DNA of 64,000 nt from Phycisphaerales bacterium (GTDB lineage Bacteria > Planctomycetota > Phycisphaerae > Phycisphaerales > UBA1924): NCBI GenBank assembly GCA_028289195.1, contig JANQQR010000002.1, positions 62,001 through 126,000 on the forward strand, in the 5' to 3' direction. Below, piece by piece: positions 1 through 64,000 of this stretch. How positions within the stretch are numbered: the stretch's first letter is position 1; each line of letters starts with the position of its first letter. Below the pieces are notes generated by a model, which saw only the letters and a program-made list of their open reading frames with translations, made no database searches and had not been told where the DNA came from. The position numbers were made by a program, and so were the translations under genes.

Positions 1-396
1 CTCGCGACCGTGTTCGAAACGACGGACCCGCGGAGCGCGTTCGGCCCCGATCGCCCCATGGAGCGCAGGGATGACGAGCTCGCGGTTCTGATCCGCAACA
101 ACCGCTTAATACCTCTCGAAGCGCTGGTCGCTATGAACTCGATCCCGGCGACCATCGAGCCGGACGACGAGGACCTCCCGCAGCGCGTCTACGCGCAGTC
201 GCACTCGCTGATGGCCTGGCTGTTCCGCTACGAGCCCGAGGCCCTGGCGGGCTATTTGCGTGATATCGCCGATGAGCGTCCGGGCATGATCAGCCCGCGT
301 CGCCACTCGCGGATGTTCGAGGACCGGTTCGGCGATCCTCGCTCGCTCGAGCGCCAGTGGCTCCGGGACGAATCCCGGCGTCTCGACCTCCGCTGA
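1..396 (+). CDS. DUF1570-like protein, C-terminal fragment (5' end outside window)
   Basis: The reading frame is open to the left edge of the window, so this is the 3' end of a longer gene; an in-frame GTG at 10 is probably internal. The visible 130 residues contain a segment around VYAQSHSLMAWLF and a final FGDPRSLERQWL block. These resemble the end of the DUF1570 domain, a gluzincin-like peptidase-related domain common in planctomycetes. The HExxH region would lie upstream and cannot be seen, so catalytic competence is unknown. The gene ends 26 bases before the next start on the same strand. The family call rests on recalled resemblance of the C-terminal motif only. Confidence 0.55.
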   Translation, partial: LATVFETTDPRSAFGPDRPMERRDDELAVLIRNNRLIPLEALVAMNSIPATIEPDDEDLPQRVYAQSHSLMAWLFRYEPEALAGYLRDIADERPGMISPRRHSRMFEDRFGDPRSLERQWLRDESRRLDLR

Positions 397-422
397 ACTC
401 GGGCCCCCGGTACAGTGCGCGC

Positions 423-1064
423 ATGATTCGGAAGCACCCTGGGCTCTTCGTCTTCACGATGTCGTACATCCTGGCCGCCGGGGCGCGGGCGCTCGCGACG
501 GACAACAGGGAGTTCCTGATGTACCTCGCGCAGATGCTCGTGCTCATCGGGCTCATCCTGTGGGCTCACCGGCGCGCGAGATTCTCGGCCGGGGTGCTGT
601 GGGGCCTGAGCATCTGGGGGATGCTCCACATGGCGGGTGGCCTCGTCCCGGTGCCGGTTGAGCGCGCCCAGACGGATCCGGGCGCGGAGAGCGCTGTGCT
701 CTACAGCCTCTGGCTGATCGGGCCGGACCGGTTCAAGTACGACAACCTGGTCCACGCCTACGGGTTCTTCATGGCCACGATGGCCTGCTGGCAGGCGATG
801 CGCCGGTACCTCGGCCAGCGCGCCCGGCCGGGCCTGGCATTCGCGGTCATCCTCGCGAGCGCCGGTATGGGCCTCGGATCGGTCAATGAGATCATCGAGT
901 TCATCGCGTCCGAGCTCTTCCCGGACAACAACGTGGGGGGGTACCGGAACAACTCGATCGACCTGATCTACAACGCGATCGGCGCGGCCGCGGCGTCGGC
1001 GTTCGTCTGGCTCCGGTACGCGAACAGCTTCCCGAGCTGGGTGCCAAACAAACCGGGCCGGTGA
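423..1064 (+). CDS. YjdF/DUF2238-like integral membrane protein
   Basis: A 213-residue protein that is mostly hydrophobic, with about five or six membrane segments. It has a DNLVHAYGFF block near residue 105 and a GSVNEIIEF ... NNSIDLIYNAIGA block near the C-terminus. Paired acidic and His residues inside helices in this arrangement recall the YjdF/DUF2238 family of inner-membrane proteins of unknown function. ATG at 423 is chosen because the longer version starting at 357 would overlap the preceding gene and adds no membrane segment. No partner gene suggests a function. It could instead be a related VanZ-like or uncharacterised membrane family. Confidence 0.6.
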   Translation: MIRKHPGLFVFTMSYILAAGARALATDNREFLMYLAQMLVLIGLILWAHRRARFSAGVLWGLSIWGMLHMAGGLVPVPVERAQTDPGAESAVLYSLWLIGPDRFKYDNLVHAYGFFMATMACWQAMRRYLGQRARPGLAFAVILASAGMGLGSVNEIIEFIASELFPDNNVGGYRNNSIDLIYNAIGAAAASAFVWLRYANSFPSWVPNKPGR

Positions 1065-1112
1065 CGCAAGCGCCACCGGCCCGTTGAGTAGATCGTGAAG
1101 AGCGATCGGGTC

Positions 1113-1934
1113 TCAGTCGGCTGCTTCGCCGACCTGCCAGCGGAGGAACGCGGTGATCGACGCGTCGGAAGGCAGGAGTTCCTTGATCTTCTTCGAGGGA
1201 TCGATGACGAAGTCCTGCTCGAGGAGGGCGAGCTCGGAGTAGAGCTTGTTCACCTTGCCCTCGACCATCTTGGCCGCGATCTCTTCGTTCTTGCCCGACT
1301 CGATGGCCATCTCCATCGCGAGGCGACGCTCCTTCTCGATGACGTGCTCGGGCACGCTTTCGCGATCGACGCCGGCCGGACGGGGCTGCGCCGAAGCGAT
1401 GTGCATGCAGATCTGCTTGGCGACATCCTCGCTGATCGAGCCTTCGCCCTGCATCAGCACGCCGGTCTTGCCGTCGTGGTGGACGTACTTGCCGAACATG
1501 GTCGAGCCGGAGCCCTCGAACTTGTGGATGCGACCGACGCTGATGTTCTCGCCGGTGGAGATCCGGAGGTCGTCGACCGCCTTGGTCATGTCGTCGGTGG
1601 TGGCGACATCGCCGGCGTTGGCGCCGAGCGCCATCGTGGCGAGGTTTTCGGCGACAGTCCGGAAGGCCTCGTTCTTGGCGGTGAAGTCGGTCTCGGCGCG
1701 GAGCTCGACGATGGTCGCCGCCCGGCCCGAGTCGTCGATGGCCACCGCGACTTGACCTTCGCCGGCGGCGCGGTCGGTGCGGGTGTCCATCTTGCCCTTC
1801 ATCTTCTTGCGGAGATGTTCCTCGGCGGCATCCTGGTCGCCGCCAGTCTCCGTGAGGGCCTTTTTGCATTCCATCATCGAAAGCCCGGTCTTCTGACGCA
1901 GGGCCATCACGTCTTTGGCGCTGATTTCCGCCAT
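1113..1934 (-). CDS. tsf: Translation elongation factor Ts
   Basis: Guanine nucleotide exchange factor that recycles EF-Tu-GDP during elongation in the cytoplasm. The N-terminal UBA-like module carries the signature RQKTGLSMMECKKAL (residues about 9-23). The core contains AETDFTAKNEAF, the TDFVARN-type motif that contacts EF-Tu. At 273 residues it is close to the family norm. ATG at 1934 matches the family N-terminus MAEI and has GGAGAG upstream. An in-frame ATG at 1967 with GAGGA would add 11 residues and cannot be excluded. It lies downstream of rpsB on the same strand, the classic rpsB-tsf pairing, with 178 bases between. Confidence 0.96.
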   Translation of the reverse strand: MAEISAKDVMALRQKTGLSMMECKKALTETGGDQDAAEEHLRKKMKGKMDTRTDRAAGEGQVAVAIDDSGRAATIVELRAETDFTAKNEAFRTVAENLATMALGANAGDVATTDDMTKAVDDLRISTGENISVGRIHKFEGSGSTMFGKYVHHDGKTGVLMQGEGSISEDVAKQICMHIASAQPRPAGVDRESVPEHVIEKERRLAMEMAIESGKNEEIAAKMVEGKVNKLYSELALLEQDFVIDPSKKIKELLPSDASITAFLRWQVGEAAD

Positions 1935-2112
1935 GGCGGTGTTCTCTCCGTTTGCGCTGTCGGCCATTGGGTTCTTCCTCTCGCCCTGTCCACTCTCGGG
2001 GTGCCGGGACTGGTTTGTCGGGACGCACACCCGCCCGCGAGCGGGGAGCCGTCGAAATCTCGGTTCGGGACGTCCCGGGGCGACCGGGCCGTCGGACTCT
2101 GCTGGGTGCCGG

Positions 2113-3000
2113 TTACGACTGAGTCGGCGCTTCGGTCGCAGCGGGAGCAGCGGGTGCGGCTCCCACACCGATCTCCGGTGCGTCGGCTCCGCCCGCAGTG
2201 GCAGCGTCGCCCTCGCCGTCGGCCCGGAACTGGCTCCGGCGACTGCGCCGCGGGCGGCCAGCTTCGGCACCGGAATCGGCGCCGGCGGCCTCGGAGCGAT
2301 CGCCCGTGGATGCGACGCGGTGCTGCTTGCCCTCGACAACGGCGGCGCACAACTCGCGGATGATCACGTCGATCGAGCGCATCGAGTCGTCGTTGCCCGG
2401 GATGGGGATGTCGACGAGGTCGGGATCACCGTCGGTGTCGATGAGGCAGATCGTCGGGATGCCGAGCTTCCGCGCTTCGAGCAGCGCGTTGTGCTCACGG
2501 TTCGTGTCGATCACGACGAGGCAGCCCGGGAGCTTCTCCATGTTGCGGATGCCGTCGAGGTTGCGCTTGATCTTGCGCATCTCCCGGCGGAGTTGGCTCT
2601 CCATCTTCTTGGAGTACGACTGGAAATTGTCGTTCTCTTCGATCGACTCGAGCTCCATCAGTCGCTTCAGGCGCGACCGGATGGTCCGGAAGTTCGTCAG
2701 CGTGCCGCCGAGCCAGCGCTCGGTGACGAAGTGCATGCCGGTGTCCGTCACCCGGGTCTCGAGCACGTCCTTGGCCTGACGCTTGGTTCCGACGAAGCAG
2801 ACATCCTTGCCCTGGCCCACGCACCCGGCGATGTACTTCTTGGCAAGCAGGACGCCCTTGATCGTCTCTTTGATGTCGATGATGTGGATGCTGTTGCGCT
2901 TGCCGAAGATGAACGGTTCCATCTTCGGATTCCAGTTGCTGGCGCGCTGGCCGAAGTGAATGCCGGCCTCGATGAGATCTTTGACGAGTGAGTCTGCCAT
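2113..3000 (-). CDS. rpsB: 30S ribosomal protein S2
   Basis: Small-subunit protein S2, needed for docking S1 and for initiation. The 295 residues include GIHFGQRASNWNPKM (residues 12-26), FVGTKRQAKD, and ERWLGGTLTNFRTI, all diagnostic of S2. The coiled-coil region in the middle is intact. The last 65 or so residues form an Ala/Gly/Glu-rich tail absent from E. coli S2, of the low-complexity kind often seen in high-GC bacteria. Start is the ATG at 3000; earlier in-frame extension has no S2 similarity. It is the first gene of rpsB-tsf; a plausible sigma70 promoter lies about 230 bases upstream. Confidence 0.97.
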   Translation of the reverse strand: MADSLVKDLIEAGIHFGQRASNWNPKMEPFIFGKRNSIHIIDIKETIKGVLLAKKYIAGCVGQGKDVCFVGTKRQAKDVLETRVTDTGMHFVTERWLGGTLTNFRTIRSRLKRLMELESIEENDNFQSYSKKMESQLRREMRKIKRNLDGIRNMEKLPGCLVVIDTNREHNALLEARKLGIPTICLIDTDGDPDLVDIPIPGNDDSMRSIDVIIRELCAAVVEGKQHRVASTGDRSEAAGADSGAEAGRPRRSRRSQFRADGEGDAATAGGADAPEIGVGAAPAAPAATEAPTQS

Positions 3001-3229
3001 GCTGCAGTGCCCTTTGATCCGATGCAGCGGTACCGGCGGAGAGGCGTCGGAGCCCGGGTCGCGTATCGACGCACCCGAACCAACCTGCCCGCGAAGGCCG
3101 CTTGAGACGACCAGCCAGCCGATGGCCGCTGGGATCGCCAAACTTCAAAATCCACCTTTGGACGCCCCCGCGGACGGGCCCACCCCGCCGCGACCAGGCG
3201 ACGGCCCGCCGACACGGGCCGATTAGAAG

Positions 3230-3257
3230 AGTCTACCAGAAGCCTGACAGATGGCAA
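3230..3257 (-). promoter_or_regulatory. Candidate sigma70 promoter for rpsB-tsf
   Basis: On the minus strand TTGCCA (3257-3252) and TAGACT (3235-3230) are separated by 16 bases. This would place the transcript start near 3223 and give a leader of roughly 220 bases before rpsB. The rest of the 357 bases between rpsB and tRNA-Pro holds no gene I can support, only this element and the tRNA promoter on the other strand. A long leader on rpsB is common because S2 autoregulates its mRNA in other bacteria. No S2-binding fold was identified here. Confidence 0.4.
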
Positions 3258-3294
3258 GCAGACCGGGCTTCCCGCAGAACAATCTGCGGCCGGA

Positions 3295-3323
3295 TTGCCC
3301 CGGCAACCGGCCCGAGCTACGCT
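3295..3323 (+). promoter_or_regulatory. Candidate promoter of tRNA-Pro
   Basis: TTGCCC (3295-3300) and TACGCT (3318-3323) are separated by 17 bases, about 35 bases before the 5' end of the tRNA. Spacing and position fit a sigma70-type promoter; both hexamers are imperfect. Confidence 0.4.
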
Positions 3324-3357
3324 TGGCCCCCTGAGGGCCTTCTGGCCTTCGACGCTG

Positions 3358-3431
3358 CGGGGCGTAGCGCAGTTTGGTAGCGCGTTTGACTGGGGGTCAA
3401 AAGGTCGCAGGTTCAAATCCTGTCGCCCCGA
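3358..3431 (+). tRNA. tRNA-Pro (anticodon GGG)
   Basis: A 74-base cloverleaf can be drawn by hand. The 7-bp acceptor CGGGGCG/CGCCCCG has the C1-G72 pair and A73 typical of bacterial tRNA-Pro. The D stem is GCGC/GCGC. The anticodon stem TTTGA/TCAAA encloses loop CTGGGGG, giving anticodon GGG for codons CCC and CCU. The T arm has loop TTCAAAT. No CCA is encoded. It lies alone between the rpsB promoter region and an exported-protein gene. Confidence 0.96.
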
Positions 3432-3729
3432 TTGCCGCGGCTTCGGTCTGAGCACCTTCGCTCGACTGAGCTGCTGGGCTGATCCGGCCCGCCCTCCCCG
3501 ATGCGCCGCGAGGCGTGCCGATGCCGGGGTCGATGACCCCGCGCCCTCCCAAATTCCGCGTACTCCCTTGGCCGGACAGCTCGGAGTCCCTGAAAGTTCC
3601 GCGTCCGCGCTTGTCCGACGGACGTATTGGTGACAAACTGAACAAAGACGGGTCCGATCGGTGTTTGGTTGGGCCGATCCGCGTTCGCCGGCTCGTTCGG
3701 CGGATCGCGAAGCGCGAGAGGGGCGACGA

Positions 3730-4410
3730 ATGTCGAAAAAGGCGAGTTACGGAGCGCTCGGAGCAGCGGCTCTGCTCGTGGGAGGCGCCAGCGTGCTGGC
3801 GATGACCAACGTCGATTCCACGAACAAGTTCGCATGGGGCGAGAACATCGGGTTCCTCAACTGGGCGGACGCCAACGGCGGCGCCGACGGTGTCCAGGTG
3901 CTCGGCGATCACCTCACCGGGTTCATCTGGGGGGAGAATGTCGGCTGGATCAACACCGGCAACGGAGGCGGCCCCTACGCCAACACGGACAACACCGACT
4001 TCGGCGTGAACATCCTCGGGACCGGCTTCTGCGAAGGCTTCGCCTGGGGTGAGAACATCGGCTGGATCAACTTCGGCACCGAGCCGTTCGTCGGCGGGAT
4101 GGGCGGCGCGCGGTTCGACTCGATCGCCGGCCGCTTCCGTGGGTATGCCTGGGGCGAGAACGTGGGCTGGATCAACCTCGATGACGCCAATGTGTTCGTC
4201 GGCGTGAACGCGCCCGCCTGTTGTCCGGGGAACGCGGCCAAGGAGTCGCCCGGCCAGGTGAACTTCGCCGACATCACCTCTGTCTTGATGTTCTGGCTCA
4301 CCGACTACGGCGCCGGGAACACCGGCCCGGGAGATTCAAACTGCGACGGTGTCGTGAACTTCGGCGATATCACTTCGACGCTGATGTTCTGGCTCGACTC
4401 CTGCCCGTAA
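3730..4410 (+). CDS. Exported WGEN-repeat protein with C-terminal GC-type dockerin-like domain
   Basis: A 226-residue secreted protein. Residues 1-25 are a signal peptide (MSKK, then a hydrophobic Gly/Ala/Leu stretch). The middle contains four copies of a short motif, W-G-E-N-[IV]-G-[FW]-[IL]-N, spaced about 32-38 residues apart. The C-terminus has two half-repeats, VNFADITSVLMFWL and VNFGDITSTLMFWL, the second preceded by DSNCDGV, an EF-hand-like calcium loop, and closed by a final Cys-Pro. This pair resembles the dockerin-type terminal domain widespread in Phycisphaerales exported proteins, thought to anchor or sort them. The first half-repeat lacks a good D-x-N-x-D-G loop. ATG at 3730 follows a GAGAGGGG stretch. 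Function of the WGEN repeats is unknown. Confidence 0.85.
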   Translation: MSKKASYGALGAAALLVGGASVLAMTNVDSTNKFAWGENIGFLNWADANGGADGVQVLGDHLTGFIWGENVGWINTGNGGGPYANTDNTDFGVNILGTGFCEGFAWGENIGWINFGTEPFVGGMGGARFDSIAGRFRGYAWGENVGWINLDDANVFVGVNAPACCPGNAAKESPGQVNFADITSVLMFWLTDYGAGNTGPGDSNCDGVVNFGDITSTLMFWLDSCP

Positions 4411-4442
4411 TCTGAGGGCCGGTATCTGCCCAGTGAAAACGA

Positions 4443-4484
4443 AAGCAGCGGCGGTTGCGAGAACCGCCGCTGCTTCTTCTTTTT
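4443..4484 (+). terminator. Bidirectional intrinsic terminator between the WGEN protein and trxA
   Basis: A 14-bp GC-rich stem (AAGCAGCGGCGGTT with its complement) closes a 5-base loop and is followed by TTCTTTTTT on the plus strand. On the minus strand the same stem is followed by TTTCGTTTTC. It therefore can end transcription of both the converging WGEN/dockerin gene and trxA. Confidence 0.92.
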
Positions 4485-4508
4485 TGAACGATCCGTCGAG
4501 CAGTGCGC

Positions 4509-4844
4509 TCAGAGCTGGGCGTCGACCTTCTCGGCGATCGCGTCCTCGCCGACGACTCCGATCGTCTTGTCGACCGGCTGGCCGTCTTTGAAGATGATCA
4601 CCGTCGGGATCGAGCTGATCCCGTACTTGACTGCCACACCCTGCGCCGAGTCGATGTCGACCTTTGCGACGGTCGCCTTGCCCTTGTAGCGCTCTCCGAG
4701 CTTGTCGATCGTCGGCCCCAGGATCTTGCAGGGCTGGCACCACTCCGCCCAGAAGTCGACGACCGCGACTCCCTGTCCGGACTCGACGGTCTCGGCGAAA
4801 CCGGCCTCGTCGAGGTGAAGCACGTTTGAAGTCTCGGTGGACAT
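4509..4844 (-). CDS. trxA: Thioredoxin with WCQPC active site
   Basis: Cytoplasmic thiol-disulfide reductant of 111 residues, reduced by thioredoxin reductase. The fold is complete: VVDFWAEWCQPCK holds the redox cysteines (about residues 34-38), VDIDSAQGVAVKYGISSIPT supplies the conserved cis-Pro, and G-x-V-G-E-D closes the sheet. The CXPC dipeptide is Gln-Pro instead of the canonical Gly-Pro, which may shift redox potential or partner choice. ATG at 4844 has an AAGGAGA ribosome site six bases away. The gene converges on the WGEN-repeat gene across a shared terminator. Confidence 0.95.
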   Translation of the reverse strand: MSTETSNVLHLDEAGFAETVESGQGVAVVDFWAEWCQPCKILGPTIDKLGERYKGKATVAKVDIDSAQGVAVKYGISSIPTVIIFKDGQPVDKTIGVVGEDAIAEKVDAQL

Positions 4845-5013
4845 GAGCGGTCTCCTTCTGTCTTTGCAGGTTGCTGTTGGCCCGGCTTCCGTCCGGGGTC
4901 GCGGTAGGGTTTGTAGCTCGCCAGAGACGTTCTGGCTACGGAACCAACCCCGGAGCGTGTGGGCATTATTCCACGTCCGGAGCCCGCCTGCGCGACGCCC
5001 ACTCGGGTCTGGA

Positions 5014-8000
5014 TCAGGCGGGATCCCCGCCCGCCGGGGCGAACCCGACGCGGACTTCGAAATCCTCGAAGCTGATCGTCTCGTCCAGGCCCGCACCGAA
5101 GGAGACGGTGCGGCCGTCGATCCCGATCTCGGTGAATCCGATCTCGTCGGCGCTCACCCCGAACGCGTCGCCGCCGTTGAAACGATCGGGATTGTTGACG
5201 CGCACGTTCTCGACGGTCGTCGCGGCGACGAATGAGCGCACCATGCCGAACTCGACGTCTCGTCCGGTCAGGAACAGGTTGAACAGGGTGGCCGCTCCGG
5301 TGCGGAGGCTCCCGTCGCTGGGGAAATCCTCGGTCGACGCGTCGAACGCCACCAGAACCCGAGAATCCACGAGCTGCGCTGCGCGGAGCACTCCCATGTT
5401 TCCGGCGGACGCTATCGTCGAATCCATGATCGAGCCGTCGACTCGGAGGATCCTGAACGGCGCGCCCGATGGACCCGCGGTCTGCTGGAACGACTCGATC
5501 GTGGAGTCTTCGACGTTGCCTTCGATGTCGATCAGGTCCGCGAACAGGAAGTCGATTCGCGAGTCGATGACACTGCCGCCGTTTCTCAGCGACAGCGTGC
5601 CGATCTCGTTGATGGTCCAGGTCCCGATGAGGTCGCCGCCGAGATCGTCCGTGCCGTTGAGTCGGGCGCGGTCCATGCTGAACACGCGGAGGTTCCCGTC
5701 CTCCCAGCGGTCCGCCTTGAAGTTGCGGATCGATCCCGAGGCCATCTGGATATCGGTGTCGATGAACTCGCCACCGGCCGACCAATTGCGGACGCCCAGG
5801 CCGGAGTGCGCGAACGAGTTGTCGCGCACGTCGCCCTTGACCTTGATGCTCCGCACCTCGCCATCCAGCGAGACGTCGGACTCGACCCAGTCGCCGTTGA
5901 CCTTGATCGAACGGACCGATTCGTCGTTCTGGCCCGTAACGGTGAGGTCGGCCTCGAAGTCGCCTGATGCGTTCTTGCCGCTGATGTTGATGGAGCCGAT
6001 CCGCTCTGCCGAGAGCGAGCCGCCCTCGAACGCTCCGGCCTTGACCGATCGCACGAACCCCCCGAAGGAGAGGTCGGCGCCCTCGATCGCTTGCGCCTTG
6101 ATGTTGACCGCCGTCCCGTCGGCCTGGAGTTCGAACCGCTTGATCTCGCCGCGGACTTTGAGCGAGCCGACATCGCCGGGCGCGATCCACTCGGCGCCGA
6201 TCAGAGACCCTCTGATGTTCACGTTGCCCACCACGAGCGCGCCCTCGAGCAGTCCTTCGCCGGTGAGGAACAGGTCGGGCTCGAAATCCCCATCGGATCG
6301 CGCGTCCGCGCCGCCGCTGATGGTGATCGAACCGATGGAGTCGGCGCGGATGGCCTGGCGGAAACCAAAGGTCTCCGTCCATTCCGACGCGCGGATGCTG
6401 ATGATCCGGCCTTCGGTCGTCACGGAGGTCTCGCTCACCGAGCCCATCTGGAACGACACCGACCGTTCGGTCACGAATCTGAAGTCGACGTCGTCGGTCT
6501 CGCCGTCGACCCGCGTGGAGAAAATCCCGTCGACGACGACGTCTCCCACGAGGTCGCCGCGGATCCTCAAGCTGTCGGTCTCACCCACCGGCGTGAAGAA
6601 CGCCACGAGGTCGTCGAGATCGCCGTCGCCGTCGATGTCCTCGGGGAGGATCTGGTTGGGAAGCAGGAACCCGTTGAGGTCGTAGCCGGTGATGCTCGAT
6701 CGGAGGTCGAGTGAACCAACGCTGGCATCGGTGACGACGAACCCGAGATCACCGGCATCGCGCTGGTCCACGATCGAGCCGATGCGGCGCGCGTTGCTCA
6801 CGTGGAGGCCGATCCTCGCGTCGGGGAAGTCGCTCGAGATCTGGATCGAGTTGACCGCCCCGTTGGAACCGAAGTTCACGCGCACCGCATCGCGGCCGCC
6901 CAGAATCCCGGCGTTGTCAAGGTCGAAGAGGCGCACGACCGCGTCGCTTCTGTCGTCTTCAAAGACGAGCGAGCCCGTCGGATCGAGCTGCTCGGCGGCT
7001 TCGTCGGACACCTCGACCAGGAGCGAGATCCGCGAGATCAGGACCAGGTCGGACGGCAGCACCTCTCCGCCCCGGGCGTTCACCGCGTCGAGATCGATGA
7101 CCGGGAGATCGGAGAACGCCGGATTCGTCGCCGAAGCGTTGGTCCGCTGGAACGCCGCGAGAGCGTCCATGACGTCGAGCCCCGCTTGGTCGGTGATCTC
7201 GCCGAACGCGGTGAACCCGCCGTTCTGGTTGTCGAGGTTCGCGCTGTTGTCGCCGAGGTTGAAGAACCACTGGTTGGTCGCGCTGTTGGGGTTTCCCGCC
7301 ATCTTGGCCATCGCGATCGTCCCGCGGACGTTCGAACGCACGGGCTCGTTCATCACGGGGGGGTCTGTCGGGATCGGGGGGAAACCCGGTTCGCCGCTGA
7401 AGCCTCCGCCCTGGATCACGAACGTCGCCGGGTCGAGCGCATCACCCCCGACCGAACGCTGGATGAACGTCCCGTCCCAATCGGCGCGGTTGGCGTAGTT
7501 CAGGAAGTTGGCGATCGTCTGCGGTGTCTGGGTCGAGAAGAGCCTGACGTCGATGATGCCCGAGACGGTGTGGAATCGGACGATCTGCGCTTCAGCCTGG
7601 CGGGTGAAGATCTCGAAATCGCCGCCCTCGACACCATCGCCCGACGGCGCGCCCGCCCCGTTGAACTCGCCATCAAGAAAGCACCCGTTCGCGCCCCGGA
7701 TGACGGACGAATCCAGAAACACGCGGTACCGCTCATCGGCCGCGACGTCCGCTTCGATGGTGATCGTCCGCTCGACACCGTTGTACGTCACGTCGCGGTC
7801 GACGAGGACATCGTCGGCCGTTCCCAGAATCAGGTCGTCGCCCGCGGTGGTCACCCGCACGGATTGCTGATTGACCGTGTTGGAGATCAAGTCGCGGCTG
7901 ACCGTCAGCACCACGAGGCCGCGGTTGTCGGCTTCCACGAGATCGATCGTGGGAGCATCGGCGCTCAGCAGCAATCGCTTCTCGAGCTGCTCGAAAACGG

Positions 8001-8040
8001 GGGATATCCCCTGCCGGCGGAACTTCTCTCGGGCTCTCAT
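5014..8040 (-). CDS. LEPR-XLL surface protein with Ig-like, cyclophilin and beta-solenoid regions
   Basis: A 1008-residue predicted surface protein. Residues about 14-25 (FEQLEKRLLLSA) are the LEPR-XLL export-associated motif of planctomycetes. An Ig-like (Big_5-type) region covers about 30-140. A cyclophilin-type peptidyl-prolyl isomerase domain covers about 147-300, with FVIQGGGF, NEPVRSNVRGTIAMAKM and QWFFNLGDN; the catalytic Arg (FIQRS) and Gln (VIQGG) are present, while the His after LDN is not obvious. From about 370 to 950, short repeats of the V-x-S-[IL]-x-[IV]-x-G type suggest a right-handed beta-solenoid. There is no PEP-CTERM or dockerin end. ATG at 8040 has AAGGAGTC upstream. Confidence 0.85.
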   Translation of the reverse strand: MRAREKFRRQGISPVFEQLEKRLLLSADAPTIDLVEADNRGLVVLTVSRDLISNTVNQQSVRVTTAGDDLILGTADDVLVDRDVTYNGVERTITIEADVAADERYRVFLDSSVIRGANGCFLDGEFNGAGAPSGDGVEGGDFEIFTRQAEAQIVRFHTVSGIIDVRLFSTQTPQTIANFLNYANRADWDGTFIQRSVGGDALDPATFVIQGGGFSGEPGFPPIPTDPPVMNEPVRSNVRGTIAMAKMAGNPNSATNQWFFNLGDNSANLDNQNGGFTAFGEITDQAGLDVMDALAAFQRTNASATNPAFSDLPVIDLDAVNARGGEVLPSDLVLISRISLLVEVSDEAAEQLDPTGSLVFEDDRSDAVVRLFDLDNAGILGGRDAVRVNFGSNGAVNSIQISSDFPDARIGLHVSNARRIGSIVDQRDAGDLGFVVTDASVGSLDLRSSITGYDLNGFLLPNQILPEDIDGDGDLDDLVAFFTPVGETDSLRIRGDLVGDVVVDGIFSTRVDGETDDVDFRFVTERSVSFQMGSVSETSVTTEGRIISIRASEWTETFGFRQAIRADSIGSITISGGADARSDGDFEPDLFLTGEGLLEGALVVGNVNIRGSLIGAEWIAPGDVGSLKVRGEIKRFELQADGTAVNIKAQAIEGADLSFGGFVRSVKAGAFEGGSLSAERIGSINISGKNASGDFEADLTVTGQNDESVRSIKVNGDWVESDVSLDGEVRSIKVKGDVRDNSFAHSGLGVRNWSAGGEFIDTDIQMASGSIRNFKADRWEDGNLRVFSMDRARLNGTDDLGGDLIGTWTINEIGTLSLRNGGSVIDSRIDFLFADLIDIEGNVEDSTIESFQQTAGPSGAPFRILRVDGSIMDSTIASAGNMGVLRAAQLVDSRVLVAFDASTEDFPSDGSLRTGAATLFNLFLTGRDVEFGMVRSFVAATTVENVRVNNPDRFNGGDAFGVSADEIGFTEIGIDGRTVSFGAGLDETISFEDFEVRVGFAPAGGDPA

Positions 8041-8217
8041 CTCGACTCCTTGAGAATCACGCGGCCGTCCGGCAGATCCATGGACCCTTCGATTCCGGAC
8101 GGTACAAACAGAAGCAGGCGTGTGCGAGCCCTCCCCTGTCACCGCCGACGATTCACTCGATGGCGCAGCGCCTCCGGTGCGCTGCTCGGGGCAGTGCCCC
8201 GGCCCGCTTCCAGCGGG

Positions 8218-9342
8218 CTATTTCTCGTCACCGCCCCAGGGGCCGTCGTCCGGCCGCTCGAACGGTCTCACTCTCGCGAAGTACTCGATCGAGGCAAACT
8301 CGTTGCCCATCTCGAACAGCAGGACGCTGTACTGGTACCCCTCGGCGTCCCAAGACGGGAACACCTCGAACTCTATTTCCATCCCTACGCCGTAATCAGG
8401 GGCGCGGATGCCGGTGATTCTGGCCCCCAGCTGCGGGTTGGATGAGGAAACGGTGATCCTCCGGTTGTCCTCGTCGGGCAATTTGCCGGCGATGACGAGA
8501 GACGTTGCGGTGCCAACACCGGGGTCGATCCGGCCGTGAACGATGCGGGTCTTCCGCGGGAACCACTGATCGCTCCGGGGCGCTTTCTGGTGGTTCGGGA
8601 ACATCGCGGGGAAGCCGATCATCTCGCATCCCGGACGGTCCGTCTCAACGATCATCCAGCGGTGGACCTCGTTGCCTCCCTGCAGGTGCGACATATCGAA
8701 CTTGACCGTGTACTCGGTCTTGAGTTCGTCGACCCCGGGAACGTAATCCACGAAGTCCTCGGCGGTCAGTTCCCTGCCGTTCAGATGCGTCACGTCGAAC
8801 GGGATGCCGTCGATGGAATCGACGGTGAAGTCCCCGACGTATTCGACCACGATCGACTTGCTCTGTCCGCCGTTGATGCGGATGGGGTGCCCGATCTCTG
8901 CGGTCACCATGGTCTCCCAGGGTGTCGGGAAGCCCTCGACGTGGACGAACACCAGCTTGCGGATGATCCCGAGGTGATGCGGGAAATCCATGTTGACGAT
9001 CATGTCGGTCGCCTCGCCGGGCGCCAGTTCGGTCTTGTCGATCACGGGAATCGTGCATTCGCAGTCACCCTTGACCTCCGTGATCTTCATCGTCTCGTCG
9101 GAGTCGTTCAGGATCGTGATGACCCCCGATGCGCTGGTCTCGGGGGCGTGGTAGCCCAAGAACAGCGGATCGCTCAGGAGCAGGAGCGGGGGGGGGAACG
9201 CCTCGAGGTTCTTGACAGGCTCTTCCGGGAAACCGGGCGCCGTTTCCTGGGCGTGGCAAGCCAGCGGCGCGGCCAGAACCAGCGCGGCCAGACCCGCGAT
9301 TCTCCCGAAGCCGCCGATCCCGGTCGTACCTCCAGCTCTCAT
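8218..9342 (-). CDS. Exported DUF1573-like protein
   Basis: A 374-residue protein with an N-terminal signal peptide (hydrophobic run GLAALVLAAPLACHA, cut before QET). Around residue 94, KGDCECTIPVID matches the C-x-C-T-x-P signature of DUF1573, an Ig-like beta-sandwich family common in Bacteroidota and Planctomycetota exported proteins. The remaining length is beta-rich with no catalytic motif seen. The ATG at 9342 is preferred over one at 9348 because GGAG then sits eight bases away. Two GC hairpins without U-tracts lie just after the stop. It follows sdhB by 120 bases on the same strand, but a role in respiration is not implied. Confidence 0.75.
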   Translation of the reverse strand: MRAGGTTGIGGFGRIAGLAALVLAAPLACHAQETAPGFPEEPVKNLEAFPPPLLLLSDPLFLGYHAPETSASGVITILNDSDETMKITEVKGDCECTIPVIDKTELAPGEATDMIVNMDFPHHLGIIRKLVFVHVEGFPTPWETMVTAEIGHPIRINGGQSKSIVVEYVGDFTVDSIDGIPFDVTHLNGRELTAEDFVDYVPGVDELKTEYTVKFDMSHLQGGNEVHRWMIVETDRPGCEMIGFPAMFPNHQKAPRSDQWFPRKTRIVHGRIDPGVGTATSLVIAGKLPDEDNRRITVSSSNPQLGARITGIRAPDYGVGMEIEFEVFPSWDAEGYQYSVLLFEMGNEFASIEYFARVRPFERPDDGPWGGDEK

Positions 9343-9462
9343 GCTCATGTCTCCAATCTGACCGAACGCGGGGCGGACGCAAGGACACACCTGCCACCAC
9401 CCACGCGTATGAGGGTTTTCCCGCGTCACAACTCTACCGCTCGCCCCAGGATCCGGTTCGAT

Positions 9463-10272
9463 CTAGTCGCCGGAGAAGAACTGCCGGATGTTATGGGCCG
9501 TGACCTGGCGACCGATCGCCGCGATGGACTCGGTCAGCGGGATCTCCTTGGGGCACACGTTGACGCAGTTCTGGGCGTTCCCGCAGTCCGAAACGCCCCC
9601 CGGGCCTGAGAGTTCGGTCAGGCGGACTTTTTTCAGCGACGACCCGGTCTCGTGCATGTTGAAATAGCGGGCCTGGCTGATGACGGCCGCCCCGACGAAG
9701 GCCCGGTCCCAGGCTTCCTCGTCGGTCTCGAGGGTGTACTGGGGGCACGCCTCGAGGCAGCACCCGCAGGACATGCACGTCGAGAGCACGTACCGGGTCT
9801 GCTGGGCTTCGGGGGTCTCTTCGGGGCCGGCTCCTAGGTCGTAGGTGCCGTCGACGGGGACCCACGCCCGCATCCGCTCGAGGTTGGAAAACAACCGGGA
9901 GCGGTCAACCGAGAGGTCGCGGACGACAGGGAACTTCGTCATCGGCTCAAGCGTGAGTTCATCGCCGTCCTTCGGGCAGTAGTGGTCTATCAGAGCCGAG
10001 CACGCCTGGCGGACGCGTCCGTTGACGACCATCGTGCACGAGCCGCACACCTCTTCGAGGCATCCGGAGTCGTACACCGGCGGCGTCGTGTTCTTGCCCT
10101 CCACGGTCACCGGATGGGCGCAGATCCACTGCAGCACGGAGGTCACGTTTGAGCCGGTGCCGACCGGGACGTCGAAAGACTCCCAGCGGGGTCTGGCATC
10201 CGGGCCATCCTGGCGCTTGAGTCGCACCCGGATCACCCGCTCGTTCATTCCCGTGCTCGCTTCTGCTGCCAT
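9463..10272 (-). CDS. sdhB: Succinate dehydrogenase/fumarate reductase iron-sulfur subunit (first complex)
   Basis: Electron-transfer subunit linking the flavoprotein to the membrane quinone site. Residues about 67-90 carry the [2Fe-2S] cysteines (SGCLEEVCGSC and a later Cys). CMSCGCCLEACP (near 164) and CGNAQNCVNVCP (near 232) ligate the [4Fe-4S] and [3Fe-4S] centres. The 269-residue length is usual. ATG at 10272 has AAGGAG about 12 bases upstream, slightly far; an upstream TTG is possible. It is the last gene of a minus-strand sdhC-sdhA-sdhB operon, 26 bases after sdhA, the B. subtilis-type order. Confidence 0.95.
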   Translation of the reverse strand: MAAEASTGMNERVIRVRLKRQDGPDARPRWESFDVPVGTGSNVTSVLQWICAHPVTVEGKNTTPPVYDSGCLEEVCGSCTMVVNGRVRQACSALIDHYCPKDGDELTLEPMTKFPVVRDLSVDRSRLFSNLERMRAWVPVDGTYDLGAGPEETPEAQQTRYVLSTCMSCGCCLEACPQYTLETDEEAWDRAFVGAAVISQARYFNMHETGSSLKKVRLTELSGPGGVSDCGNAQNCVNVCPKEIPLTESIAAIGRQVTAHNIRQFFSGD

Positions 10273-10298
10273 CGCTTGGGTCAACTCCTTCGGTGGAT

Positions 10299-12230
10299 TC
10301 AGTTCGATGCGCCGGCCGGCTCGGTCTTCGCGCCGGCCTTCTGGCCGCTCGCCGGCTCGATCTTGCCGTATGTCCTCTTCCGAGGTTCGACCATTCCCAC
10401 CTCGACGTCCTCGAACGTGATCGAGGCTGTCTTGGACTGCGGGTCGAATTCGGCGATCGTCGACTTGAGGAACCGCTCGTCGTTCCGCTCGGGATGGTCG
10501 GCGCGGTAGTGGGAGCCCCGGCTCTCCTCGCGGAGCATCCCGCCGCGGAGGATCGCGTCGCCTATTGCGATCATGTCGCCGACCGACTTCGCGAATGACA
10601 GCGCCTGGTTCGTCCACATGCTCGCGTCGGCGACTCCGATCCGCCGGTACCGGTCTCGCAACTCGGCGACCTTGTCGATCGCCCGCTGCAGACGCTCGCC
10701 CGTCTTGATGACGGTCGACGCCTCGGTCATCTCGTCGCCCAGTTCCGCCGAGATCTCGTAGACGTTCTGGTCACCGTCTCGGGCGAGGAGGTCTTTCTCC
10801 TTGTCGCCTTCGATCTGCTCGGCGCCGGCGTACAGGCCTTGCTCAACAGCCGACGCCGGAGCATGGGCGTTGTCGCGGACGTAGTTCACCACGCTTTCAC
10901 CGTTGAACAGCCCGTCGAAGATGCACGAGAGCAGGGCGTTGGCCCCAAGCCGGTTCGCGCCGTGGTACTGGTAGTTGACCTCGCCGAAGGCGTATAGACC
11001 TTCCACGTTGGTCATCATGTTCCCGGGTGCGCCCTTCTCGAGGCCGCGCAGATCGCTCTTGGGCGTGTATCGCGTCCACAACCCGCCCATCGAGTAGTGC
11101 ACGCCGGGGAAGATCTTCATGGGGAACTCGCACGGGTCCTCGCCCACGAACTTGCGATAGATCTCCATGATGCCGCCGAGCTTGCGCTCGAGTTCCTCGC
11201 GGGGCTTGAACGAGAGGTCCAGGTAGACCATCCGTCCGCCGCCGACCCCCATCCCCTCGAGGCACACGTTGAAGATCTCGCGGGTCGCGATGTCACGAGG
11301 CACGATGTTGCCGTACGCGGGGTACCGCTCCTCCAAGAAGTAGTACCGGTCCTCATCCGGGATCTGCCTCGGGTCCATGCCCGGCTGCGGGTGAGGGCCC
11401 CACGCGCCGGAGGCGTCCTTCTTGCCGGGAACCCAGACTCGCCCGCCTTCGCCGCGCGCGGATTCACTCATCAGTCTGAGCTTGTCGGCGCCCGGGATCG
11501 CGGTGGGGTGCACCTGGATGAACTCGCCGTTGGCATACTTCACGCCCGCCTGGTAGCAGCGGCTCGCGGCGGCGCCCGTGCACATCACCGAGTTGGTGCT
11601 CTGGCCGAAGACGAGCCCGCAGCCTCCGGTCGCCATCACGACGGCGTCGGCGCGGAACGCGCGGATCTGCATCGTCCGCAGATCCTGGGCCACGATCCCG
11701 CGGCAGGCGCCCATCTCGTCGAGCACGGGCCTGAGGAACTCCCAGTGCTCGTACTTGTGCACCTTGCCGGCGGCCTCGGCGCGACGGACCTGCTCGTCCA
11801 GGGCGTACATGAGTTGCTGGCCGGTCGTGGCACCCGAGAAGTGTGTCCGCTTGTACAGGGAGCCTCCGAACAGTCGCAGGTCCCTCTGGCCTTCTGCGGT
11901 TCGATTGAACGGCACACCCATCCGGTCCAGGAGATCGATGATCCTCGGCGCCATCTGGGCCATCTCGTACACCGGGGGCTGGTGCGCGAGGAAGTCGCCT
12001 CCGTAGATCGTCTCATCAAAGTGCTCGTGCTCGCTATAGCCCTGCTGGCGCGCGATGTCGTTGCAGGCGTTGATACCGCCTTGTGCGCACACGGAGTGCG
12101 ACCGCTTCACCGGCACGATCGAGAACAGATCGACGGGGATGCCGCCCTCGGTGATGCGGACGGCTGCCGCCAGTCCCGCGAGCCCTCCGCCCACCACGAT
12201 CACGCGCTGCTGCTGCGACGCACCGGCCAT
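10299..12230 (-). CDS. sdhA: Succinate dehydrogenase flavoprotein subunit (first complex)
   Basis: Covalent-FAD subunit oxidising succinate to fumarate in the TCA cycle. The 643-residue protein has the Rossmann motif GGGLAGLAAA (about 14-23), the SHSVCAQGG block with the FAD-linking His, HPTAIPG, the active-site RGEGG, and a C-terminal capping domain. GANRLGANALL near residue 425 contacts the flavin. The start ATG at 12230 has GGAGGG ten bases upstream and lies one base after the sdhC stop, so the subunits are probably translationally coupled. A Lys/Glu/Ala-rich tail extends the C-terminus. Sequence organisation matches the B. subtilis-like enzymes, which usually reduce menaquinone. Confidence 0.96.
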   Translation of the reverse strand: MAGASQQQRVIVVGGGLAGLAAAVRITEGGIPVDLFSIVPVKRSHSVCAQGGINACNDIARQQGYSEHEHFDETIYGGDFLAHQPPVYEMAQMAPRIIDLLDRMGVPFNRTAEGQRDLRLFGGSLYKRTHFSGATTGQQLMYALDEQVRRAEAAGKVHKYEHWEFLRPVLDEMGACRGIVAQDLRTMQIRAFRADAVVMATGGCGLVFGQSTNSVMCTGAAASRCYQAGVKYANGEFIQVHPTAIPGADKLRLMSESARGEGGRVWVPGKKDASGAWGPHPQPGMDPRQIPDEDRYYFLEERYPAYGNIVPRDIATREIFNVCLEGMGVGGGRMVYLDLSFKPREELERKLGGIMEIYRKFVGEDPCEFPMKIFPGVHYSMGGLWTRYTPKSDLRGLEKGAPGNMMTNVEGLYAFGEVNYQYHGANRLGANALLSCIFDGLFNGESVVNYVRDNAHAPASAVEQGLYAGAEQIEGDKEKDLLARDGDQNVYEISAELGDEMTEASTVIKTGERLQRAIDKVAELRDRYRRIGVADASMWTNQALSFAKSVGDMIAIGDAILRGGMLREESRGSHYRADHPERNDERFLKSTIAEFDPQSKTASITFEDVEVGMVEPRKRTYGKIEPASGQKAGAKTEPAGASN

Positions 12231-12231
12231 A

Positions 12232-13089
12232 TCAGTGTTGCCCTCCGGAATGTTCGATCGTGTCGCCTCCCCGAGAAGAAACATCCATGGAGCGCGCTTC
12301 GGCTTCGCCGCCGTCGGTGGGCACTTCTCCGTGAAGCGACATCTCGACCTGGCGGGCTTCCGCCGGATCGAGCGCCGCGAAGCCGACGACGGACGCCCAG
12401 CCGGCCACCATCAGCCCGGCGCCGATCGCCGTGCAGGCGTAGCCCCAACGTTTCTGGGCGGTCACCGTAACGGTCAGGCCCCAGGTGATCGCCGCTGTCC
12501 ACAGGCCGTTGGCGAAGTGGAACACGAGCGCTGTGACGCCCAGGAAGTAGAACAGCGACACGGCCACGCCGAGCGCCGTGAACCCTTCGTCCCCGCCCCG
12601 GAGTGCCGCCGCGAGCGTGGACGCCGCGAAGTGATGGGACCACTCGGTGCCGCCGGGAACAAGGAACGACCATCCCCAGCGCAGCGTCGCGATGTGGTAG
12701 ACGATGAACAGGAATCCCAGGTAGCCGGTCCAGCGCTGCAACGAGTACCGGAGATTGCTCTGGTACCGGTACGCGCCGGTGTTGCCCTTGCCGGACGTGG
12801 CGTAGTACACGCCGAGAACCGAGTGGAACGCGATCGCGCCCCACAGCGTGATCTCGATCAGGAGCAGCAGCGGGAGTTCATTGATGAACTCCACTTCTTT
12901 CTGGAACGTGCCGACACGCCGATCAAAGCCCTCTCCATCGATCCGCGTATTGAACGCGCCCCAGAGGATGGTGGAGTTCGTGGTGAGGTGCATCACCAGG
13001 AACAGCCCGATAGGGACGATGCCCGTGAGGCTGTGGAGCCTCCGGAGCAGGAAGTGATGTCGTTCCATGAATGACCGGGAATCTGCCAC
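12232..13089 (-). CDS. sdhC: Succinate dehydrogenase cytochrome b558-type subunit
   Basis: Membrane anchor of the first succinate:quinone oxidoreductase. The 285-residue protein has five predicted membrane segments with His residues inside them (for example RRLHSLTG, VMHLTTN, AFHSVLG, VYHIATL, VFHFANG), as expected for a single-peptide diheme b558 anchor. About 45 hydrophilic residues at the C-terminus exceed the usual length. Start is GTG at 13089 with GAGGG about 12 bases upstream; an in-frame ATG at 13068 would give a seven-residue shorter product. It opens the sdhCAB operon and follows a DUF1844 gene by 36 bases on the same strand. Confidence 0.93.
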   Translation of the reverse strand: MADSRSFMERHHFLLRRLHSLTGIVPIGLFLVMHLTTNSTILWGAFNTRIDGEGFDRRVGTFQKEVEFINELPLLLLIEITLWGAIAFHSVLGVYYATSGKGNTGAYRYQSNLRYSLQRWTGYLGFLFIVYHIATLRWGWSFLVPGGTEWSHHFAASTLAAALRGGDEGFTALGVAVSLFYFLGVTALVFHFANGLWTAAITWGLTVTVTAQKRWGYACTAIGAGLMVAGWASVVGFAALDPAEARQVEMSLHGEVPTDGGEAEARSMDVSSRGGDTIEHSGGQH

Positions 13090-13125
13090 GGTGCGTTCTG
13101 ACCCTCGTTAGGGGATTCGGTCTGA

Positions 13126-13638
13126 TCAGCCGATCGGATTCGTTCCCAGGCCCCCCGGGCCGCCGGGCATCCCGGGTGCGCCCGGGCCGCCCACTCCCTT
13201 GCCCTCGGCCACCTGCTTGGCCAGCATCTGCGACAGCTCAACGAACCGCATGCGGAGTTCGTTGATCGCCGAGCTCAGGTCCTTGGCTTCCTGCTCCGAG
13301 AGGTTGCCCTTGGTCTTCTCCTCGAGCACCGCGAGCAGGTCGATGTAGAAGCGGCTCAGGTCCGGATCGAACACGACGCCGCCGGACTCCTTGTCCGCGA
13401 CGCCGCCGAGGTACATGATCGCCTGGGTCACGAGCATGCCGACGAGCGAAGGGAAGTCGGCCGGGGGCAGCTGCTGAGCGCCGGGCCCGCCGGCGCCGGC
13501 TTCACCCGGTGCGCTCTGGGCCGCGGCTTCGGCTTCCGCCTGAGCCATCTTCTCCTTCTCGGCCTGCGCCTGGGTCTTCCAATCGTCGTCGACGAGGATC
13601 TGAGGCTTGGGCTGCGGCTGGTCGCCGGCGTCGCTCAT
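13126..13638 (-). CDS. DUF1844 domain protein
   Basis: A 170-residue soluble protein. Residues 1-60 are Glu/Ala/Gln-rich and probably disordered. The central block PADFPSLVGMLVTQAIMYLG (from about residue 62), followed by FYIDLLAVLEEKTKGNLS, is the DUF1844 signature, a small helical domain of unknown function. The last 25 residues are Gly/Pro-rich (GGPGAPGMPGGPGG). ATG at 13638 has GGAG seven bases upstream. Its position immediately before sdhC suggests co-transcription. The 149 bases between this gene and the divergent lipoprotein gene carry TACACT hexamers on both strands but no convincing -35 elements. Confidence 0.82.
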   Translation of the reverse strand: MSDAGDQPQPKPQILVDDDWKTQAQAEKEKMAQAEAEAAAQSAPGEAGAGGPGAQQLPPADFPSLVGMLVTQAIMYLGGVADKESGGVVFDPDLSRFYIDLLAVLEEKTKGNLSEQEAKDLSSAINELRMRFVELSQMLAKQVAEGKGVGGPGAPGMPGGPGGLGTNPIG

Positions 13639-13787
13639 CCTGGGCTCCGTTTCGAGTTGAGGCCTCCGAAGGGCCGATTTCGTGGGAGAAGCGAGTGTAA
13701 GCGGGCAACCGTGGCCCCGCGACCGTGACCTACACTTTGCCCGGACAAATGCGCGTCGATCGCCGGAGAGCAGTTCTGATCTCGCAC

Positions 13788-15170
13788 ATGAAGCACGCAC
13801 GACTCGAAACCGTTGCTCTGAGCGCTACCGTGATGGTGTGCGTGCTGGTGTCAGGCTGCTCCAAGAGCCCAGGGCCGACACCGGTCCGCGCCACGGATTT
13901 CGTGTCGGCCGGCGGTCCCCCGCCAGCGGCTGATCCAGCGATCTCCACGGCTCCGCGCGCCCCGGCCCGTGTCGTGTCCCTCCCCCAGGCTCGCGGGGAG
14001 GTGGACGACGTGGTCGTGATAGCGGGTTCGCCGAGCCTGCTCGACCGTCAGCCCGAGCCCTCGCTCGGCGCCGGCTCTCCCGGGATCACGCTGGGGGCGG
14101 CCGGGCCCGGCGTTGCGAGGCCGGACCAAGTGCCCGCCGAGCGCCACGCGGGCCCGCCCGTGGATCCCAAACTCGTGCAGGTCGACCAGATGGTGGGGCA
14201 GGTCAACGGGCGTCCGATCTTCGCCGAGCAGTTCTTCGAGCCGATGCACGCCCGTTTGTCTCGCGAGGCCCAGCGCATGGATCAGCGCGAATGGCTGGCG
14301 ATGGTGCGCGAGGACATCCAGCGCGCACTCGTCGATCAGATGCGCGACGAGTTGCTGCTCGCCGAGTTCGAATCGTCGCTCACGCCCGAGCAGAAGCAGG
14401 GCGTGCTGGCGTTCATCCAGAACGTCCGCGCGGATCTCATCAGCGGCAACCTGGGCAGCGAGGGCATCGCCAACTCGCGCCTCCTCGAGGCCGAAGGGCT
14501 CGATCTGAACCAGAAGGTCCGGGATGTCACCCAGCGCCAGTTCATTCTCGCCCAGCTCCGAAAGGCGATCGGCTCACGCGTGCACATCAGTTTCTGGGAC
14601 GTGCAGCGGTACTACGAGCGCAACCTCGACCAGTTCCTCCCTCCACCCGTAGCTCGCTACCGGGTGATCCGGGTGCGGGCATCTGAGACCGAAGCGGTCG
14701 ACCGGGTCACAACCCGCCTGGATTCCGGCGATTCGTTCACAGAGATCGCCTCTGAGGAAAGCTCGTTCAACACCCAGGGCGACAACCTGCTGGAGATCAC
14801 ACTCGAGTCCCGCACGCTCGCGGATGCTCGGGTCTTCGGACCCGATTCTCTCAACGACGCCGCGCTCGCGCTGTCGCCGGGAGACGTCTCGCCTCCCGTG
14901 GAAGTGGGCACACAGGTGTTCTGGCTCCGCCTCGAAGAGATCCATCAGCCCGAGGGTGAGAGCCTCTACGAGGCCCAGACCGGCATCGAGAGCATGCTCC
15001 GCAGCCAGCGTCTGCAGGAGGAAGAGATCCGGTACTTCTCGGAGTTGTTCCGACGGGGCAGCTTCACCGAACTCGACTCGATGATGGCGCGTCTCCTCGA
15101 GTTCGCCGCCGAGCGATACCTGATCCAGGCGCCGACAGCCGAGACCACAGCGCGACGACCCAGCGGGTGA
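13788..15170 (+). CDS. Lipoprotein peptidyl-prolyl isomerase, SurA/PrsA-like
   Basis: A 460-residue predicted lipoprotein. Residues 1-23 form a signal peptide ending VSG, with the lipidated Cys at 24. A Pro/Ala-rich linker follows to about 125. The helical N-terminal chaperone-like module begins at VGQVNGRPIFAEQF and runs through a DELLLAE block. After DVQRYYERNLDQF comes a parvulin-like module, degenerate at its end, with SFTEIASEESS and GDVSPPVEVGTQVFWLRLEE. The architecture matches periplasmic folding factors. ATG at 13788 is chosen for the signal peptide although its ribosome site is weak. The stop overlaps the GTG of yraN by four bases. Confidence 0.82.
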   Translation: MKHARLETVALSATVMVCVLVSGCSKSPGPTPVRATDFVSAGGPPPAADPAISTAPRAPARVVSLPQARGEVDDVVVIAGSPSLLDRQPEPSLGAGSPGITLGAAGPGVARPDQVPAERHAGPPVDPKLVQVDQMVGQVNGRPIFAEQFFEPMHARLSREAQRMDQREWLAMVREDIQRALVDQMRDELLLAEFESSLTPEQKQGVLAFIQNVRADLISGNLGSEGIANSRLLEAEGLDLNQKVRDVTQRQFILAQLRKAIGSRVHISFWDVQRYYERNLDQFLPPPVARYRVIRVRASETEAVDRVTTRLDSGDSFTEIASEESSFNTQGDNLLEITLESRTLADARVFGPDSLNDAALALSPGDVSPPVEVGTQVFWLRLEEIHQPEGESLYEAQTGIESMLRSQRLQEEEIRYFSELFRRGSFTELDSMMARLLEFAAERYLIQAPTAETTARRPSG

Positions 15171-15595
15171 TCCGCCCGCTCGGCTCACTCCTGCCCCGCA
15201 TCCGCGGCGCATCGTCCGGCGGGCGTGCCCTGGGCCCGAGCGGCGAGCGCCTCGCGGCCAGGTTCCTCCGGCGCTCGGGATACAAGCTCCTTGCCCGGAA
15301 CCAGCGAACAGGCGTCGGCGAAGCCGATCTTGTGTGTCTCGGGCCGGACCGGCGCACGCTCGTCATCGTCGAGGTCAAGACGAGGCTGGCGGGCGCCGAC
15401 GGACGCGCGGCACGCCCGGAAGACGCGATCACCGCGCACAAACGCCGAAAGCTCGTGCAGGTGGCGATGAGCATCGCGCGGGCTCGGGGCTGGCGCGACA
15501 AGCCCCTTGCGATCGATGTGGTCGCGATCGACTGGAGAGAGTCGGGCGATCACGCGGTGCGCCACTACCCGCGCGCCGTCACGCTGGACCGTTGA
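15167..15595 (+). CDS. YraN family (UPF0102) nuclease-fold protein
   Basis: A 142-residue protein of the YraN/UPF0102 family, which has a restriction endonuclease-like fold and no settled function. The core motif is visible as GEADLVCLG, a 12-residue gap, then VIVEVKTR, giving the D...E-x-K triad of the fold. LLARNQRT precedes it as is usual. GTG at 15167 overlaps the stop of the upstream lipoprotein gene (GTGA), implying translational coupling. Its 3' end overlaps the 3' end of the opposing histidine kinase gene by 17 bases. Confidence 0.9.
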   Translation: MIRPLGSLLPRIRGASSGGRALGPSGERLAARFLRRSGYKLLARNQRTGVGEADLVCLGPDRRTLVIVEVKTRLAGADGRAARPEDAITAHKRRKLVQVAMSIARARGWRDKPLAIDVVAIDWRESGDHAVRHYPRAVTLDR

Positions 15596-17231
15596 GCGGC
15601 GCCGGCAGCTCTGGAACCGAGTCTTCGTCCATGGCGGCCGGCGGGGCGAGAGCGAGCGGCACGACGAGGCTGAACATCGAGCCCCGCCCGACTTCGGAGA
15701 CAAGCTGGATCTCGCCCTGGAGCAGGTCCGCGAACTCCTTGGCGATCGCCAATCCCAGGCCGGTGCCCTGGTGCGACCTCGTGTGGCCCGCGTCGATCTG
15801 GCTGAACTTCTCGAAGATGAACTGCTGCTGGTCCGCCGGGATGCCCGGTCCGGTGTCCAGCACGCTCACGCGGAGGCGCGGCTCGCCGTCACCGCCGACC
15901 ACCCTGTCGGCCCGCAGCGTGACCTCGCCCTCGTCGGGAGTGAACTTGACGGCGTTGCTGAGGAAGTTGAACACCACGTGGTGGAATTTCTGCTGGTCCG
16001 TCTCGACGAGCGGGAGATCCGCGTGCTTCGGCTCTGTCGTGAACCCCTCTTCGCGCGACGCCTGGAGCTGGAGCGAGAGCGACAGAGATTTCCGGTCGGC
16101 CAGCGGCTTGATCAACGCGACGAGCGCCTCGCACGTCTCGGCCACGTTCACCCGCTGGGTGTGGATCTCGATGTTGCCCGCTTCGATCTTGGCCATCTCC
16201 AGGAGCTCGTTGATCATCTGGAGAAGCGTTCGACCGGCGCTGACGATGTTGTCAAGGTACCGCTGACGCTTGGCCAGCTGATCCGGGCTGATCGGCTCGT
16301 GCCCGCTCTCGGCGTCTTTCGAGGCGATGTCCTGGAGGATCTCGGCGAACCCGATGATCGAATTTAGGGGTGTGCGGAGCTCGTGACTGATGCTCGCGAG
16401 GAACTCGCCCTTGAGGCGGGCCGACTCGTGCAGCTCGCTGTTCCGCTGCTCGAGCTCGTTCAGGCGCATGTCCAAGCTGCGATTGATGCCACGGAGCAGC
16501 TGCTGCTGCTCGGAGAGGTTCGCGAGCATCGAATTGAACGCGTCGGACAGCTGCTCGAACTCGTCGCCCGTCTTGAGCGCCGACCGGATCTCCAGGCTGC
16601 CCTCGCGCACGCGATCGGCGGTCTGCGTCAGCGTGCGCACCGGGCTGAGGATCAGGCGCTTGGTGATGATGTAGAAGACGAGCACCGCCATCGAGCCCGC
16701 GATGAATCCGGCCAGCAGCATGTAGACCCGGTTGACGAGGAGCTGGTCGCCCGCGGCCGTCGATCGCCTGTTGACGACGACGACCCCCAGCGGTTCGTTG
16801 GTGTCGCTGAACACGAGGCGCGCGTATCTGTACAGACGGTCCTCGCTATCCCACGCTGCTTCCGAGTGCTCGCTCGACCTCCGCGGACCATCTTCCCGGG
16901 GGGCCAGTTCGTCCTGGGCGTTCTTCAGGAATCCGCCGGCGAACTGCGTGTTGTTCCACTGCTCGAGCTCCCACCACCGGATCTGCAGATCCCGCGGGGA
17001 GGCGCTCGGCTCATCCTCCGTCGGCGGGCCGCCGATATCGAAACGCTCGGGATCGACAACGCGGCGCTGCGTCCACAGGTCGGCGATCTGGCGGGAGCTC
17101 TCGAGTTGGGCGTCGTCCACGATCCGCCCGAGGCGGAGCCACGGCACGACGAGCGAGGCCAGGACGATCAGGATGATCGCCGCGCCGAACAAGAGGAGGC
17201 ACTTGTTGGCGAGAGAGATTCCTCGGGCCAT
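15579..17231 (-). CDS. Membrane sensor histidine kinase (HAMP-HisKA-HATPase)
   Basis: A 550-residue kinase with no receiver domain. TM1 is at about 10-30, a periplasmic sensor of about 130 residues follows, and TM2 is near 165-190. HAMP runs from about 190 to 245 and is followed by a coiled coil. HisKA holds SHELRTPLNS (phospho-His near 280). The HATPase has an N box (FNFLSNAVKF), DTGPGIP and GTGLGLAIAK near 492. It should autophosphorylate and pass phosphate to a response regulator, but none is encoded nearby, so it is an orphan. ATG at 17231 has no clear ribosome site; a TTG six bases earlier is an alternative. Confidence 0.93.
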   Translation of the reverse strand: MARGISLANKCLLLFGAAIILIVLASLVVPWLRLGRIVDDAQLESSRQIADLWTQRRVVDPERFDIGGPPTEDEPSASPRDLQIRWWELEQWNNTQFAGGFLKNAQDELAPREDGPRRSSEHSEAAWDSEDRLYRYARLVFSDTNEPLGVVVVNRRSTAAGDQLLVNRVYMLLAGFIAGSMAVLVFYIITKRLILSPVRTLTQTADRVREGSLEIRSALKTGDEFEQLSDAFNSMLANLSEQQQLLRGINRSLDMRLNELEQRNSELHESARLKGEFLASISHELRTPLNSIIGFAEILQDIASKDAESGHEPISPDQLAKRQRYLDNIVSAGRTLLQMINELLEMAKIEAGNIEIHTQRVNVAETCEALVALIKPLADRKSLSLSLQLQASREEGFTTEPKHADLPLVETDQQKFHHVVFNFLSNAVKFTPDEGEVTLRADRVVGGDGEPRLRVSVLDTGPGIPADQQQFIFEKFSQIDAGHTRSHQGTGLGLAIAKEFADLLQGEIQLVSEVGRGSMFSLVVPLALAPPAAMDEDSVPELPAPLNGPA

Positions 17232-17260
17232 GCCCAAGTCTACCGCCCCGCGTGGCGGGG

Positions 17261-17779
17261 CTACTCCAGGACGTCGTCCGGGCGCAACCCCGCGCGGTTC
17301 CGCTCCTCGCTGCCCGCGTCCGGCTCGCCGTCGCCGCTCCAGTCCAGTCGCGGAGCATCACCCCACATCATCTCCAGGTCATAGTGCGCCCGGGTTTCTT
17401 CCGTGAACAGGTGGGCGACGACGTCGACGAAGTCGATGACGATCCAGCTGGAGTCCTCGCCCTTGATGTTGGAGTTGAACACCCCGAAGTCGAGCTCGTC
17501 GGCCAGTTCCTCGATGTGGAAGCCCGCCGCACGGATCTGGCGCTCGGATGTCCCGGTGGCGATCACGAGGAAGTCGGTGACCGGGCTGCGGCCACGGAGG
17601 TCGATCACGATCGCGTCTTCGCACTTGTCTCCGTCGAGGGACCGCGCGGCTTCGATCGCAAAGCGCTTGGCGAGCGCCAGACGCTCGGGGCTGGGGTTCA
17701 CACTGGCCGAGGGCTCATCCCGCAGCGGGAGGCCGGTCGACGCATCGATCTGTTCTGGGGCGGGTGGGGAGGCTGACAT
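17261..17779 (-). CDS. rsfS: Ribosomal silencing factor RsfS
   Basis: Binds uL14 on the 50S subunit and blocks subunit joining when nutrients are scarce. The 172-residue protein contains DAIVIDLRGRSPVTDFLVIA (about 57-76), TGTSERQIRA, and SSWIVIDFVDVVAHLF, all characteristic of the RsfS/DUF143 family. About 35 extra residues precede the domain and a charged tail follows. ATG at 17779 has no Shine-Dalgarno sequence. A TAGCCT hexamer sits about seven bases upstream, so a leaderless message is conceivable. It lies just upstream of the histidine kinase gene on the same strand and diverges from rpsU. Confidence 0.93.
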   Translation of the reverse strand: MSASPPAPEQIDASTGLPLRDEPSASVNPSPERLALAKRFAIEAARSLDGDKCEDAIVIDLRGRSPVTDFLVIATGTSERQIRAAGFHIEELADELDFGVFNSNIKGEDSSWIVIDFVDVVAHLFTEETRAHYDLEMMWGDAPRLDWSGDGEPDAGSEERNRAGLRPDDVLE

Positions 17780-17843
17780 CGGGAGTAGGCTAGGCCGGGC
17801 GGGCCCGCGCCACCATCCGACGCCCCCTCGGCGCCCCGCTGGG

Positions 17844-17872
17844 TTGCCACCGGGCTCCCTTCCTGCCATAAT
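17844..17872 (+). promoter_or_regulatory. Candidate sigma70 promoter of rpsU
   Basis: TTGCCA (17844-17849) and CATAAT (17867-17872) are separated by 17 bases and point at rpsU, whose ATG is 50 bases downstream. Both hexamers differ from consensus at one or two positions. Confidence 0.55.
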
Positions 17873-17921
17873 GCTCGGCTCGGTCGAGATCTGACCCCCT
17901 TTCCCTTTTGGCGAGTCATCC

Positions 17922-18125
17922 ATGGCGATCAGGATCAAAGCACGTGCCGGCGAGTCCCCCGAGCAGCTCCTCCGCAGGTTCAAGAAGCTCTGCGAGAAGG
18001 AGGGCCTGACGAAGGACGTCAAGCGCCGCGCGTTCTACGAGAAGCCCAGCGAGCGGCGCCGCCGGGCGGCGCGGAAGAGCCAGAAGCGGGTGGCCCCCGG
18101 CGGTCGCTCTGGCGGCCGGCGCTAG
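17922..18125 (+). CDS. rpsU: 30S ribosomal protein S21
   Basis: A 67-residue basic protein matching S21, a late-assembling small-subunit protein near the anti-Shine-Dalgarno region of 16S rRNA. Recognisable parts are the ESPEQLLRRFKKLCEKEGL segment and the basic FYEKPSERRRR block. The extreme C-terminus is Gly/Arg-rich. The ATG is preceded by only a weak GGCGAG element. A promoter upstream and an intrinsic terminator 33 bases downstream mark it as a single-gene transcript. Confidence 0.96.
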   Translation: MAIRIKARAGESPEQLLRRFKKLCEKEGLTKDVKRRAFYEKPSERRRRAARKSQKRVAPGGRSGGRR

Positions 18126-18158
18126 CGCCGGGCTTCAGCGAACCGAATCGAATTCATG

Positions 18159-18186
18159 AGCGGGCCCGGATCGGCCCGCTTTTTCT
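18159..18186 (+). terminator. Intrinsic terminator after rpsU
   Basis: An 8-bp stem AGCGGGCC/GGCCCGCT with a 6-base loop is followed directly by TTTTCTT. It ends the rpsU transcript. Confidence 0.88.
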
Positions 18187-18213
18187 TGCGCCCCCCTGAC
18201 AACTTGCTATCCT
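18186..18213 (+). promoter_or_regulatory. Candidate promoter of the pyrophosphatase gene
   Basis: TTGCGC (18186-18191), 16 bases, then TATCCT (18208-18213), just after the rpsU terminator. The implied leader before the pyrophosphatase ATG is about 160 bases and contains no ORF that I can support. Confidence 0.35.
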
Positions 18214-18378
18214 CCCCGTCCGATCAGTGCCCGCCCGCCGGGGAGGTCGGGGTCGTTGGCGGGTCGCCCGCCGGTCAGGGAGACTCGCTGATTCCGTCGA
18301 TCCAGTGCCCTGACGTGGCGCCCGACGCTGCCACGACAGTCTGACATCCACCTTTGTTTGCTTGGAGAGCCGCCCGAA

Positions 18379-21129
18379 ATGGACACGTTCCCGGTTGTGC
18401 TTGCAGCGTTGAACGAGATCCCCGCCCCGTACTGGGTTGCGCCCATCGGAGCCATCGCGGCTCTGCTCATGGCCCAGGTCTTCACCCGCTCCGTCATGAA
18501 GGAGTCCGAGGGTGACGACGAGATGATCCGGATCGCTCAGGCGGTCCGCGACGGCGCGATGGCCTACCTGACCCGCCAGTACAAGGTGGTCGCGGGCGTG
18601 TTCGTGCTGCTCGTCATCTTCCTTGCGGGGCTGTGGGCGCTGAATCTCCAGCCCGCTCTCTCCATGCTGGGCGTGCCGGTGGCAGGGTTCCTCTCCGGCC
18701 TCTGCGGCTGGTTCGGCATGAAGATGGCCACCAACGCGTCGGCGCGCACGACCTACGCCGCCAAGCAATCGCTCAACTCCGGCCTCAAGGTCGCGTTCCG
18801 CTCGGGCGCCGTGATGGGCCTCAACGTCGTCGGCTTCGCGCTGCTCGACGTGTCGATCTGGTTCCTGCTGCTCAACGGGTTCGGCGACCAGATCGGCCTC
18901 AGCGGCTCGGTCGCCGAGAACGCCACGGTGATGCTCAGCTTCGGCATGGGCGCTTCGACGCAGGCGCTCTTCGCCCGCGTGGGCGGCGGCATCTACACGA
19001 AGGCCGCCGACGTCGGCGCCGACCTCGTCGGCAAGGTCGAGGCCGGCATCCCCGAAGACGACCCCCGCAACCCCGCGACCATCGCCGACAACGTGGGCGA
19101 CAACGTCGGCGACGTCGCCGGCATGGGCGCCGACCTCTACGAGTCGTACTACGGCTCGATTCTCGCGACAATCGCCCTCGGAGCCGCGGCCGCGTTCACG
19201 CTCGCGGACGATGCGGTGGCCACCTCCAACGCGTTCCGCCTCGCGGCGGCCCCGCTGGGCCTCGCGGGCCTGGGCATCTTCTGCTCGATCTTCGGCGTGT
19301 TCACCGTGAAGGCCAAGGAGGGCGCGAACTTCGCGCAGCTCCTCAAAGGCCTGCACACCGGCGTCTACATCGCTTCGGCCCTGATCCTCGTCGCGACGTT
19401 CGGCCTGCTGTTCTTCCTGTTCGGAGGTGACAAGGGCGCCGTCCTCGCCAGCGCCGGCACCACGTGGTGGAAGCTCTCGCTCTCGGTCGTGTTCGGCCTC
19501 ATGGCCGGCAACGTGATCGCCTACGCCACGGAGTACTACACCTCGTACGAGCACGCGCCCACCAAGCGCATCAGCGAGCAGGCCCTCACCGGGCCGGCCA
19601 CCGTGATCATCGCCGGTATCGCCGAGGGCATGAAGTCCACGTGGGCGTCGCTGCTCACCGTGGTCGTCGCCATCATCGGCGCGTTCTCGCTCGCCGGTGG
19701 CTCCGAGAGCTTCCTGATGGGTCTCTACGGCGTCGGCATCGCCGCGGTCGGCATGCTCAGCACGCTGGGCATCACGCTGGCCACCGACGCCTACGGCCCG
19801 ATCGCAGACAACGCCGGCGGCAACGCCGAGATGACCAGCCAGCCGCCCGAGGTCCGCGAGCGCACCGACATGCTCGATTCGCTCGGCAACACCACCGCCG
19901 CGACGGGCAAGGGCTTCGCCATCGGTTCGGCGGCTCTGACGGCTCTGGCTCTGTTTGCCGCGTACGTCCAGGTCGTCCAGACCCAGATCACGACGCAGGC
20001 CGAGACGTTCATCGACAGCGGGTCGTACACCGCGCCGGCGCCGACGACACAGCCGCTCGCCGACGTGACCAGGTCGTTCGCTGTCTACGAGGGGTACGGC
20101 AAGTTCGCGATCGTCACGGGATCGGACGAAGAGCGTGAGGTCGACGGCGCGATGTGGCTGTCGACCACCGGCGGCCACGGCGGGCGTCCCTCGCCGGACG
20201 TGGGCGCGACGTTCGAGGCGCAGCGCGTCGGGAACGGGTACGAGGTCACCATCGTGGAGCCCCACGACGGCCACGACGACATCTACACCCTCAGCCTCGC
20301 TTCCAGCCGCTTCGGATCGATCCAGGACGTCTTGACGTTCTTCGACGTCAGCCTCACGAACCCGCGCGTCCTGGGCGGCATCTTCATCGGCGTCCTCCTG
20401 GCCTTCCTGTTCTGTGCGATGACCATGAACGCCGTCGGCCGCGCCGCATACGCCATGATGGGCGAGTGCCGGCGCCAGTTCGGCAAGATCCGCGAGGCGC
20501 TCCGCAAGGGCGGGATGAGCGAGGAAGACCTCGCCAACCCCGACAACTGGCCCAAGGAAGGCGTCGAACTCGACGGCAAGCACTACCCCGACTACGGCAC
20601 CTGCGTTGATATCTCGACGGCGGGAGCTCAGAGGGAGATGGTTATCCCCGCGATCCTGGCGATCGTGGTGCCCATCCTCGTCGGCCTCACGCTCAGCGTG
20701 CCCGGCGTCATGGGCCTGCTGGCCGGCGGCCTGACCTCGGGCTTCGCGGTCGCGGTCTTCATGGCCAACGCCGGCGGCGCGTGGGACAACGCCAAGAAGC
20801 TCATCGAGAGCTTCGGCAAGATCACCGCCGACGACATGGTCAACAACGCCTCGCAGCGCGAGAAGGTGCCGGCCTCCATCCGCGAGCCGCTTCTGGCCCG
20901 CGCCCAGGAGGCCGTCAACGCCGGTCGCGGCGACGAGATCATCTACGGCAAGGGCTCCGAGGACCACAAGGCAACGGTCGTCGGCGACACGGTCGGCGAT
21001 CCGTTCAAGGACACCTCCGGCCCGTCGCTGAACATCCTGATCAAGCTGATCTCGATCGTGTCCGTCGTGTTCGCCGGCCTTGTCGTGAAGTACGGCCCGA
21101 TCGTCGGCTCGTTGCTCGGGCTGGATTGA
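18379..21129 (+). CDS. hppA: Membrane-bound ion-pumping pyrophosphatase, K+-dependent type, with extra domain
   Basis: Hydrolyses pyrophosphate and pumps H+ or Na+ out of the cytoplasm. Catalytic signatures are DVGADLVGKVE (from Asp211), IPEDDPRNPATIADNVGDNV, and the C-terminal DTVGDPFKDTSGPS. GNTTAATGKG near 503 has Ala where K+-independent enzymes have Lys, indicating K+ dependence. At 916 residues it is longer than typical bacterial enzymes. About 120 hydrophilic residues (roughly 530-650) interrupt the helices after the GNTT helix, on the side predicted to face away from the cytoplasm. Start ATG at 18379 has GGAGAG nine bases upstream. I cannot tell H+ from Na+ specificity by eye. Confidence 0.95.
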   Translation: MDTFPVVLAALNEIPAPYWVAPIGAIAALLMAQVFTRSVMKESEGDDEMIRIAQAVRDGAMAYLTRQYKVVAGVFVLLVIFLAGLWALNLQPALSMLGVPVAGFLSGLCGWFGMKMATNASARTTYAAKQSLNSGLKVAFRSGAVMGLNVVGFALLDVSIWFLLLNGFGDQIGLSGSVAENATVMLSFGMGASTQALFARVGGGIYTKAADVGADLVGKVEAGIPEDDPRNPATIADNVGDNVGDVAGMGADLYESYYGSILATIALGAAAAFTLADDAVATSNAFRLAAAPLGLAGLGIFCSIFGVFTVKAKEGANFAQLLKGLHTGVYIASALILVATFGLLFFLFGGDKGAVLASAGTTWWKLSLSVVFGLMAGNVIAYATEYYTSYEHAPTKRISEQALTGPATVIIAGIAEGMKSTWASLLTVVVAIIGAFSLAGGSESFLMGLYGVGIAAVGMLSTLGITLATDAYGPIADNAGGNAEMTSQPPEVRERTDMLDSLGNTTAATGKGFAIGSAALTALALFAAYVQVVQTQITTQAETFIDSGSYTAPAPTTQPLADVTRSFAVYEGYGKFAIVTGSDEEREVDGAMWLSTTGGHGGRPSPDVGATFEAQRVGNGYEVTIVEPHDGHDDIYTLSLASSRFGSIQDVLTFFDVSLTNPRVLGGIFIGVLLAFLFCAMTMNAVGRAAYAMMGECRRQFGKIREALRKGGMSEEDLANPDNWPKEGVELDGKHYPDYGTCVDISTAGAQREMVIPAILAIVVPILVGLTLSVPGVMGLLAGGLTSGFAVAVFMANAGGAWDNAKKLIESFGKITADDMVNNASQREKVPASIREPLLARAQEAVNAGRGDEIIYGKGSEDHKATVVGDTVGDPFKDTSGPSLNILIKLISIVSVVFAGLVVKYGPIVGSLLGLD

Positions 21130-21172
21130 CGCGCGGGTCCCGCGTCGTCCCCATCAAGGAGGCGGCCTCATC

Positions 21173-22114
21173 ATGAGTGTTCCGATGACCGAGGTCGTGA
21201 GCAAGATCGGCCTCAGGAAGAGCGTGCGCCTCAGCCGTCTGGAGCTGAAGCAGAACTTCGTCAACACCCAGCCGTTCCACGACACCAACGACCAGAGCGA
21301 CGACCGCTGCATCATCATCTGCGGCTCGCCACGCTCGGGCACCACGCTGTTCCGCGAGCACATCGCCCGGCACCCGAACATCGCGTGCGGGCCGGAGCTC
21401 AACTGCCTGACGGACATGGTCAATCCCAAGCGCCTGGCGATGGACTACCAGTTGCCCGTCGAGGACGTTCGGCGTTTGCTGCACGAGAGCACGTCGATCG
21501 TGCGCTTCGTCGAGAAGTTCTGCCGCGACTACTGCGAGAAGCAGGGCAAGACCCGGTGGGCCGAGAAGACGCCCGCCAACGTGCGCCAGCTCCCGCGCCT
21601 CATCCACCAGTTCCCCAAGGGCAGGTTCGTCCACGTGATCCGGGACGGGCGCGACGCGGTCTGCTCGCTGCGGAACCACCCCAAGGTGAGCATCCGCAAG
21701 GGCAAGCCGGTTAATCGCAACGTGAACAACCCGATTTCCCGGTGCGCGACGATCTGGGCCGACCGGGTCGGGCGCGGGCTGCAGGTCCGGGGCCATCCGC
21801 AGGTGGTCGAGGTCAAGTACGAGAACCTGGTCACTGACGCGGAGAACGAGCTGCGCCGCCTGTGCGAATTCCTCGAAGAGGACTTCGACCCGGCGATGCT
21901 CGAGGGATCCGGCGGCGCGAGGGCCGGGCAGAGCGGCTTCATGAACAACGAGATGGCCGCCGCCAAGGTCCACACCAAGAGCTTCGGGCGCTGGCGCCGC
22001 GATCTCACGATCAGCGAACGCAAGGACGTCGCCCGCCTCGGCGGGGCGTTTCTCAAGATCCTCGGGTATGCCGAGGACGATTCATGGATCGATGAGCCGG
22101 TCGAGTCGCGCTAG
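21173..22114 (+). CDS. PAPS-dependent sulfotransferase family protein
   Basis: A 313-residue cytoplasmic enzyme. GSPRSGTTLF (51-60) is the 5'-phosphosulfate binding loop, and FVHVIRDGRDAVCS contains the Arg/Ser of the 3'-phosphate site. KYENLVTD and the C-terminal GRWRRDLT fit the family. It probably transfers sulfate from PAPS to a hydroxyl on a carbohydrate, lipid or peptide; the acceptor is unknown. Planctomycetes carry many such genes. ATG at 21173 has AAGGAGGC nine bases upstream. It follows the pyrophosphatase by 43 bases and may share its transcript; removal of pyrophosphate would help PAPS synthesis, but this link is speculative. Confidence 0.88.
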   Translation: MSVPMTEVVSKIGLRKSVRLSRLELKQNFVNTQPFHDTNDQSDDRCIIICGSPRSGTTLFREHIARHPNIACGPELNCLTDMVNPKRLAMDYQLPVEDVRRLLHESTSIVRFVEKFCRDYCEKQGKTRWAEKTPANVRQLPRLIHQFPKGRFVHVIRDGRDAVCSLRNHPKVSIRKGKPVNRNVNNPISRCATIWADRVGRGLQVRGHPQVVEVKYENLVTDAENELRRLCEFLEEDFDPAMLEGSGGARAGQSGFMNNEMAAAKVHTKSFGRWRRDLTISERKDVARLGGAFLKILGYAEDDSWIDEPVESR

Positions 22115-22123
22115 CGGATCTGC

Positions 22124-23260
22124 TCAGCCACGCTCGGCGATGGGGATGTACGGCGCGTCGTGCGGGCCGATGTAGTCCGCCTTGGGGCGGTAGAGCCTGT
22201 TGTCCGAGAGCTGCTCGATCACGTGGCCGCTCCATCCGCCGAGGCGGCTGATGGCGAACAGCGGCGTGAACAGGTCGAGCTGCAGGCCGATGCAGTGGTA
22301 CGTAGTGGCCGAGTAGAAGTCGACGTTCGGGTAGATGCCCTTGGCCGCGACGGCGTCTTCCATCACCTTCTCGATGGCGAAGCTCTTCTCGTAGAGGTCC
22401 TGGTTGCCAGTGTCCTCGGCGAGCTGCTTGGCGAGCGTCTTGAGGTAGGTCGCGCGCGGGTCGTAGGCCTTGTAGACCCGGTGCCCGAAGCCCATGACCT
22501 TCTCCTTGCGTTCCAGCTTGCCCGTGATGAACGCGTCGGCGTCGGCGACGGTCGGGATCTCGTTGAGCATCCGCATGACACCCTCGTTGGCGCCGCCGTG
22601 CAGCGGGCCGCGGAGCGAGCCGATGGCGGCTGTGAGGGCCGAGTAGACATCGCTCATGGTCGAGATGACCACGCGGGCCGAGAAGGTCGAGTTGTTGAGG
22701 CCGTGGTCGGCGTGCAGGATCAGGCAGACGTCCAGGGCCTTGGCCATGGTCGCCGTCGGCTTCTCGCCGTTGAGCATGTTCAGGAAGTTCTCGGCGATCG
22801 ACAGGCTGCTGTCGGGGGCGACCACCGGAAGGCCGCGCCGGTGGCGGTCGAAGGCGGCCACGATCGCCGGGGCGCAGGCCAGCACGTTGAGAGCCTTGTC
22901 GCGGGCGCTGTCCGGATCGTTCTGGTTCGGATCCGAATCGAACATGGCCAGCGACGAGACCATGGTCCGGAGCATGTGCATCGGTTCGGCCGTCTTGGGC
23001 AGCGTCGTGATGCGCTCCTCGAGCCCGGCGGGAAGCTGGTAGCGGGAGCGGATGTCCTGCGTGAACGCGTCGAGCTCGCTCTGGGTCGGCAGACGCCGGT
23101 TCCACAGCAGGAAGACCGTCTCCTCGAAGGTCGAGTTGCGGGCGAGATCGTCGATCGCGATGCCGACGTATTCCAGGATCCCCTGGGTCCCGTCGATGAA
23201 CGACATCTCGGTCTCGGCGGCAATGATCCCTTCCAGGCCCTTGGGGGCGGTCGTCGTCAT
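22124..23260 (-). CDS. gltA: Citrate synthase (short type II form)
   Basis: Condenses oxaloacetate with acetyl-CoA to open the TCA cycle. At 378 residues it is of the short citrate/2-methylcitrate synthase type. Active-site elements are the substrate-binding HADHGLNNSTF, the catalytic His in GPLHGGANEGV, and the GFGHRVYKAYDPRA block with its Arg and oxaloacetate-binding His. The catalytic Asp is expected in the VDFYSA block. ATG at 23260 follows GAGGAG. Without structure-based comparison a methylcitrate synthase is an alternative, but no propionate genes are nearby and two succinate dehydrogenases are in the window. Confidence 0.93.
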   Translation of the reverse strand: MTTTAPKGLEGIIAAETEMSFIDGTQGILEYVGIAIDDLARNSTFEETVFLLWNRRLPTQSELDAFTQDIRSRYQLPAGLEERITTLPKTAEPMHMLRTMVSSLAMFDSDPNQNDPDSARDKALNVLACAPAIVAAFDRHRRGLPVVAPDSSLSIAENFLNMLNGEKPTATMAKALDVCLILHADHGLNNSTFSARVVISTMSDVYSALTAAIGSLRGPLHGGANEGVMRMLNEIPTVADADAFITGKLERKEKVMGFGHRVYKAYDPRATYLKTLAKQLAEDTGNQDLYEKSFAIEKVMEDAVAAKGIYPNVDFYSATTYHCIGLQLDLFTPLFAISRLGGWSGHVIEQLSDNRLYRPKADYIGPHDAPYIPIAERG

Positions 23261-23428
23261 AAGAGGTCTCGCTCCTCGCCGTCGCGGGGGCATCCCGCGC
23301 GGCCAATTGGTACTTTGCACGTCGTATGACCGCCCGCTCAGAGCTCCCACATGCCCGAGGGGCGGCAGTCCGGCGACTATAAGCGCCGTGTCCCAGCCCT
23401 TCAAACCGCTTTCCGATCGCCCGCTCCG

Positions 23429-24700
23429 ATGCCGGACCCCTCGCTCCAAGCCCCCCCGTCAATCCTGGTCGCCGGGCGTCTGCTGATCGATCCGGAGCGG
23501 GCCCCCGAGCCCGGCTGGATCCTCGTCCGCGACGGACGCATCGAGGAGATTCACTCCGGCGACGCTCCCTCCGAGGCCCCGGGCCTGATCGTCGGCGGGC
23601 GCGACCGGCTGATCTGCCCCGCGTTCACCGACGCGCACTGCCACCTGCCCCAGTTCCCCGTGATCGGCGCCGATGGCCTGGGCCTGCTCGAGTGGCTCGA
23701 GCGAGTGGTGTACCCCGCTGAGGGGTCCTGGGGCCGCGGAGGAGCGCTCGCGGGCGCCCGGCGTGCCGTCGGGGCGATGGCCCGGGAGGGTACAGCGGGG
23801 TTTGCGGCGTTCCTGACAAGCCACGCCGGGCCCGGCGCGGACGTCCTCTCGTGGCTGGAACAGGACTCTCCGATGCGTGCGATCGCCGGACGCGTCGCCA
23901 TGGACCGCAACGCGCCGGATGACCTGATCGCTTCTGATCGCGCGGGCGGGGACCCAGACGAACCGGCCGATCGCGCCGGCGACCCGGGCACGGAGAACCG
24001 GGTGCGCAGGTCGCTCAATCCCAGATTCGCCCCCGCCTGCACCGGCCCGCTCCTGGAGAAGCTCGGCCGTGGAGCGGCAGATCGCTGGGTGCAGACACAC
24101 CTGAGCGAGAGCGTCGAAGAGGTCGAGCTCGTCGGCGCGTTGTTCCCCGACGCGCCGAGCTACACGGAGGTGTACGACGAGTTCGGGCTCCTCACACCCA
24201 GGACATTGCTCGCCCACTGCGTACACCTGACCGATCGTGAGTGGGCCGTGGTCGCGCGCCGCGACAGCATCGCCGTGCATTGCCCGACCGCGAACACGTT
24301 CCTGCGGTCAGGGCGGTTCAATCTCGACAAGGCCCGCGAGTTCGGCGTGCGCGTCGCGCTCGGCTCGGATGTCGCCGCGGGCGCGGACATCGCGATGCCT
24401 CGGGTCGCTCGGGCGATGATCGAGACCGCCAAGCACCGCGCGATGGGCAGCACCGAGCCGGTGTCGATCCCCACTCCCGCTCAGGCGTGGGACATGATCA
24501 CCAGGACGAACGCCCAGGAGCTGGGGTGGTCCGGCTCCGGTGTGATCTCGCGAGCGGCCGCCGCCGACCTTCTCGTGTTGCGGCCGCCGGAGTCGTGGTT
24601 CGACGAGCACTTAATCGGGCGCCTCCTCTACGGCTGGGAGAGCGGATTGATCGAAACCCGCGTTTTCAATGGCGGGATCGTGCGCCCGGATACGATCTAG
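23429..24700 (+). CDS. guaD: Guanine deaminase-like amidohydrolase
   Basis: A 423-residue zinc amidohydrolase. The metal site is visible as DAHCHLPQ, QTHLSES, LLAHCVHL and GSDVAAGAD; NPRFAPACT and HCPTANTFLRSG match guanine deaminases, which convert guanine to xanthine. The related chlorohydrolase/cytosine deaminase families are the alternative. ATG at 23429 is the first start giving a normal amidohydrolase N-terminus; it has no clear ribosome site. A TATAAG hexamer at 23378-23383 could be its -10 element. It begins a plus-strand run with the rhomboid protease and trpF. Confidence 0.82.
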   Translation: MPDPSLQAPPSILVAGRLLIDPERAPEPGWILVRDGRIEEIHSGDAPSEAPGLIVGGRDRLICPAFTDAHCHLPQFPVIGADGLGLLEWLERVVYPAEGSWGRGGALAGARRAVGAMAREGTAGFAAFLTSHAGPGADVLSWLEQDSPMRAIAGRVAMDRNAPDDLIASDRAGGDPDEPADRAGDPGTENRVRRSLNPRFAPACTGPLLEKLGRGAADRWVQTHLSESVEEVELVGALFPDAPSYTEVYDEFGLLTPRTLLAHCVHLTDREWAVVARRDSIAVHCPTANTFLRSGRFNLDKAREFGVRVALGSDVAAGADIAMPRVARAMIETAKHRAMGSTEPVSIPTPAQAWDMITRTNAQELGWSGSGVISRAAAADLLVLRPPESWFDEHLIGRLLYGWESGLIETRVFNGGIVRPDTI

Positions 24701-24715
24701 CCCCCGAGACCGACC

Positions 24716-25882
24716 GTGTTCCTCCCGATTGGCACAGACCGACCGCTGCGGCGCCCGACCCGGATCGTGTACGGGTTGATCGCGGCCAACGTGCTCGTGT
24801 TCCTCGTCGGGCAGGTGTGGTCGAGCCCACGCGCCGATCCCGAGGGCTGGGCGCGGATCTTCCAGACACTCTGGCTCGATCCCGTGCGCTTCCAGTGGTG
24901 GGGCTTGCTCGGCTACCAGTTCCTCCACGCCGATATCTGGCACATCGGCTTCAACATGCTGTTCCTGTTCGTGTTCGGCCCGAACGTTGAAGACCGGTTC
25001 GGGCGGACGGGATTTCTCGGTTTCTATCTGGCCGCGGGCGCGATCGCGGGCGGCGCGCACGCGCTGCTGGAAGTGAGCCCGGTCATCGGAGCCAGCGGCG
25101 CCGTCTCGGGCGTGACGGGCGCCTACCTCGTGCTGTTTCCCAAGACCTATGTCCGGCTGTTCGTGATCTTCTTCCTGATCGGGTCTTTCCAGATCCCGGC
25201 CGCGTGGTTCATCGGGTTCGCGATCGCGCGCGACATTTTCATGGCGTTCGGCTCGGATGGGTATGGCGTGGCCTTCTTCGCCCACCTCGGCGGCTACCTC
25301 TTCGGCGGGTCGATCTCCATGTTCCTGCTGGCGACCAAGCTGCTGGCGCGCGAGCCCTACGACCTGTTCTCGCTCGGACGCCAGGCGCACCGCAGAAGGC
25401 AGTTCCGGGAGCTCACAAGCCGCGGCGGCACGCCATGGAGCGCCGAACTCGACGGGACATCGAAGGTGCGCAAGCAGAAGGACGCGCCCGAGCCCGAGGC
25501 GGATCCCGAATTGCTGGAAGGGCGTGCGCGGCTCAACCGGCACCTCGCGGCGGGGGAGGGCGATCGGGCCGCGGCGCTCTACCTGGAACTGCTCGAGAAG
25601 CACGGGTCGGTCACCCTGTCGAGAGACGCGCAGTGCGCGATCGCGGCCAAGCTCCTCGAGATGGGGAATCATGCCGATGCCGCGGCGGCCTTCGAGGTGT
25701 TCCTCAAGCGTTGGCCCCGCGACCGGGAGCGCGATCACATGCGGGTGCTGCTCGCTCTGGTAAGCGCGCGGTACCTCAACGACCCCGTGCGGGCGTCGCA
25801 GCTCCTCGGAGAGGTGCAGATCGATGCCCTTCCGGAGGCGGAGCAGACGCTCGCAAGAGAGCTCAAGGAAGAGCTCGGATAA
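24716..25882 (+). CDS. Rhomboid-family intramembrane serine protease with C-terminal soluble region
   Basis: A 388-residue protein. Residues 1-225 hold six membrane segments with LHADIWHIGFNML (L1 loop), GASGAVSG (catalytic Ser near 129) and FAHLGGYLFG (catalytic His near 189), the full Ser-His dyad of rhomboids. Residues about 240-388 are soluble, with helical pairs resembling degenerate TPRs (GDRAAALYLELLEK and NHADAAAAFEVFLKRWP). GTG at 24716 starts 16 bases after the amidohydrolase stop. It cleaves membrane proteins within the bilayer; its substrate is unknown. Confidence 0.92.
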   Translation: MFLPIGTDRPLRRPTRIVYGLIAANVLVFLVGQVWSSPRADPEGWARIFQTLWLDPVRFQWWGLLGYQFLHADIWHIGFNMLFLFVFGPNVEDRFGRTGFLGFYLAAGAIAGGAHALLEVSPVIGASGAVSGVTGAYLVLFPKTYVRLFVIFFLIGSFQIPAAWFIGFAIARDIFMAFGSDGYGVAFFAHLGGYLFGGSISMFLLATKLLAREPYDLFSLGRQAHRRRQFRELTSRGGTPWSAELDGTSKVRKQKDAPEPEADPELLEGRARLNRHLAAGEGDRAAALYLELLEKHGSVTLSRDAQCAIAAKLLEMGNHADAAAAFEVFLKRWPRDRERDHMRVLLALVSARYLNDPVRASQLLGEVQIDALPEAEQTLARELKEELG

Positions 25883-25893
25883 GGTCACTGCTC

Positions 25894-26535
25894 GTGAGCC
25901 GAACCCGAATCAAGATCTGCGGCCTCAAGACCCCCGAGGATGCCCTGTGGGCTGTGGAGTGCGGGGCCGATGCGCTCGGGTTCGTGTTCGTCGAGTCATC
26001 CCCGAGGTTCATCGAGCCCGAGCGGGCGTGGGATCTGGTTTCCTACCTGCCCCCGTTCGTCTCGAGCGTCGGCCTGGTCGCCGACACCAAGCCGGGCGTG
26101 TTCTCCTCGCTCGCCGAGCGGTGCCCCTGCGACTGCTTCCAACTCCATGGCCGGGAAACGCCGGACGACGCGCGGGCCCTCGCGGCGGTCGCCGGTGGCG
26201 TCATCAAGGCCCTGCGGTTCGATGCGGAAACTGTCGAAGCCGATCTGCGGCGCTGGGCCGATGCCGAGTCTGTTGAGGCCCTGCTGATGGATGGTTCCAC
26301 CGGAGGCCAGGGGACCGCCCTCGACTGGGCCGCGCTGGCGCCTCACGTCGTCGGGATGCACCACCCGCTGATCCTCGCCGGCGGCCTGACCCCGGAGAAC
26401 GTTGGTGAAGCCATCGCCACCGTCCAGCCGTACGCCGTCGACGTCTCATCGGGCGTCGAGCGCCGTCGCGGCGAGAAGGACTCGGACCTCATCGCCGCGT
26501 TCTGCGAGGCGGTGCGGGCTGCGGACGCTCCGTAG
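25894..26535 (+). CDS. trpF: Phosphoribosylanthranilate isomerase
   Basis: Third step of tryptophan synthesis, Amadori rearrangement of phosphoribosylanthranilate to CdRP. The 213-residue TIM barrel has KICGLKTPEDA with the catalytic Cys near residue 8, FQLHGRE, LLMDGSTGGQGTALDW with the catalytic Asp, and the phosphate loop LAGGLTPENV, then VDVSSGVE. GTG at 25894 lies 11 bases after the rhomboid gene, in the same direction. Other trp genes are absent locally except trpG about 1.5 kb away on the opposite strand, so the pathway is dispersed. Confidence 0.96.
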   Translation: MSRTRIKICGLKTPEDALWAVECGADALGFVFVESSPRFIEPERAWDLVSYLPPFVSSVGLVADTKPGVFSSLAERCPCDCFQLHGRETPDDARALAAVAGGVIKALRFDAETVEADLRRWADAESVEALLMDGSTGGQGTALDWAALAPHVVGMHHPLILAGGLTPENVGEAIATVQPYAVDVSSGVERRRGEKDSDLIAAFCEAVRAADAP

Positions 26536-26672
26536 GCCGCTCGGACCCTCGCACGGAGCTGCGCCAAATTCGAGTCAAGTTCGTGAACGCCCGTCCGTTG
26601 CTTGCGCGCTCGGAGTAGAATCTCAAAACGGTGCAGGTGGGCGCCGCACAGGACGAGAAAAGGAGCGCACGG

Positions 26673-26918
26673 ATGATGATGACTCCAAACGGGAGGCGGT
26701 CGGCCGCGCGTGGTGGCGAAGGCGCGGGCGAGCCGATCACACGTGAACAGCGGACTCGCGAACCGGCCGCATCGCAGCGTTTGCGTTGGGTGACTGAGGA
26801 CGGATGCGGGTTTCTTGTCGATGACAGTCCCGCTTCGTCGCGATCAGACCATCAAACCGAAGCCAAGCTGACGAGTTCAGCCCCGGTTCGCGGATCAATC
26901 GCCGAGCCAATGAGCTAG
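26673..26918 (+). CDS. Small hypothetical protein, possible
   Basis: An 81-residue ORF beginning ATGATGATG, with AAAAGGAG seven bases before the first ATG, and a TAGAAT hexamer at 26616-26621 that could be a -10 element though no -35 is spaced correctly. The product is polar, rich in Arg, Ser, Glu and Ala, without membrane segment or recognised domain. Its third codon positions are less G/C-biased than neighbouring genes, so it is either recent, weakly expressed or not coding. It fills most of the 411 bases between trpF and the opposing gene; the remainder holds nothing else I can identify. Confidence 0.4.
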   Translation: MMMTPNGRRSAARGGEGAGEPITREQRTREPAASQRLRWVTEDGCGFLVDDSPASSRSDHQTEAKLTSSAPVRGSIAEPMS

Positions 26919-26946
26919 GCACCGCGTTCTCGTTCGCGTCCCGTGC

Positions 26947-27360
26947 CTAAGCGGGTGTGAAGCTCGCGCCCGACATCACGTCGAAGCTGACGAAGTCACC
27001 GACGCGGAAGTCATTCGGGGTCTGGGGCGCCATCGTCTGGCAGACGATCGGGAATCCCGCGTCGACGATCACAGACTGATCCGACGGATCGGTCGCGATG
27101 ATCTCGCCCTGGACTCTGCGCGGGCGCCCGTACACGGGCTCGACGTACTTGCCCCCGGTGTTGACGACGTCGATCCGGCGTGCCTGTGCGCGGATGGTGC
27201 CGACCGCACGCTTGCCCTCTTCGGCGCTGACGCGCTTGTAGACCATCAGGTGGAGCCTGTAGTCGGTGCCCGGGATGCCCAGGTGGATCACCTCGCTCCC
27301 GTTCTCGATCAGGATGCCCCTGGCATGTCGAGCGTCGTTGGCGGCTTGTGTTTCAGACAT
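26947..27360 (-). CDS. Conserved-looking hypothetical protein, beta-rich
   Basis: I do not recognise this 137-residue protein. It has no signal peptide or membrane segment. Alternating hydrophobic stretches (VIHLGIP, YRLHLMVYKRV, VQGEIIAT, SVIVDAGFPIVCQT, FRVGDFVSFDVMSG) suggest a beta-barrel or OB-like fold. KYVEPVYGRPRRVQG is a basic patch that could bind nucleic acid or phosphate. ATG at 27360 is the best start; an ATG nine bases earlier is possible. It lies 48 bases downstream of trpG on the same strand and may be co-transcribed. Confidence 0.75.
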   Translation of the reverse strand: MSETQAANDARHARGILIENGSEVIHLGIPGTDYRLHLMVYKRVSAEEGKRAVGTIRAQARRIDVVNTGGKYVEPVYGRPRRVQGEIIATDPSDQSVIVDAGFPIVCQTMAPQTPNDFRVGDFVSFDVMSGASFTPA

Positions 27361-27408
27361 CAGCACCATCCCCGCGAGCGATCCCGGACCCAATTCCAGG
27401 GATTCGAT

Positions 27409-28047
27409 CTAGTTGGATCGGGTGACAGCATCGCCGATCCGAAGAAAATTCGCCAGAAGCAGGGGGCCCTGGGAGGTGAGGAAGCTCTCAGGATGGAACT
27501 GGACGCCATCCACAGGGGCTTCGCCCGCTCCCGCGCGTCGCCGGAGCCCCATGACGACTTCGTGCTCCGACCCGTCATCGAGTGTCTCTCGCGTCCAGGC
27601 GCTGATCTCCCAGCCATCCAGCGCCACGGTGTCTCGCTCGATGACGAGGCTGTGGTATCGGGTCGCCACAAAGGGCGAATCGAGGCCCTCGAAGATCCCC
27701 CGGCCGTCGTGCTCGATCTCGCTGGTCTTGCCGTGCATCACTCGGCTGTGGCGGGCGACCGTCATCCCTTCGGTGAACCCGATGCACTGGTGCCCGAGGC
27801 ACACCCCGAGGATGGGGATCCGGCCGGTGAATCGGGACACGATGTCGTTGGAGACCCCGGCCTCAGTCGGCGAGCAGGGGCCGGGCGAGATCACGACGTG
27901 CGTGGGCGCGATCGTCTCTGCCTCGTCCGGCGTGATGGCGTCGTTGCGCACGACCTCGATCGATGCGCTCCCATCGATCTCACCGATGCGATGCACGAGG
28001 TTCCAGGTGAACGAATCGTAGTTGTCGATGAGCAGGATTCTGGTCAC
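27409..28047 (-). CDS. trpG: Anthranilate/aminodeoxychorismate synthase glutamine amidotransferase
   Basis: Supplies ammonia from glutamine to chorismate for tryptophan (TrpE partner) or folate (PabB partner). The 212-residue class I amidotransferase has LLIDNYDSFTWNL at the N-terminus, SPGPCSP, the nucleophile in GVCLGHQCIG (Cys near 83), HGKTSEI, and the HPES His-Glu pair near residue 188. GTG at 28047 is the start. No trpE or pabB is adjacent, so it may be an amphibolic subunit serving both synthases. Confidence 0.95.
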   Translation of the reverse strand: MTRILLIDNYDSFTWNLVHRIGEIDGSASIEVVRNDAITPDEAETIAPTHVVISPGPCSPTEAGVSNDIVSRFTGRIPILGVCLGHQCIGFTEGMTVARHSRVMHGKTSEIEHDGRGIFEGLDSPFVATRYHSLVIERDTVALDGWEISAWTRETLDDGSEHEVVMGLRRRAGAGEAPVDGVQFHPESFLTSQGPLLLANFLRIGDAVTRSN

Positions 28048-28114
28048 GGCCGTTCCCGTTGCGGTTCGGAAGACCAGAAGCGTAGGCGGGAGGGGCTCGG
28101 CGAGCCGCGCAGGA

Positions 28115-28906
28115 TCAGGCCGCGACCGTTCCCGCCACGCCGTCCCGCGTCACGTAGAACAGGCGGTCGGTGATCGGGTAGGGCAGACGCTCGAAGTCGG
28201 CGTGCACGCGTTCGCGCAGCCTGTCGACGAAGTCTCCGGGATCCGCGGAAATGGCCAGGAACATGTCCCGCGACGGGCAGGCGACGAGGAAATCGCCGCC
28301 GAGTTCCGGGGCCAGCCTGTCGAAGAGCCGGTCCAGCAGCAGGCGCGATGCGTCGTAGCCGTCCTGGAGCGAGAGTACCACGGCGCGTCCGCCTTCAGAG
28401 GATTCGAGCGGGCGGAACTCCAGATCGGGCGTGTAGCGCAGCAGGTTCTCGCGGGAGACGTCGTCGAGGTCTTCCGGTTCCAGGTCCCACTTGATCATCT
28501 GTTCGGTCGTGACACTCACCGTCATGTACGGCATGTCGATCACGAAGACCACGACGGTGTCATTGACGTAGGGGACGTGCGCCACCATCTCTTCCGAGAG
28601 ATGGTCGAATATCGAGACCGGCTGGATGCGGGGCATGATCTTGGGCTTGGCCAGTTCCCAGGGGAGGGCGCTCGCGGCGACTGAATCGTCGTCGAAGAGG
28701 TGATCGAGGTACTGCTCGACGATCTCACGCCCGCGATCGGTGTCGGTCGCGACGAGCCGGAGGAGGTTCTCGAGATCGAGCCTCCGGCCATTGACGATCA
28801 GTTCGCGCGGGCCCGTTTGGGCGACGTCGAACTCCGGGCGACGCTGGCGGAGCAGGTCGGCGACCTGTCGCGCGAACGCTTCGGGCTCGTTGGGCATGAG
28901 AGACAT
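28115..28906 (-). CDS. DUF1444 family protein
   Basis: A 263-residue soluble protein resembling the DUF1444 (YtpQ-like) family. Recognisable stretches are an N-terminal FARQVADLLRQRRPEF, the central PRIQPVSIFDHLSEEMVAHVPY (split over about residues 95-118), and GGDFLVACPSRDMFLAIS near 215. The family has no established role. ATG at 28906 with GAGGATC eight bases upstream is chosen; a longer reading to 29113 would add Pro/Gly-rich sequence antisense to the kdsA leader. It diverges from kdsA with 200 bases between. Confidence 0.75.
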   Translation of the reverse strand: MSLMPNEPEAFARQVADLLRQRRPEFDVAQTGPRELIVNGRRLDLENLLRLVATDTDRGREIVEQYLDHLFDDDSVAASALPWELAKPKIMPRIQPVSIFDHLSEEMVAHVPYVNDTVVVFVIDMPYMTVSVTTEQMIKWDLEPEDLDDVSRENLLRYTPDLEFRPLESSEGGRAVVLSLQDGYDASRLLLDRLFDRLAPELGGDFLVACPSRDMFLAISADPGDFVDRLRERVHADFERLPYPITDRLFYVTRDGVAGTVAA

Positions 28907-29106
28907 GAACAGATCCTCGTCTGTGCGCGGCCTGCGATGATCAACCCGGCTTCCGTGCCCAGGGGGTGCTTCCAGCGAGCCCGAGGGCGGCCCCGGCTTC
29001 CCCGGGGATTGTTCAGCCTCCAAGCGGCCAGGGCCAGCGTTACCATCGGCGATTGTCGGCCCAAGACCAGCTTTGGGATCGCAAGAATCCGCCAGGAAAC
29101 CTCCGC

Positions 29107-29961
29107 ATGACACGAAGTTGCACCGTTCAAGGTCCTGATAATCCGGTCGCGATCGGGGCCAGCGAGCCTCCGGCCATCATCGCGGGCCCGTGCGTGATCG
29201 AGAGCGAGTCGCTGTGCATGACGATCGCGGAGCGGGTTGCGGCGAGCTGTGCCGAATTCGGCCTCCCGTTCATCTTCAAGGCCAGCTTCGACAAGGCGAA
29301 CCGCACGAGCATCGACTCGCCCCGCGGGCCGGGCGTCGACGAGGGGCTCGCGGTGCTTGCCAAGGCCCGCAGCGAGTTCGGGATCCCCGTCACGACCGAC
29401 ATCCACCTCCCCGATCATGCCGCGCCCGTCGCCGAGGTCGTCGACGTGCTGCAGATCCCCGCGTTCCTGTGCCGCCAGACCGATCTGCTGCTGGCCGCGG
29501 GAGAGGCGGCGGTCCAGCACGGGTGCGCTGTGAATGTGAAGAAGGGGCAGTTTCTCTCGCCGGCTGAGATGGAAGGCCCCGTCTCCAAGGTCGCGTCGAC
29601 CGGATGCCGCCAACTGATCGTGACCGATCGTGGCACGTTCTTCGGCTACAACCGGCTGGTGAGTGATTTCATCGGAGTCGGTGATCTGCTCGAGAGCGGC
29701 TCGGGCGATCACGCCCCGGCTGTGTGCTTCGACGCCACCCACTCGGCACAGCTCCCCGGGGCCGGCTCGACGAGCGGCGGCCGGCGCGAGCGCGTGCCGC
29801 TGCTGGCTCGGGCCGCGGCAGCCGCGGGGGTCGATGCGCTCTTCATGGAGTGCCACCCGGATCCGCAGAACGCCAAGAGCGACGCGAGCACAATGCTCCC
29901 GCTGGACGGCGTGCACGGGCTCGTGGCCCAGATCAAGCGGATCGCCGAGATCGTTCGATAA
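29107..29961 (+). CDS. kdsA: 3-deoxy-8-phosphooctulonate (KDO-8-P) synthase
   Basis: Joins phosphoenolpyruvate and arabinose-5-phosphate to make the KDO sugar of lipopolysaccharide, so a KDO-containing outer membrane is implied. The 284-residue barrel has IIAGPCVIES, FIFKASFDKANRTS (PEP/A5P site), VTTDIH, LQIPAFLCRQTDLL, VNVKKGQF, and a C-terminal HPDPQNAKSDASTMLPLD. The N-terminus is about 20 residues longer than E. coli KdsA. ATG at 29107 has AGGAAA nine bases upstream. Confidence 0.96.
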   Translation: MTRSCTVQGPDNPVAIGASEPPAIIAGPCVIESESLCMTIAERVAASCAEFGLPFIFKASFDKANRTSIDSPRGPGVDEGLAVLAKARSEFGIPVTTDIHLPDHAAPVAEVVDVLQIPAFLCRQTDLLLAAGEAAVQHGCAVNVKKGQFLSPAEMEGPVSKVASTGCRQLIVTDRGTFFGYNRLVSDFIGVGDLLESGSGDHAPAVCFDATHSAQLPGAGSTSGGRRERVPLLARAAAAAGVDALFMECHPDPQNAKSDASTMLPLDGVHGLVAQIKRIAEIVR

Positions 29962-30040
29962 TCCGGGCAGGCCCGGGTATCCGCAGGGAATCCGCATGGT
30001 CTTGCCGCGGGCAGCGCGGGCGCGCTAAGGTTTTCTCGGC

Positions 30041-30556
30041 ATGAAGCACAAATGCGACAAGTGCGACGCGGAGGCGACGGTCCACGAGGTCGTCATCAAG
30101 AACGGCGTCAAGGTCACAAAGCACCTCTGCGAGGCTCACGCGAAGGACGAGGGCATCGCGGTCCACTCGCACGCACCGATCAACGAGCTGATCACCAAGT
30201 TCGTGATGTCGCATTCGTCCAAGGAGTCGGAAGCTCCGGCCGCCGAGCAGTGCGAAGAGTGCGGCATGACCTGGTCGGAATTCCGTCAGTCGGGTCTGCT
30301 GGGCTGCGGCTCGTGCTACCGCACGTTTGAAGACCAGCTCGGGCCGCTGATCGAGCGTGCCCACGACGGCGGGACGCACCACATCGGCAAGGCGCCGAAG
30401 AGAAACGAGGGGTTGGTCGATCGCGAGCGTCGTATCGCGTCGCTCAGGAAGAAGCTCACCGAAGCGGTCCGGGCCGAGCAGTACGAGCGTGCGGCTTCCC
30501 TCCGCGATGAACTGCTCAGCGCCGAGCGGCCGGGCGACGAGGGGCCGCAGGATTGA
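30041..30556 (+). CDS. mcsA: McsA-like zinc protein with UVR motif
   Basis: Activator partner of the protein arginine kinase. The 171-residue protein has zinc-ligand pairs CDKC (5-8), CEECGMTW and CGSCY, and a C-terminal UVR helix pair (DRERRIASLRKKLTEAV, then EQYERAASLRDEL near 140-165). This is the McsA layout known in Firmicutes. Its stop overlaps the TTG of mcsB by four bases (TTGA). Firmicute partners ctsR and clpC are absent here, so regulation must differ. Confidence 0.9.
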   Translation: MKHKCDKCDAEATVHEVVIKNGVKVTKHLCEAHAKDEGIAVHSHAPINELITKFVMSHSSKESEAPAAEQCEECGMTWSEFRQSGLLGCGSCYRTFEDQLGPLIERAHDGGTHHIGKAPKRNEGLVDRERRIASLRKKLTEAVRAEQYERAASLRDELLSAERPGDEGPQD

Positions 30557-31608
30557 GCGGATTGAACGCCAACTTCGGCGCAGACTGGCTCCGAGACGCC
30601 GGGCGTGAGTCCGATGTCGTAATCACCTCACGGATCAGGCTCGCGCGAAACTTTGCCGGCTTCCCGTTTGTGAACAGGGCCGAGGAAGAAGACCGGCGTC
30701 AGATCCTCGATCTCGCTCGGCGCGACATCATCGAGGGCGAACTCGCCTCACAGATGCTCTGGGTCGACATGAACGAGATCCCTCAGCTCGAGCGGCAGGT
30801 GCTGGTCGAGCGCCACCTGATCTCGAAACAGCACTCCAAAGGGGGCTCGCCCCGTGCCGCCGCGATCAGCGCTCCGGACGAGCGTCTGTCGATCATGGTC
30901 AACGAGGAGGACCACCTCCGCATCCAGGTGCTGCGCGGCGGGCTCTCGCTCTCCGAGGCATTCGAGCAGATCAACGAGGCCGACGACAGGATCGAGGCCC
31001 GCAGCGACTTCGCGTACAGCAACAGGTTCGGCTACCTGACGGCGTGCCCGACGAACGTGGGGACCGGCATCCGGATCTCGGTCATGCTGCACCTGCCGGC
31101 GCTCAAGATGACCGGCGAGATCGAGAAGGTCCGGCGCGCCGCGCAGCGGATGAGCCTTGCGGTCCGTGGCTACTACGGCGAGGGCTCGGAAGCGGTGGGG
31201 GACTTCTTCCAGATCTCCAACCAGACGACGCTTGGGAAGAGCGAGCACGACCTGCTCGAAGACTTTGAGGCCAACGTCATACCGAAGATCGTCGAGTACG
31301 AGCGCCGTGCCCGCCGGGAGCTGCTCGAGAAGCGCCGGGTGATCCTCGAGGACCGAGTCTTCAGGGCGCTCGGCGTGCTCCGCCACGCGCGCCTCCTCAA
31401 AGCGGAAGAAGCGCTCGAGAAGCTGAGCTATGTCCGCCTCGGCTGCGTCACCGGTGTCATCGAGGGCACGCGTGTCGAAGACGTCAATCAGCTCATCCTG
31501 CTGACGCAGCCGGCCCACATGCAGCGCGTGCTCGGACGCTCGCTCGACCAAGCCGAGCGCAGAGTGGAGCGGGCCACGCTGGTCCGCGCCCAACTCGGCG
31601 GGGGCTGA
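30553..31608 (+). CDS. mcsB: Protein arginine kinase McsB
   Basis: Phosphorylates arginine side chains, marking proteins for ClpCP degradation in Firmicutes. The 351-residue protein has the phosphagen-kinase catalytic fold: VITSRIRLARNFAGFPF with nucleotide-binding Arg residues, SIMVNEEDHLRIQ with the catalytic Glu, and TACPTNVGTGIR with the conserved Cys near 165. QTTLGKSEHDLLEDF and a C-terminal helical domain complete it. TTG at 30553 overlaps the mcsA stop. The TGA stop abuts the stop of the opposing TPR-YggX gene within TGATCA. Confidence 0.94.
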   Translation: MSGLNANFGADWLRDAGRESDVVITSRIRLARNFAGFPFVNRAEEEDRRQILDLARRDIIEGELASQMLWVDMNEIPQLERQVLVERHLISKQHSKGGSPRAAAISAPDERLSIMVNEEDHLRIQVLRGGLSLSEAFEQINEADDRIEARSDFAYSNRFGYLTACPTNVGTGIRISVMLHLPALKMTGEIEKVRRAAQRMSLAVRGYYGEGSEAVGDFFQISNQTTLGKSEHDLLEDFEANVIPKIVEYERRARRELLEKRRVILEDRVFRALGVLRHARLLKAEEALEKLSYVRLGCVTGVIEGTRVEDVNQLILLTQPAHMQRVLGRSLDQAERRVERATLVRAQLGGG

Positions 31609-32238
31609 TCAGCCGGTCGTCAGCTTGGCGTGCAGGTCCTCGTCGATCCCGAGGTACTCGCGCATGTAGCGGTCGTAGACCTCCGAGTCCTCGTCGCGCG
31701 AGAGGTCCAGGCGCAGCTCGTTGATCACCTTCGTGCCCTGGCCGATCCACTCGTCGAACGTTTCTTTCGAGATGTTCTCATGGATCCACTCGCCCACCGG
31801 GCCGCGGAACGGCGGCCGGTCCATCTTCGCGCCCGGGCGCCCCGTCCGCTGGCAAACGAATGAACCGGAGGCCATCAACTGCTCGGCGCTGGTGTCCTCG
31901 TTCTCGACCTCGGGCAAGGCCCGGCCGATCGATTCGAGGTGTCCCGCGATCGCGCGCTTGGGCATCAGGTCGCCCCGCTCGGCAGCGATCTTGTAGCCCT
32001 GCTCCCAGAGTTCGGCGGCCCGGTCGGCGTCGCCGGCCTTGATGAGCGCCTCGCCGGCCATCTGGTAGGCCTTGGACATCTCGGGCACAAGCTCGACGCA
32101 GCGTGTGTAGCTCGCTGCCGCCTCGGCGAACCGCTCGGCCTGCATCATGGCGCCCCCGAGGCTGAAGTGGGCCATCTCGTTGTCCGGATCGGCCTCGGCC
32201 ATGTTCTGGAATTGTGCGATTCGCTGTTCGAGATCCAT
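31609..32238 (-). CDS. TPR protein fused to a YggX-like Fe(II)-trafficking domain
   Basis: A 209-residue two-part protein. Residues 1-90 form about two and a half TPRs (AEADPDNEMAHFSLGGAM, then FAEAAASYTRCVELVPEMSKAY). After a linker, residues about 127-200 resemble YggX: FVCQRTGRPGAKM has the conserved Cys, then ENISKETFDEWIGQGTKVIN and the YMREYLGI end. E. coli YggX is a free 91-residue protein protecting iron-sulfur enzymes, so this is a fusion with an interaction module. ATG at 32238 is the start. It converges on mcsB with no intergenic base. Confidence 0.88.
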   Translation of the reverse strand: MDLEQRIAQFQNMAEADPDNEMAHFSLGGAMMQAERFAEAAASYTRCVELVPEMSKAYQMAGEALIKAGDADRAAELWEQGYKIAAERGDLMPKRAIAGHLESIGRALPEVENEDTSAEQLMASGSFVCQRTGRPGAKMDRPPFRGPVGEWIHENISKETFDEWIGQGTKVINELRLDLSRDEDSEVYDRYMREYLGIDEDLHAKLTTG

Positions 32239-32307
32239 CGGAGCAGGGCCGTCCTTTCATGTGCCGGAGAGGCGTCGGGACCCTCAGGATAGGCGACCAA
32301 CCGGTCC

Positions 32308-32775
32308 GTGACCGTGTACCCTCGGACCGTGGACGACGCACTGCGAGACCGGTTCGACGGGCTCCTCGAGCAGGCCCTCGAGCACCTGCCCGAGCGACTG
32401 CGGGAGGTGATCGCTGAGGTCCCGCTGATCGTCGACGACCGCCCGGACGAGTCGGTCACCCGCAGCCTGATGGCCGAGCGCGGGGACCTGGACGGCATCA
32501 CCGAGGCGGAATTCGCTGACACGCTCTGCGGGCTGCACTCCGGGGTGCCCATCACCGAGAGCACGGTGGAGGCTTCGGCCGAGATGCCCACGGATGTACG
32601 CCTCTTCCGCGAGGGGATCGTGAACATCGCCGGAGGATGGGAGCCCCAGGGCGCCGAGACGGCGGAGGACGTGGACGACGCGATCTACGAGGAGATCGTC
32701 ATCACGATCCTCCACGAACTCGGCCACCACTTCGGGCTGGAAGAAGACGATCTGGAGTCGCTCGGCTACGCCTAG
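32308..32775 (+). CDS. Small zincin-like metallopeptidase
   Basis: A 155-residue protein of the minimal metallopeptidase family (often annotated metallopeptidase family protein). LPLIVDDRPDE-like and LFREGIVNIAG segments precede ITILHELGHHFGLEEDDLESLGY, where HELGH near residue 136 supplies the zinc ligands and catalytic Glu. Start is GTG at 32308, or the second GTG six bases later. Function in the family is unsettled. It precedes sppA by 95 bases on the same strand. Confidence 0.88.
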   Translation: MTVYPRTVDDALRDRFDGLLEQALEHLPERLREVIAEVPLIVDDRPDESVTRSLMAERGDLDGITEAEFADTLCGLHSGVPITESTVEASAEMPTDVRLFREGIVNIAGGWEPQGAETAEDVDDAIYEEIVITILHELGHHFGLEEDDLESLGYA

Positions 32776-32870
32776 GCGCTAGCATCTGCCCCCGGCGCCC
32801 CTGCAACCCTCCGGCCCCGGAACCCAATGATCAGGCAGAGCACCCTCCCCGTGACACGAGGACCCAGTAC

Positions 32871-34664
32871 ATGAAACGCACCGCTCTCTCGATCGGGGCC
32901 GCCGCGGCTCTACTCGTCGCGGCACCCGCCACGCTCGCGCAGTCCAACGTGGGCTACATCCAGCTCAAGGGTTCGTACCCCGAGCGACAGACCACCCCAA
33001 GGTTGTTCCAGTCGCCCGGCGAGGACGACACGTTCCGCCAATTGGTCGAGCAGGTGCGCTACGCGTCCCAGCGGAAGACGCCTCTCGACGGGCTCGTGAT
33101 CCGTGATGCCGGGGCGGTCCTGGCCACGGCGCACATCGAGGAACTCGGCGAGGCGATCCGGGTCGCGCAGGAGCAGGGCGTGCGCGTGCACTACTTCACG
33201 GAGATCTACGGGCCGGCCCAGATGATGCTCGCGTCCTACGCAGACGAGGCGATCATCCAGAGCGGCGGCGGGCTCACGCTGCCGGGTATGTACATGGAGG
33301 AGATGTTTCTCGCTGATGCGCTGGGCTCGGTCGGTGTCGAGCCCGACTTCGTGCAGATCGGCGACTACAAGGGCGCCGAGGAGATGTTCGTCAACAGCGC
33401 TCCCAGCGAGGCGTGGGAGGAGAACATCTCTCAGCTGGTCGACTCGCTGTACGACCACCTCACGACAACGATCGCCTCGGGCAGATCGATGTCCGTCGAG
33501 CAGCTCGAGGCCGTGATGTCTCAGGCGTTCTACGCCAGCGACACGATGGCCCTCGAGGCCGGGCTCGTCGACGCATCGGTTGATCGCGCCGAGCTCGAAT
33601 CGCACATCGAGAAGTCCTACGGCGGACGGTTCCGCTGGGATTCCAAGCTCAGCCCGTACGCCTCCGCGGGCCCGGACTACTCGTCGATGGGGTTCTTCGA
33701 GGCGTTCAACGAGCTCATGATGATGATGCAGCCGGCGCTCCAGACCACCCGCAGGGAGACGATCGCCGTCGTGCACATCGACGGGGCGATCGTGGACGGT
33801 GAATCGACACCCGTCACGATCCTCGGCGGCGCCGGTGTCGGATCGCTCACGATCCGCAAGCACCTGACCGACATCCAGAACGACCCGAACGTCAAGGGTG
33901 TCATCGTGCGCATCAACTCGCCCGGCGGCAGCGCGATCGCCAGTGAGTCCATCTGGATCGGGCTGAAGAGGCTCGCAGAGAAAATGCCCGTGTGGATCAG
34001 CGTCGGCGATATGGCGGCCTCCGGCGGGTACTACATCGCGGTCGGCGGCGACAAGATCTACGCCGACCCGTCCAGCATCCTCGGGTCGATCGGGGTGGTC
34101 GGCGGCAAGTTCGCGCTGCAGGGGCTCTACGAGAAGCTGAACATCAACGTCGTCCCGCGTGCCCGCGGACCGCTGGGGGGCGTGATGAGCCCGTTGCAGC
34201 CGTGGACGGAATCGGAGCGGGACGTCGTGCGCGCCCGCATGACCGAGACCTACGACCTCTTCGCGTCCCGCGTCGAGGCGGGGCGCCCGGGCATCGATCT
34301 GTCGAAGGTGGGGGAGGGGCGCCTGTTCACGGGCGACAAGGCGGTCGAGCTCGGCATGGCCGATGAGATCGGCGGCCTCGCCACAGCGATCGCCGACCTG
34401 GGCGCCAAGCTCGGCATGACGCGGGACGCGTTCGATGTGGTCGACTACCCGCCGCCCCCGAGCATCGAAGAGTATCTCGCCGAAGCCCTGCCGTTCTCGA
34501 TGCAGGCCGGGTCGCAGTCGTCGCTCCCGGGAACGCTCGCGCTCCTTCGGCAGGCGATGGGTGAGCAGGCGTGGACGCAGTTCCGAGACGCCCTGGGCGC
34601 GATGATGCTGCTCAGGGATGAGAGTGTCGTTCTGGTGTGCCCGAGGATCCTGATTCGGCGATAG
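32871..34664 (+). CDS. sppA: Signal peptide peptidase SppA, long (67K) type
   Basis: Degrades leftover signal peptides in the envelope. The 597-residue tandem protein resembles E. coli SppA. Residues 1-23 are a signal peptide ending LAQ. The N-terminal repeat provides the general-base Lys in IGDYKGAEEMF (near 167), and the C-terminal repeat the Ser nucleophile in DMAASGGYYIAV (near 383). INSPGGSAIASE precedes it. ATG at 32871 has GAGGAC eight bases upstream. It converges on yebC with 15 bases between. Confidence 0.92.
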   Translation: MKRTALSIGAAAALLVAAPATLAQSNVGYIQLKGSYPERQTTPRLFQSPGEDDTFRQLVEQVRYASQRKTPLDGLVIRDAGAVLATAHIEELGEAIRVAQEQGVRVHYFTEIYGPAQMMLASYADEAIIQSGGGLTLPGMYMEEMFLADALGSVGVEPDFVQIGDYKGAEEMFVNSAPSEAWEENISQLVDSLYDHLTTTIASGRSMSVEQLEAVMSQAFYASDTMALEAGLVDASVDRAELESHIEKSYGGRFRWDSKLSPYASAGPDYSSMGFFEAFNELMMMMQPALQTTRRETIAVVHIDGAIVDGESTPVTILGGAGVGSLTIRKHLTDIQNDPNVKGVIVRINSPGGSAIASESIWIGLKRLAEKMPVWISVGDMAASGGYYIAVGGDKIYADPSSILGSIGVVGGKFALQGLYEKLNINVVPRARGPLGGVMSPLQPWTESERDVVRARMTETYDLFASRVEAGRPGIDLSKVGEGRLFTGDKAVELGMADEIGGLATAIADLGAKLGMTRDAFDVVDYPPPPSIEEYLAEALPFSMQAGSQSSLPGTLALLRQAMGEQAWTQFRDALGAMMLLRDESVVLVCPRILIRR

Positions 34665-34679
34665 GCAGCCCGGGTCCGG

Positions 34680-35429
34680 TCAGCCCATCGCTCGCTCGAG
34701 CGCCTCGGCGCTGGCGTCCATGTTGGTGTAGACCTTCTGGACGTCGTCGTTGTCCTCGAGCACGTCGATGAGCTTGACGATCGTCGAGATCTTGTCCTCG
34801 TCGACCGCGCTCATCGTGTTCGGGATCATCGTGACCTCGGCGCTGCTCGTCTCGATACCGGCGCCGTCGATCGCTTCTTTCACGCCGAGGAAGTCCTCAG
34901 GCGCCGAGAGCACGGTCCACACCCCGTCCTCCAACTGCACGTCCTCGGCGCCCGCTTCGAGCGCCAGTTCCATGAGTTGATCTTCGGTGGCGTTCTGCTC
35001 CTCGATTGAGATCTCACCCTTCTTGTCGAACATGTAGCCCACGCACCCGGACTCGCCGAGATTCCCGGCGTGCTTCGAGAACGCGGCGCGCACCTCGCCG
35101 ACGGTCCTCGTGCGATTGTCGGTCAGGCAGTCGGCGATGATCGCCACGCCGCCGGGGCCGTAGCCCTCATACCGGATCTCTTCGAAGCTCTCGCCTCCCA
35201 GCTCTCCCGAGCCCTTCTTCACAGCCCGCTCGATCGTGTCTCGGGGCATGTTCGCGGCCTTGGCCTCTTCGATCGCGTAGCGCAGCGTGAGGTTGGCGGC
35301 GGGGTCGCCCCCGCCGTTCTTGGCGGCCACCATGATCGCCTTGGCGCACTTGCCCCAGACCTTGCCGCGCTTGGCGTCCATGCGGGCCTTCTTGTGCTTG
35401 ATATTCGCCCAATGGCTGTGGCCTGCCAT
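34680..35429 (-). CDS. yebC: YebC/PmpR family regulator
   Basis: A 249-residue member of the YebC family, acting as transcription regulators and in some bacteria as factors resolving ribosome stalls at proline stretches. AGHSHWANIKHKKA opens the protein as usual, followed by ARMDAKRGKVW, TIERAVKKGSG, YEGYGPGGVAII and DNRTRTVGEVR. Full length. Both YebC1 and YebC2 subgroups are possible; I cannot assign one by eye. It has a short upstream gap before the large TPR gene, which is on the same strand. Confidence 0.96.
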   Translation of the reverse strand: MAGHSHWANIKHKKARMDAKRGKVWGKCAKAIMVAAKNGGGDPAANLTLRYAIEEAKAANMPRDTIERAVKKGSGELGGESFEEIRYEGYGPGGVAIIADCLTDNRTRTVGEVRAAFSKHAGNLGESGCVGYMFDKKGEISIEEQNATEDQLMELALEAGAEDVQLEDGVWTVLSAPEDFLGVKEAIDGAGIETSSAEVTMIPNTMSAVDEDKISTIVKLIDVLEDNDDVQKVYTNMDASAEALERAMG

Positions 35430-35524
35430 CCTGGTCGGTCCTTCCTCTCAGTGGATCGGTTCTGTTGCTCGTGCCGCAGCGACGAGCCCGGCATCTTAGC
35501 GGCAGCGTGGCACGCCGCCGCGCC

Positions 35525-38500
35525 TCACGGCGCGGGCGCGGGTTCCCGCTCCCGTCGCTCGTTGACGGGCCGGCTGATCGGGCTGATACGCGGCTCGCGA
35601 TCGGACCGAGCTGCCTCGAGCTTCTGGCGGAGGCCGTTGACCGTCCGGACGGCCTCCCGCTCGTTGCTGCCCATCGCGGCGAGGTCTTCGTCTGTCAGGT
35701 CGCGGACGGACAGCGCCTCGGCTGCGATGGCGTTCGCCTGGTCCCAGATGCGGATCGCGCGTTCGCGCTCGCCGGCCGCCCAGAGGGAATCGGCCAGATG
35801 GTCGGCAACGATGACGAGCGTGATCTGCTGGGCGTCGCTGGGCTCGTTGAGCGCGTGACGCTCGGCGCGGTCCATCGCTTCCAGGAGCACACTCACGGCG
35901 CCGCGGCGGACGAGCTTCCCCTCGGCGTCGAATTCGTCATGGATGATGCCGAGCTTGTAGCGCACCCATCCGAGCGAGTCGGTCACGAAGTCCCGCTGCC
36001 AGTCCCTCTGGATGCTCTGCTCGGCGGAGCGATAGGCCCGCTCGATGAGGCGCTCGGCTTCCTCGAGATCACCGTTCTGGACGATCAACCGGTACCCGAG
36101 GTTGTTGTTGGCCTGCACATCGTTCGGATCGTGGATCAGAGCCTCGCGGTAGCACCGCCGGATGACGCTTTCCTCGGCGCCCGCCTGATCGAGGTGCGTC
36201 GCGACGGTCACGAGCGTGTCGGCGATCGCCGCCCCGTTCCGCCGGTTCAGGCTCTCGACGAGAACGATCAGGAACTCGTCGATCAGATCGCCTTCACTCA
36301 GGAACCCTGCGAACCGCTGCATCGGGGCGTAGTCCGGCGCTCTCCCGCCTCGGATCGCTGCCTCGACCGGGCCCGCCGTCAGGATGAACCACCGCAGCAG
36401 GTGGGCGGGCAGCGGGCGCTCCACGGCGAAGGCCAGACCCTCCGCCACGCCGCGCACCCGTTCCACGCTGAACGGCGGCCGGCGTTGGTTGAGGCGCCCG
36501 ACCATCGTCTCGACTGTTCCCAGCGCCAGTTCGGCGCCTGATTCGGGATCGATCGCGGCGACCTTCGCGAACTCGGCGATGACCTGCCCCACGCTGGCGT
36601 CGGTCATGCTGAGCAGGGCGAGGCCGATCGCGAGGATCTCGATCGAGAGTTCGGTCTGCGAGTCTGCGACGGCCCGCTGGAACTCGATCGCGAGCTCGAC
36701 CTGGAGCGAGCCCTCCTCCGCGAGCTCCTGCGCGCGTGCGAGCTGTCCGACCGCCCAATTCTCGGCGCTGAGCGGAGCGGGACGCTCCATGCTGAACATC
36801 TCGCGTGTGAGCGCGGCTCCATCGGCCCAGTCGCCGCGGTCGACCGCATCGCGAGCCAGTTCGAACACGAGATCGGGCGTTCTCAGCGAGCGCGAGCGCC
36901 GAAGAGAGGCGAGCTCGTCTGCTCGCGACGCCTCCGACCTCGATCGCAGCAGGCCTTCGAGCATGCGGCTGACGTCCGCATCACCCGGCTCTCGCTCGAT
37001 CTGCTGCTCGAGCACCTGGACGGCGTCGTAGAGCTCCCGTCGTCTGGCCTTCACGCTCGCGAGAGCGCGTGGGATCGCCGAGACGCCGGGGAGGCGCTCC
37101 CATTCCGCCTCCATGTGCTCCTGACCCTCGCCAAGCGCCCCCGTGGTCTGCCACACCTGGATGAGCGTCGCGAGGATCGCGTAATTCGTGGGGTAGCGGA
37201 CGACGATGTCCTCGAGCTGCTCGCGTGCCAGATCGGCCTGGCGCATCGCGACCATCTCCTGGGCCCTGAGCCAGCGGACGAGGACGCTTTCGGGGTTCGA
37301 TTCGTTGAGACGCCGGACTGTCAGAGAGAAGTTCTCGCTGCTCGGGATCCTCCCGAAGCGGTCGTTGTACAGCGCAAGCAGACCGTCGTATGCCTGATCA
37401 AACGTGGGCTGCAGCTCGATTGCGCGGAAGAACATCGACTCTGCTTCGCGGGGCGCCCCGGATCTCCCCGCCGCGAATCCGGCTTTCACCAGCAGCTCCG
37501 CTTCCGTGACGGACTCCACTCCGCCGGCGGCGAGGAGCTGTTCGTAGATTTCCAGGGCTTCTTCGACGAGATCCAACTCGGCCACGCTCAGCGCGGCGCC
37601 CAGTTGGGCCCCAGGTTCCGCGCCGGTTCGCCGCAGAATGCCATCGCCGTGCTCGCGCGGGTTGTCGATCGAGCCGAGTTCGAATGCGAGGCGCGTCGCG
37701 AGAACCGAGGCCGAGGCTCCGAGCGCCCCGGAATCCCGGCTCCCGATCCGGGCCGCGAGCGCTTGCGCTTCCTCGAAGCGCCCGGCCATCTCGAGCAGAT
37801 GCGCACGAACGAGGCCCGAGGCGTCCGACGCCGGGGCCTCGGCCTCCAGGAGCGTGGCCGGGCGGCGTCCCGAGGCGATCAGCGCATCGGCGACGAGATC
37901 GGACGAGACAGGGCGCTGCTCGGTGAGCAGCGAAGCCTGTTCCAGGAGCGCGGCGTCATCGATCGACGCCGCACGGTCGAATAGCTCTCTGAGAGTGGTG
38001 CGATCGCTCGGGGCGTCGGCCAGGTACGAGCGGAGGATGTACATCGCTTGCTCGTTCGGCGCCACGGCCGCCGCGGCCCGCGTCAGCGACCGACGCAGCG
38101 CGGGGTCGCTGCCGAGTGACTCGGCGAGCTCTGAGAGGGCAAGCGAGACAGTGTCTCCGATGGAGCTCTGCTCGACGACATGGCGGAGCAGCGCCGTGAC
38201 CTCGGAGTCGATCCGCCCTTCCCGCTGTCGGATCTGGTCTAGGAGGAGTTGCGCCGCTTCCGCCGGCCTCCCGGAACGCATCAGGAGAAAAACCCTGCGA
38301 GTCAGCAGGCCGTCCTCGATGGTCACCGAGTATCGCTCTGCGTTGGCGTAGGCCAGGGCGGCGCCTTCGGTGTCCCCCAGACGCAGGCTCGCGTCTCCGA
38401 TCTCGATCCAGATGCGCCCGCGTTCGCGATACAGGCGACCCAGCTCCGCCGAGTAGTTCGTTGGCTGGCCGAATACCTCCGGCAGGTCCATCGCCCGAGT

Positions 38501-39244
38501 GAGGACCTCCACGGCTGCGCTCAGATGTCCGGTTCCGAAGAGCGCCCGTCCGAGCCGCGCATCGACCAAACGCGGCAGGGCCGGGTCGACCGAACCCGTC
38601 GGCAGTTCAACGAGGCGCGCCAGCAGTTGGAGCGCGGTCTCGTGGTCGCCTCGGTCCATCGCATCGAGCGCGAGATGATCGAGCGCCCGCGGAAGAGACG
38701 GATCCAGCGCCAGCGCCCTTCGGAACGAACTGGTCGCTCTGGGCCGGTTGCCCTGCAGCAGTTCGACCTCCGCGTACTCGCTCCAGATGCGCGGCGAGCC
38801 GGGATCGAGGCGGGCGGCGAGCCTGAGGCTCGCCTCAGCGAGATCCAGGTTCCCGCGGAGGCGCTCGGCTCGTCCCTGGACATAGGACTGGAGCGATTCG
38901 AGCCGGGCCTCGTCGTCTGCAGGGCCGGCTTCGTCGACGTCGGGGAGATCAAGCGGAGCCGCGCGGTATTCGGCGAGCACCTCGTCCAGGCGCCGCTCGG
39001 CCCGCTCCAACGCGTCCGCCTTCAGCGGCTCGCGGAGTTCCCTGGAAAGCAGCGAAGGGGCCGGCGCTTCGATCGACCGGCGATCGGGCCTCGACTCCTG
39101 GCGCCGGCTCTCGCGGGCGAGGGCCCCGAGCGCTGTCCCGGAATCCGTGACGCTTACCTCGCGCTCGCTCGTGGCGCACGCGGGGGGCATCATCGCGCCG
39201 ATCGCCAGAATCAGGAGCACAATGCAGGCCGAACGCAGCCTCAT
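35525..39244 (-). CDS. Large exported tetratricopeptide-repeat protein
   Basis: A 1239-residue protein with an N-terminal signal (RSACIVLLILAIGAMMPPACA). The cut is either after ACA or a non-canonical lipobox at the PPAC Cys. After a charged linker to about 110, helical TPR-like units continue almost to the end, for example GNLDLAEASLRLAARLDPGS, GNRPRATSSFRRALALDPS and NNLGYRLIVQNGDLEEAERL near residue 1045. The best-conserved TPRs lie at both ends; the middle is degenerate. It is probably a periplasmic scaffold of unknown partners. ATG at 39244. It follows the endonuclease III-like gene by 63 bases and could be the distal gene of the nusA operon. Confidence 0.85.
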   Translation of the reverse strand: MRLRSACIVLLILAIGAMMPPACATSEREVSVTDSGTALGALARESRRQESRPDRRSIEAPAPSLLSRELREPLKADALERAERRLDEVLAEYRAAPLDLPDVDEAGPADDEARLESLQSYVQGRAERLRGNLDLAEASLRLAARLDPGSPRIWSEYAEVELLQGNRPRATSSFRRALALDPSLPRALDHLALDAMDRGDHETALQLLARLVELPTGSVDPALPRLVDARLGRALFGTGHLSAAVEVLTRAMDLPEVFGQPTNYSAELGRLYRERGRIWIEIGDASLRLGDTEGAALAYANAERYSVTIEDGLLTRRVFLLMRSGRPAEAAQLLLDQIRQREGRIDSEVTALLRHVVEQSSIGDTVSLALSELAESLGSDPALRRSLTRAAAAVAPNEQAMYILRSYLADAPSDRTTLRELFDRAASIDDAALLEQASLLTEQRPVSSDLVADALIASGRRPATLLEAEAPASDASGLVRAHLLEMAGRFEEAQALAARIGSRDSGALGASASVLATRLAFELGSIDNPREHGDGILRRTGAEPGAQLGAALSVAELDLVEEALEIYEQLLAAGGVESVTEAELLVKAGFAAGRSGAPREAESMFFRAIELQPTFDQAYDGLLALYNDRFGRIPSSENFSLTVRRLNESNPESVLVRWLRAQEMVAMRQADLAREQLEDIVVRYPTNYAILATLIQVWQTTGALGEGQEHMEAEWERLPGVSAIPRALASVKARRRELYDAVQVLEQQIEREPGDADVSRMLEGLLRSRSEASRADELASLRRSRSLRTPDLVFELARDAVDRGDWADGAALTREMFSMERPAPLSAENWAVGQLARAQELAEEGSLQVELAIEFQRAVADSQTELSIEILAIGLALLSMTDASVGQVIAEFAKVAAIDPESGAELALGTVETMVGRLNQRRPPFSVERVRGVAEGLAFAVERPLPAHLLRWFILTAGPVEAAIRGGRAPDYAPMQRFAGFLSEGDLIDEFLIVLVESLNRRNGAAIADTLVTVATHLDQAGAEESVIRRCYREALIHDPNDVQANNNLGYRLIVQNGDLEEAERLIERAYRSAEQSIQRDWQRDFVTDSLGWVRYKLGIIHDEFDAEGKLVRRGAVSVLLEAMDRAERHALNEPSDAQQITLVIVADHLADSLWAAGERERAIRIWDQANAIAAEALSVRDLTDEDLAAMGSNEREAVRTVNGLRQKLEAARSDREPRISPISRPVNERREREPAPAP

Positions 39245-39307
39245 GGAGACCTCAGATCGTCACGCGACACGGACTCGACCCAACCGGAATGCTGCACGTG
39301 CCCTCTC

Positions 39308-40000
39308 TTACGAAGCGGCGCTGCGGCGCGCCTTCTTCTTCGTCTTCTTCTTCGCCGCGGCCCGAGCCGAACCCGCGGCCCGGCCGCTCGCCTTGCTCTT
39401 GGTGTCTTCGACCCAAGACAAGAGTTTCAGGTGGGCGTCGCGCCCGTCTTCTGCCTTGATATGACGCTCGAGGATGCCGGTTGCCCTCTCGATATCGGTT
39501 TCTTCTTCGAGGACTCCGCCATCGATCAGTCGGTCGAGGAGGCGCCCGTCGACCGGGACGGCGTGTCCACCGAGGCACAGCAGGGTCATCCGGGCGGCCG
39601 CGAAGGGCGGCATGCCCTCGAGGGTCTCCAGGTACTTTCGACCTTCTCGCTTCGAGAGACCGAGGCAGTTGTCGAGCGACACCTCGTATTCGCGGAGGTA
39701 GATCTCGTGGAGCGCGGCCTTGATCCGCTCTGCCCGCTCGGTGCACCTGGGGTAGGTCTTGCCGAGGATCGCCGACACATCCTCCATCCGCATGACCCGC
39801 AGTTCATTGAAATCCACGACGCCCGCGAGCACGCGCTTCATCGCTGCATCGGCCTTCTGCTGGGGGGCTTCCCAGAGCAGGATGCTGTAGATGAGCTGCT
39901 CGATCGGTTCGCGCTCGATGCACGCATCCTCGCCGGGCTTTTTGAGCTTGCGCAGGAGGGCGTTGATCTTCTTCCCGTGGTCGATTCCGCTGGTGCTCAC
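39308..40000 (-). CDS. Endonuclease III-like HhH-GPD protein lacking the iron-sulfur cluster, with H1-like basic tail
   Basis: A 230-residue protein. Residues 30-185 follow the Nth fold: EQLIYSILLWEAP, a helical block, LETLEGMPPFAAARMTLL in the helix-hairpin-helix place, then AVPVDGRLLDRL. The Asp in VDG corresponds to catalytic Asp138 of E. coli Nth, but the HhH Lys (Lys120) is replaced (PPFAAA). The four C-terminal iron-sulfur cysteines are absent. The last 30 residues are Lys/Ala/Arg-rich, like histone H1 tails. It may be a monofunctional glycosylase or a DNA-binding derivative. GTG at 40000 overlaps the rbfA stop (GTGA). Confidence 0.75.
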   Translation of the reverse strand: MSTSGIDHGKKINALLRKLKKPGEDACIEREPIEQLIYSILLWEAPQQKADAAMKRVLAGVVDFNELRVMRMEDVSAILGKTYPRCTERAERIKAALHEIYLREYEVSLDNCLGLSKREGRKYLETLEGMPPFAAARMTLLCLGGHAVPVDGRLLDRLIDGGVLEEETDIERATGILERHIKAEDGRDAHLKLLSWVEDTKSKASGRAAGSARAAAKKKTKKKARRSAAS

Positions 40001-40443
40001 GCTCTGGGATCCTCCTCGCGCTCGCCGGGTTCGACCGGCGGCCCGCTGTTCACTGCTTGATCTGTAGACCCGCTCGGATCTGTGGCTTCGGGAGTCTCGC
40101 CGGACGCCTCTCCGATTTCTCTGAGCGTCGCGAGCACCTCGGCTTCACGCTTCAGGCTCCGGTCGAGCTTGAACAGCAGCTTCGGGAGCCGCTGCATCCG
40201 GACCCGGTCCGAGGCACGGCGACGGATGTGCGGAGACGCGTCCCGCAGCCCGTGCAGCGCGAGCTTCTCTTTCGACTCGGGGATCACCGAGACGCTCACC
40301 ACCGCTTCGTGGAGATCGGGGCTCACCTTCACGCGCGTGATCGTCAGCATTGCCTCGAGACGCGGGTCGTTCAGCCCTTCGCTCAGGACACTCTGGATCG
40401 CGCGCTGCAGGACGCTCGAGAGCCGGTCGGTCCGCATCGTCAT
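39997..40443 (-). CDS. rbfA: Ribosome-binding factor A
   Basis: Cold-shock-related factor for 16S rRNA 5'-end maturation on the 30S subunit. The 148-residue protein has the KH-type fold motif DRLSSVLQRAIQSVL, GLNDPRLEAMLTITRVKVSPD and LPKLLFKLDRSLKREAEV. The final 40 residues are an acidic, Pro/Ser-rich tail beyond the family core. ATG at 40443 overlaps the ylxP stop (ATGA), and its stop overlaps the next gene, so ylxP, rbfA and the endonuclease-like gene form a tightly coupled set behind infB. Confidence 0.93.
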   Translation of the reverse strand: MTMRTDRLSSVLQRAIQSVLSEGLNDPRLEAMLTITRVKVSPDLHEAVVSVSVIPESKEKLALHGLRDASPHIRRRASDRVRMQRLPKLLFKLDRSLKREAEVLATLREIGEASGETPEATDPSGSTDQAVNSGPPVEPGEREEDPRA

Positions 40444-40820
40444 GACGGGCTTCCCTCGCCGCCGGAGTCTTGGCGTCGTTCGTCCTCTGTCCAGAGGGGC
40501 TCGGCGCTGGCGCCGCCGGACCAATCCAGCGCGGAACCCGTGAGCACCTCGCGGAGGACCTCTCCGAGCTCGGCGTCGTGGAGCCGACGCAGCTTGGCGA
40601 CGACGCGATCCAGCACGCTGTTCACGTACGAGGTGGAGTTCGAGACGACCGCGAGCCCCATGAGCGCGAGACGGTGATGCTCCAGCGCGCCGACCTCGGC
40701 GACGGAGACCATCTGCTCGCGGTGCAGTCGGTCCTTCACCGACTTCACAACGCGTCGCTTGTCTTTCAGGCTCATGGAGCCGTGGACGAGCAGCTCGAAC
40801 TGGAGGATTCCGATCACCAT
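40440..40820 (-). CDS. YlxP-like DUF503 protein
   Basis: A 126-residue protein of the DUF503/YlxP family, often found between infB and rbfA, as here. Typical features are the start VIGILQFELLVHGSMSLKDKR, split around residue 15, VKDRLHREQMVSVAEV, and HHRLALMGLAVVSN. Function is unknown, with a presumed link to ribosome assembly or RNA from its conserved context. ATG at 40820 is chosen over a TTG 12 bases earlier. It starts 15 bases after the infB stop and its stop overlaps the rbfA start. Confidence 0.9.
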   Translation of the reverse strand: MVIGILQFELLVHGSMSLKDKRRVVKSVKDRLHREQMVSVAEVGALEHHRLALMGLAVVSNSTSYVNSVLDRVVAKLRRLHDAELGEVLREVLTGSALDWSGGASAEPLWTEDERRQDSGGEGSPS

Positions 40821-40835
40821 CGACGGGCCCAACCG

Positions 40836-43640
40836 CTAGAGCGTCCTCTTGACCTCGATCTGCCTGTAGCACTCGAGAACGTCGCCTTCCTTGATGTCGT
40901 CGTACCCGACGATCTTCATGCCGCACTCCTGGCCGGAGCGCACATCCTTGGCGTCGTCCTTGAACCGCTTGAGCTGCTCGAGCACGCGATCGTTCTCGAT
41001 GACGATGTCGTCGCGGGTGACGCGGATGAGGGCGTTCCGCTCGATCGTGCCGTCGGTGACGTAGCAGCCGGCGACGGCCCCGACCTTGGAAATCTTGAAC
41101 ACCTTTCGCACCTCGGCGTGGCCCAGGACCTCCTGGCGGAGCTCCGGCGCCAGCAGGCCTTCGGCGGCCTGCTTCATGTCGTCCACGACGTCGTAGATCA
41201 CCTGGTAGTTCCGGATCTCGACGTTCTTCGCCTCGGCCAGCTTCCGGGCCGACCCGGCGGCGATGACGTTGAAGCCGATGATGACCGCGCCCGATGCCGC
41301 CGCGAGCGTGATATCCGAGTCGGTGATGCCGCCCGCCGCTGCGTGCAGCACGCGGACCTTCACCTCGTCGTTGGCGATCTTCTCGACCTCGTTCTTGATG
41401 ACATCGACCGAGCCCTGCACGTCCGCCTTGAGGACCAGCAGGAGTTCCTGGAGGTCGCCAGCCTGCATCTGGGCGAACATCGAGTCGAGCGTGACCTTGG
41501 GCTGCGCCAGCGCACGCTCGCGTTCGGCCTGCTCGACGTGCTCCGCCGCCTCCTGGGCCTTCTTGAGGCTGTCGACGATGAAGAACTTGTCGCCCGCGTC
41601 CGGGAGCTGGTCGAGTCCGCTGATCGTCACCGGCGTGGACGGCGTGGCGCTCTTGATCCGCTTGGCGCGATCGTTTGTGATGTCGCGCACGCGTCCGTAC
41701 GCGCGCCCCGCGACCACGATGTTCCCGACCTCGAGTTCGCCCTCCTGCACCAGCAGGTTGGCCGTCGCGCCGCGTCCCTCGACGTGGCGTGCTTCGAACA
41801 CAACTCCGCGGGCCGCGCCGCCGAAATCGGCCTTGAGATCGAGCAGCTCCGCCTGATAGTCGAGGGTCTCCAGCAGTTCCGGGATGCCCTCGCCCGTGAT
41901 CGCGCTCGTGCGCACGACGTCGGTCGATCCGCCCCATTCCGTCGGGTTCAGCTCCTGCTCGGCGAGCTGGCCGAGCACGAGCTGGATCTGCTCGTCGGTC
42001 AGGCCCGGCGTGTCGATCTTGTTCAGGGCGACGACCACGGGGACGCCGGCGGCCTTGGCGTGGTTGATCGACTCAAGAGTCTGGGGCATGACGCCTTCGG
42101 GTGCCGCGATGACCAGCACGACGATGTCGGTCATGTTCGCGCCACGCGAGCGCATCTCGCTGAATGCCTGGTGGCCCGGCGTGTCGAGGAAACAGACTTC
42201 CTTCGAATCCTCGCCGAGGGAAACCGGGACGCGGAACGCGCTGGTCGCCTGCGTGATGCCGCCCGCCTCGCCGGCGGCAACGTTGGCGTTGCGGATCTTG
42301 TCGAGGAGCGAGGTCTTGCCGTGGTCGACGTGGCCGAGGATGGTGACGACAGGTGCGCGCTTCTGTTCGTCCACCGTCTCGCGGCCCTCGAACTGCAGCT
42401 CGACCTGCTCGGCGGCGGTCTTCTGCTCTTCGACTTCGAGCTCAATGTCGTACTCGAGCATGATCTCCTGCGCCTTCTCGGCTTCGATCGCCGAGTTGAC
42501 GCTGGCCATGATGCCCTGCATGAAGAGCTTCTTGACGATCTCGGCGGCTTTCACGCCCGTCGCCGCCGAGAGGTCCTTGATCGAGAGCGGCGTCGTGACC
42601 TTCACCGTGCCGCCGGTCTGGGCCGGGGTGGCGGCACGGATGCTCTGCCCCTTGCCCTTCATCTTCTGGTCGCGTCGGCGCTGGCGAAGGAAGCCCTCGG
42701 ACCGATTCAGCCGGGCTTCGCGCTCGATCAGGTCCTGCTGACGCCAGCTCCCGCTGCCGCCGCCACCGCTGCCCGGACGCCCGCCGCCGCGACGATCGCC
42801 ACGCCCGCCACCAGGAGCGCCCTGGGGGGCGCCGCGGCGCTTGTTGCGCCTGGCATTCCCGCCGCGGGAGTCGTCCTCCATGGGTGCGGGGCCGCCCGCG
42901 CCCGCGCCGCCGCGCGGGCGCCGATTCGTCGGCATCGATGGCTCGCCGGCTCCCGCGGGCCGCCTCGAGCGGGGCACATCGACGACATCCGGCGCTTCCA
43001 CACGCACAACCTTGGGGCCCAGCAGTTTCGCCGGCTTCTTCTCGACGTCCTCGATCGTCGGGCCCGCGGGCTTCACGACCTCCGGGCGCGTCGGAACGTT
43101 CATGGTCGGCGGAGCGGCCGGCGACGCGGCGGCGGGTTCGGCAACAGCTGTTCCCTGGTCGGATGGGTCGGCGTCATCCGGCGCGCTTCCCGTCTCGTTC
43201 GCCTCGGCATCGGCGGCTAGCGCCGGGGCCTTCTTGATCCGCGACGGCTTCTTGCTTTCTGTCTCCTCTTCCCGCCCGGCTGCCGCGGGAGGAACGACGG
43301 GCGCCGCCGGCGCGGGAGGCTCGGCCACCGCGGTCGCTGTCTCGGTCTCGGTCACCTGGTCGTCCGCACGCTTGGCGCTGGCCTTCGACGCCTTGGCGCG
43401 GGCCTTCTTCTTTGGAGCGGCACGGACCTTCTCGATGTCGACCTTCTCCGCGGTCTCGACGGCTGTGGCGCTGCCGTCCGCCTCGGAGCTGAACCACTCG
43501 CGGATCGTCGCCTCCAGGCCGGCGGAGACGCTCGACATGTGATTCTGGATGTTCGGAATGTCCTCGGCCTGGCACTTCTCGACGATGGCCTTGGACTTCA
43601 CCGAAAGCTCTTTTGCAAGTTCGAATACGCGCTTGGCCAA
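40836..43640 (-). CDS. infB: Translation initiation factor IF-2
   Basis: GTPase that places initiator tRNA on the 30S subunit and promotes subunit joining. The 934-residue protein starts with the IF2 N-terminal helix motif [19 protein letters not shown] long Ala/Pro/Glu region and an RGG-rich stretch (about 235-300) follow. The G domain has [12 protein letters not shown] near 435, DTPGHQAFS and NKID, and the C-terminal domains include [16 protein letters not shown]-like sequence. Start is TTG at 43640 with GGAGTGA six bases upstream; no in-frame ATG or GTG lies nearby. The 125 bases to nusA contain two GC hairpins without U-tracts. Confidence 0.96.
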
Positions 43641-43765
43641 GTGTCACTCCGACTCGTTGCCGCGGGAGGCCCGCTCTCTCGGCGGGCTGTTTCAATCTCA
43701 GACCGGCCGACCGGTCACCAACTTCTTCCGAATCGCCTGTCCTCGCGTGCGCGAGGGCGGGGCGA

Positions 43766-45298
43766 TCACTCCTTCGGGAGCTTCTCGATCGCTTCTTCCA
43801 CCGCACCTTCGGTGATCGCCTGTCCTTCGTCCGCGTCGACGTCGCTGGCCGCCAGGGCATCGCCCGTCGCGGCCTCGCCGGGGTCGTATCCCGCGTCGGC
43901 GTCGTGCTCGTGGCCCGGGGCCGGCACGTCTTCGGTGTCCTCGTTCCCGCCGAGGATCGCCGCGGCCCGCGCGTCGTCTTCGGCGGTGATCCGCATGTCG
44001 CGGCCCTCGTCGCCGGACGCGTCGAAGTCCGGGGCGATGGATTCTTCGCCGTCCGATTCGCCCAGGAGGAGTCGGCGCGCGGCCTCTTCTTCTTCCGCCC
44101 GCTTGCGCTCGGCCTCTTCCTTTTCCTTGGCTTGCTGCTCGGCGACTTCCTTGGCGCGAGCCGCCGCGGATTCGACCATCTGGGCAGCGATCTCCGGTTC
44201 GATCTCGAGCTCCTGCTCGAGCAGTTCCGGCCCGACTTCCTCGACGTCGAACACGCTGATCATGCCGAGCGCCGCGAGGCGGTCGAGCTTCTCTTCGGAG
44301 ACGCCTTCGATCGCTCGGAAAGTCTCGGCCATGATCTCCAGGCCCTTGTGGAACTCATCCGGCGTGAGGATGTCGATGTCCCAGCCCGTCAGGCGCGCCG
44401 CGAGACGCACGTTCTGGCCGCGCTTGCCGATCGCCAGCGACAGCTGGGTCTCGTCGACGACGACCGTGGCCCGCCCGAGCTCGAAGCACAGCGAGATCTC
44501 GACGACCTCGGCCGGCTTCAGGGCGTTCTGGATCAGGATCTGGCTGGACTCGTTCCAGCGGACGATGTCGATCTTCTCGCCGTTCAGCTCGTCGACGATG
44601 TTCTTGATGCGGCTGCCCCGCACGCCGACGCACGCGCCGACAGCGTCGACCTTGGAGTCGATCGAGCTGACCGCCAGCTTCGTGCGATAGCCGGCCTCGC
44701 GGGCCATCGCTTTGATCTCGATGACGCGCTCGGCCACCTCGGGCACCTCAACCTCGAACAGGCGCCGGATGAAGTCGGGGTGGCTTCTGGAAAGCACGAT
44801 CTTGACCTGGTTCCCGACGTCGCGAACATCCAGGATGAGGCAGCGGATGCGGTCGCCGGGATGGAACTGCTCCCCGGGGATCTGCTCGGATCGGGGCATG
44901 AACGCCTCGGCCCGGTCGATCGTGCACACCAGGGCGCCGCCCTCGTATCGCTGGGCGGTGCCCGTCGTGATCTCGCCGACCCGCTTCGAGAAGATCTCGT
45001 ACAGGCTCTGGCGCTCGTCCTCACGGAACTTCTGGATCATCACCTGCTTGAACGTCTGGGCAGCGATCCGGCCGAACGCCTCGGGGGGCATGTCCAGCGG
45101 CTCGCCGTGACGCAGCAGCACCATCTCGCCTGTCATGCGATCCACGGTGCAGGTGAACTCTTCGGCGTCGAGCGTGTTGAAGTGCTTCCGCGCGGCCGAG
45201 ACCATCGCGGATTCGAGATCGGTGATCAGCAGTTCGCGGTCGACGTTCCGATCGCGGGCGATCGAGTCGATGATCCGCAGCATCTCCTGGGTGTTCAT
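43766..45298 (-). CDS. nusA: Transcription termination/antitermination factor NusA
   Basis: RNA polymerase-associated factor controlling pausing and termination. The 510-residue protein has the N-terminal domain with DLESAMVSAARKHF, an S1 domain (near 135-200), and two KH domains with VGACVGVRGSRIKNIV and SLAIGKRGQNVRLAARLTGW. After about residue 360 comes a helical stretch with an HhH-like LAALGMISVFDVEEVGP. A very acidic coiled tail of about 130 residues ends the protein, unlike the short end of Firmicute NusA. ATG at 45298. rimP is absent from its usual place upstream; a long leader precedes the gene. Confidence 0.96.
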   Translation of the reverse strand: MNTQEMLRIIDSIARDRNVDRELLITDLESAMVSAARKHFNTLDAEEFTCTVDRMTGEMVLLRHGEPLDMPPEAFGRIAAQTFKQVMIQKFREDERQSLYEIFSKRVGEITTGTAQRYEGGALVCTIDRAEAFMPRSEQIPGEQFHPGDRIRCLILDVRDVGNQVKIVLSRSHPDFIRRLFEVEVPEVAERVIEIKAMAREAGYRTKLAVSSIDSKVDAVGACVGVRGSRIKNIVDELNGEKIDIVRWNESSQILIQNALKPAEVVEISLCFELGRATVVVDETQLSLAIGKRGQNVRLAARLTGWDIDILTPDEFHKGLEIMAETFRAIEGVSEEKLDRLAALGMISVFDVEEVGPELLEQELEIEPEIAAQMVESAAARAKEVAEQQAKEKEEAERKRAEEEEAARRLLLGESDGEESIAPDFDASGDEGRDMRITAEDDARAAAILGGNEDTEDVPAPGHEHDADAGYDPGEAATGDALAASDVDADEGQAITEGAVEEAIEKLPKE

Positions 45299-45698
45299 TT
45301 GCTGGCCTTTGTCTGTGCTCGTGGGTTGGGTTGTCGGGTTGTTTGAATGTCGGGTTATCTGCTAGCGGGCCAAGCCGCCGGAATGCTCTGAGGGGTCGCT
45401 CGGATCTCTGCTCGAACGCCTGTCAAAAACACAACGGACCGAAACGCTGCGAAGCGCTCCCGGTCCGTCTCCTCCCGATCGAGCCCCACGCGAGCAGCGG
45501 GGGGGCGATCGGCACCGCGTTGGCAGCCACGATCAGGTCATCGCCCGCCTCCGGGGGAAGGGGCGACGCGACCGTGCGCTGGCCGGCGAGCCAGGCTTTG
45601 GCCCGGCTCAGCACGCATGGAGACGACTCGGGTGCTTCACGACAAATCCTCTTGAGGCGCGGCGCCCGACGCGGGCGGCCTTGCCAACATTTTCCGAA
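45299..45698 (-). promoter_or_regulatory. Long 5' leader upstream of nusA
   Basis: About 400 bases separate the predicted transcript start from nusA. No rimP, tRNA or other gene typical of this place is seen. A minus-strand frame stays open from 45818 to 45423, but it begins antisense to the STAS gene, lacks a credible start, and ends inside the U-tract of the hairpin, so I do not call it coding. A CA-rich stretch with repeated AACCCGACA-like units occupies 45305-45345 just before the nusA start. Confidence 0.5.
45425..45468 (-). terminator. Intrinsic terminator-like hairpin inside the nusA leader
   Basis: On the minus strand an outer 8-bp stem ACGGACCG/CGGTCCGT encloses an inner AGCG-TTCG-CGCT-type hairpin and is followed by TGTGTTTTTG. 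It sits about 127 bases upstream of nusA and some 230 bases downstream of the predicted promoter. It could be an attenuator, or the end of a separate small transcript. Confidence 0.65.
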
Positions 45699-45704
45699 CG
45701 GGAC

Positions 45705-45734
45705 AGTGTATCCGGGCCTACTCCGCCCCGTCAA
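45705..45734 (-). promoter_or_regulatory. Candidate sigma70 promoter of the nusA-infB operon
   Basis: On the minus strand TTGACG (45734-45729) and TACACT (45710-45705) are separated by 18 bases. It lies beyond the start of the divergent STAS gene and would drive the nusA leader. Confidence 0.55.
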
Positions 45735-45796
45735 TGCAGCTTCCCGCCGGCCCGCGACCGTTTGACGCCGCGGGACCCCCCGAGGATGCTCCCGGC

Positions 45797-46162
45797 GTGA
45801 CCGATCTGGAGCATTCATTCGAGGGCAGCGACGGCCAGGTGCTGGTGGTCCGCCTCCCGGGAGAGATCGATCACTCTACCGCCGAGACCATCACCGGCGA
45901 GTTCTCCCGGCTCCTCCCCGATCGAACCGACGCTGCAGCCGTGCTCGATTTCTCCGAGGTGGACCTGGTTTCGTCGATCGGGATCACCGCCCTGCTCCAG
46001 GTCCGTGAGCGGTGCCTGGACGCGGGTGTGCCGCTCGCCCTCGCCGGCGTGCCCGCCAAGCTGACGGAGTTCTTCGCGATGCTGCGCCTGGACTCGAAGT
46101 TCCAGTTCGAGCCCGACGTGGCCGGCGCGATGGCGTGGGCTCTCGCCAGGGCGGGGGCATAA
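45797..46162 (+). CDS. STAS-domain anti-sigma factor antagonist
   Basis: A 121-residue single-domain STAS protein of the SpoIIAA/RsbV kind. VVRLPGEIDHSTAETI is the first strand-helix unit and LDFSEVDLVSSIGITALLQV carries the usual phosphorylatable Ser (near 58). In partner switching, the dephosphorylated form binds an anti-sigma kinase and frees a sigma factor or other target. GTG at 45797 with GAGG 11 bases upstream is preferred; an ATG at 45734 would add 21 Pro-rich residues over the opposing promoter. A SpoIIE-type phosphatase lies 6 kb away, but no RsbW-like kinase is in the window. Confidence 0.88.
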   Translation: MTDLEHSFEGSDGQVLVVRLPGEIDHSTAETITGEFSRLLPDRTDAAAVLDFSEVDLVSSIGITALLQVRERCLDAGVPLALAGVPAKLTEFFAMLRLDSKFQFEPDVAGAMAWALARAGA

Positions 46163-46182
46163 CCAAACGCCCGCCGAGGGGT

Positions 46183-47208
46183 TTAGTGGTCCCGGTGACC
46201 GCCGGCCGAACCGGCGGGGCCGGCGATCTTCAGCGCGCACTGCCCGCGGTGCTGGCCCGGGTTGGCCTCGAATTTCGCTTCGCCGTCGAAGCACAGCATG
46301 ACCGGGGAAGAGGCCGGCGTGTCGGTCGCGATGAGGTCTCCCTCGGCGAGATCGAGAAGGTCGCGGAGGGTGATGGTGGTCTTGGCGAGCACTCCCGCCA
46401 CCTCGAGGGTCGCGTTCGAAAGGCGCTTGGTGATCTGGTCGCTGAACTCGGGAGCGCCGCTCAGGCGTCCCATCCGGAACCAACTCTGTGCTGCGAGGTC
46501 GTCCATGATGGGCTCGATCACGTTGTAGGGAATGCACAGATTCGCGGTCCCCGCGCGGGACGACATCTTCAATTCCAGGCCGATCACGATCACGACTTCG
46601 TTGGGAGGCACGATCTGCACGAGGTGCGGGTTCGATTCGCACTCGGCCAGGCGGAAGTCCAGATCGCGGATGCCGTGCCACGCTTCCTTGAGAGCATCGA
46701 TCGCGCGATCGGTGATCTTCCGGATCAGGCGCATCTCGATCATGGTCAGCGCCCGCTGGGGGATGAACAACTCCTGGTTCGTCCCGCCGAGGAGGCGGTC
46801 GATGATCGGGTAAATGATCAGCGGGCTGATCTCGAGACAGATCTTGCCCTCCAGGGGTTCGGCCGTCAGGAGGTTGAAGCTCGTCGGGTTCGGGAGCGAT
46901 GCGATGAACTCGGAGTAGGTCATCTGGTCGCACGTCGCGACTTTCACTTCGACGATCGTCCGGAGGAACCCCGAGAGTGCCGCGCCGAAGTTCCGCCCGA
47001 ACCCCTCGTGGAGGGTCTCAAGCGCCCGCATCTGGTCCTTGCTCACCCTCTCGGGGCGCTTGAAGTCGTACGGGCGCACCTCGACCTGGTCCCACTCCTT
47101 GCGGAAGCGGCTGAAGATCTGAAGGTGCTCCGGTCCCTGCTCGACCTCGCCGGAATCCACCGCGCTGAGGAGGGCGTCGACTTCGGATTGATCGAGGACG
47201 TCTGTCAT
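46183..47208 (-). CDS. fliM: Flagellar motor switch protein FliM
   Basis: Rotor C-ring protein that binds phospho-CheY. The 341-residue protein has the N-terminal CheY-binding motif LDQSEVDALLSAV (6-18), a CheC-like middle domain with HEGFGRNFGAALSGFLR, LEGKICLEISPLIIYPIIDR, and LLGGTNQELF, and a C-terminal SpoA domain (about 265-330) with LRDLLDLAEGDLI. The tail ends GGHRDH. ATG at 47208. No fliN, fliL or other flagellar gene adjoins it, whereas fliM normally sits in a flagellar operon. It converges on the STAS gene with 20 bases between. Confidence 0.95.
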   Translation of the reverse strand: MTDVLDQSEVDALLSAVDSGEVEQGPEHLQIFSRFRKEWDQVEVRPYDFKRPERVSKDQMRALETLHEGFGRNFGAALSGFLRTIVEVKVATCDQMTYSEFIASLPNPTSFNLLTAEPLEGKICLEISPLIIYPIIDRLLGGTNQELFIPQRALTMIEMRLIRKITDRAIDALKEAWHGIRDLDFRLAECESNPHLVQIVPPNEVVIVIGLELKMSSRAGTANLCIPYNVIEPIMDDLAAQSWFRMGRLSGAPEFSDQITKRLSNATLEVAGVLAKTTITLRDLLDLAEGDLIATDTPASSPVMLCFDGEAKFEANPGQHRGQCALKIAGPAGSAGGHRDH

Positions 47209-47408
47209 GATGGGCGGCGGTCGGATGCGACAGCCCGACGGGCTATAACCCGGATCGGTCCCGCGGGCCCACCCGCTTGAGCCTGCGAGCGAGTCCGATG
47301 GTGCCGATCTGGGCCGTGGGCCGCATCCCTGCGCCTCCGGCCTGGAACAATCCTGGCGTGGGCAGGATTAGACTCACCTGCACCACCGGACCCACGAAGC
47401 ACGAGCCC

Positions 47409-49481
47409 ATGAAACACCTCACGATCCTGATTGCGTCCTTTCTCGCTCTGGCGCTCGGCGCTCCCGCGGGCGCCCAGAAGAGCAAGGGGTTCGAGAACCC
47501 CTTCGCCTCGCCCGTCCCCGTTGAGACGGTCGTGGTGAGCGCCAAGATCGACAAGCCCGCCCTGGCCCCCAGCGATCAGGCTGTCATCGCCGTCGTCCTG
47601 GACTTCGCTCCCACCTGGCACGCCTGGCCGGCGGCCCCGAGGACCGATGCGTCGGGCGAGCCCATCGAAGAAGACGTTCTCGCGCCGGAACTCGCGGACT
47701 TCGCGGTGCGCACCGAGATCTCACTCCTCGATCCTCCGGAGTGGATCCGGGCGATCGGCGAGACGCAGTACCCCGAGGTCAAGCTGGCGCCGGTCCCGGA
47801 CATCCTCAACGGCGGGACCGTCGACGCGCCGGTGTACAAGGACCGTGCGATCGCGTTCATCCCCGTGCAGCTCGCCGACGACGTTCCGGCAGGTGGCCAG
47901 TCGTTGACCGTCCTCGTGTCGTATCAGGCGTGCGACGACACGACCTGCCAGCAGCCCCAGATGGTCGAGCGGTCGGTCGACATCCGGCTTGTCGAATCTC
48001 TCGACGAAGCGGCGGCGGAAAACGCTGGCAACGATCCCGGCCCCGATTTCGCCGAATTCGATGTCCGCGCGTTCGCGACCCTTGCTCCTCCCGCCGCCGA
48101 GTCCGATTCCGATGAGGGTTTGGCCACACCCGTTCCGGGCTCCTCCTCCGGCGGCGTCGCGACGGCGCGCCCGTCGTTCTTCGGCGTCGAGATCCCTGAA
48201 TTCACCGGCCCCACCGGGCTGCTCCTGGCGGCACTGTTTTCGATGATCGGCGGGTTCATCCTCAATCTCACGCCGTGCGTCCTGCCCGTGATCCCCATCA
48301 AGGTCATGACGATCAGCCAGCACGCCGGATCTCCCGGGCGCAGCCTGGTGCTCGGGCTCTGGATGGCCGCGGGTGTGATCGCGTTCTGGGTCGGCATCGG
48401 CCTGCCGGTGGCGTTCATCAGCTCGTTCGCCGACCCGTCGATGCTCTTCGGCATCTGGTGGGTCACGCTGGGAATCGGCGTGCTGATCGGCGTGATGGGC
48501 ATCGGGATCATGGGGCTGTTCACGATCAATCTGCCGCAATCGGTCTACATGGTGAACCCGAAAGCCGACTCGGCCGGCGGGTCGTTCATGTTCGGGGTCA
48601 TGACCGCGGTGCTCGGGCTTCCCTGCTTCGGGTTCGTAGCCGGAGCTCTTTTGGCGGGCAGCGCGACCATGCCGGTGGGCATGATCCTCACGATCTTCGC
48701 CGGTCTCGGGGTTGGCATGGCTGCTCCGTATCTCGTGTTGGCCGCAAAGCCGTCGCTCGTCGAGAAGATCCCGCGCACCGGCCCGGCCAGCGACCTCGTC
48801 AAGCAGGTGATGGGGCTGCTGCTGCTCGCCGCCGCGGCGTTCTTCATCGGCTCGGGGCTCGTGGCGCTCGTCGCCGACCAGCCCTGGATGGGCAAGCAGA
48901 TCCACTGGTGGGCGGTTGCGGTGTTCGCGTCGATCGCTGGGCTGTGGCTGCTCGTGCGGACGTTCCAGATCACGTCGAAGCCGGTTGCGCGGGTCGCCTT
49001 CTCGCTCGTCTCCCTTGTGGTCGCGGGTGTCGCCGTGGCCTACGCCTGGGACAGCACCGAAGCGGCCAAGGCCAACTACCAGGAGATCGCAGCGAATCAG
49101 CAGCTCATCGCCGCAGGCGGGCCGATCAGCACGCGCGCGTGGCTCCCGTACGACGACCGGCTGCTTCAGCGGGCCCGCGACGAGGGCAAGACCGTCGTCA
49201 TCGACTTCACCGCCGACTGGTGCCTGAACTGCAAGGCGCTGAAGGCGACGGTGCTGGAGCGCCAGCCGGTCAAGGACCAACTCCTGGCCGACGACACCGT
49301 GGCGCTCACCGCCGACCTCACCTCGCAGCGGGCACCCGGGTGGGACAAGCTCCGAAACCTGGGACAGACCGGGATCCCGCTCCTGGTCATCTACGGGCCC
49401 GCGCTGGACGACCCCTGGCGGGCCAATGCCTACACACCGGATCAGGTGATGGAGGCGATCTCTGCCGCCCGTGGCGGCTAG
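47409..49481 (+). CDS. dsbD: Thiol:disulfide interchange protein DsbD
   Basis: Carries reducing power from cytoplasmic thioredoxin across the inner membrane to periplasmic proteins and cytochrome c maturation. The 690-residue protein has a signal peptide (1-22), an N-terminal immunoglobulin-like domain ending in YQACDDTTCQQP (paired Cys), eight membrane segments (about 255-540) with NLTPCVLPVIPIK and VLGLPCFGF holding the transmembrane Cys pair, and a C-terminal thioredoxin domain with DWCLNCK near 604. ATG at 47409 gives the signal peptide. It stands alone before tRNA-Gly. Confidence 0.95.
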   Translation: MKHLTILIASFLALALGAPAGAQKSKGFENPFASPVPVETVVVSAKIDKPALAPSDQAVIAVVLDFAPTWHAWPAAPRTDASGEPIEEDVLAPELADFAVRTEISLLDPPEWIRAIGETQYPEVKLAPVPDILNGGTVDAPVYKDRAIAFIPVQLADDVPAGGQSLTVLVSYQACDDTTCQQPQMVERSVDIRLVESLDEAAAENAGNDPGPDFAEFDVRAFATLAPPAAESDSDEGLATPVPGSSSGGVATARPSFFGVEIPEFTGPTGLLLAALFSMIGGFILNLTPCVLPVIPIKVMTISQHAGSPGRSLVLGLWMAAGVIAFWVGIGLPVAFISSFADPSMLFGIWWVTLGIGVLIGVMGIGIMGLFTINLPQSVYMVNPKADSAGGSFMFGVMTAVLGLPCFGFVAGALLAGSATMPVGMILTIFAGLGVGMAAPYLVLAAKPSLVEKIPRTGPASDLVKQVMGLLLLAAAAFFIGSGLVALVADQPWMGKQIHWWAVAVFASIAGLWLLVRTFQITSKPVARVAFSLVSLVVAGVAVAYAWDSTEAAKANYQEIAANQQLIAAGGPISTRAWLPYDDRLLQRARDEGKTVVIDFTADWCLNCKALKATVLERQPVKDQLLADDTVALTADLTSQRAPGWDKLRNLGQTGIPLLVIYGPALDDPWRANAYTPDQVMEAISAARGG

Positions 49482-49527
49482 GCGGGTGGTATCGGACCCA
49501 GTATCAGAGTCGCGAGCACCGATTCGA

Positions 49528-49556
49528 TTGACACCGGCCCGAGGTCGATCTATTTT
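49528..49556 (+). promoter_or_regulatory. Promoter of tRNA-Gly
   Basis: TTGACA (49528-49533, perfect) and TATTTT (49551-49556) separated by 17 bases, ending 36 bases before the tRNA. One of the clearest sigma70-type promoters in the window. Confidence 0.75.
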
Positions 49557-49592
49557 TCACGGCTCGCCGGGTATCTCCGGCGACAGACCCTC

Positions 49593-49664
49593 GCGGGTGT
49601 AGCTCAGTGGTAGAGCGTCACGTTGCCAACGTGAATGTCGACGGTTCGAATCCGTTCACCCGCT
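49593..49664 (+). tRNA. tRNA-Gly (anticodon GCC)
   Basis: A 72-base cloverleaf with acceptor GCGGGTG/CACCCGC and discriminator T. The D arm is GCTC-AGTGGTA-GAGC. The anticodon stem TCACG/CGTGA encloses TTGCCAA, giving GCC. The T arm is GACGG-TTCGAAT-CCGTT, with a U:G-type closing pair allowed. No CCA is encoded. It has its own promoter and terminator. Confidence 0.97.
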
Positions 49665-49670
49665 TTCGAG

Positions 49671-49716
49671 AAAGCCTTCCAAAGCCCCGCATATCAGGGC
49701 CTTGGGAGGCTTTTTC
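49671..49716 (+). terminator. Intrinsic terminator after tRNA-Gly
   Basis: AAAGCCTTCCAA pairs with TTGGGAGGCTTT (12 bp with one wobble), with an inner GCCC/GGGC, and is followed by TTTTTC. It starts seven bases after the tRNA. Confidence 0.9.
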
Positions 49717-49900
49717 GTTCGCCTTCGCTCAAACGCCCGGTCCGTGAGCCGCCTCGAGAAGAGCGGGTTCGTCCAGATGAGTGGGGGACGACCGGCGGGG
49801 TGGATGGGCGGCTTGCGGACGGCATCGGGCATTCCCGCGAAATCGTGGCATGGGGTTCTCGAACACCTTCACGGGTTCCTCGATCCGAAAGGCCCAATCC

Positions 49901-50983
49901 ATGATCAAGTTCCTGGTCGCCGCTGCGCTCGTCGCCACTTGTACGTCTCCCCTCCGCGCGGGCCCACGCGAAGGCGGCGAGGATCTGCGGCAGGCCCTCG
50001 GCGCGTATTTCGACTCGATCGAGGGTTTCTCGGGCGTCGTCGCCATCGCAACAGGCGGGCACATGGTCTTCCAGGGGGCGTACGGCGAAGCGGATTCCCA
50101 AACGGGGCGCCCGGTCACGCCGGACACCGCGTTTCTGATCGGCTCGATCAGCAAGCAGTTCACCGCTGCCGCGGTGCTCGTGCTCGCGCAGGACGGGCGG
50201 CTCGCGGTCTCGGATCGGTTGGCCGAGCACCTCGACTTCGTGCCCGAGGACAAGCAGGCGATCACGCTGCACCACCTGCTGACCCACACTTCCGGAATGC
50301 CCGACGCGTACTGGGATCAGCACCGTGACCTCGATCGCCAGGAGTTTCTCGAGGATCGCCTCGAGACGCTCGATCTGCTCAGTCAGCCCGGCGAGTCTTT
50401 CTACTACTCCAACCTGAACTACGACCTGCTGGGGCTCGTGATCGAACGCGTTTCGGGCGAGCCGTACGAGCAGTTCCTCGATCGCCGCGTGTTCAAGCCC
50501 GCCGGGTTGGCGCACACGGGGCGCGCGATACCCGAGTTTGATGACGTGGCGATGTACAGAGATCCGGTGACCAGCGTCTGGACCGAACAGGGAATTGACG
50601 TCGCGTCGCCCATCGACCGCCCGGAATATTTCCAGCCGATCGGGTCCGGCGGGTTGCTATCGACCACCGCCGACCTCCTGCGCTGGCACGCGCAGCTCAA
50701 GACCGACGCGGTGCTCTCCGACGAATCGCGCGTGGCGTTCCAGACGCCCGGCTTGGAGGATTACGCCTACGGCTGGCGCGTCATGACGCTCCCGAACGGC
50801 GATCGGGCCGTGCACCACGGCGGGTTCGACGATTCGATCGGCGTCAGCACCGTCTTTGCTCGCGTGATCGGCGCCGACGTGGTGGTCATCATCCTGTCGA
50901 ACTCGATCGAAGGCGGGTTCAACGCGTCGCAGTCCGCGCTCGAGTGTTACGGGATCATGATGGAGGCGATGGGCGGGGGGTAG
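49901..50983 (+). CDS. Exported serine hydrolase of the class C beta-lactamase family
   Basis: A 360-residue protein with a signal peptide (IKFLVAAALVATCTSPLRA). The penicillin-binding fold's active site is complete: GSISKQF (SxxK, Ser near 82), FYYSNLNY (YxN, near 168) and VHHGGF (the KTG equivalent as HHG, near 306). HLLTHTSGMPD is also typical. Such enzymes include esterases, D-amino peptidases and beta-lactamases; substrate cannot be told here. ATG at 49901 has AAAGG nine bases upstream. Confidence 0.92.
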   Translation: MIKFLVAAALVATCTSPLRAGPREGGEDLRQALGAYFDSIEGFSGVVAIATGGHMVFQGAYGEADSQTGRPVTPDTAFLIGSISKQFTAAAVLVLAQDGRLAVSDRLAEHLDFVPEDKQAITLHHLLTHTSGMPDAYWDQHRDLDRQEFLEDRLETLDLLSQPGESFYYSNLNYDLLGLVIERVSGEPYEQFLDRRVFKPAGLAHTGRAIPEFDDVAMYRDPVTSVWTEQGIDVASPIDRPEYFQPIGSGGLLSTTADLLRWHAQLKTDAVLSDESRVAFQTPGLEDYAYGWRVMTLPNGDRAVHHGGFDDSIGVSTVFARVIGADVVVIILSNSIEGGFNASQSALECYGIMMEAMGGG

Positions 50984-51106
50984 ACTGACTCCGTTCTTGG
51001 TGCCCATAGATCCGGGCGGACGCGGCCAACGACGGACGGAGCTAGGTCATGCACGTTTCCAGCGCGAAACGACGATCCGTGCCTAGGCGCGGACGCGATC
51101 GTCTCC

Positions 51107-51184
51107 GCGAGTTGTCCTGCAGAGTGTTCGCGATCGTGCCGGTCGTCAGCATGAATGTCACCGGTTCGAATCCACTGCCTCGCT
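51107..51184 (+). pseudogene. Degenerate tRNA-like sequence
   Basis: The stretch from GCGAGTT to GCCTCGCT can be aligned with tRNA-Gly 1.5 kb upstream. The 3' part shares TGAATGTC and CGGTTCGAATCC with it. The acceptor pairs at five of seven positions and TCGTG/CATGA can form an anticodon stem, but the loop is 11 bases long, the D arm is poor, and the T stem pairs at only three of five positions. It looks like a decayed tRNA or a tRNA 3' fragment rather than a working one. It overlaps the possible N-terminal extension of the next gene. Confidence 0.4.
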
Positions 51185-51186
51185 TC

Positions 51187-52413
51187 ATGCAAATCGGCGG
51201 ACTCGTCGGGCTGGCTCTCGGACTGGCTGCGATTTCGCCGGCCGCGGCCGACCCCCAGACAGTTACGGCATCACACAGCCCTCGCGCCGTCCGCTTCGCG
51301 ACATTCAACTGCTCTCTGCACCGTGCCGCCGCGGGCTCGCTGGTTTCGGATCTCTCGACCCCTGACGATCTCCAGGCGCGGACCATCGCCGAGATCATCC
51401 AGCGCGTGCGCCCAGACGTGGTCCTCCTGAACGAGTTCGACTACGACGCGAAGGGCGAGGCGATCGGCCTGTTCAAGCGGGAGTACCTGCAGGTGGGGCA
51501 GAACGGCGCCGAGCCGATCGAGTACCCGCACTTCTTCGTTGCGCCTGTCAACACCGGCATCCCGAGCGGGTTGGATCTCGACAACGACGGGGTCGCCTTC
51601 CGCTCCGGCGACCAATACAAAGCGGCCGGGAAGAACCCGGGCGGGGATTCATTCGGGTTCGGCGCGTTCCCGGGTCAGTACGGCATGGCGGTCCTTTCAC
51701 GCCACCCGATTTCGATTGATGACGTCCGCACGTTCCAGACGTTCCGCTGGAACGACCTTCCGGACACGCTCCTGCCCCGAGACTGGTACGACCAAGAGGA
51801 GGCCGGAGTGGTGCGCCTGTCCTCCAAGAGCCATTGGGACGTGCCCATCGAAGTCCGGGGACGCACGATCCACCTCTTGTGCAGCCACCCGACGCCCCCC
51901 GTTTTCGACGGGCCGGAAGACAGGAACGGCAAGCGCAACGCCGATGAGATCCGGTTCTGGGCTAAGTACATCGGACCCGATTCGGCGTTTGTCTACGACG
52001 ACGCCGGCGCGCGCGGCGGGCTCGACGCCGATGCGGCTTTCGTCATCCTCGGCGACCTGAACTCCGATCCCCACGACGGGGGCTCGCGCGGGGATGCGAT
52101 CGCTCGGTTGCTCGAGCACCCGCGCATCAACACTGCTCGCGCTCCCGCCAGCGACGGGGCGGAAGAAGCATCGCGCCTGCAGGGCGGGGAGAACGAGTCG
52201 CACTCAGGCGAGCCTCGCCTGGACACCGCGGACTTCAACGATCGCGGGCCCGGCAATCTCCGCGTCGACTACGTGCTGCCCTCGGCGAACCTGGAGGTGC
52301 TGGGGTCGGGAGTGTTCTGGCCGCGACGCGACGATCCCCTCTCGAGGCTCACCGGGGAGTACCCCTTCCCGGGCTCGGACCACCGCCTGGTGTGGATCGA
52401 TGCCGCGCCGTAG
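51187..52413 (+). CDS. Exported endonuclease/exonuclease/phosphatase-family protein
   Basis: A 408-residue exported enzyme. The signal peptide is QIGGLVGLALGLAAISPAAA. EEP-fold motifs are FATFNCSLHR, VLLNEFDYD (metal-binding Glu), VILGDLNSDPHDGG, VDYVLPS and the C-terminal GSDHRLVW with the catalytic His. Substrates in this superfamily range from nucleic acids to phospholipids. ATG at 51187 is chosen because it begins exactly at the signal peptide. An ATG at 51049 has a better ribosome site (GGAG, seven bases) but would translate the tRNA-like relic into 46 extra residues. Confidence 0.85.
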   Translation: MQIGGLVGLALGLAAISPAAADPQTVTASHSPRAVRFATFNCSLHRAAAGSLVSDLSTPDDLQARTIAEIIQRVRPDVVLLNEFDYDAKGEAIGLFKREYLQVGQNGAEPIEYPHFFVAPVNTGIPSGLDLDNDGVAFRSGDQYKAAGKNPGGDSFGFGAFPGQYGMAVLSRHPISIDDVRTFQTFRWNDLPDTLLPRDWYDQEEAGVVRLSSKSHWDVPIEVRGRTIHLLCSHPTPPVFDGPEDRNGKRNADEIRFWAKYIGPDSAFVYDDAGARGGLDADAAFVILGDLNSDPHDGGSRGDAIARLLEHPRINTARAPASDGAEEASRLQGGENESHSGEPRLDTADFNDRGPGNLRVDYVLPSANLEVLGSGVFWPRRDDPLSRLTGEYPFPGSDHRLVWIDAAP

Positions 52414-52427
52414 GGCCGCGCTCCAGG

Positions 52428-53924
52428 TCAGCGCGGCGAGCGCTTTACGATGACGACGGTGCGATCGTCATCTGCCGGCGCAGACCCTGTGAACGCCGCC
52501 AGCGCCTCCCGGATCGCATTCATGATGGAGTCCGCATCGCCGGACGCGCTCGAGACGATCGCGTGCTCGACGCGCTCGATGCCGAAGGCCTCCCCGGCCG
52601 GACCGAGCGCCTCGAAGATCCCGTCGGAGATTGCCGCGACCGTGTCCCCCGGCTCGAGCGCGATCCGGCCGGCCGACTCGAAGTCGATCGACTCCAGCAC
52701 GCCGATCGGCACGGTGTCTGTGGGGAGGCGTTCGATCTGCGCGTCGGACGCCCGATAGATCAGGATGGGGCCCTGCCCTGCAGCGCAGCTCTCGATCTCA
52801 CCGGTCTCCCCGTCGAGACGGGCGACCCACCCGGTGACGAAGCGCCCGGCGGGGAGGTCCGCGTACATCTGCTCATTGATCCTCGAGACCATCTCCTGAA
52901 CGCTCTGGTCCGATCGAGCGGCCATGCGGAGCAGGGAGCGGAAGGCGGTCGCCGCCAGCGCCGGCCCCACGCCGTGGCCCGTAGCGTCCGCCAGCGCGAC
53001 CAGTGCTGCTTCCGACTCGCCCGGTTCGCTCGGCGCGCCGCTGTCGCGTGGGGAGCGCAGGCCGATGACATCGAACGTGTCGCCACCGGTTTCTTCCGCT
53101 GGTTCGCTCCACGCCGCCAGTTCGAAGCCCTTCACGACAGGCAGCGTTTGTGGGAATGTGGCCTGCTGGATGTCCCTCGCCAGTTGCAGGTTGCTGCGGA
53201 GGCGCCGGTTGACCGATTCGAAGACGCTGTCGTAGCTGCGAACGACGAGCATCAGGCCGCCGCCGCTGAGGAGCAGCACGGCGATCGCGGCGGTCGCGGC
53301 GCTCGCGACGATGGACGATGTGACCTCGTCTCCCGCTCGGAACAACTCCGCCTCCGGCTGGTGGACGAGCAGCCTCAGGTCGGTGCCCGGGACCTTCCTG
53401 GTCGCGACGTAGTGCGTGCCGTCGGCGACGAAGCTGACCCTGCCGCTGAACGTCTCGTCGGCGGCGAGCCGGTCGAGTTGGACCTGTTCACCACCAGGTG
53501 TCGCTGATTCGATCAGCTTCTTTCCGAGGTTGACCCGCCGAAGGTAGCGATCCTCGCGGATGTCGGGATGACAGAGCACGTGCCCGTCCCCGTCGAGCAG
53601 GCACGCGAACCCTCCGGCGGGAAGATCCGTCGCCGCTTCCTCGATCACCTGCTGCCATTGATCCCACTCTTCACTCTCGAACGCTGACGGATCGGAGCCG
53701 TCCATCGGGAACCGGTTCGCGAGGTCTTCGACGAGTTCGGAGTTCTCGCGGACGATGTAGTCCTGGACCGCGAGCGCGAGCTCACCCCTGACCGTTCTGA
53801 ACGTCACGACCCACGCGACGACCAGCACCAGGCCCTGGAGGATCAGCGCGCTGGCGATGAGCGTCCGCCGGCGCTGGATCTTGGGGAGAGGGATCGACTT
53901 CGTATTCAGCAAGCGCTTGGTCAT
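52428..53924 (-). CDS. Membrane SpoIIE/RsbU-type PP2C phosphatase
   Basis: A 498-residue protein. TM1 is at about 21-43, an extracytoplasmic sensor with a Cache-like look spans about 45-200, and TM2 follows near 205-230. The linker LQLARDIQQATFPQTLP leads into the SpoIIE phosphatase, with metal-binding motifs GGDTFDVI, LADATGHGVGPALAA, AAGQGPILIY and AISDGIFEALG. Such enzymes dephosphorylate STAS antagonists in partner-switching cascades. ATG at 53924 has no obvious ribosome site. The STAS protein encoded at 45.8 kb is a conceivable but unproven target. Confidence 0.92.
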   Translation of the reverse strand: MTKRLLNTKSIPLPKIQRRRTLIASALILQGLVLVVAWVVTFRTVRGELALAVQDYIVRENSELVEDLANRFPMDGSDPSAFESEEWDQWQQVIEEAATDLPAGGFACLLDGDGHVLCHPDIREDRYLRRVNLGKKLIESATPGGEQVQLDRLAADETFSGRVSFVADGTHYVATRKVPGTDLRLLVHQPEAELFRAGDEVTSSIVASAATAAIAVLLLSGGGLMLVVRSYDSVFESVNRRLRSNLQLARDIQQATFPQTLPVVKGFELAAWSEPAEETGGDTFDVIGLRSPRDSGAPSEPGESEAALVALADATGHGVGPALAATAFRSLLRMAARSDQSVQEMVSRINEQMYADLPAGRFVTGWVARLDGETGEIESCAAGQGPILIYRASDAQIERLPTDTVPIGVLESIDFESAGRIALEPGDTVAAISDGIFEALGPAGEAFGIERVEHAIVSSASGDADSIMNAIREALAAFTGSAPADDDRTVVIVKRSPR

Positions 53925-53966
53925 GGGGCGGACGTGGAGGGTGCTCGCGAGAGCAGTCCAACCCGG

Positions 53967-54674
53967 CTACCGCCGTGTTTGTTCGCGCTCGCGTGCCCTG
54001 CGTGGGGTGATCCTGCTCGAGGACCTCGCGTAGAGCCACACCGCTGCTCCGAAAAAGGCCGGCAAGAGGAGCTCGAGCCCCTCTTCCCACGCGCTGAGCA
54101 CGGCCCGGACAGACTCTGCCAGCTCGATGCCGGCACTGTCGGACAGGATCCCCGGCATCCGATCGGCGATCTTCGTGCCGACGAGGGTCGCGAGAGCAAC
54201 GCCCGCGACGACCGCCCATCTCGGCGGCTTGGGCTGAGCGCGGCGCCACTGGGCCACCAGCGTCGCCAGCAGCACGCATGCCGAGAGCCCGACCATCGCA
54301 ACGATCACCAGCGCGATCGCCCGGTCAGAGATCGGATACTCCGAATCAAAGTAGTACCCGGGCTTGAGAACGCTGTAGCCGGTGAAGCTCTTGTGCCAGT
54401 CGGCTTCTCGCGCGGCGGCCCCGAGGCAGACGATCGACCCGCACACGTTCTGAAGCGTCGGCGGGCGCAACACCACGAGGCTGAACGCCGCGAGCGCGAC
54501 CCAGCCCCACATCGAGGCGACCTCGACGACACCGCCCTCGCGGAACAAGTCCTTGGAACCCTCGGCTCCGAGCGCGAGCGCAAGGGCGGCCAGGCCTGAT
54601 GCGATCGCGAGCACCGCGATCGCGCTTCCAGCGAGCGTTCGGCGCCACTTGGGGTCGCGGTGAGCGGGGGTCAT
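53967..54674 (-). CDS. Hypothetical integral membrane protein
   Basis: I do not recognise a family. The 235-residue protein has about five to six hydrophobic segments (for example residues 15-36, 50-68, 75-87, 118-140, 152-165 and 200-215). A polar segment, AREADWHKSFTGYSVLKPGYYF, lies between the third and fourth and could be a periplasmic active loop. The tail is Arg-rich. GTG/ATG choice is uncertain; ATG at 54674 is used. It precedes the SpoIIE-type phosphatase gene by 42 bases on the same strand, so the two may be co-transcribed. Confidence 0.7.
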   Translation of the reverse strand: MTPAHRDPKWRRTLAGSAIAVLAIASGLAALALALGAEGSKDLFREGGVVEVASMWGWVALAAFSLVVLRPPTLQNVCGSIVCLGAAAREADWHKSFTGYSVLKPGYYFDSEYPISDRAIALVIVAMVGLSACVLLATLVAQWRRAQPKPPRWAVVAGVALATLVGTKIADRMPGILSDSAGIELAESVRAVLSAWEEGLELLLPAFFGAAVWLYARSSSRITPRRAREREQTRR

Positions 54675-54732
54675 GGACTGAAACGATGGAACAGGGGAGC
54701 TCGCTCCGCCAGACCGCGGGTCGAGGAAAAAG

Positions 54733-54819
54733 CGGAGAGGGAGGGATTCGAACCCTCGTCAGGTAGAAACCTGAACCGGTTTTCGAGACCGGCGCGTTCA
54801 GCCGCTCCGCCACCTCTCC
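54733..54819 (-). tRNA. tRNA-Ser (anticodon CGA)
   Basis: An 87-base class II tRNA. The acceptor is GGAGAGG/CCTCTCC with discriminator G, as usual for tRNA-Ser. The anticodon loop CTCGAAA gives CGA for codon UCG. A long variable arm (CAGGT...ACCTG) and a T loop TTCGAAT are present. A run of five Ts begins two bases after the 3' end. Confidence 0.96.
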
Positions 54820-54918
54820 GAGTGGTGATGCGGCGGCATTGTTGCGGGTTCGGCGGCGTTTCGCCACCGCCACCGGCGAATTGTTCGCGAGCAAGCCCAC
54901 CGGGGACTCGGACCGTCA

Positions 54919-55461
54919 TCAGGGCTGGGGGTAGGCATCCACCGAATAGACCACTGTTGCCATCGCTCCCGGCTCGAGCTGGATCTCCAGGCCGTCCGTG
55001 AACGCCGCGCAGATGTCGAACGAGGTCGATCCCGGGTTCGTCGCGAACTGGTCGTTCGTTGAAGGGCCGACCAGGCGCGCGATGCTCTCCGCACCCGAGA
55101 GCAGCGCGACGCGGCTGAGCGAGAAGTCCTGGGTGGTCGCCTCGGTGATCTCGGTCGCGAGGAAATTCAGATAAGGCGGAAGGTCGTTGCTGCGGAAGAT
55201 GCGACCGCGACCGTAGTTGCTGATGATCACCTGATACACGACGCCCGTGTCGCCCGCTTCTACGATCGTGAAGGCCTCGGTCTGGAGGGACAGATTCGGG
55301 CCGAAACCGCGGGCGCGCCGCTCATTCACCGGGGCACCCGTGGATGGGGAAGTGGGCTGGATCGGCCCCGGTGGCGGGTTCAGCGACCCGCCGAACGCGC
55401 TCACGATGAGTGCTACACCGACAAGGCAACTCGCGATAACACACGCGGAAGACAGCTTCAA
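54919..55461 (-). CDS. Small exported protein of unknown function
   Basis: A 180-residue protein with a signal peptide (KLSSACVIASCLVGVALIVSAFGG), then a Pro-rich linker (NPPPGPIQPTSP). The mature part is beta-rich (FTIVEAGDTGVVYQVIISNYG and LEPGAMATVVYSVDAYPQP near the end) and may be a small Ig-like domain. Start is TTG at 55461, supported by AAGGGGAA six bases upstream and by the signal peptide; there is no in-frame ATG nearby. No recognised family or partner. It diverges from the second sdh operon. Confidence 0.7.
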   Translation of the reverse strand: MKLSSACVIASCLVGVALIVSAFGGSLNPPPGPIQPTSPSTGAPVNERRARGFGPNLSLQTEAFTIVEAGDTGVVYQVIISNYGRGRIFRSNDLPPYLNFLATEITEATTQDFSLSRVALLSGAESIARLVGPSTNDQFATNPGSTSFDICAAFTDGLEIQLEPGAMATVVYSVDAYPQP

Positions 55462-55787
55462 AGGTATTCCCCTTGCGAGTTTGCCGGCATACCCGTGGAC
55501 GGCTCTTTGCGGAGGCTCAGGCGACGCCCGGGCCCTGGTGGAGTTCCGACGATCGACGTCAGCAACCGAGCTGGGGGTCGATCGTGAACGCCATTCCGTC
55601 AGCATGATTCCTCGGTTGTCGTCAACGCACACCCTGAATCTTCGATTTCGGGTGCCCAGACGAATCGCTGCAGGTGCATCGACCTTCCGGCCGATGAGCC
55701 GCCCGGCGACGCAGGCCTCTCCCGCCTCAGTATGCTGTGCGGGCGATCCGGCCGGAGCGGATCGTACGGTTGATGGAGGCCTCCCCG

Positions 55788-56648
55788 ATGGCGCGTGCCG
55801 ACGTTCACCTGCCGCAGCCCAGAAGCCTGGGCAAGACCTCGCGCAGCGATGCGTGGTGGAGTCGGCCCCTCGTCGTGTTCCTGGGCCTTGGCGCGTTCAT
55901 CGTGTACGGCACGTGGGCCGCGTTTCAGGCGACGAACTACTTCTACCTGGGAGGCGGCGCCGACTACCTCTCGCCGTTCTATTCACCCGTGCTCTTCGAC
56001 GCGGCCGGTCACACGTCCGGCCATGCGTGGTTCGGCGCGGCTCCCTCGTGGTGGCCCGGGTTCCTGCCGGCGTTCAGCCCGGCCTTCCTGATTCTCTGGG
56101 CGCCCGGCGGCTTCCGGTTCACGTGCTACTACTACCGCGGCGCCTACTACAAGGCTTTCTGGGGGGATCCGCTGAGCTGCGCCGTCGGCGAGCCAGGATT
56201 CCGCGGCAACAACTACCGGGGCGAGCGCAAGCTGCCTCTGATCTTCCAGAACATCCACAGGTACTTCCTGTACTTCGCGCTGGCGTTCCTGGTCATCCTG
56301 TCTTACGACGCGTGGCGCGCGATGTGGTTCACGACAGATGGCTCCGGGGCCCCGCTGCCCGAAGGACAGAAGCAATTCGGGGTCGGTGTCGGCACGCTCG
56401 TGCTGCTGATGAACCCGATCCTCCTGGGCGGCTACACCCTCGGGTGCCACTCGCTGCGTCACATCGTCGCCGGACGCCTGAATCGATTCACCGGCCGGCC
56501 GGTGCGCACCGCCGCGTACGACTGCGTGAGCTGCCTCAACCGGCGCCACGCCGTCTGGGCGTGGATGAGCCTCATCTGGGTCGCCTGGGCCGACGTATAC
56601 GTGCGCCTCGCCTCGGCGGGGGTGATCAACGACATCCGGATATTCTGA
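55788..56648 (+). CDS. sdhC: Sdh1-type succinate dehydrogenase membrane subunit
   Basis: Membrane anchor of the second complex, of the kind found in actinobacterial Sdh1 (Rv0249c-like). The 286-residue protein has five to six membrane segments and typical blocks: WWSRPLVVFLGLGAFIVYGT, YLSPFYSP, PGGFRFTCYYYRGAYYKAFW, PLIFQNIHRYF and YTLGCHSLRHIVAGR, the last with His residues suited to heme or quinone sites. ATG at 55788 has GGAGG eight bases upstream. It is unrelated in sequence to the b558 subunit of the first complex and is followed by its flavoprotein gene after two bases. Confidence 0.9.
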   Translation: MARADVHLPQPRSLGKTSRSDAWWSRPLVVFLGLGAFIVYGTWAAFQATNYFYLGGGADYLSPFYSPVLFDAAGHTSGHAWFGAAPSWWPGFLPAFSPAFLILWAPGGFRFTCYYYRGAYYKAFWGDPLSCAVGEPGFRGNNYRGERKLPLIFQNIHRYFLYFALAFLVILSYDAWRAMWFTTDGSGAPLPEGQKQFGVGVGTLVLLMNPILLGGYTLGCHSLRHIVAGRLNRFTGRPVRTAAYDCVSCLNRRHAVWAWMSLIWVAWADVYVRLASAGVINDIRIF

Positions 56649-56650
56649 GC

Positions 56651-58471
56651 ATGACCACCGGCGAGCAGTTCACTTCACACGAACACGACGTGATCGTCAT
56701 CGGGGCCGGCGGCGCCGGGTTGCGGGCGGCGATCGAGGCCTCGGCCAACGGCGCGCGTGTCGCGCTGATCTGCAAATCGCTCCTCGGCAAAGCCCACACG
56801 GTCATGGCCGAGGGCGGCATGGCAGCAGCCATGGCGAACGTCGACGAGCGCGACAGCTGGCGTGTGCACTTCGCCGACACCATGCGAGGCGGGCAATACC
56901 TCAACAACTGGCGCAAGGCCGAGCACCACGCGAAGGAAGCTCCGGACCGGGTGCGTGAGCTCGAGGCCTGGGGGGCGCTCTTCGATCGCACCAAAGACGG
57001 CAAGATCCTGCAGCGCAACTTCGGGGGGCACCGGTACCCGCGTCTGGCCCACGTCGGCGATCGCACCGGCCTGGAGATGATCCGAACACTCCAGGACTAC
57101 GGGATCCACCAGGGCATCGACGTGTTCATGGAGTACACCGTCGTCGAGCTCCTGAAAGACGGCGAACGCGTGTGTGGTGTCGTCGGCTACGACCGCGAGC
57201 GAGGCCGGTTCCACGTCTGGACCGCCGGGGCCGTCGTTCTCGCCACCGGCGGCATCGGGCGCGCCTTCAAGATCACGAGCAACTCGTGGGAGTACACCGG
57301 CGACGGCCACTCGCTGGCGTACAACGCCGGCGCAGAGCTCGTCGATATGGAGTTCGTCCAATTCCACCCGACCGGAATGGTCTGGCCCCCCAGCGTGAAG
57401 GGCATCCTCGTCACCGAGGGCGTGCGCGGCGAAGGAGGCGTGCTGCGCAACAGCGAAGGGCGCCGGTTCATGTTCGACGACATCCCGGACCTGTACAAGA
57501 ACCAGACAGCGCAGGATGAAGAAGAAGGATGGCGCTACGTCACAGGCGACAAGAACGCCAGCCGCCCGCCCGAACTGCTCACGCGCGACCACGTCGCCAG
57601 GTGCATCGTGCGCGAGATCCGCGAGGGCAGAGGCAGCCCGCACGGAGGCGTCTTCCTCGATATCGCGTGGATCAAGCAGAAGATCAAGAAGTCCGAGGAG
57701 CACATCAAGAAGAAGCTCCCGAGCATGTACCACCAGTTCAAGGAGCTGGCCGGGGTCGATATCACCAAAGAGCCGATGGAGGTCGGCCCGACGACGCACT
57801 ACGTGATGGGAGGCGTGCGCGTCGACGGCGACTCGCAGATGTCACGCGTGCCCGGGTTGTTTGCAGCGGGCGAGGTTGCGGCCGGGCTGCACGGGGCGAA
57901 CCGCCTCGGGGGGAACTCCCTGAGCGACCTGCTAGTGTTCGGCAAGCGGGCCGGCGAGCACGCCGCGGAGTTTGCAAAGGAAAACACCCGCGCCAAGCCG
58001 AGCCAGGAACAGATCGCGAGCGCCATCGCCCACGTGCTCGAGCCTTTCGACCGATCGAGCGGCGAAAACCCCTACGACATCCAGCACGAGCTTCAGGACA
58101 TGATGCAGGAGAAGGTCGGCATCGTGCGCACGGAGTCGCACATGGCCGAGGCTGTCGACGGGATCGGGGCGCTCCGATCCCGGGCCGCGAACGTGATCGT
58201 CCACGGGCATCGCGAGTACAACCCCGGCTGGCACACTTCGATAGATCTGGCCAACCTGCTGATCGTCTCCGAGGCGGTCGCACGGTGCGCGCTGGATCGC
58301 AAGGAGAGCAGGGGGGCTCACTTTCGCGAGGACTACCCGTCCAAGGAAGAGAGCCACGCCGGTCACAACACGGTGGTCAGCAAGGGCGCAGACGGCGAGA
58401 TGCACCTCGAGCGTCGGCCCATCACGCCGATGCCCCAGGAGCTCGGCGACATCATCGAGGAGATGAAGTGA
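56651..58471 (+). CDS. sdhA: Sdh1-type succinate dehydrogenase/fumarate reductase flavoprotein
   Basis: The 606-residue flavoprotein of the second complex. FAD-binding VIVIGAGGAGLRAA (about 14-27), the KAHTVMAEGG block with the FAD-linking His, the active-site HPTGMVWPP and GVRGEGGVLRNSEG, and HGANRLGGNSLSDLLVFG are in order. It differs clearly from the first SdhA (for example in the insertion HIKKKLPSMYHQF). ATG at 56651 lies two bases after the anchor gene stop, and its TGA overlaps the ATG of sdhB (TGATG), so all three subunits are coupled. Direction of catalysis, succinate oxidation or fumarate reduction, cannot be read from sequence. Confidence 0.95.
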   Translation: MTTGEQFTSHEHDVIVIGAGGAGLRAAIEASANGARVALICKSLLGKAHTVMAEGGMAAAMANVDERDSWRVHFADTMRGGQYLNNWRKAEHHAKEAPDRVRELEAWGALFDRTKDGKILQRNFGGHRYPRLAHVGDRTGLEMIRTLQDYGIHQGIDVFMEYTVVELLKDGERVCGVVGYDRERGRFHVWTAGAVVLATGGIGRAFKITSNSWEYTGDGHSLAYNAGAELVDMEFVQFHPTGMVWPPSVKGILVTEGVRGEGGVLRNSEGRRFMFDDIPDLYKNQTAQDEEEGWRYVTGDKNASRPPELLTRDHVARCIVREIREGRGSPHGGVFLDIAWIKQKIKKSEEHIKKKLPSMYHQFKELAGVDITKEPMEVGPTTHYVMGGVRVDGDSQMSRVPGLFAAGEVAAGLHGANRLGGNSLSDLLVFGKRAGEHAAEFAKENTRAKPSQEQIASAIAHVLEPFDRSSGENPYDIQHELQDMMQEKVGIVRTESHMAEAVDGIGALRSRAANVIVHGHREYNPGWHTSIDLANLLIVSEAVARCALDRKESRGAHFREDYPSKEESHAGHNTVVSKGADGEMHLERRPITPMPQELGDIIEEMK

Positions 58472-59229
58472 TGGCCCAGGGACTGTTCCGCATCTGGCGC
58501 GGCTCGGGCGAGGACGCCTCGTTCGAGGACTACAAGACCGAAGTCTCGAGCGGGATGGTGGTCCTCGATGCGGTGCACCAGATCCAGGCGGAATCAGCGC
58601 CCGATCTGGCCTGCCGCTGGAACTGCAAGGCCGGCAAGTGCGGGTCCTGCAGCGCCGAGGTCAACGGCATGCCCCGGCTGATGTGCATGACCCGGCTCGA
58701 CGACCTCGATCTCGATCAGCCGGTGATCATCGAGCCGCTCCAGTCGTTCCCGCACATGCGCGACCTGGTCACCGACGTGTCGTGGAACTTCGAGACGAAG
58801 AAGAAGATCAAGCCGTTCACGCCCCGCAAGCCCGACGCCCCGGACGGCACCTGGCGGGTCAAGCAGCGCGACGTGGAGCGGGTGCAGGAGTTCCGCAAGT
58901 GCATCGAGTGCTTCCTCTGCCAGGACGTGTGCCACGTCCTGCGTGATCATCACAAGCACGACGAGTTCTACGGCCCGCGGCACTACGTCTACACGGCCGC
59001 GCTCGATATGCACCCGCTGGACACCGAGGACCGCGCCGCCGACCTGCGTGACAACGGGGGCATAGGGTACTGCAACATCACCAAGTGCTGCACCAAGGTG
59101 TGCCCCGAGCACATCACGATCACCGACAACTCGATCATCCCGCTCAAGGAACGAGTCGCGGACAAGTTCTACGATCCCCTGACGAAGCTGTTCCCGATCT
59201 TCCGGCCGGACAAGCCCAAGGCGGAGTAA
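58471..59229 (+). CDS. sdhB: Sdh1-type succinate dehydrogenase/fumarate reductase iron-sulfur subunit
   Basis: A 252-residue iron-sulfur protein. CRWNCKAGKCGSCSAE (from about residue 48) and a later Cys bind [2Fe-2S]; CIECFLCQDVC near 144 and CNITKCCTKVCP near 201 bind the other two clusters. The EHITITDNSIIPLKERV ending is diagnostic of the Sdh1 group and is not seen in the first complex. ATG at 58471 shares its A with the stop of sdhA. A TPR gene follows after four bases. Confidence 0.95.
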   Translation: MAQGLFRIWRGSGEDASFEDYKTEVSSGMVVLDAVHQIQAESAPDLACRWNCKAGKCGSCSAEVNGMPRLMCMTRLDDLDLDQPVIIEPLQSFPHMRDLVTDVSWNFETKKKIKPFTPRKPDAPDGTWRVKQRDVERVQEFRKCIECFLCQDVCHVLRDHHKHDEFYGPRHYVYTAALDMHPLDTEDRAADLRDNGGIGYCNITKCCTKVCPEHITITDNSIIPLKERVADKFYDPLTKLFPIFRPDKPKAE

Positions 59230-59233
59230 GCCA

Positions 59234-59764
59234 ATGGCGGATTCGACGAGATTCGAGCTCAAGAAGCTCACGCCCGACGGGATCGAGCGCGCCCTGAAGA
59301 AGGCCGAGCGGTACCGCCTGCTCAACGAGCCCCGCGACGCCGAGAGCATCTGCCGGGACATCCTCGAGGCCGACCCGAATAACCAGCCGGCCCGCGTCGG
59401 CCTGGTGCTGTGCATCACCGACCAGTTCGGCAGGCGCATGGGCATCAACGCCACCAAGGCGAGCGAGCTCCTCGACGGGATCGAGGACGACTACAAGCGC
59501 GCGTACTACCACGGCGTGATCTGCGAGCGCTGGGCGAAGGCGCAGATGACCAGCAACGATCCCGGCCACGGCATCTACGAGTGGTTCCGCAAGGCGATGC
59601 GTTCCTTCGAGCAGGCAGAGAAGCTGGCCAAGGCCGGCAACGAGGACGCCAAGCTCCGATTTAACGCGTGCGTCCGGATCCTCGAGCGCCACGCCGAATT
59701 GCGCCCGCGGCCCGAGGAGCACTCGGTCGAATCCGAGTTCGTGGATTCGTCGCCGATCGAATAA
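59234..59764 (+). CDS. TPR-like protein encoded with the second sdh operon
   Basis: A 176-residue soluble protein. KAERYRLLNEPRDAESICRDILEADPNNQPARVGLVL is a TPR pair beginning near residue 22, and YEWFRKAMRSFEQAEKLAKAGNEDAKLRFN near 120 is another. No signal peptide or enzyme motif. It starts four bases after sdhB, so it belongs to the same operon and may assist assembly of the complex, which is inference only. Similar small TPR proteins follow sdh genes in other planctomycetes as far as I recall. Confidence 0.8.
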   Translation: MADSTRFELKKLTPDGIERALKKAERYRLLNEPRDAESICRDILEADPNNQPARVGLVLCITDQFGRRMGINATKASELLDGIEDDYKRAYYHGVICERWAKAQMTSNDPGHGIYEWFRKAMRSFEQAEKLAKAGNEDAKLRFNACVRILERHAELRPRPEEHSVESEFVDSSPIE

Positions 59765-59774
59765 CGATCGCTGA

Positions 59775-61598
59775 TCAGACGGGCGGCTCGCCCCCGCCCT
59801 GGGTGTAGGCGAGCGCCGCGATCTCAGAGAGCCACCGCACCACGTTGTGATCGGCGCCCATCTCCTGGACGACAGCCCCGTGCGCAGCAGTGAGCATCGG
59901 GTCCGCCTCGTCGATGCGACCCTGGGCGGCGAGCGTGCACGCGATCATGCCCCGCGTGAGTGGCAGGAGGAAGGGGTCGGTATCCGCGTCGGCCTCCCGG
60001 ACTGCGAGGCACTCGCGGGCGGCTGATTCGGCGCCGATCGCGTCGCCGTTTCGCAGGTGCATCTCGGAGAGCCAGCCCAAGGCGTTCGAGATGTCCTCGG
60101 TGTCGGGCTCGCCGGCGCTCGTCAGAATCTCGACCCGGCGCGTCGCGTGCATCGCCGCGGTGTCGTACTCACCCCTGCTGTGCGCGAGGTAGCTCAGGCT
60201 GCTGTGGTTCTCGATCAGGCGAGCGTCATTCTCGCCGTACGACGCCCGGCGCAGCTCGAGCGAGAGCCGCTGCTGCTGCTCGGCCAGGTCCATCATCCCG
60301 TAGGTGCTGTACCAGTAGCTCAGCGCGTTGTGCACCTCGCCCTTCACCTCGTCCTGGCCGGCGAGGGACTCCTCAATCCGCAGCGCCGCGTCGGTGAGCA
60401 TCTCCTGCACGGTGCGCTGATCCGCGTCCCCCTGCGGGCTGAACGCGCCCAGCAGGTATTCATTGACGAGCGCCACCTTGTTGGCTTCTTCTTCGAGGTC
60501 CGCCAGGCGCGACTCGGCCAGGCTCTCGGCCCCGAGCGCCCGCTGCAGGAGCAGCGCCATGACGATCGAGACACCCAGAAGCACGACGATCGCGGCGAGC
60601 GCTGCTCCGGTCGCCACTCGATGGCGTGCCAGCGTCTTCCGGATCGTGTACATCGCGCTGTCGCGCTTCGCCTCGATCGGCTCGCCGGCGAGATAGTGAC
60701 GGATCTCCCGAGCGACCTCGATCGCCGACTGATACCGGCGCTCCGGATCACGCGCCAGGCAGCGGAGGGTGATGGTCGTCAGATCCCCATCGATTGTCCG
60801 GTCGATCGAAGAAGGCGGGGGGGGGTCGGAGGACGCTATCCGGTCGAGGACATCCCTGAGCGGGCCGGAGGTGTCGTGGGGCATCGCGCCAGTCAGCGCG
60901 GCGTAGAGCATCACGCCGAGCGCGTATACGTCCGAGCGGACATCGAGGCCCGACGAGTCCGAAGTCACCTGCTCGGGGCTCGCCCAGGGCAGTGAACCCA
61001 GGAACTGCCCGGTGATGCTCACCTTTGTCGGCGCTTCGCTCACGGTGCCGAGCTGGTCGGGCTTGGCGAGCCCGAAGTCCAGTACCCGGGGCTCGCGATC
61101 GGCGTCGATGCGCACGTTGCCCGGCTTGAGATCGCGATGGATGACGCCCCGCAGGTGCGCGTGGCCCACCGCATCGCATACCTTCGCGAACGTCGCGAGC
61201 ATCGCGTCCCGCTCGCCCTTCGAATCTCCGGTGCCGGTTCCGAACGGCTCGCCCTCGACGAATTCCATGGAGTAGAAACGGCGCCCATCGGTTGTCATCC
61301 CGCTATCGAAGATCTGCACGATGTTGGGGTGGCGCAGGTCGGCGACGATCTCGATCTCGCGTTCGAATCGGCTCTGCGCGCTTTCGGACGCCAGCGCGCC
61401 CTCGAGCAGCACTTTCACGGCAACCGTGCGCCCCGTCGAGCGCTGCAGCGCCCGGTATACAACCCCCTGCCCGCCTCGACCGATCTCGGTGAGATCTGAG
61501 TATCCATCGATCGCGGGCGAGACGAACTCGTCCGAGAGTCCTCGGATCTCGTCGAGGAGTTGTCCGGTGTCGCGGTACCAGTCGCTCTCGGCGTTCAT
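59775..61598 (-). CDS. Membrane Ser/Thr protein kinase with C-terminal TPRs
   Basis: A 607-residue kinase. The N-terminal catalytic domain (about 34-305) has GRGGQGVVY (40-48), VAVKVL with the ATP-binding Lys, GVIHRDLKPGN with the catalytic Asp near 155, DFGLAKP, and a GSLPWASPEQ activation segment end. TM at about 329-352 is followed by a coiled linker and TPR-like helical repeats to the end, predicted extracytoplasmic. Its ATG overlaps the stop of the upstream sigma factor gene (ATGA), so kinase and sigma are coupled, as in planctomycete ECF-STK pairs where the kinase is thought to control the sigma factor. Confidence 0.94.
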   Translation of the reverse strand: MNAESDWYRDTGQLLDEIRGLSDEFVSPAIDGYSDLTEIGRGGQGVVYRALQRSTGRTVAVKVLLEGALASESAQSRFEREIEIVADLRHPNIVQIFDSGMTTDGRRFYSMEFVEGEPFGTGTGDSKGERDAMLATFAKVCDAVGHAHLRGVIHRDLKPGNVRIDADREPRVLDFGLAKPDQLGTVSEAPTKVSITGQFLGSLPWASPEQVTSDSSGLDVRSDVYALGVMLYAALTGAMPHDTSGPLRDVLDRIASSDPPPPSSIDRTIDGDLTTITLRCLARDPERRYQSAIEVAREIRHYLAGEPIEAKRDSAMYTIRKTLARHRVATGAALAAIVVLLGVSIVMALLLQRALGAESLAESRLADLEEEANKVALVNEYLLGAFSPQGDADQRTVQEMLTDAALRIEESLAGQDEVKGEVHNALSYWYSTYGMMDLAEQQQRLSLELRRASYGENDARLIENHSSLSYLAHSRGEYDTAAMHATRRVEILTSAGEPDTEDISNALGWLSEMHLRNGDAIGAESAARECLAVREADADTDPFLLPLTRGMIACTLAAQGRIDEADPMLTAAHGAVVQEMGADHNVVRWLSEIAALAYTQGGGEPPV

Positions 61599-62182
61599 CG
61601 GCCCTCCTCCTCATCGACCTGCTCCGCCACGAGCGCGGCGATCCGCTTCATGATCCTCGACTTGACCTGGTACACCTGATCCACGCTCATCTCCAAGCTC
61701 TCCGCCACCGCTCGCACGTCCGCGCCTCGCACCGCGTAGCGCTCGAACGCGATCCGATCACGATCGCCCGCCTCGCTGAGCGCCCGTCGGAGCGCCGTGC
61801 GCGCGTGATGACGGCGCCATTCGGCGTCCCAGACCTCGTCGATGGCCGCGCCGTCGGGGACCTCGGGCGCTCCGCCACCTCCTACGCCGCGGGCGACGGT
61901 CTTCTGACGCAATCTCGAGATAATCGTGTTCGTGGCGATCGTCTTGAGGTAGCCGCGGAATCGCCCGGCCCCAGGGTCGTAGTCGAACCCCTGCATCGCT
62001 CCCGACACCCGGGTCATGACATCCTGGAGCACGTCCTCGCAGTCGGCGTTCTGGAGCCCCCAGCGCTTGGCGACGGAGATGATCAACTCGCGGTAGCGCT
62101 CGTGGAATTCACCCCAGGCCGTCGCGTCGGCGTTGTCCCGCAGCCGGGCCAGGAGCGTGGCTCTCGTCGTGGGCACATCCAC
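61595..62182 (-). CDS. ECF sigma factor paired with Ser/Thr kinase
   Basis: A 195-residue RNA polymerase sigma factor of the extracytoplasmic function class. Region 2 is at about 20-95 (WGEFHERYRELI, NADCEDVLQDVM, and FRGYLKTIATNTIISRLRQ), and region 4 at about 130-185 (RDRIAFERYAVRG, then SLEMSVDQVYQVKSRIMKRI). No anti-sigma factor gene adjoins; control is probably by the coupled kinase. Start GTG at 62182, or the GTG six bases later. The 99 bases upstream separate it from the divergent peptidase gene. Confidence 0.92.
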   Translation of the reverse strand: MDVPTTRATLLARLRDNADATAWGEFHERYRELIISVAKRWGLQNADCEDVLQDVMTRVSGAMQGFDYDPGAGRFRGYLKTIATNTIISRLRQKTVARGVGGGGAPEVPDGAAIDEVWDAEWRRHHARTALRRALSEAGDRDRIAFERYAVRGADVRAVAESLEMSVDQVYQVKSRIMKRIAALVAEQVDEEEGR

Positions 62183-62281
62183 ACCCGGAGTCTACCGATG
62201 CGGCATCCGGGAAGTTCTTGTCAGGAGCAGGACCCGTCGCGCGTAGGGCTCTGTGATCACCGGCGGACAAGGAGACCATCC

Positions 62282-64000
62282 ATGCGAGTTGCTGCATTCG
62301 TGTTCGTCCTCACCGTCGTCTCCGTCGCGGGGGCGGGAGGGGTTGATTCGTACCCCGAAGCCCGGCGCGGAGACATCGTCGAACGCCTGCACGGCGAGCC
62401 GGTGCCGGACCCATACCGGTGGTTTGAATCCGATTCTCCGGAAGTCGATCGCTGGGTCGAGGCCCAGGACCGGCTGTTCGAGGGGTACGTCAACGGGCTC
62501 GCCCAGCGAGACGCGATCGCGGAGCGCGTCGCGGAGATCGGCGAATTCGCTTCCGTGAGCACGCCGGTCGTGGCGGGAGGGCGAGCGTTCTTCACGCGCA
62601 CCGGAGCGGGAGCGAGCCGGTCCGTGCTGTGGGTGAAGGACTCCGAGGGTGCGTCCCGCGTGCTGCTCGATCCCGAGGAGTTCTTCCCGAGCGCCGATGA
62701 CCGGATGCTGGGGTTCACGCCGAGCCGCGACGGAACGCTCGTAGCCTTCGGCACAGACAACGGATCCGGGACGTGGGGCGAGATCCGCGTGATGGAGGTC
62801 GAGTCCGGGCGCCTGCTATCGGATCGGCTCACCGGCACGAGCGGGCGCCTCGGTTTCGCCGGGGTGTACTGGACGGCCGATGGCCGGTCGTTCTTCTATT
62901 TCCACCAGGACGTGCGCGCCCGCGACGGCGACGAGTCGGTCAGCATCCGAAACAACAAGATCCGGCACCACCAGCTCGGGACGACCCAGGATCGCGATCC
63001 CACGATCTATGCCCGACCGGACCGGCCCGACGCGTTCGTCAACTCGATGGCGCTCACCACCGACGACCGCTACCTGATCACCTCGCTCACCGAGAAGGCG
63101 ACGCGGCGCACGACGCACTACGCCATCGATCTGACCGATCCCGATCGGGTTCCCGTCGTCCTGGCGGATGTGGAAGCGAGCATGTCCCACGTCCACAACG
63201 TCGGTTCGCTCCAGCTCTATCGGACCGATCTCGATGCGCCGAACTACCGCCTGATCGGCATCGATGCGGAGAATCCTGCGCCGGAGCAGTGGATCGAACT
63301 CATCCCCGAACAGGACGGCGTGCTCAGCAGCGTCTCACCGACGAGGGACTTTTTGATCACCAGGGTCGACCGGGTGGCGGTCCCGGAGATCGGGATCCAC
63401 GACCAGCGCGGGGTCTTCCTGCGGGAGGGGGCTCGGCCCGGGATTGGAGGGCTCGGGCTCAACACCTCGCCCGATCACAATGTTGTCCATTTCTCGTTCG
63501 GTGTTCTCCACGACCCTGGCACGATCTACCGGCTCGATCCTCAGACCGGCGAGAGCGAGCGGACGTTTCGGCCGGAGCTGTCGTTCGACCCCGACGAGTA
63601 CACGATCAAGCAGGTGTTCTACTCCAGCTTTGATGGCACGCGCGTCCCGATGTTCATCGCCCATCGCAAGGACGTCACCCCCGGCCCCGAGACGCCGCTG
63701 TGGATGTACGCCTTCGGCAACGGCGGCTGGATGGCCTTCCCGTGGTTCCAGCGCCACCTGGTCGCGTGGATGGAGATGGGCGGGGTGTATGCGCTGCCCG
63801 GGATCCGGGGCGGCGGTGAGTATGGCTCCGAATGGCAGAAGGCCGGAACGCTGCACAACAAGACCAACACCATCGGCGACTACCACTCCGCCGCGGAGTG
63901 GCTGGTGGAGAACGGGTACACGTCGGCCGGCCGGCTCGTGGCCAACGGCGGCAGCGGCAGCGGCCCCCTCCCGGCGATCGCGATCAACCAGCGGCCGGAG
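62282..64000 (+). CDS. Exported prolyl oligopeptidase family S9 serine peptidase (3' end outside window)
   Basis: The first 573 codons of a larger gene that runs off the right edge. A signal peptide (RVAAFVFVLTVVSVAGAGG) is followed by the usual opening VERLHGEPVPDPYRWFES of prolyl oligopeptidases. A beta-propeller occupies about 70-430 and the start of the alpha/beta-hydrolase domain follows. ANGGSGSG near 557 is in the position of the nucleophile elbow GGSNGG, so the catalytic Ser is present; Asp and His would lie beyond 64000. ATG at 62282 has AAGGAGACC eight bases upstream. Confidence 0.9.
   Translation, partial: MRVAAFVFVLTVVSVAGAGGVDSYPEARRGDIVERLHGEPVPDPYRWFESDSPEVDRWVEAQDRLFEGYVNGLAQRDAIAERVAEIGEFASVSTPVVAGGRAFFTRTGAGASRSVLWVKDSEGASRVLLDPEEFFPSADDRMLGFTPSRDGTLVAFGTDNGSGTWGEIRVMEVESGRLLSDRLTGTSGRLGFAGVYWTADGRSFFYFHQDVRARDGDESVSIRNNKIRHHQLGTTQDRDPTIYARPDRPDAFVNSMALTTDDRYLITSLTEKATRRTTHYAIDLTDPDRVPVVLADVEASMSHVHNVGSLQLYRTDLDAPNYRLIGIDAENPAPEQWIELIPEQDGVLSSVSPTRDFLITRVDRVAVPEIGIHDQRGVFLREGARPGIGGLGLNTSPDHNVVHFSFGVLHDPGTIYRLDPQTGESERTFRPELSFDPDEYTIKQVFYSSFDGTRVPMFIAHRKDVTPGPETPLWMYAFGNGGWMAFPWFQRHLVAWMEMGGVYALPGIRGGGEYGSEWQKAGTLHNKTNTIGDYHSAAEWLVENGYTSAGRLVANGGSGSGPLPAIAINQRPE

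Follow-up and report, generated by a model that had tools for sequence, protein, structure and literature searches.

The gene studied here encodes a protein with a signal-peptide-like N-terminus, a domain built around four W-G-E-N motifs (the WGEN domain) and a duplicated C-terminal tag (Table 1). It lies in the stretch of 64,000 nucleotides that we analysed (the window), part of a genome of 3.63 Mb in 28 contigs, referred to below as its own genome. The protein is taken to be exported from the signal-like look of its N-terminus, judged by eye. Upstream of the gene are tRNA-Pro (3358-3431) and then, on the opposite strand, the gene for ribosomal protein S2. Downstream there is a convergent thioredoxin gene, located behind a terminator-like hairpin (the hairpin scan found 2 against 0.9 expected). 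The sequence-only reading, an earlier note on this DNA, had placed the end of the feature at 4484, which is 74 nt too far as the gene stops at 4410; these 74 nt contain the hairpin at 4443-4475. The same reading called the protein the product of a single gene. This is correct for the window, given the tRNA-Pro upstream and the convergent thioredoxin gene downstream, but not for most relatives, in which a gene for a beta-helix protein adjoins. A search of its own genome detected a paralogue of the window gene on contig C18 (64% identity). Elsewhere in the window (5014-8142, minus strand) a long protein carries a cyclophilin-type isomerase domain behind an N-terminal FEQLEKRLLLSAD stretch, which we take to recall the planctomycete LEPR-XLL motif.

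Table 1. Positions in the window of the WGEN gene, its parts and the hairpin that follows it
Feature	Positions	Strand	Basis or detail
Whole gene	3730..4410	+	ATG 3730, stop 4408-4410, 226 aa plus stop
Signal-peptide-like N-terminus, residues 1-24	3730..3801	+	Read by eye
WGEN domain, residues 25-160, four strand pairs, predicted small beta-barrel	3802..4209	+	Alignments; AlphaFold2 model
Motif 1, WGENIGFLN	3835..3861	+	Strict motif search
Motif 2, WGENVGWIN	3928..3954	+	Strict motif search
Motif 3, WGENIGWIN	4045..4071	+	Strict motif search
Motif 4, WGENVGWIN	4150..4176	+	Strict motif search
Tag half 1, residues 164-190, degenerate loop, CCxGN subclass	4219..4299	+	Pattern comparison of tags
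Tag half 2, residues 201-226, D-S-N-C-D-G loop	4330..4407	+	Pattern comparison; structural superposition
Terminator-like hairpin between the WGEN gene and the convergent thioredoxin gene	4443-4475	.	Consensus scan only

A strict search for WGEN[IV]G[FW][IL]N places the motif at residues 36, 67, 106 and 141 of the window protein. The four copies described earlier are therefore real, although their start-to-start distances are 31, 39 and 35 residues and not 32-38 as had been given. At least four loose W..N.G matches occur in 4 of 200,000 shuffles of the window protein, and residues of the motifs are invariant in an alignment of 73 sequences, the window protein and 72 relatives, whose mean column identity is 32% (invariant are W36, G41, W67, E69, G72, W106, G111, W112, W141, G146, and W147). 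For these two reasons we do not attribute the four-fold motif to chance.

The repeat had been said to match no nameable domain, and this held in searches of Pfam, NCBIfam and the PDB sequences. The window protein has no row in Pfam at E ≤ 10 and a single, meaningless row in NCBIfam, and a 44-row profile of the WGEN domain has a sole match among the PDB sequences, at E 0.72. When 17 homologues of the WGEN protein are compared with Pfam, no family matches more than 3 of the 17; the only common NCBIfam match among them is the GC-type dockerin (12 of 17 at E ≤ 1).

AlphaFold2 models the whole protein with a pLDDT of 87.7 and the WGEN domain alone with a pLDDT of 95.1 and a pTM of 0.88. The repeated unit that the sequence-only reading would have sought in a predicted structure is present, each motif forming the turn of a strand pair. 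Each repeat contributes about two main strands, and the domain has 11 in total when all strands of at least three residues are counted. Judging from the model, the repeats probably make one domain of paired strands, a small beta-barrel; the barrel would be closed, with the WGEN turns on a common rim. Foldseek returns no match at E ≤ 0.001 for either the whole protein or the WGEN domain alone. The best superpositions reach Z 6.6, to 7re4_C (whole model), and Z 6.5, to 1jmx_A (domain alone); 1jmx_A is itself a larger enzyme subunit, and below these top superpositions are mostly small barrels. Small beta-barrels such as Cap15, HpuA, the hemophilin barrels, avidins and fatty-acid binding proteins superpose weakly over most of the WGEN domain (Z 2-6.6), but have no sequence relation to it, and the four-fold WGEN repeat is not seen in them. 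Similarly, the lipocalin/FABP, avidin and TbpB-like folds give Z 2-6.6 and no significant Foldseek match.

A four-bladed beta-propeller or a repeat lattice, as proposed from the sequence at the outset, would suit four repeats of about 35 residues, and two fucose-binding lectins, 4agi_A and 6z6c_AAA, top the Foldseek list (E 1.2 and 1.5). Propeller blades are four-stranded, whereas the model, at pLDDT 95, has about two main strands per repeat, on which ground we rejected such blades. The better superpositions are also mostly barrels, though the top row for the domain is the enzyme subunit 1jmx_A. We regard a propeller as very improbable.

The WGEN domain is detected in 14 of 41 relatives, own genome included (E ≤ 1e-3; the match in G001 is weak), and in 17 genomes of a sample of 392 from the phylum (E ≤ 1e-6). 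A scan of GTDB gave at least 586 stretches, at least 537 of them confirmed, and the loci analysed here are the best 80. Among these best 80, 75 have titles beginning with Phycisphaer- or Planctomycet-, the exceptions being L063, L068, L101, L102 and L105. Two of the exceptions (L101 and L102) are titled cyanobacteria but have WGEN genes, tails and helix neighbours of planctomycete appearance; their tails suggest that they are probably mis-binned or mislabelled.

We clustered the ORFs of at least 120 residues from the best 80 loci by blastp and recognised a same-strand family beside the WGEN genes, the secreted right-handed beta-helix proteins. Five helix queries recover 90 ORFs in 55 of these 80 loci. 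Of the 80 loci, 51 have a same-strand helix ORF whose end is no more than 300 nt upstream of the WGEN domain (51 of 77 when only loci with at least 1 kb of upstream sequence are considered). In four of the 80 (L054, L065, L100, and L115) one starts within 300 nt downstream, and an antisense helix ORF beside the WGEN gene is found in none of the best 80. A narrower count, restricted to the best-scoring helix and leaving out three loci in which this best-scoring one is downstream, gives 38 of 52. Candidate start codons of the WGEN gene are often about 8-50 nt past the helix stop, and the match coordinates place the helix before WGEN in G010, G012, G017, G020 and G302 as well.

Three of four scanned helix-neighbour proteins match Beta_helix (PF13229) or NosD (PF05048), and three of four match TIGR03804; the helix protein of L096 has no Pfam match. 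The family differs from the known beta-helix families in having its own C-terminal end, AN[FYILV] followed by at most five residues, detected in 71 of the 90 ORFs. In none of the 90 do the last 90 residues contain a canonical calcium loop, in contrast to the WGEN tails, of which 61 out of 73 have at least one.

The two genes also co-occur across genomes. Among the 41 relatives, 11 have both, 3 have WGEN only (G001, with its weak WGEN match, G019 and G026), none has the helix only and 27 have neither (Fisher 1.2e-7), and the corresponding counts within the same family are 11, 2, 0 and 12 (Fisher 2.0e-5); both p-values are optimistic because the genomes are related and the search cut-offs differ (1e-3 and 1e-6). 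The own genome of the window has 126 helix matches (68 in a second count, for which fewer candidates were scored), compared with 0-17 in 15 relatives. It has only two WGEN genes and neither adjoins a helix gene: tblastn with the five helix queries, which as a positive control detects the arrays L276-L279, gives no match across the 64-kb window and the 10.5 kb surrounding the paralogue. Many of the helix matches are in tandem arrays; L276-L279 are such arrays of secreted beta-helix genes, on contigs C14, C23, C6 and C11, and 30 ORFs in the four stretches carry the end motifs of the helix family.

The solitary position of the window gene suits a reading of the WGEN domain as a module for ligand binding. 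The barrel would bind a glycan or another ligand with its Trp/Glu/Asn rim, the tag would only hold the protein at the cell, and the beta-helix neighbour would work on or adhere to the same material without touching the barrel. Trp, Glu and Asn are conserved in all four units, as this would predict, and OAA-type lectins and MBHA superpose on the WGEN domain, although only at Z 2.5-3.0, which is noise level. The helix is never found without WGEN in the 41 relatives, a pattern that a direct partnership fits at least equally well. Binding of a ligand by the rim is a possibility to be taken seriously, although we find it doubtful.

The C-terminal tag had been described as two dockerin-like halves with a calcium loop only in the second, and comparison of the halves confirms this. 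The halves are similar, with CCPGN at residue 164 and GDSNCDG at residue 201. Loop 2 reads D202-S-N204-C-D206-G ... D213, and loop 1 (N168-A-A-K-E-S-P-G) is longer and without the acidic positions of such a loop. The window protein has one canonical loop, whereas two F-hand loops are the trait of type I dockerins. Dockerin type I (PF00404) gives no row for the window protein at E ≤ 10 and none for the tag at E ≤ 0.1. The GC-type dockerin (NF041540) matches the tag at 14.4 bits (E 0.039), below its cut-off of 29 bits. We file the window tag as dockerin-like only, because it misses both the GC-type dockerin and the Pfam cut-offs. Both the window tag and NF041540, which often ends in GC or CP, are C-terminal and duplicated, but the first loop of the window tag is degenerate and the tags differ strongly between genera. 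Among dockerins, the predicted structure of the tag superposes best on 2y3n_B, of type II (Z 6.1, rmsd 3.1, 58 aligned), others giving lower Z; with Z under 8, the dockerin-like fold of this model is only suggestive. A PDB search with the tag profile lists calmodulins first, a general EF-hand signal.

One locus carries a different tail. In L045 (3875-4444) an IPTL-CTERM tail replaces the dockerin-like tag on the WGEN domain and the helix gene stays upstream; this tail, not that of the window protein, passes the curated cut-off of IPTL-CTERM (TIGR04174, 20.7 bits against 20.5). The WGEN protein of L105 has neither tail type and keeps its helix neighbour. As the tail can be exchanged for a sorting signal, it is most simply an attachment device. 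The exchange in L045 would also be expected if the WGEN protein aided the folding or envelope crossing of its helix neighbour, with the tag being a processed sorting signal and not a docking module, and the tight gene order with the helix gene first is in line with such a helper. Against it, both the sequence and the predicted fold of the tag are similar to those of calcium-loop dockerins, no membrane segment is seen in the tag by eye, and the own genome combines its many helix matches with only two WGEN genes that are not adjacent to any. We consider a helper function unlikely.

The tag is widespread in its own genome. The C-terminal part of the window protein matches 79 places (E ≤ 10), 76 of which end within five residues of a stop; of the three left out, one ends 13 residues before the stop and two have a frame that is open in the stretch examined. 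Among the 76 tags, a simple pattern is found in both halves of 50, in only the second half of 15 and in neither half of 1, and the other 10 have the CCxGN form of the window tag. Members of this CCxGN subclass also have a cysteine within loop 2 and a last cysteine; disulphides in them are a guess. Because the asymmetry of the window tag is common to the subclass, it represents a conserved form. At E ≤ 0.1, the GC-type dockerin is matched by 64 and Pfam Dockerin_1 (PF00404) by 53 of the 76 tags.

Between genera the tags differ. Three of them (from the window, G012 and G020) were searched in the same 16 genomes (E ≤ 1e-4), with counts that refer to places, some of which are single halves of one tail. 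The window tag is found 70 times in G000, 69 in G007, 38 in G011, 26 in G302, 4 in G349 and 2 in G019, and is absent from 10 genomes. The G012 tag has 169 places in G012, 93 in G010 and none in 14 genomes, and the G020 tag has at least 150 in G020, one weak match in G021 and none in 14. Six of the 16 genomes thus have the window tag, two the G012 tag and two, one of them weakly, the G020 tag. To call the window tag private would be too strong, since it is also common in three other genera.

The halves of one tail resemble each other. In 68 of the 73 WGEN tails (L045, L063, L076, L080 and L105 were dropped for their length or different end) the median score between halves is 87 within a tail versus 32 across tails; the tail's own second half is the best match in 35 of the 68, and at most three others score better in 52. 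Close relatives have tags in common, and in several tails the halves are unlike. The likeness of tags within a genome could also stem from gene conversion or recent copying, without a functional receptor. At four-fold sites of conserved residues, codon identity is 0.38-0.61 in G000 (background 0.37-0.41), 0.39-0.59 in G012 (background 0.30-0.32) and 0.49-0.62 in G020 (background 0.45-0.53). It is somewhat over background in G000 and clearly over it at several positions in G012, as copying would have it, but is close to background in G020 and everywhere far from 1. Copying would give values near 1, and selection on the tag protein is therefore the better explanation; given the excess in G012, the tags may still have been homogenised to some degree. 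As the whole cause of the likeness, copying seems quite unlikely to us.

Cohesin partners, to which the sequence-only reading had pointed, are not found in the own genome with the PF00963 profile at E ≤ 1. Four of 16 genomes have a match to the profile at E ≤ 1, and the cut-off is passed in one (G010). We set aside a conserved cohesin as the receptor of the tag, since the profile detects none in the own genome and passes its cut-off in 1 of 16; a divergent cohesin may still serve. Divergent cohesins can escape the PF00963 model, according to the portion of PMC11557425 used here. The tags have two F-hand-like loop-helix halves, as do type I dockerins (PF00404) and the cellulosomal pairs, but the cellulosomal pairs have a cohesin and none is detected in the own genome for the tags. 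Dockerins are described, in the part of PMC12484212 consulted, as having species-specific recognition and symmetric halves that permit two binding orientations. The tag fits this dockerin logic because it has like halves, is present on scores of exported proteins and differs by genus. In G010, one protein (L267, 757-3258) has an HYR domain and a dockerin-like end besides its cohesin match; the scanned piece of it matches cohesin at 20.7 bits, below the cut-off of 24.1. The G010 cohesin region has a relative in one further genome of the 41, G030. The L267 protein resembles the adaptor of the planctosome, proposed for non-cellulosomal dockerins in Phycisphaerae in the section of PMC6461901 available to us. 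As described there, that proposal concerns peptidases with cohesins, whereas the WGEN domain and the beta-helix partner are the features here.

Our favoured reading, held tentatively and at somewhat less than even chances, is that the WGEN protein is an exported adaptor at the cell surface, with a barrel for binding beta-helix proteins and a dockerin-like tag matched to a lineage-specific receptor. The WGEN domain would be a small beta-barrel of four strand pairs; with a simple up-and-down topology, the four W-G-E-N-x-G turns would all be on one rim, which would form the binding face. The likeliest partner would be the secreted right-handed beta-helix family encoded beside WGEN in most relatives, and the conserved gene pair suggests that the WGEN domain is the part holding the helix protein. 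The double F-hand dockerin-like tag would fasten the WGEN protein to a surface receptor, the same one as would be used by dozens of further exported proteins encoded in the genome, and the untagged beta-helix proteins would get their attachment from the WGEN protein. Tags would be alike within a genome and different between genera because all copies must fit one lineage-specific receptor.

We favour the adaptor because of the gene pair, the co-occurrence, the contrast between the tails of the two proteins, the genome-wide tag, its divergence between genera and the tail swap in L045. The species-specific recognition and symmetric halves described for dockerins, in the part of PMC12484212 cited above, also argue for it. 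Several observations count against it: the WGEN genes of the own genome have no adjoining helix gene, three genomes with WGEN have no helix match, and no cohesin is detected in the own genome, with the PF00963 cut-off passed in 1 of 16. The window tag falls below the GC-type dockerin cut-off and has no Pfam match, and some tails have unlike halves, with the window tag being common in three other genera.

A broader version, which we find rather doubtful, is that this planctomycete family has a lineage-coded surface assembly. Genus-specific double F-hand tags, which selection would keep alike on scores of exported proteins, would act as addresses read by a matching receptor, the WGEN barrel would plug in untagged beta-helix proteins, and tag and receptor would co-diverge like a password. 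If so, parts taken from one genus would fail to assemble on another, and the WGEN barrel would plug whole beta-helix arrays into the surface of the cells of the own genome.

Among the titles listed by searches of open-licence PMC papers, none concerns the WGEN domain, the gene pair or genus-specific tags. Neither the WGEN domain nor its pairing with beta-helix genes is described in the databases and literature searched; the tag itself is a variant of an already known type. If the adaptor reading is correct, an undescribed adaptor domain would be named and linked to a family of beta-helix exoproteins that is large and uncharacterised, and the planctomycete dockerins without cohesins would become a testable question, namely what reads a genus-variable tag on scores of proteins. 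Tags that differ by genus could supply orthogonal docking pairs for protein assembly. Finally, about seven proteins of the own genome end, by eye, in a single tag half (L214, L215, L219, L220, L221, L223, and L225), so that whatever reads the tag may need only one half.
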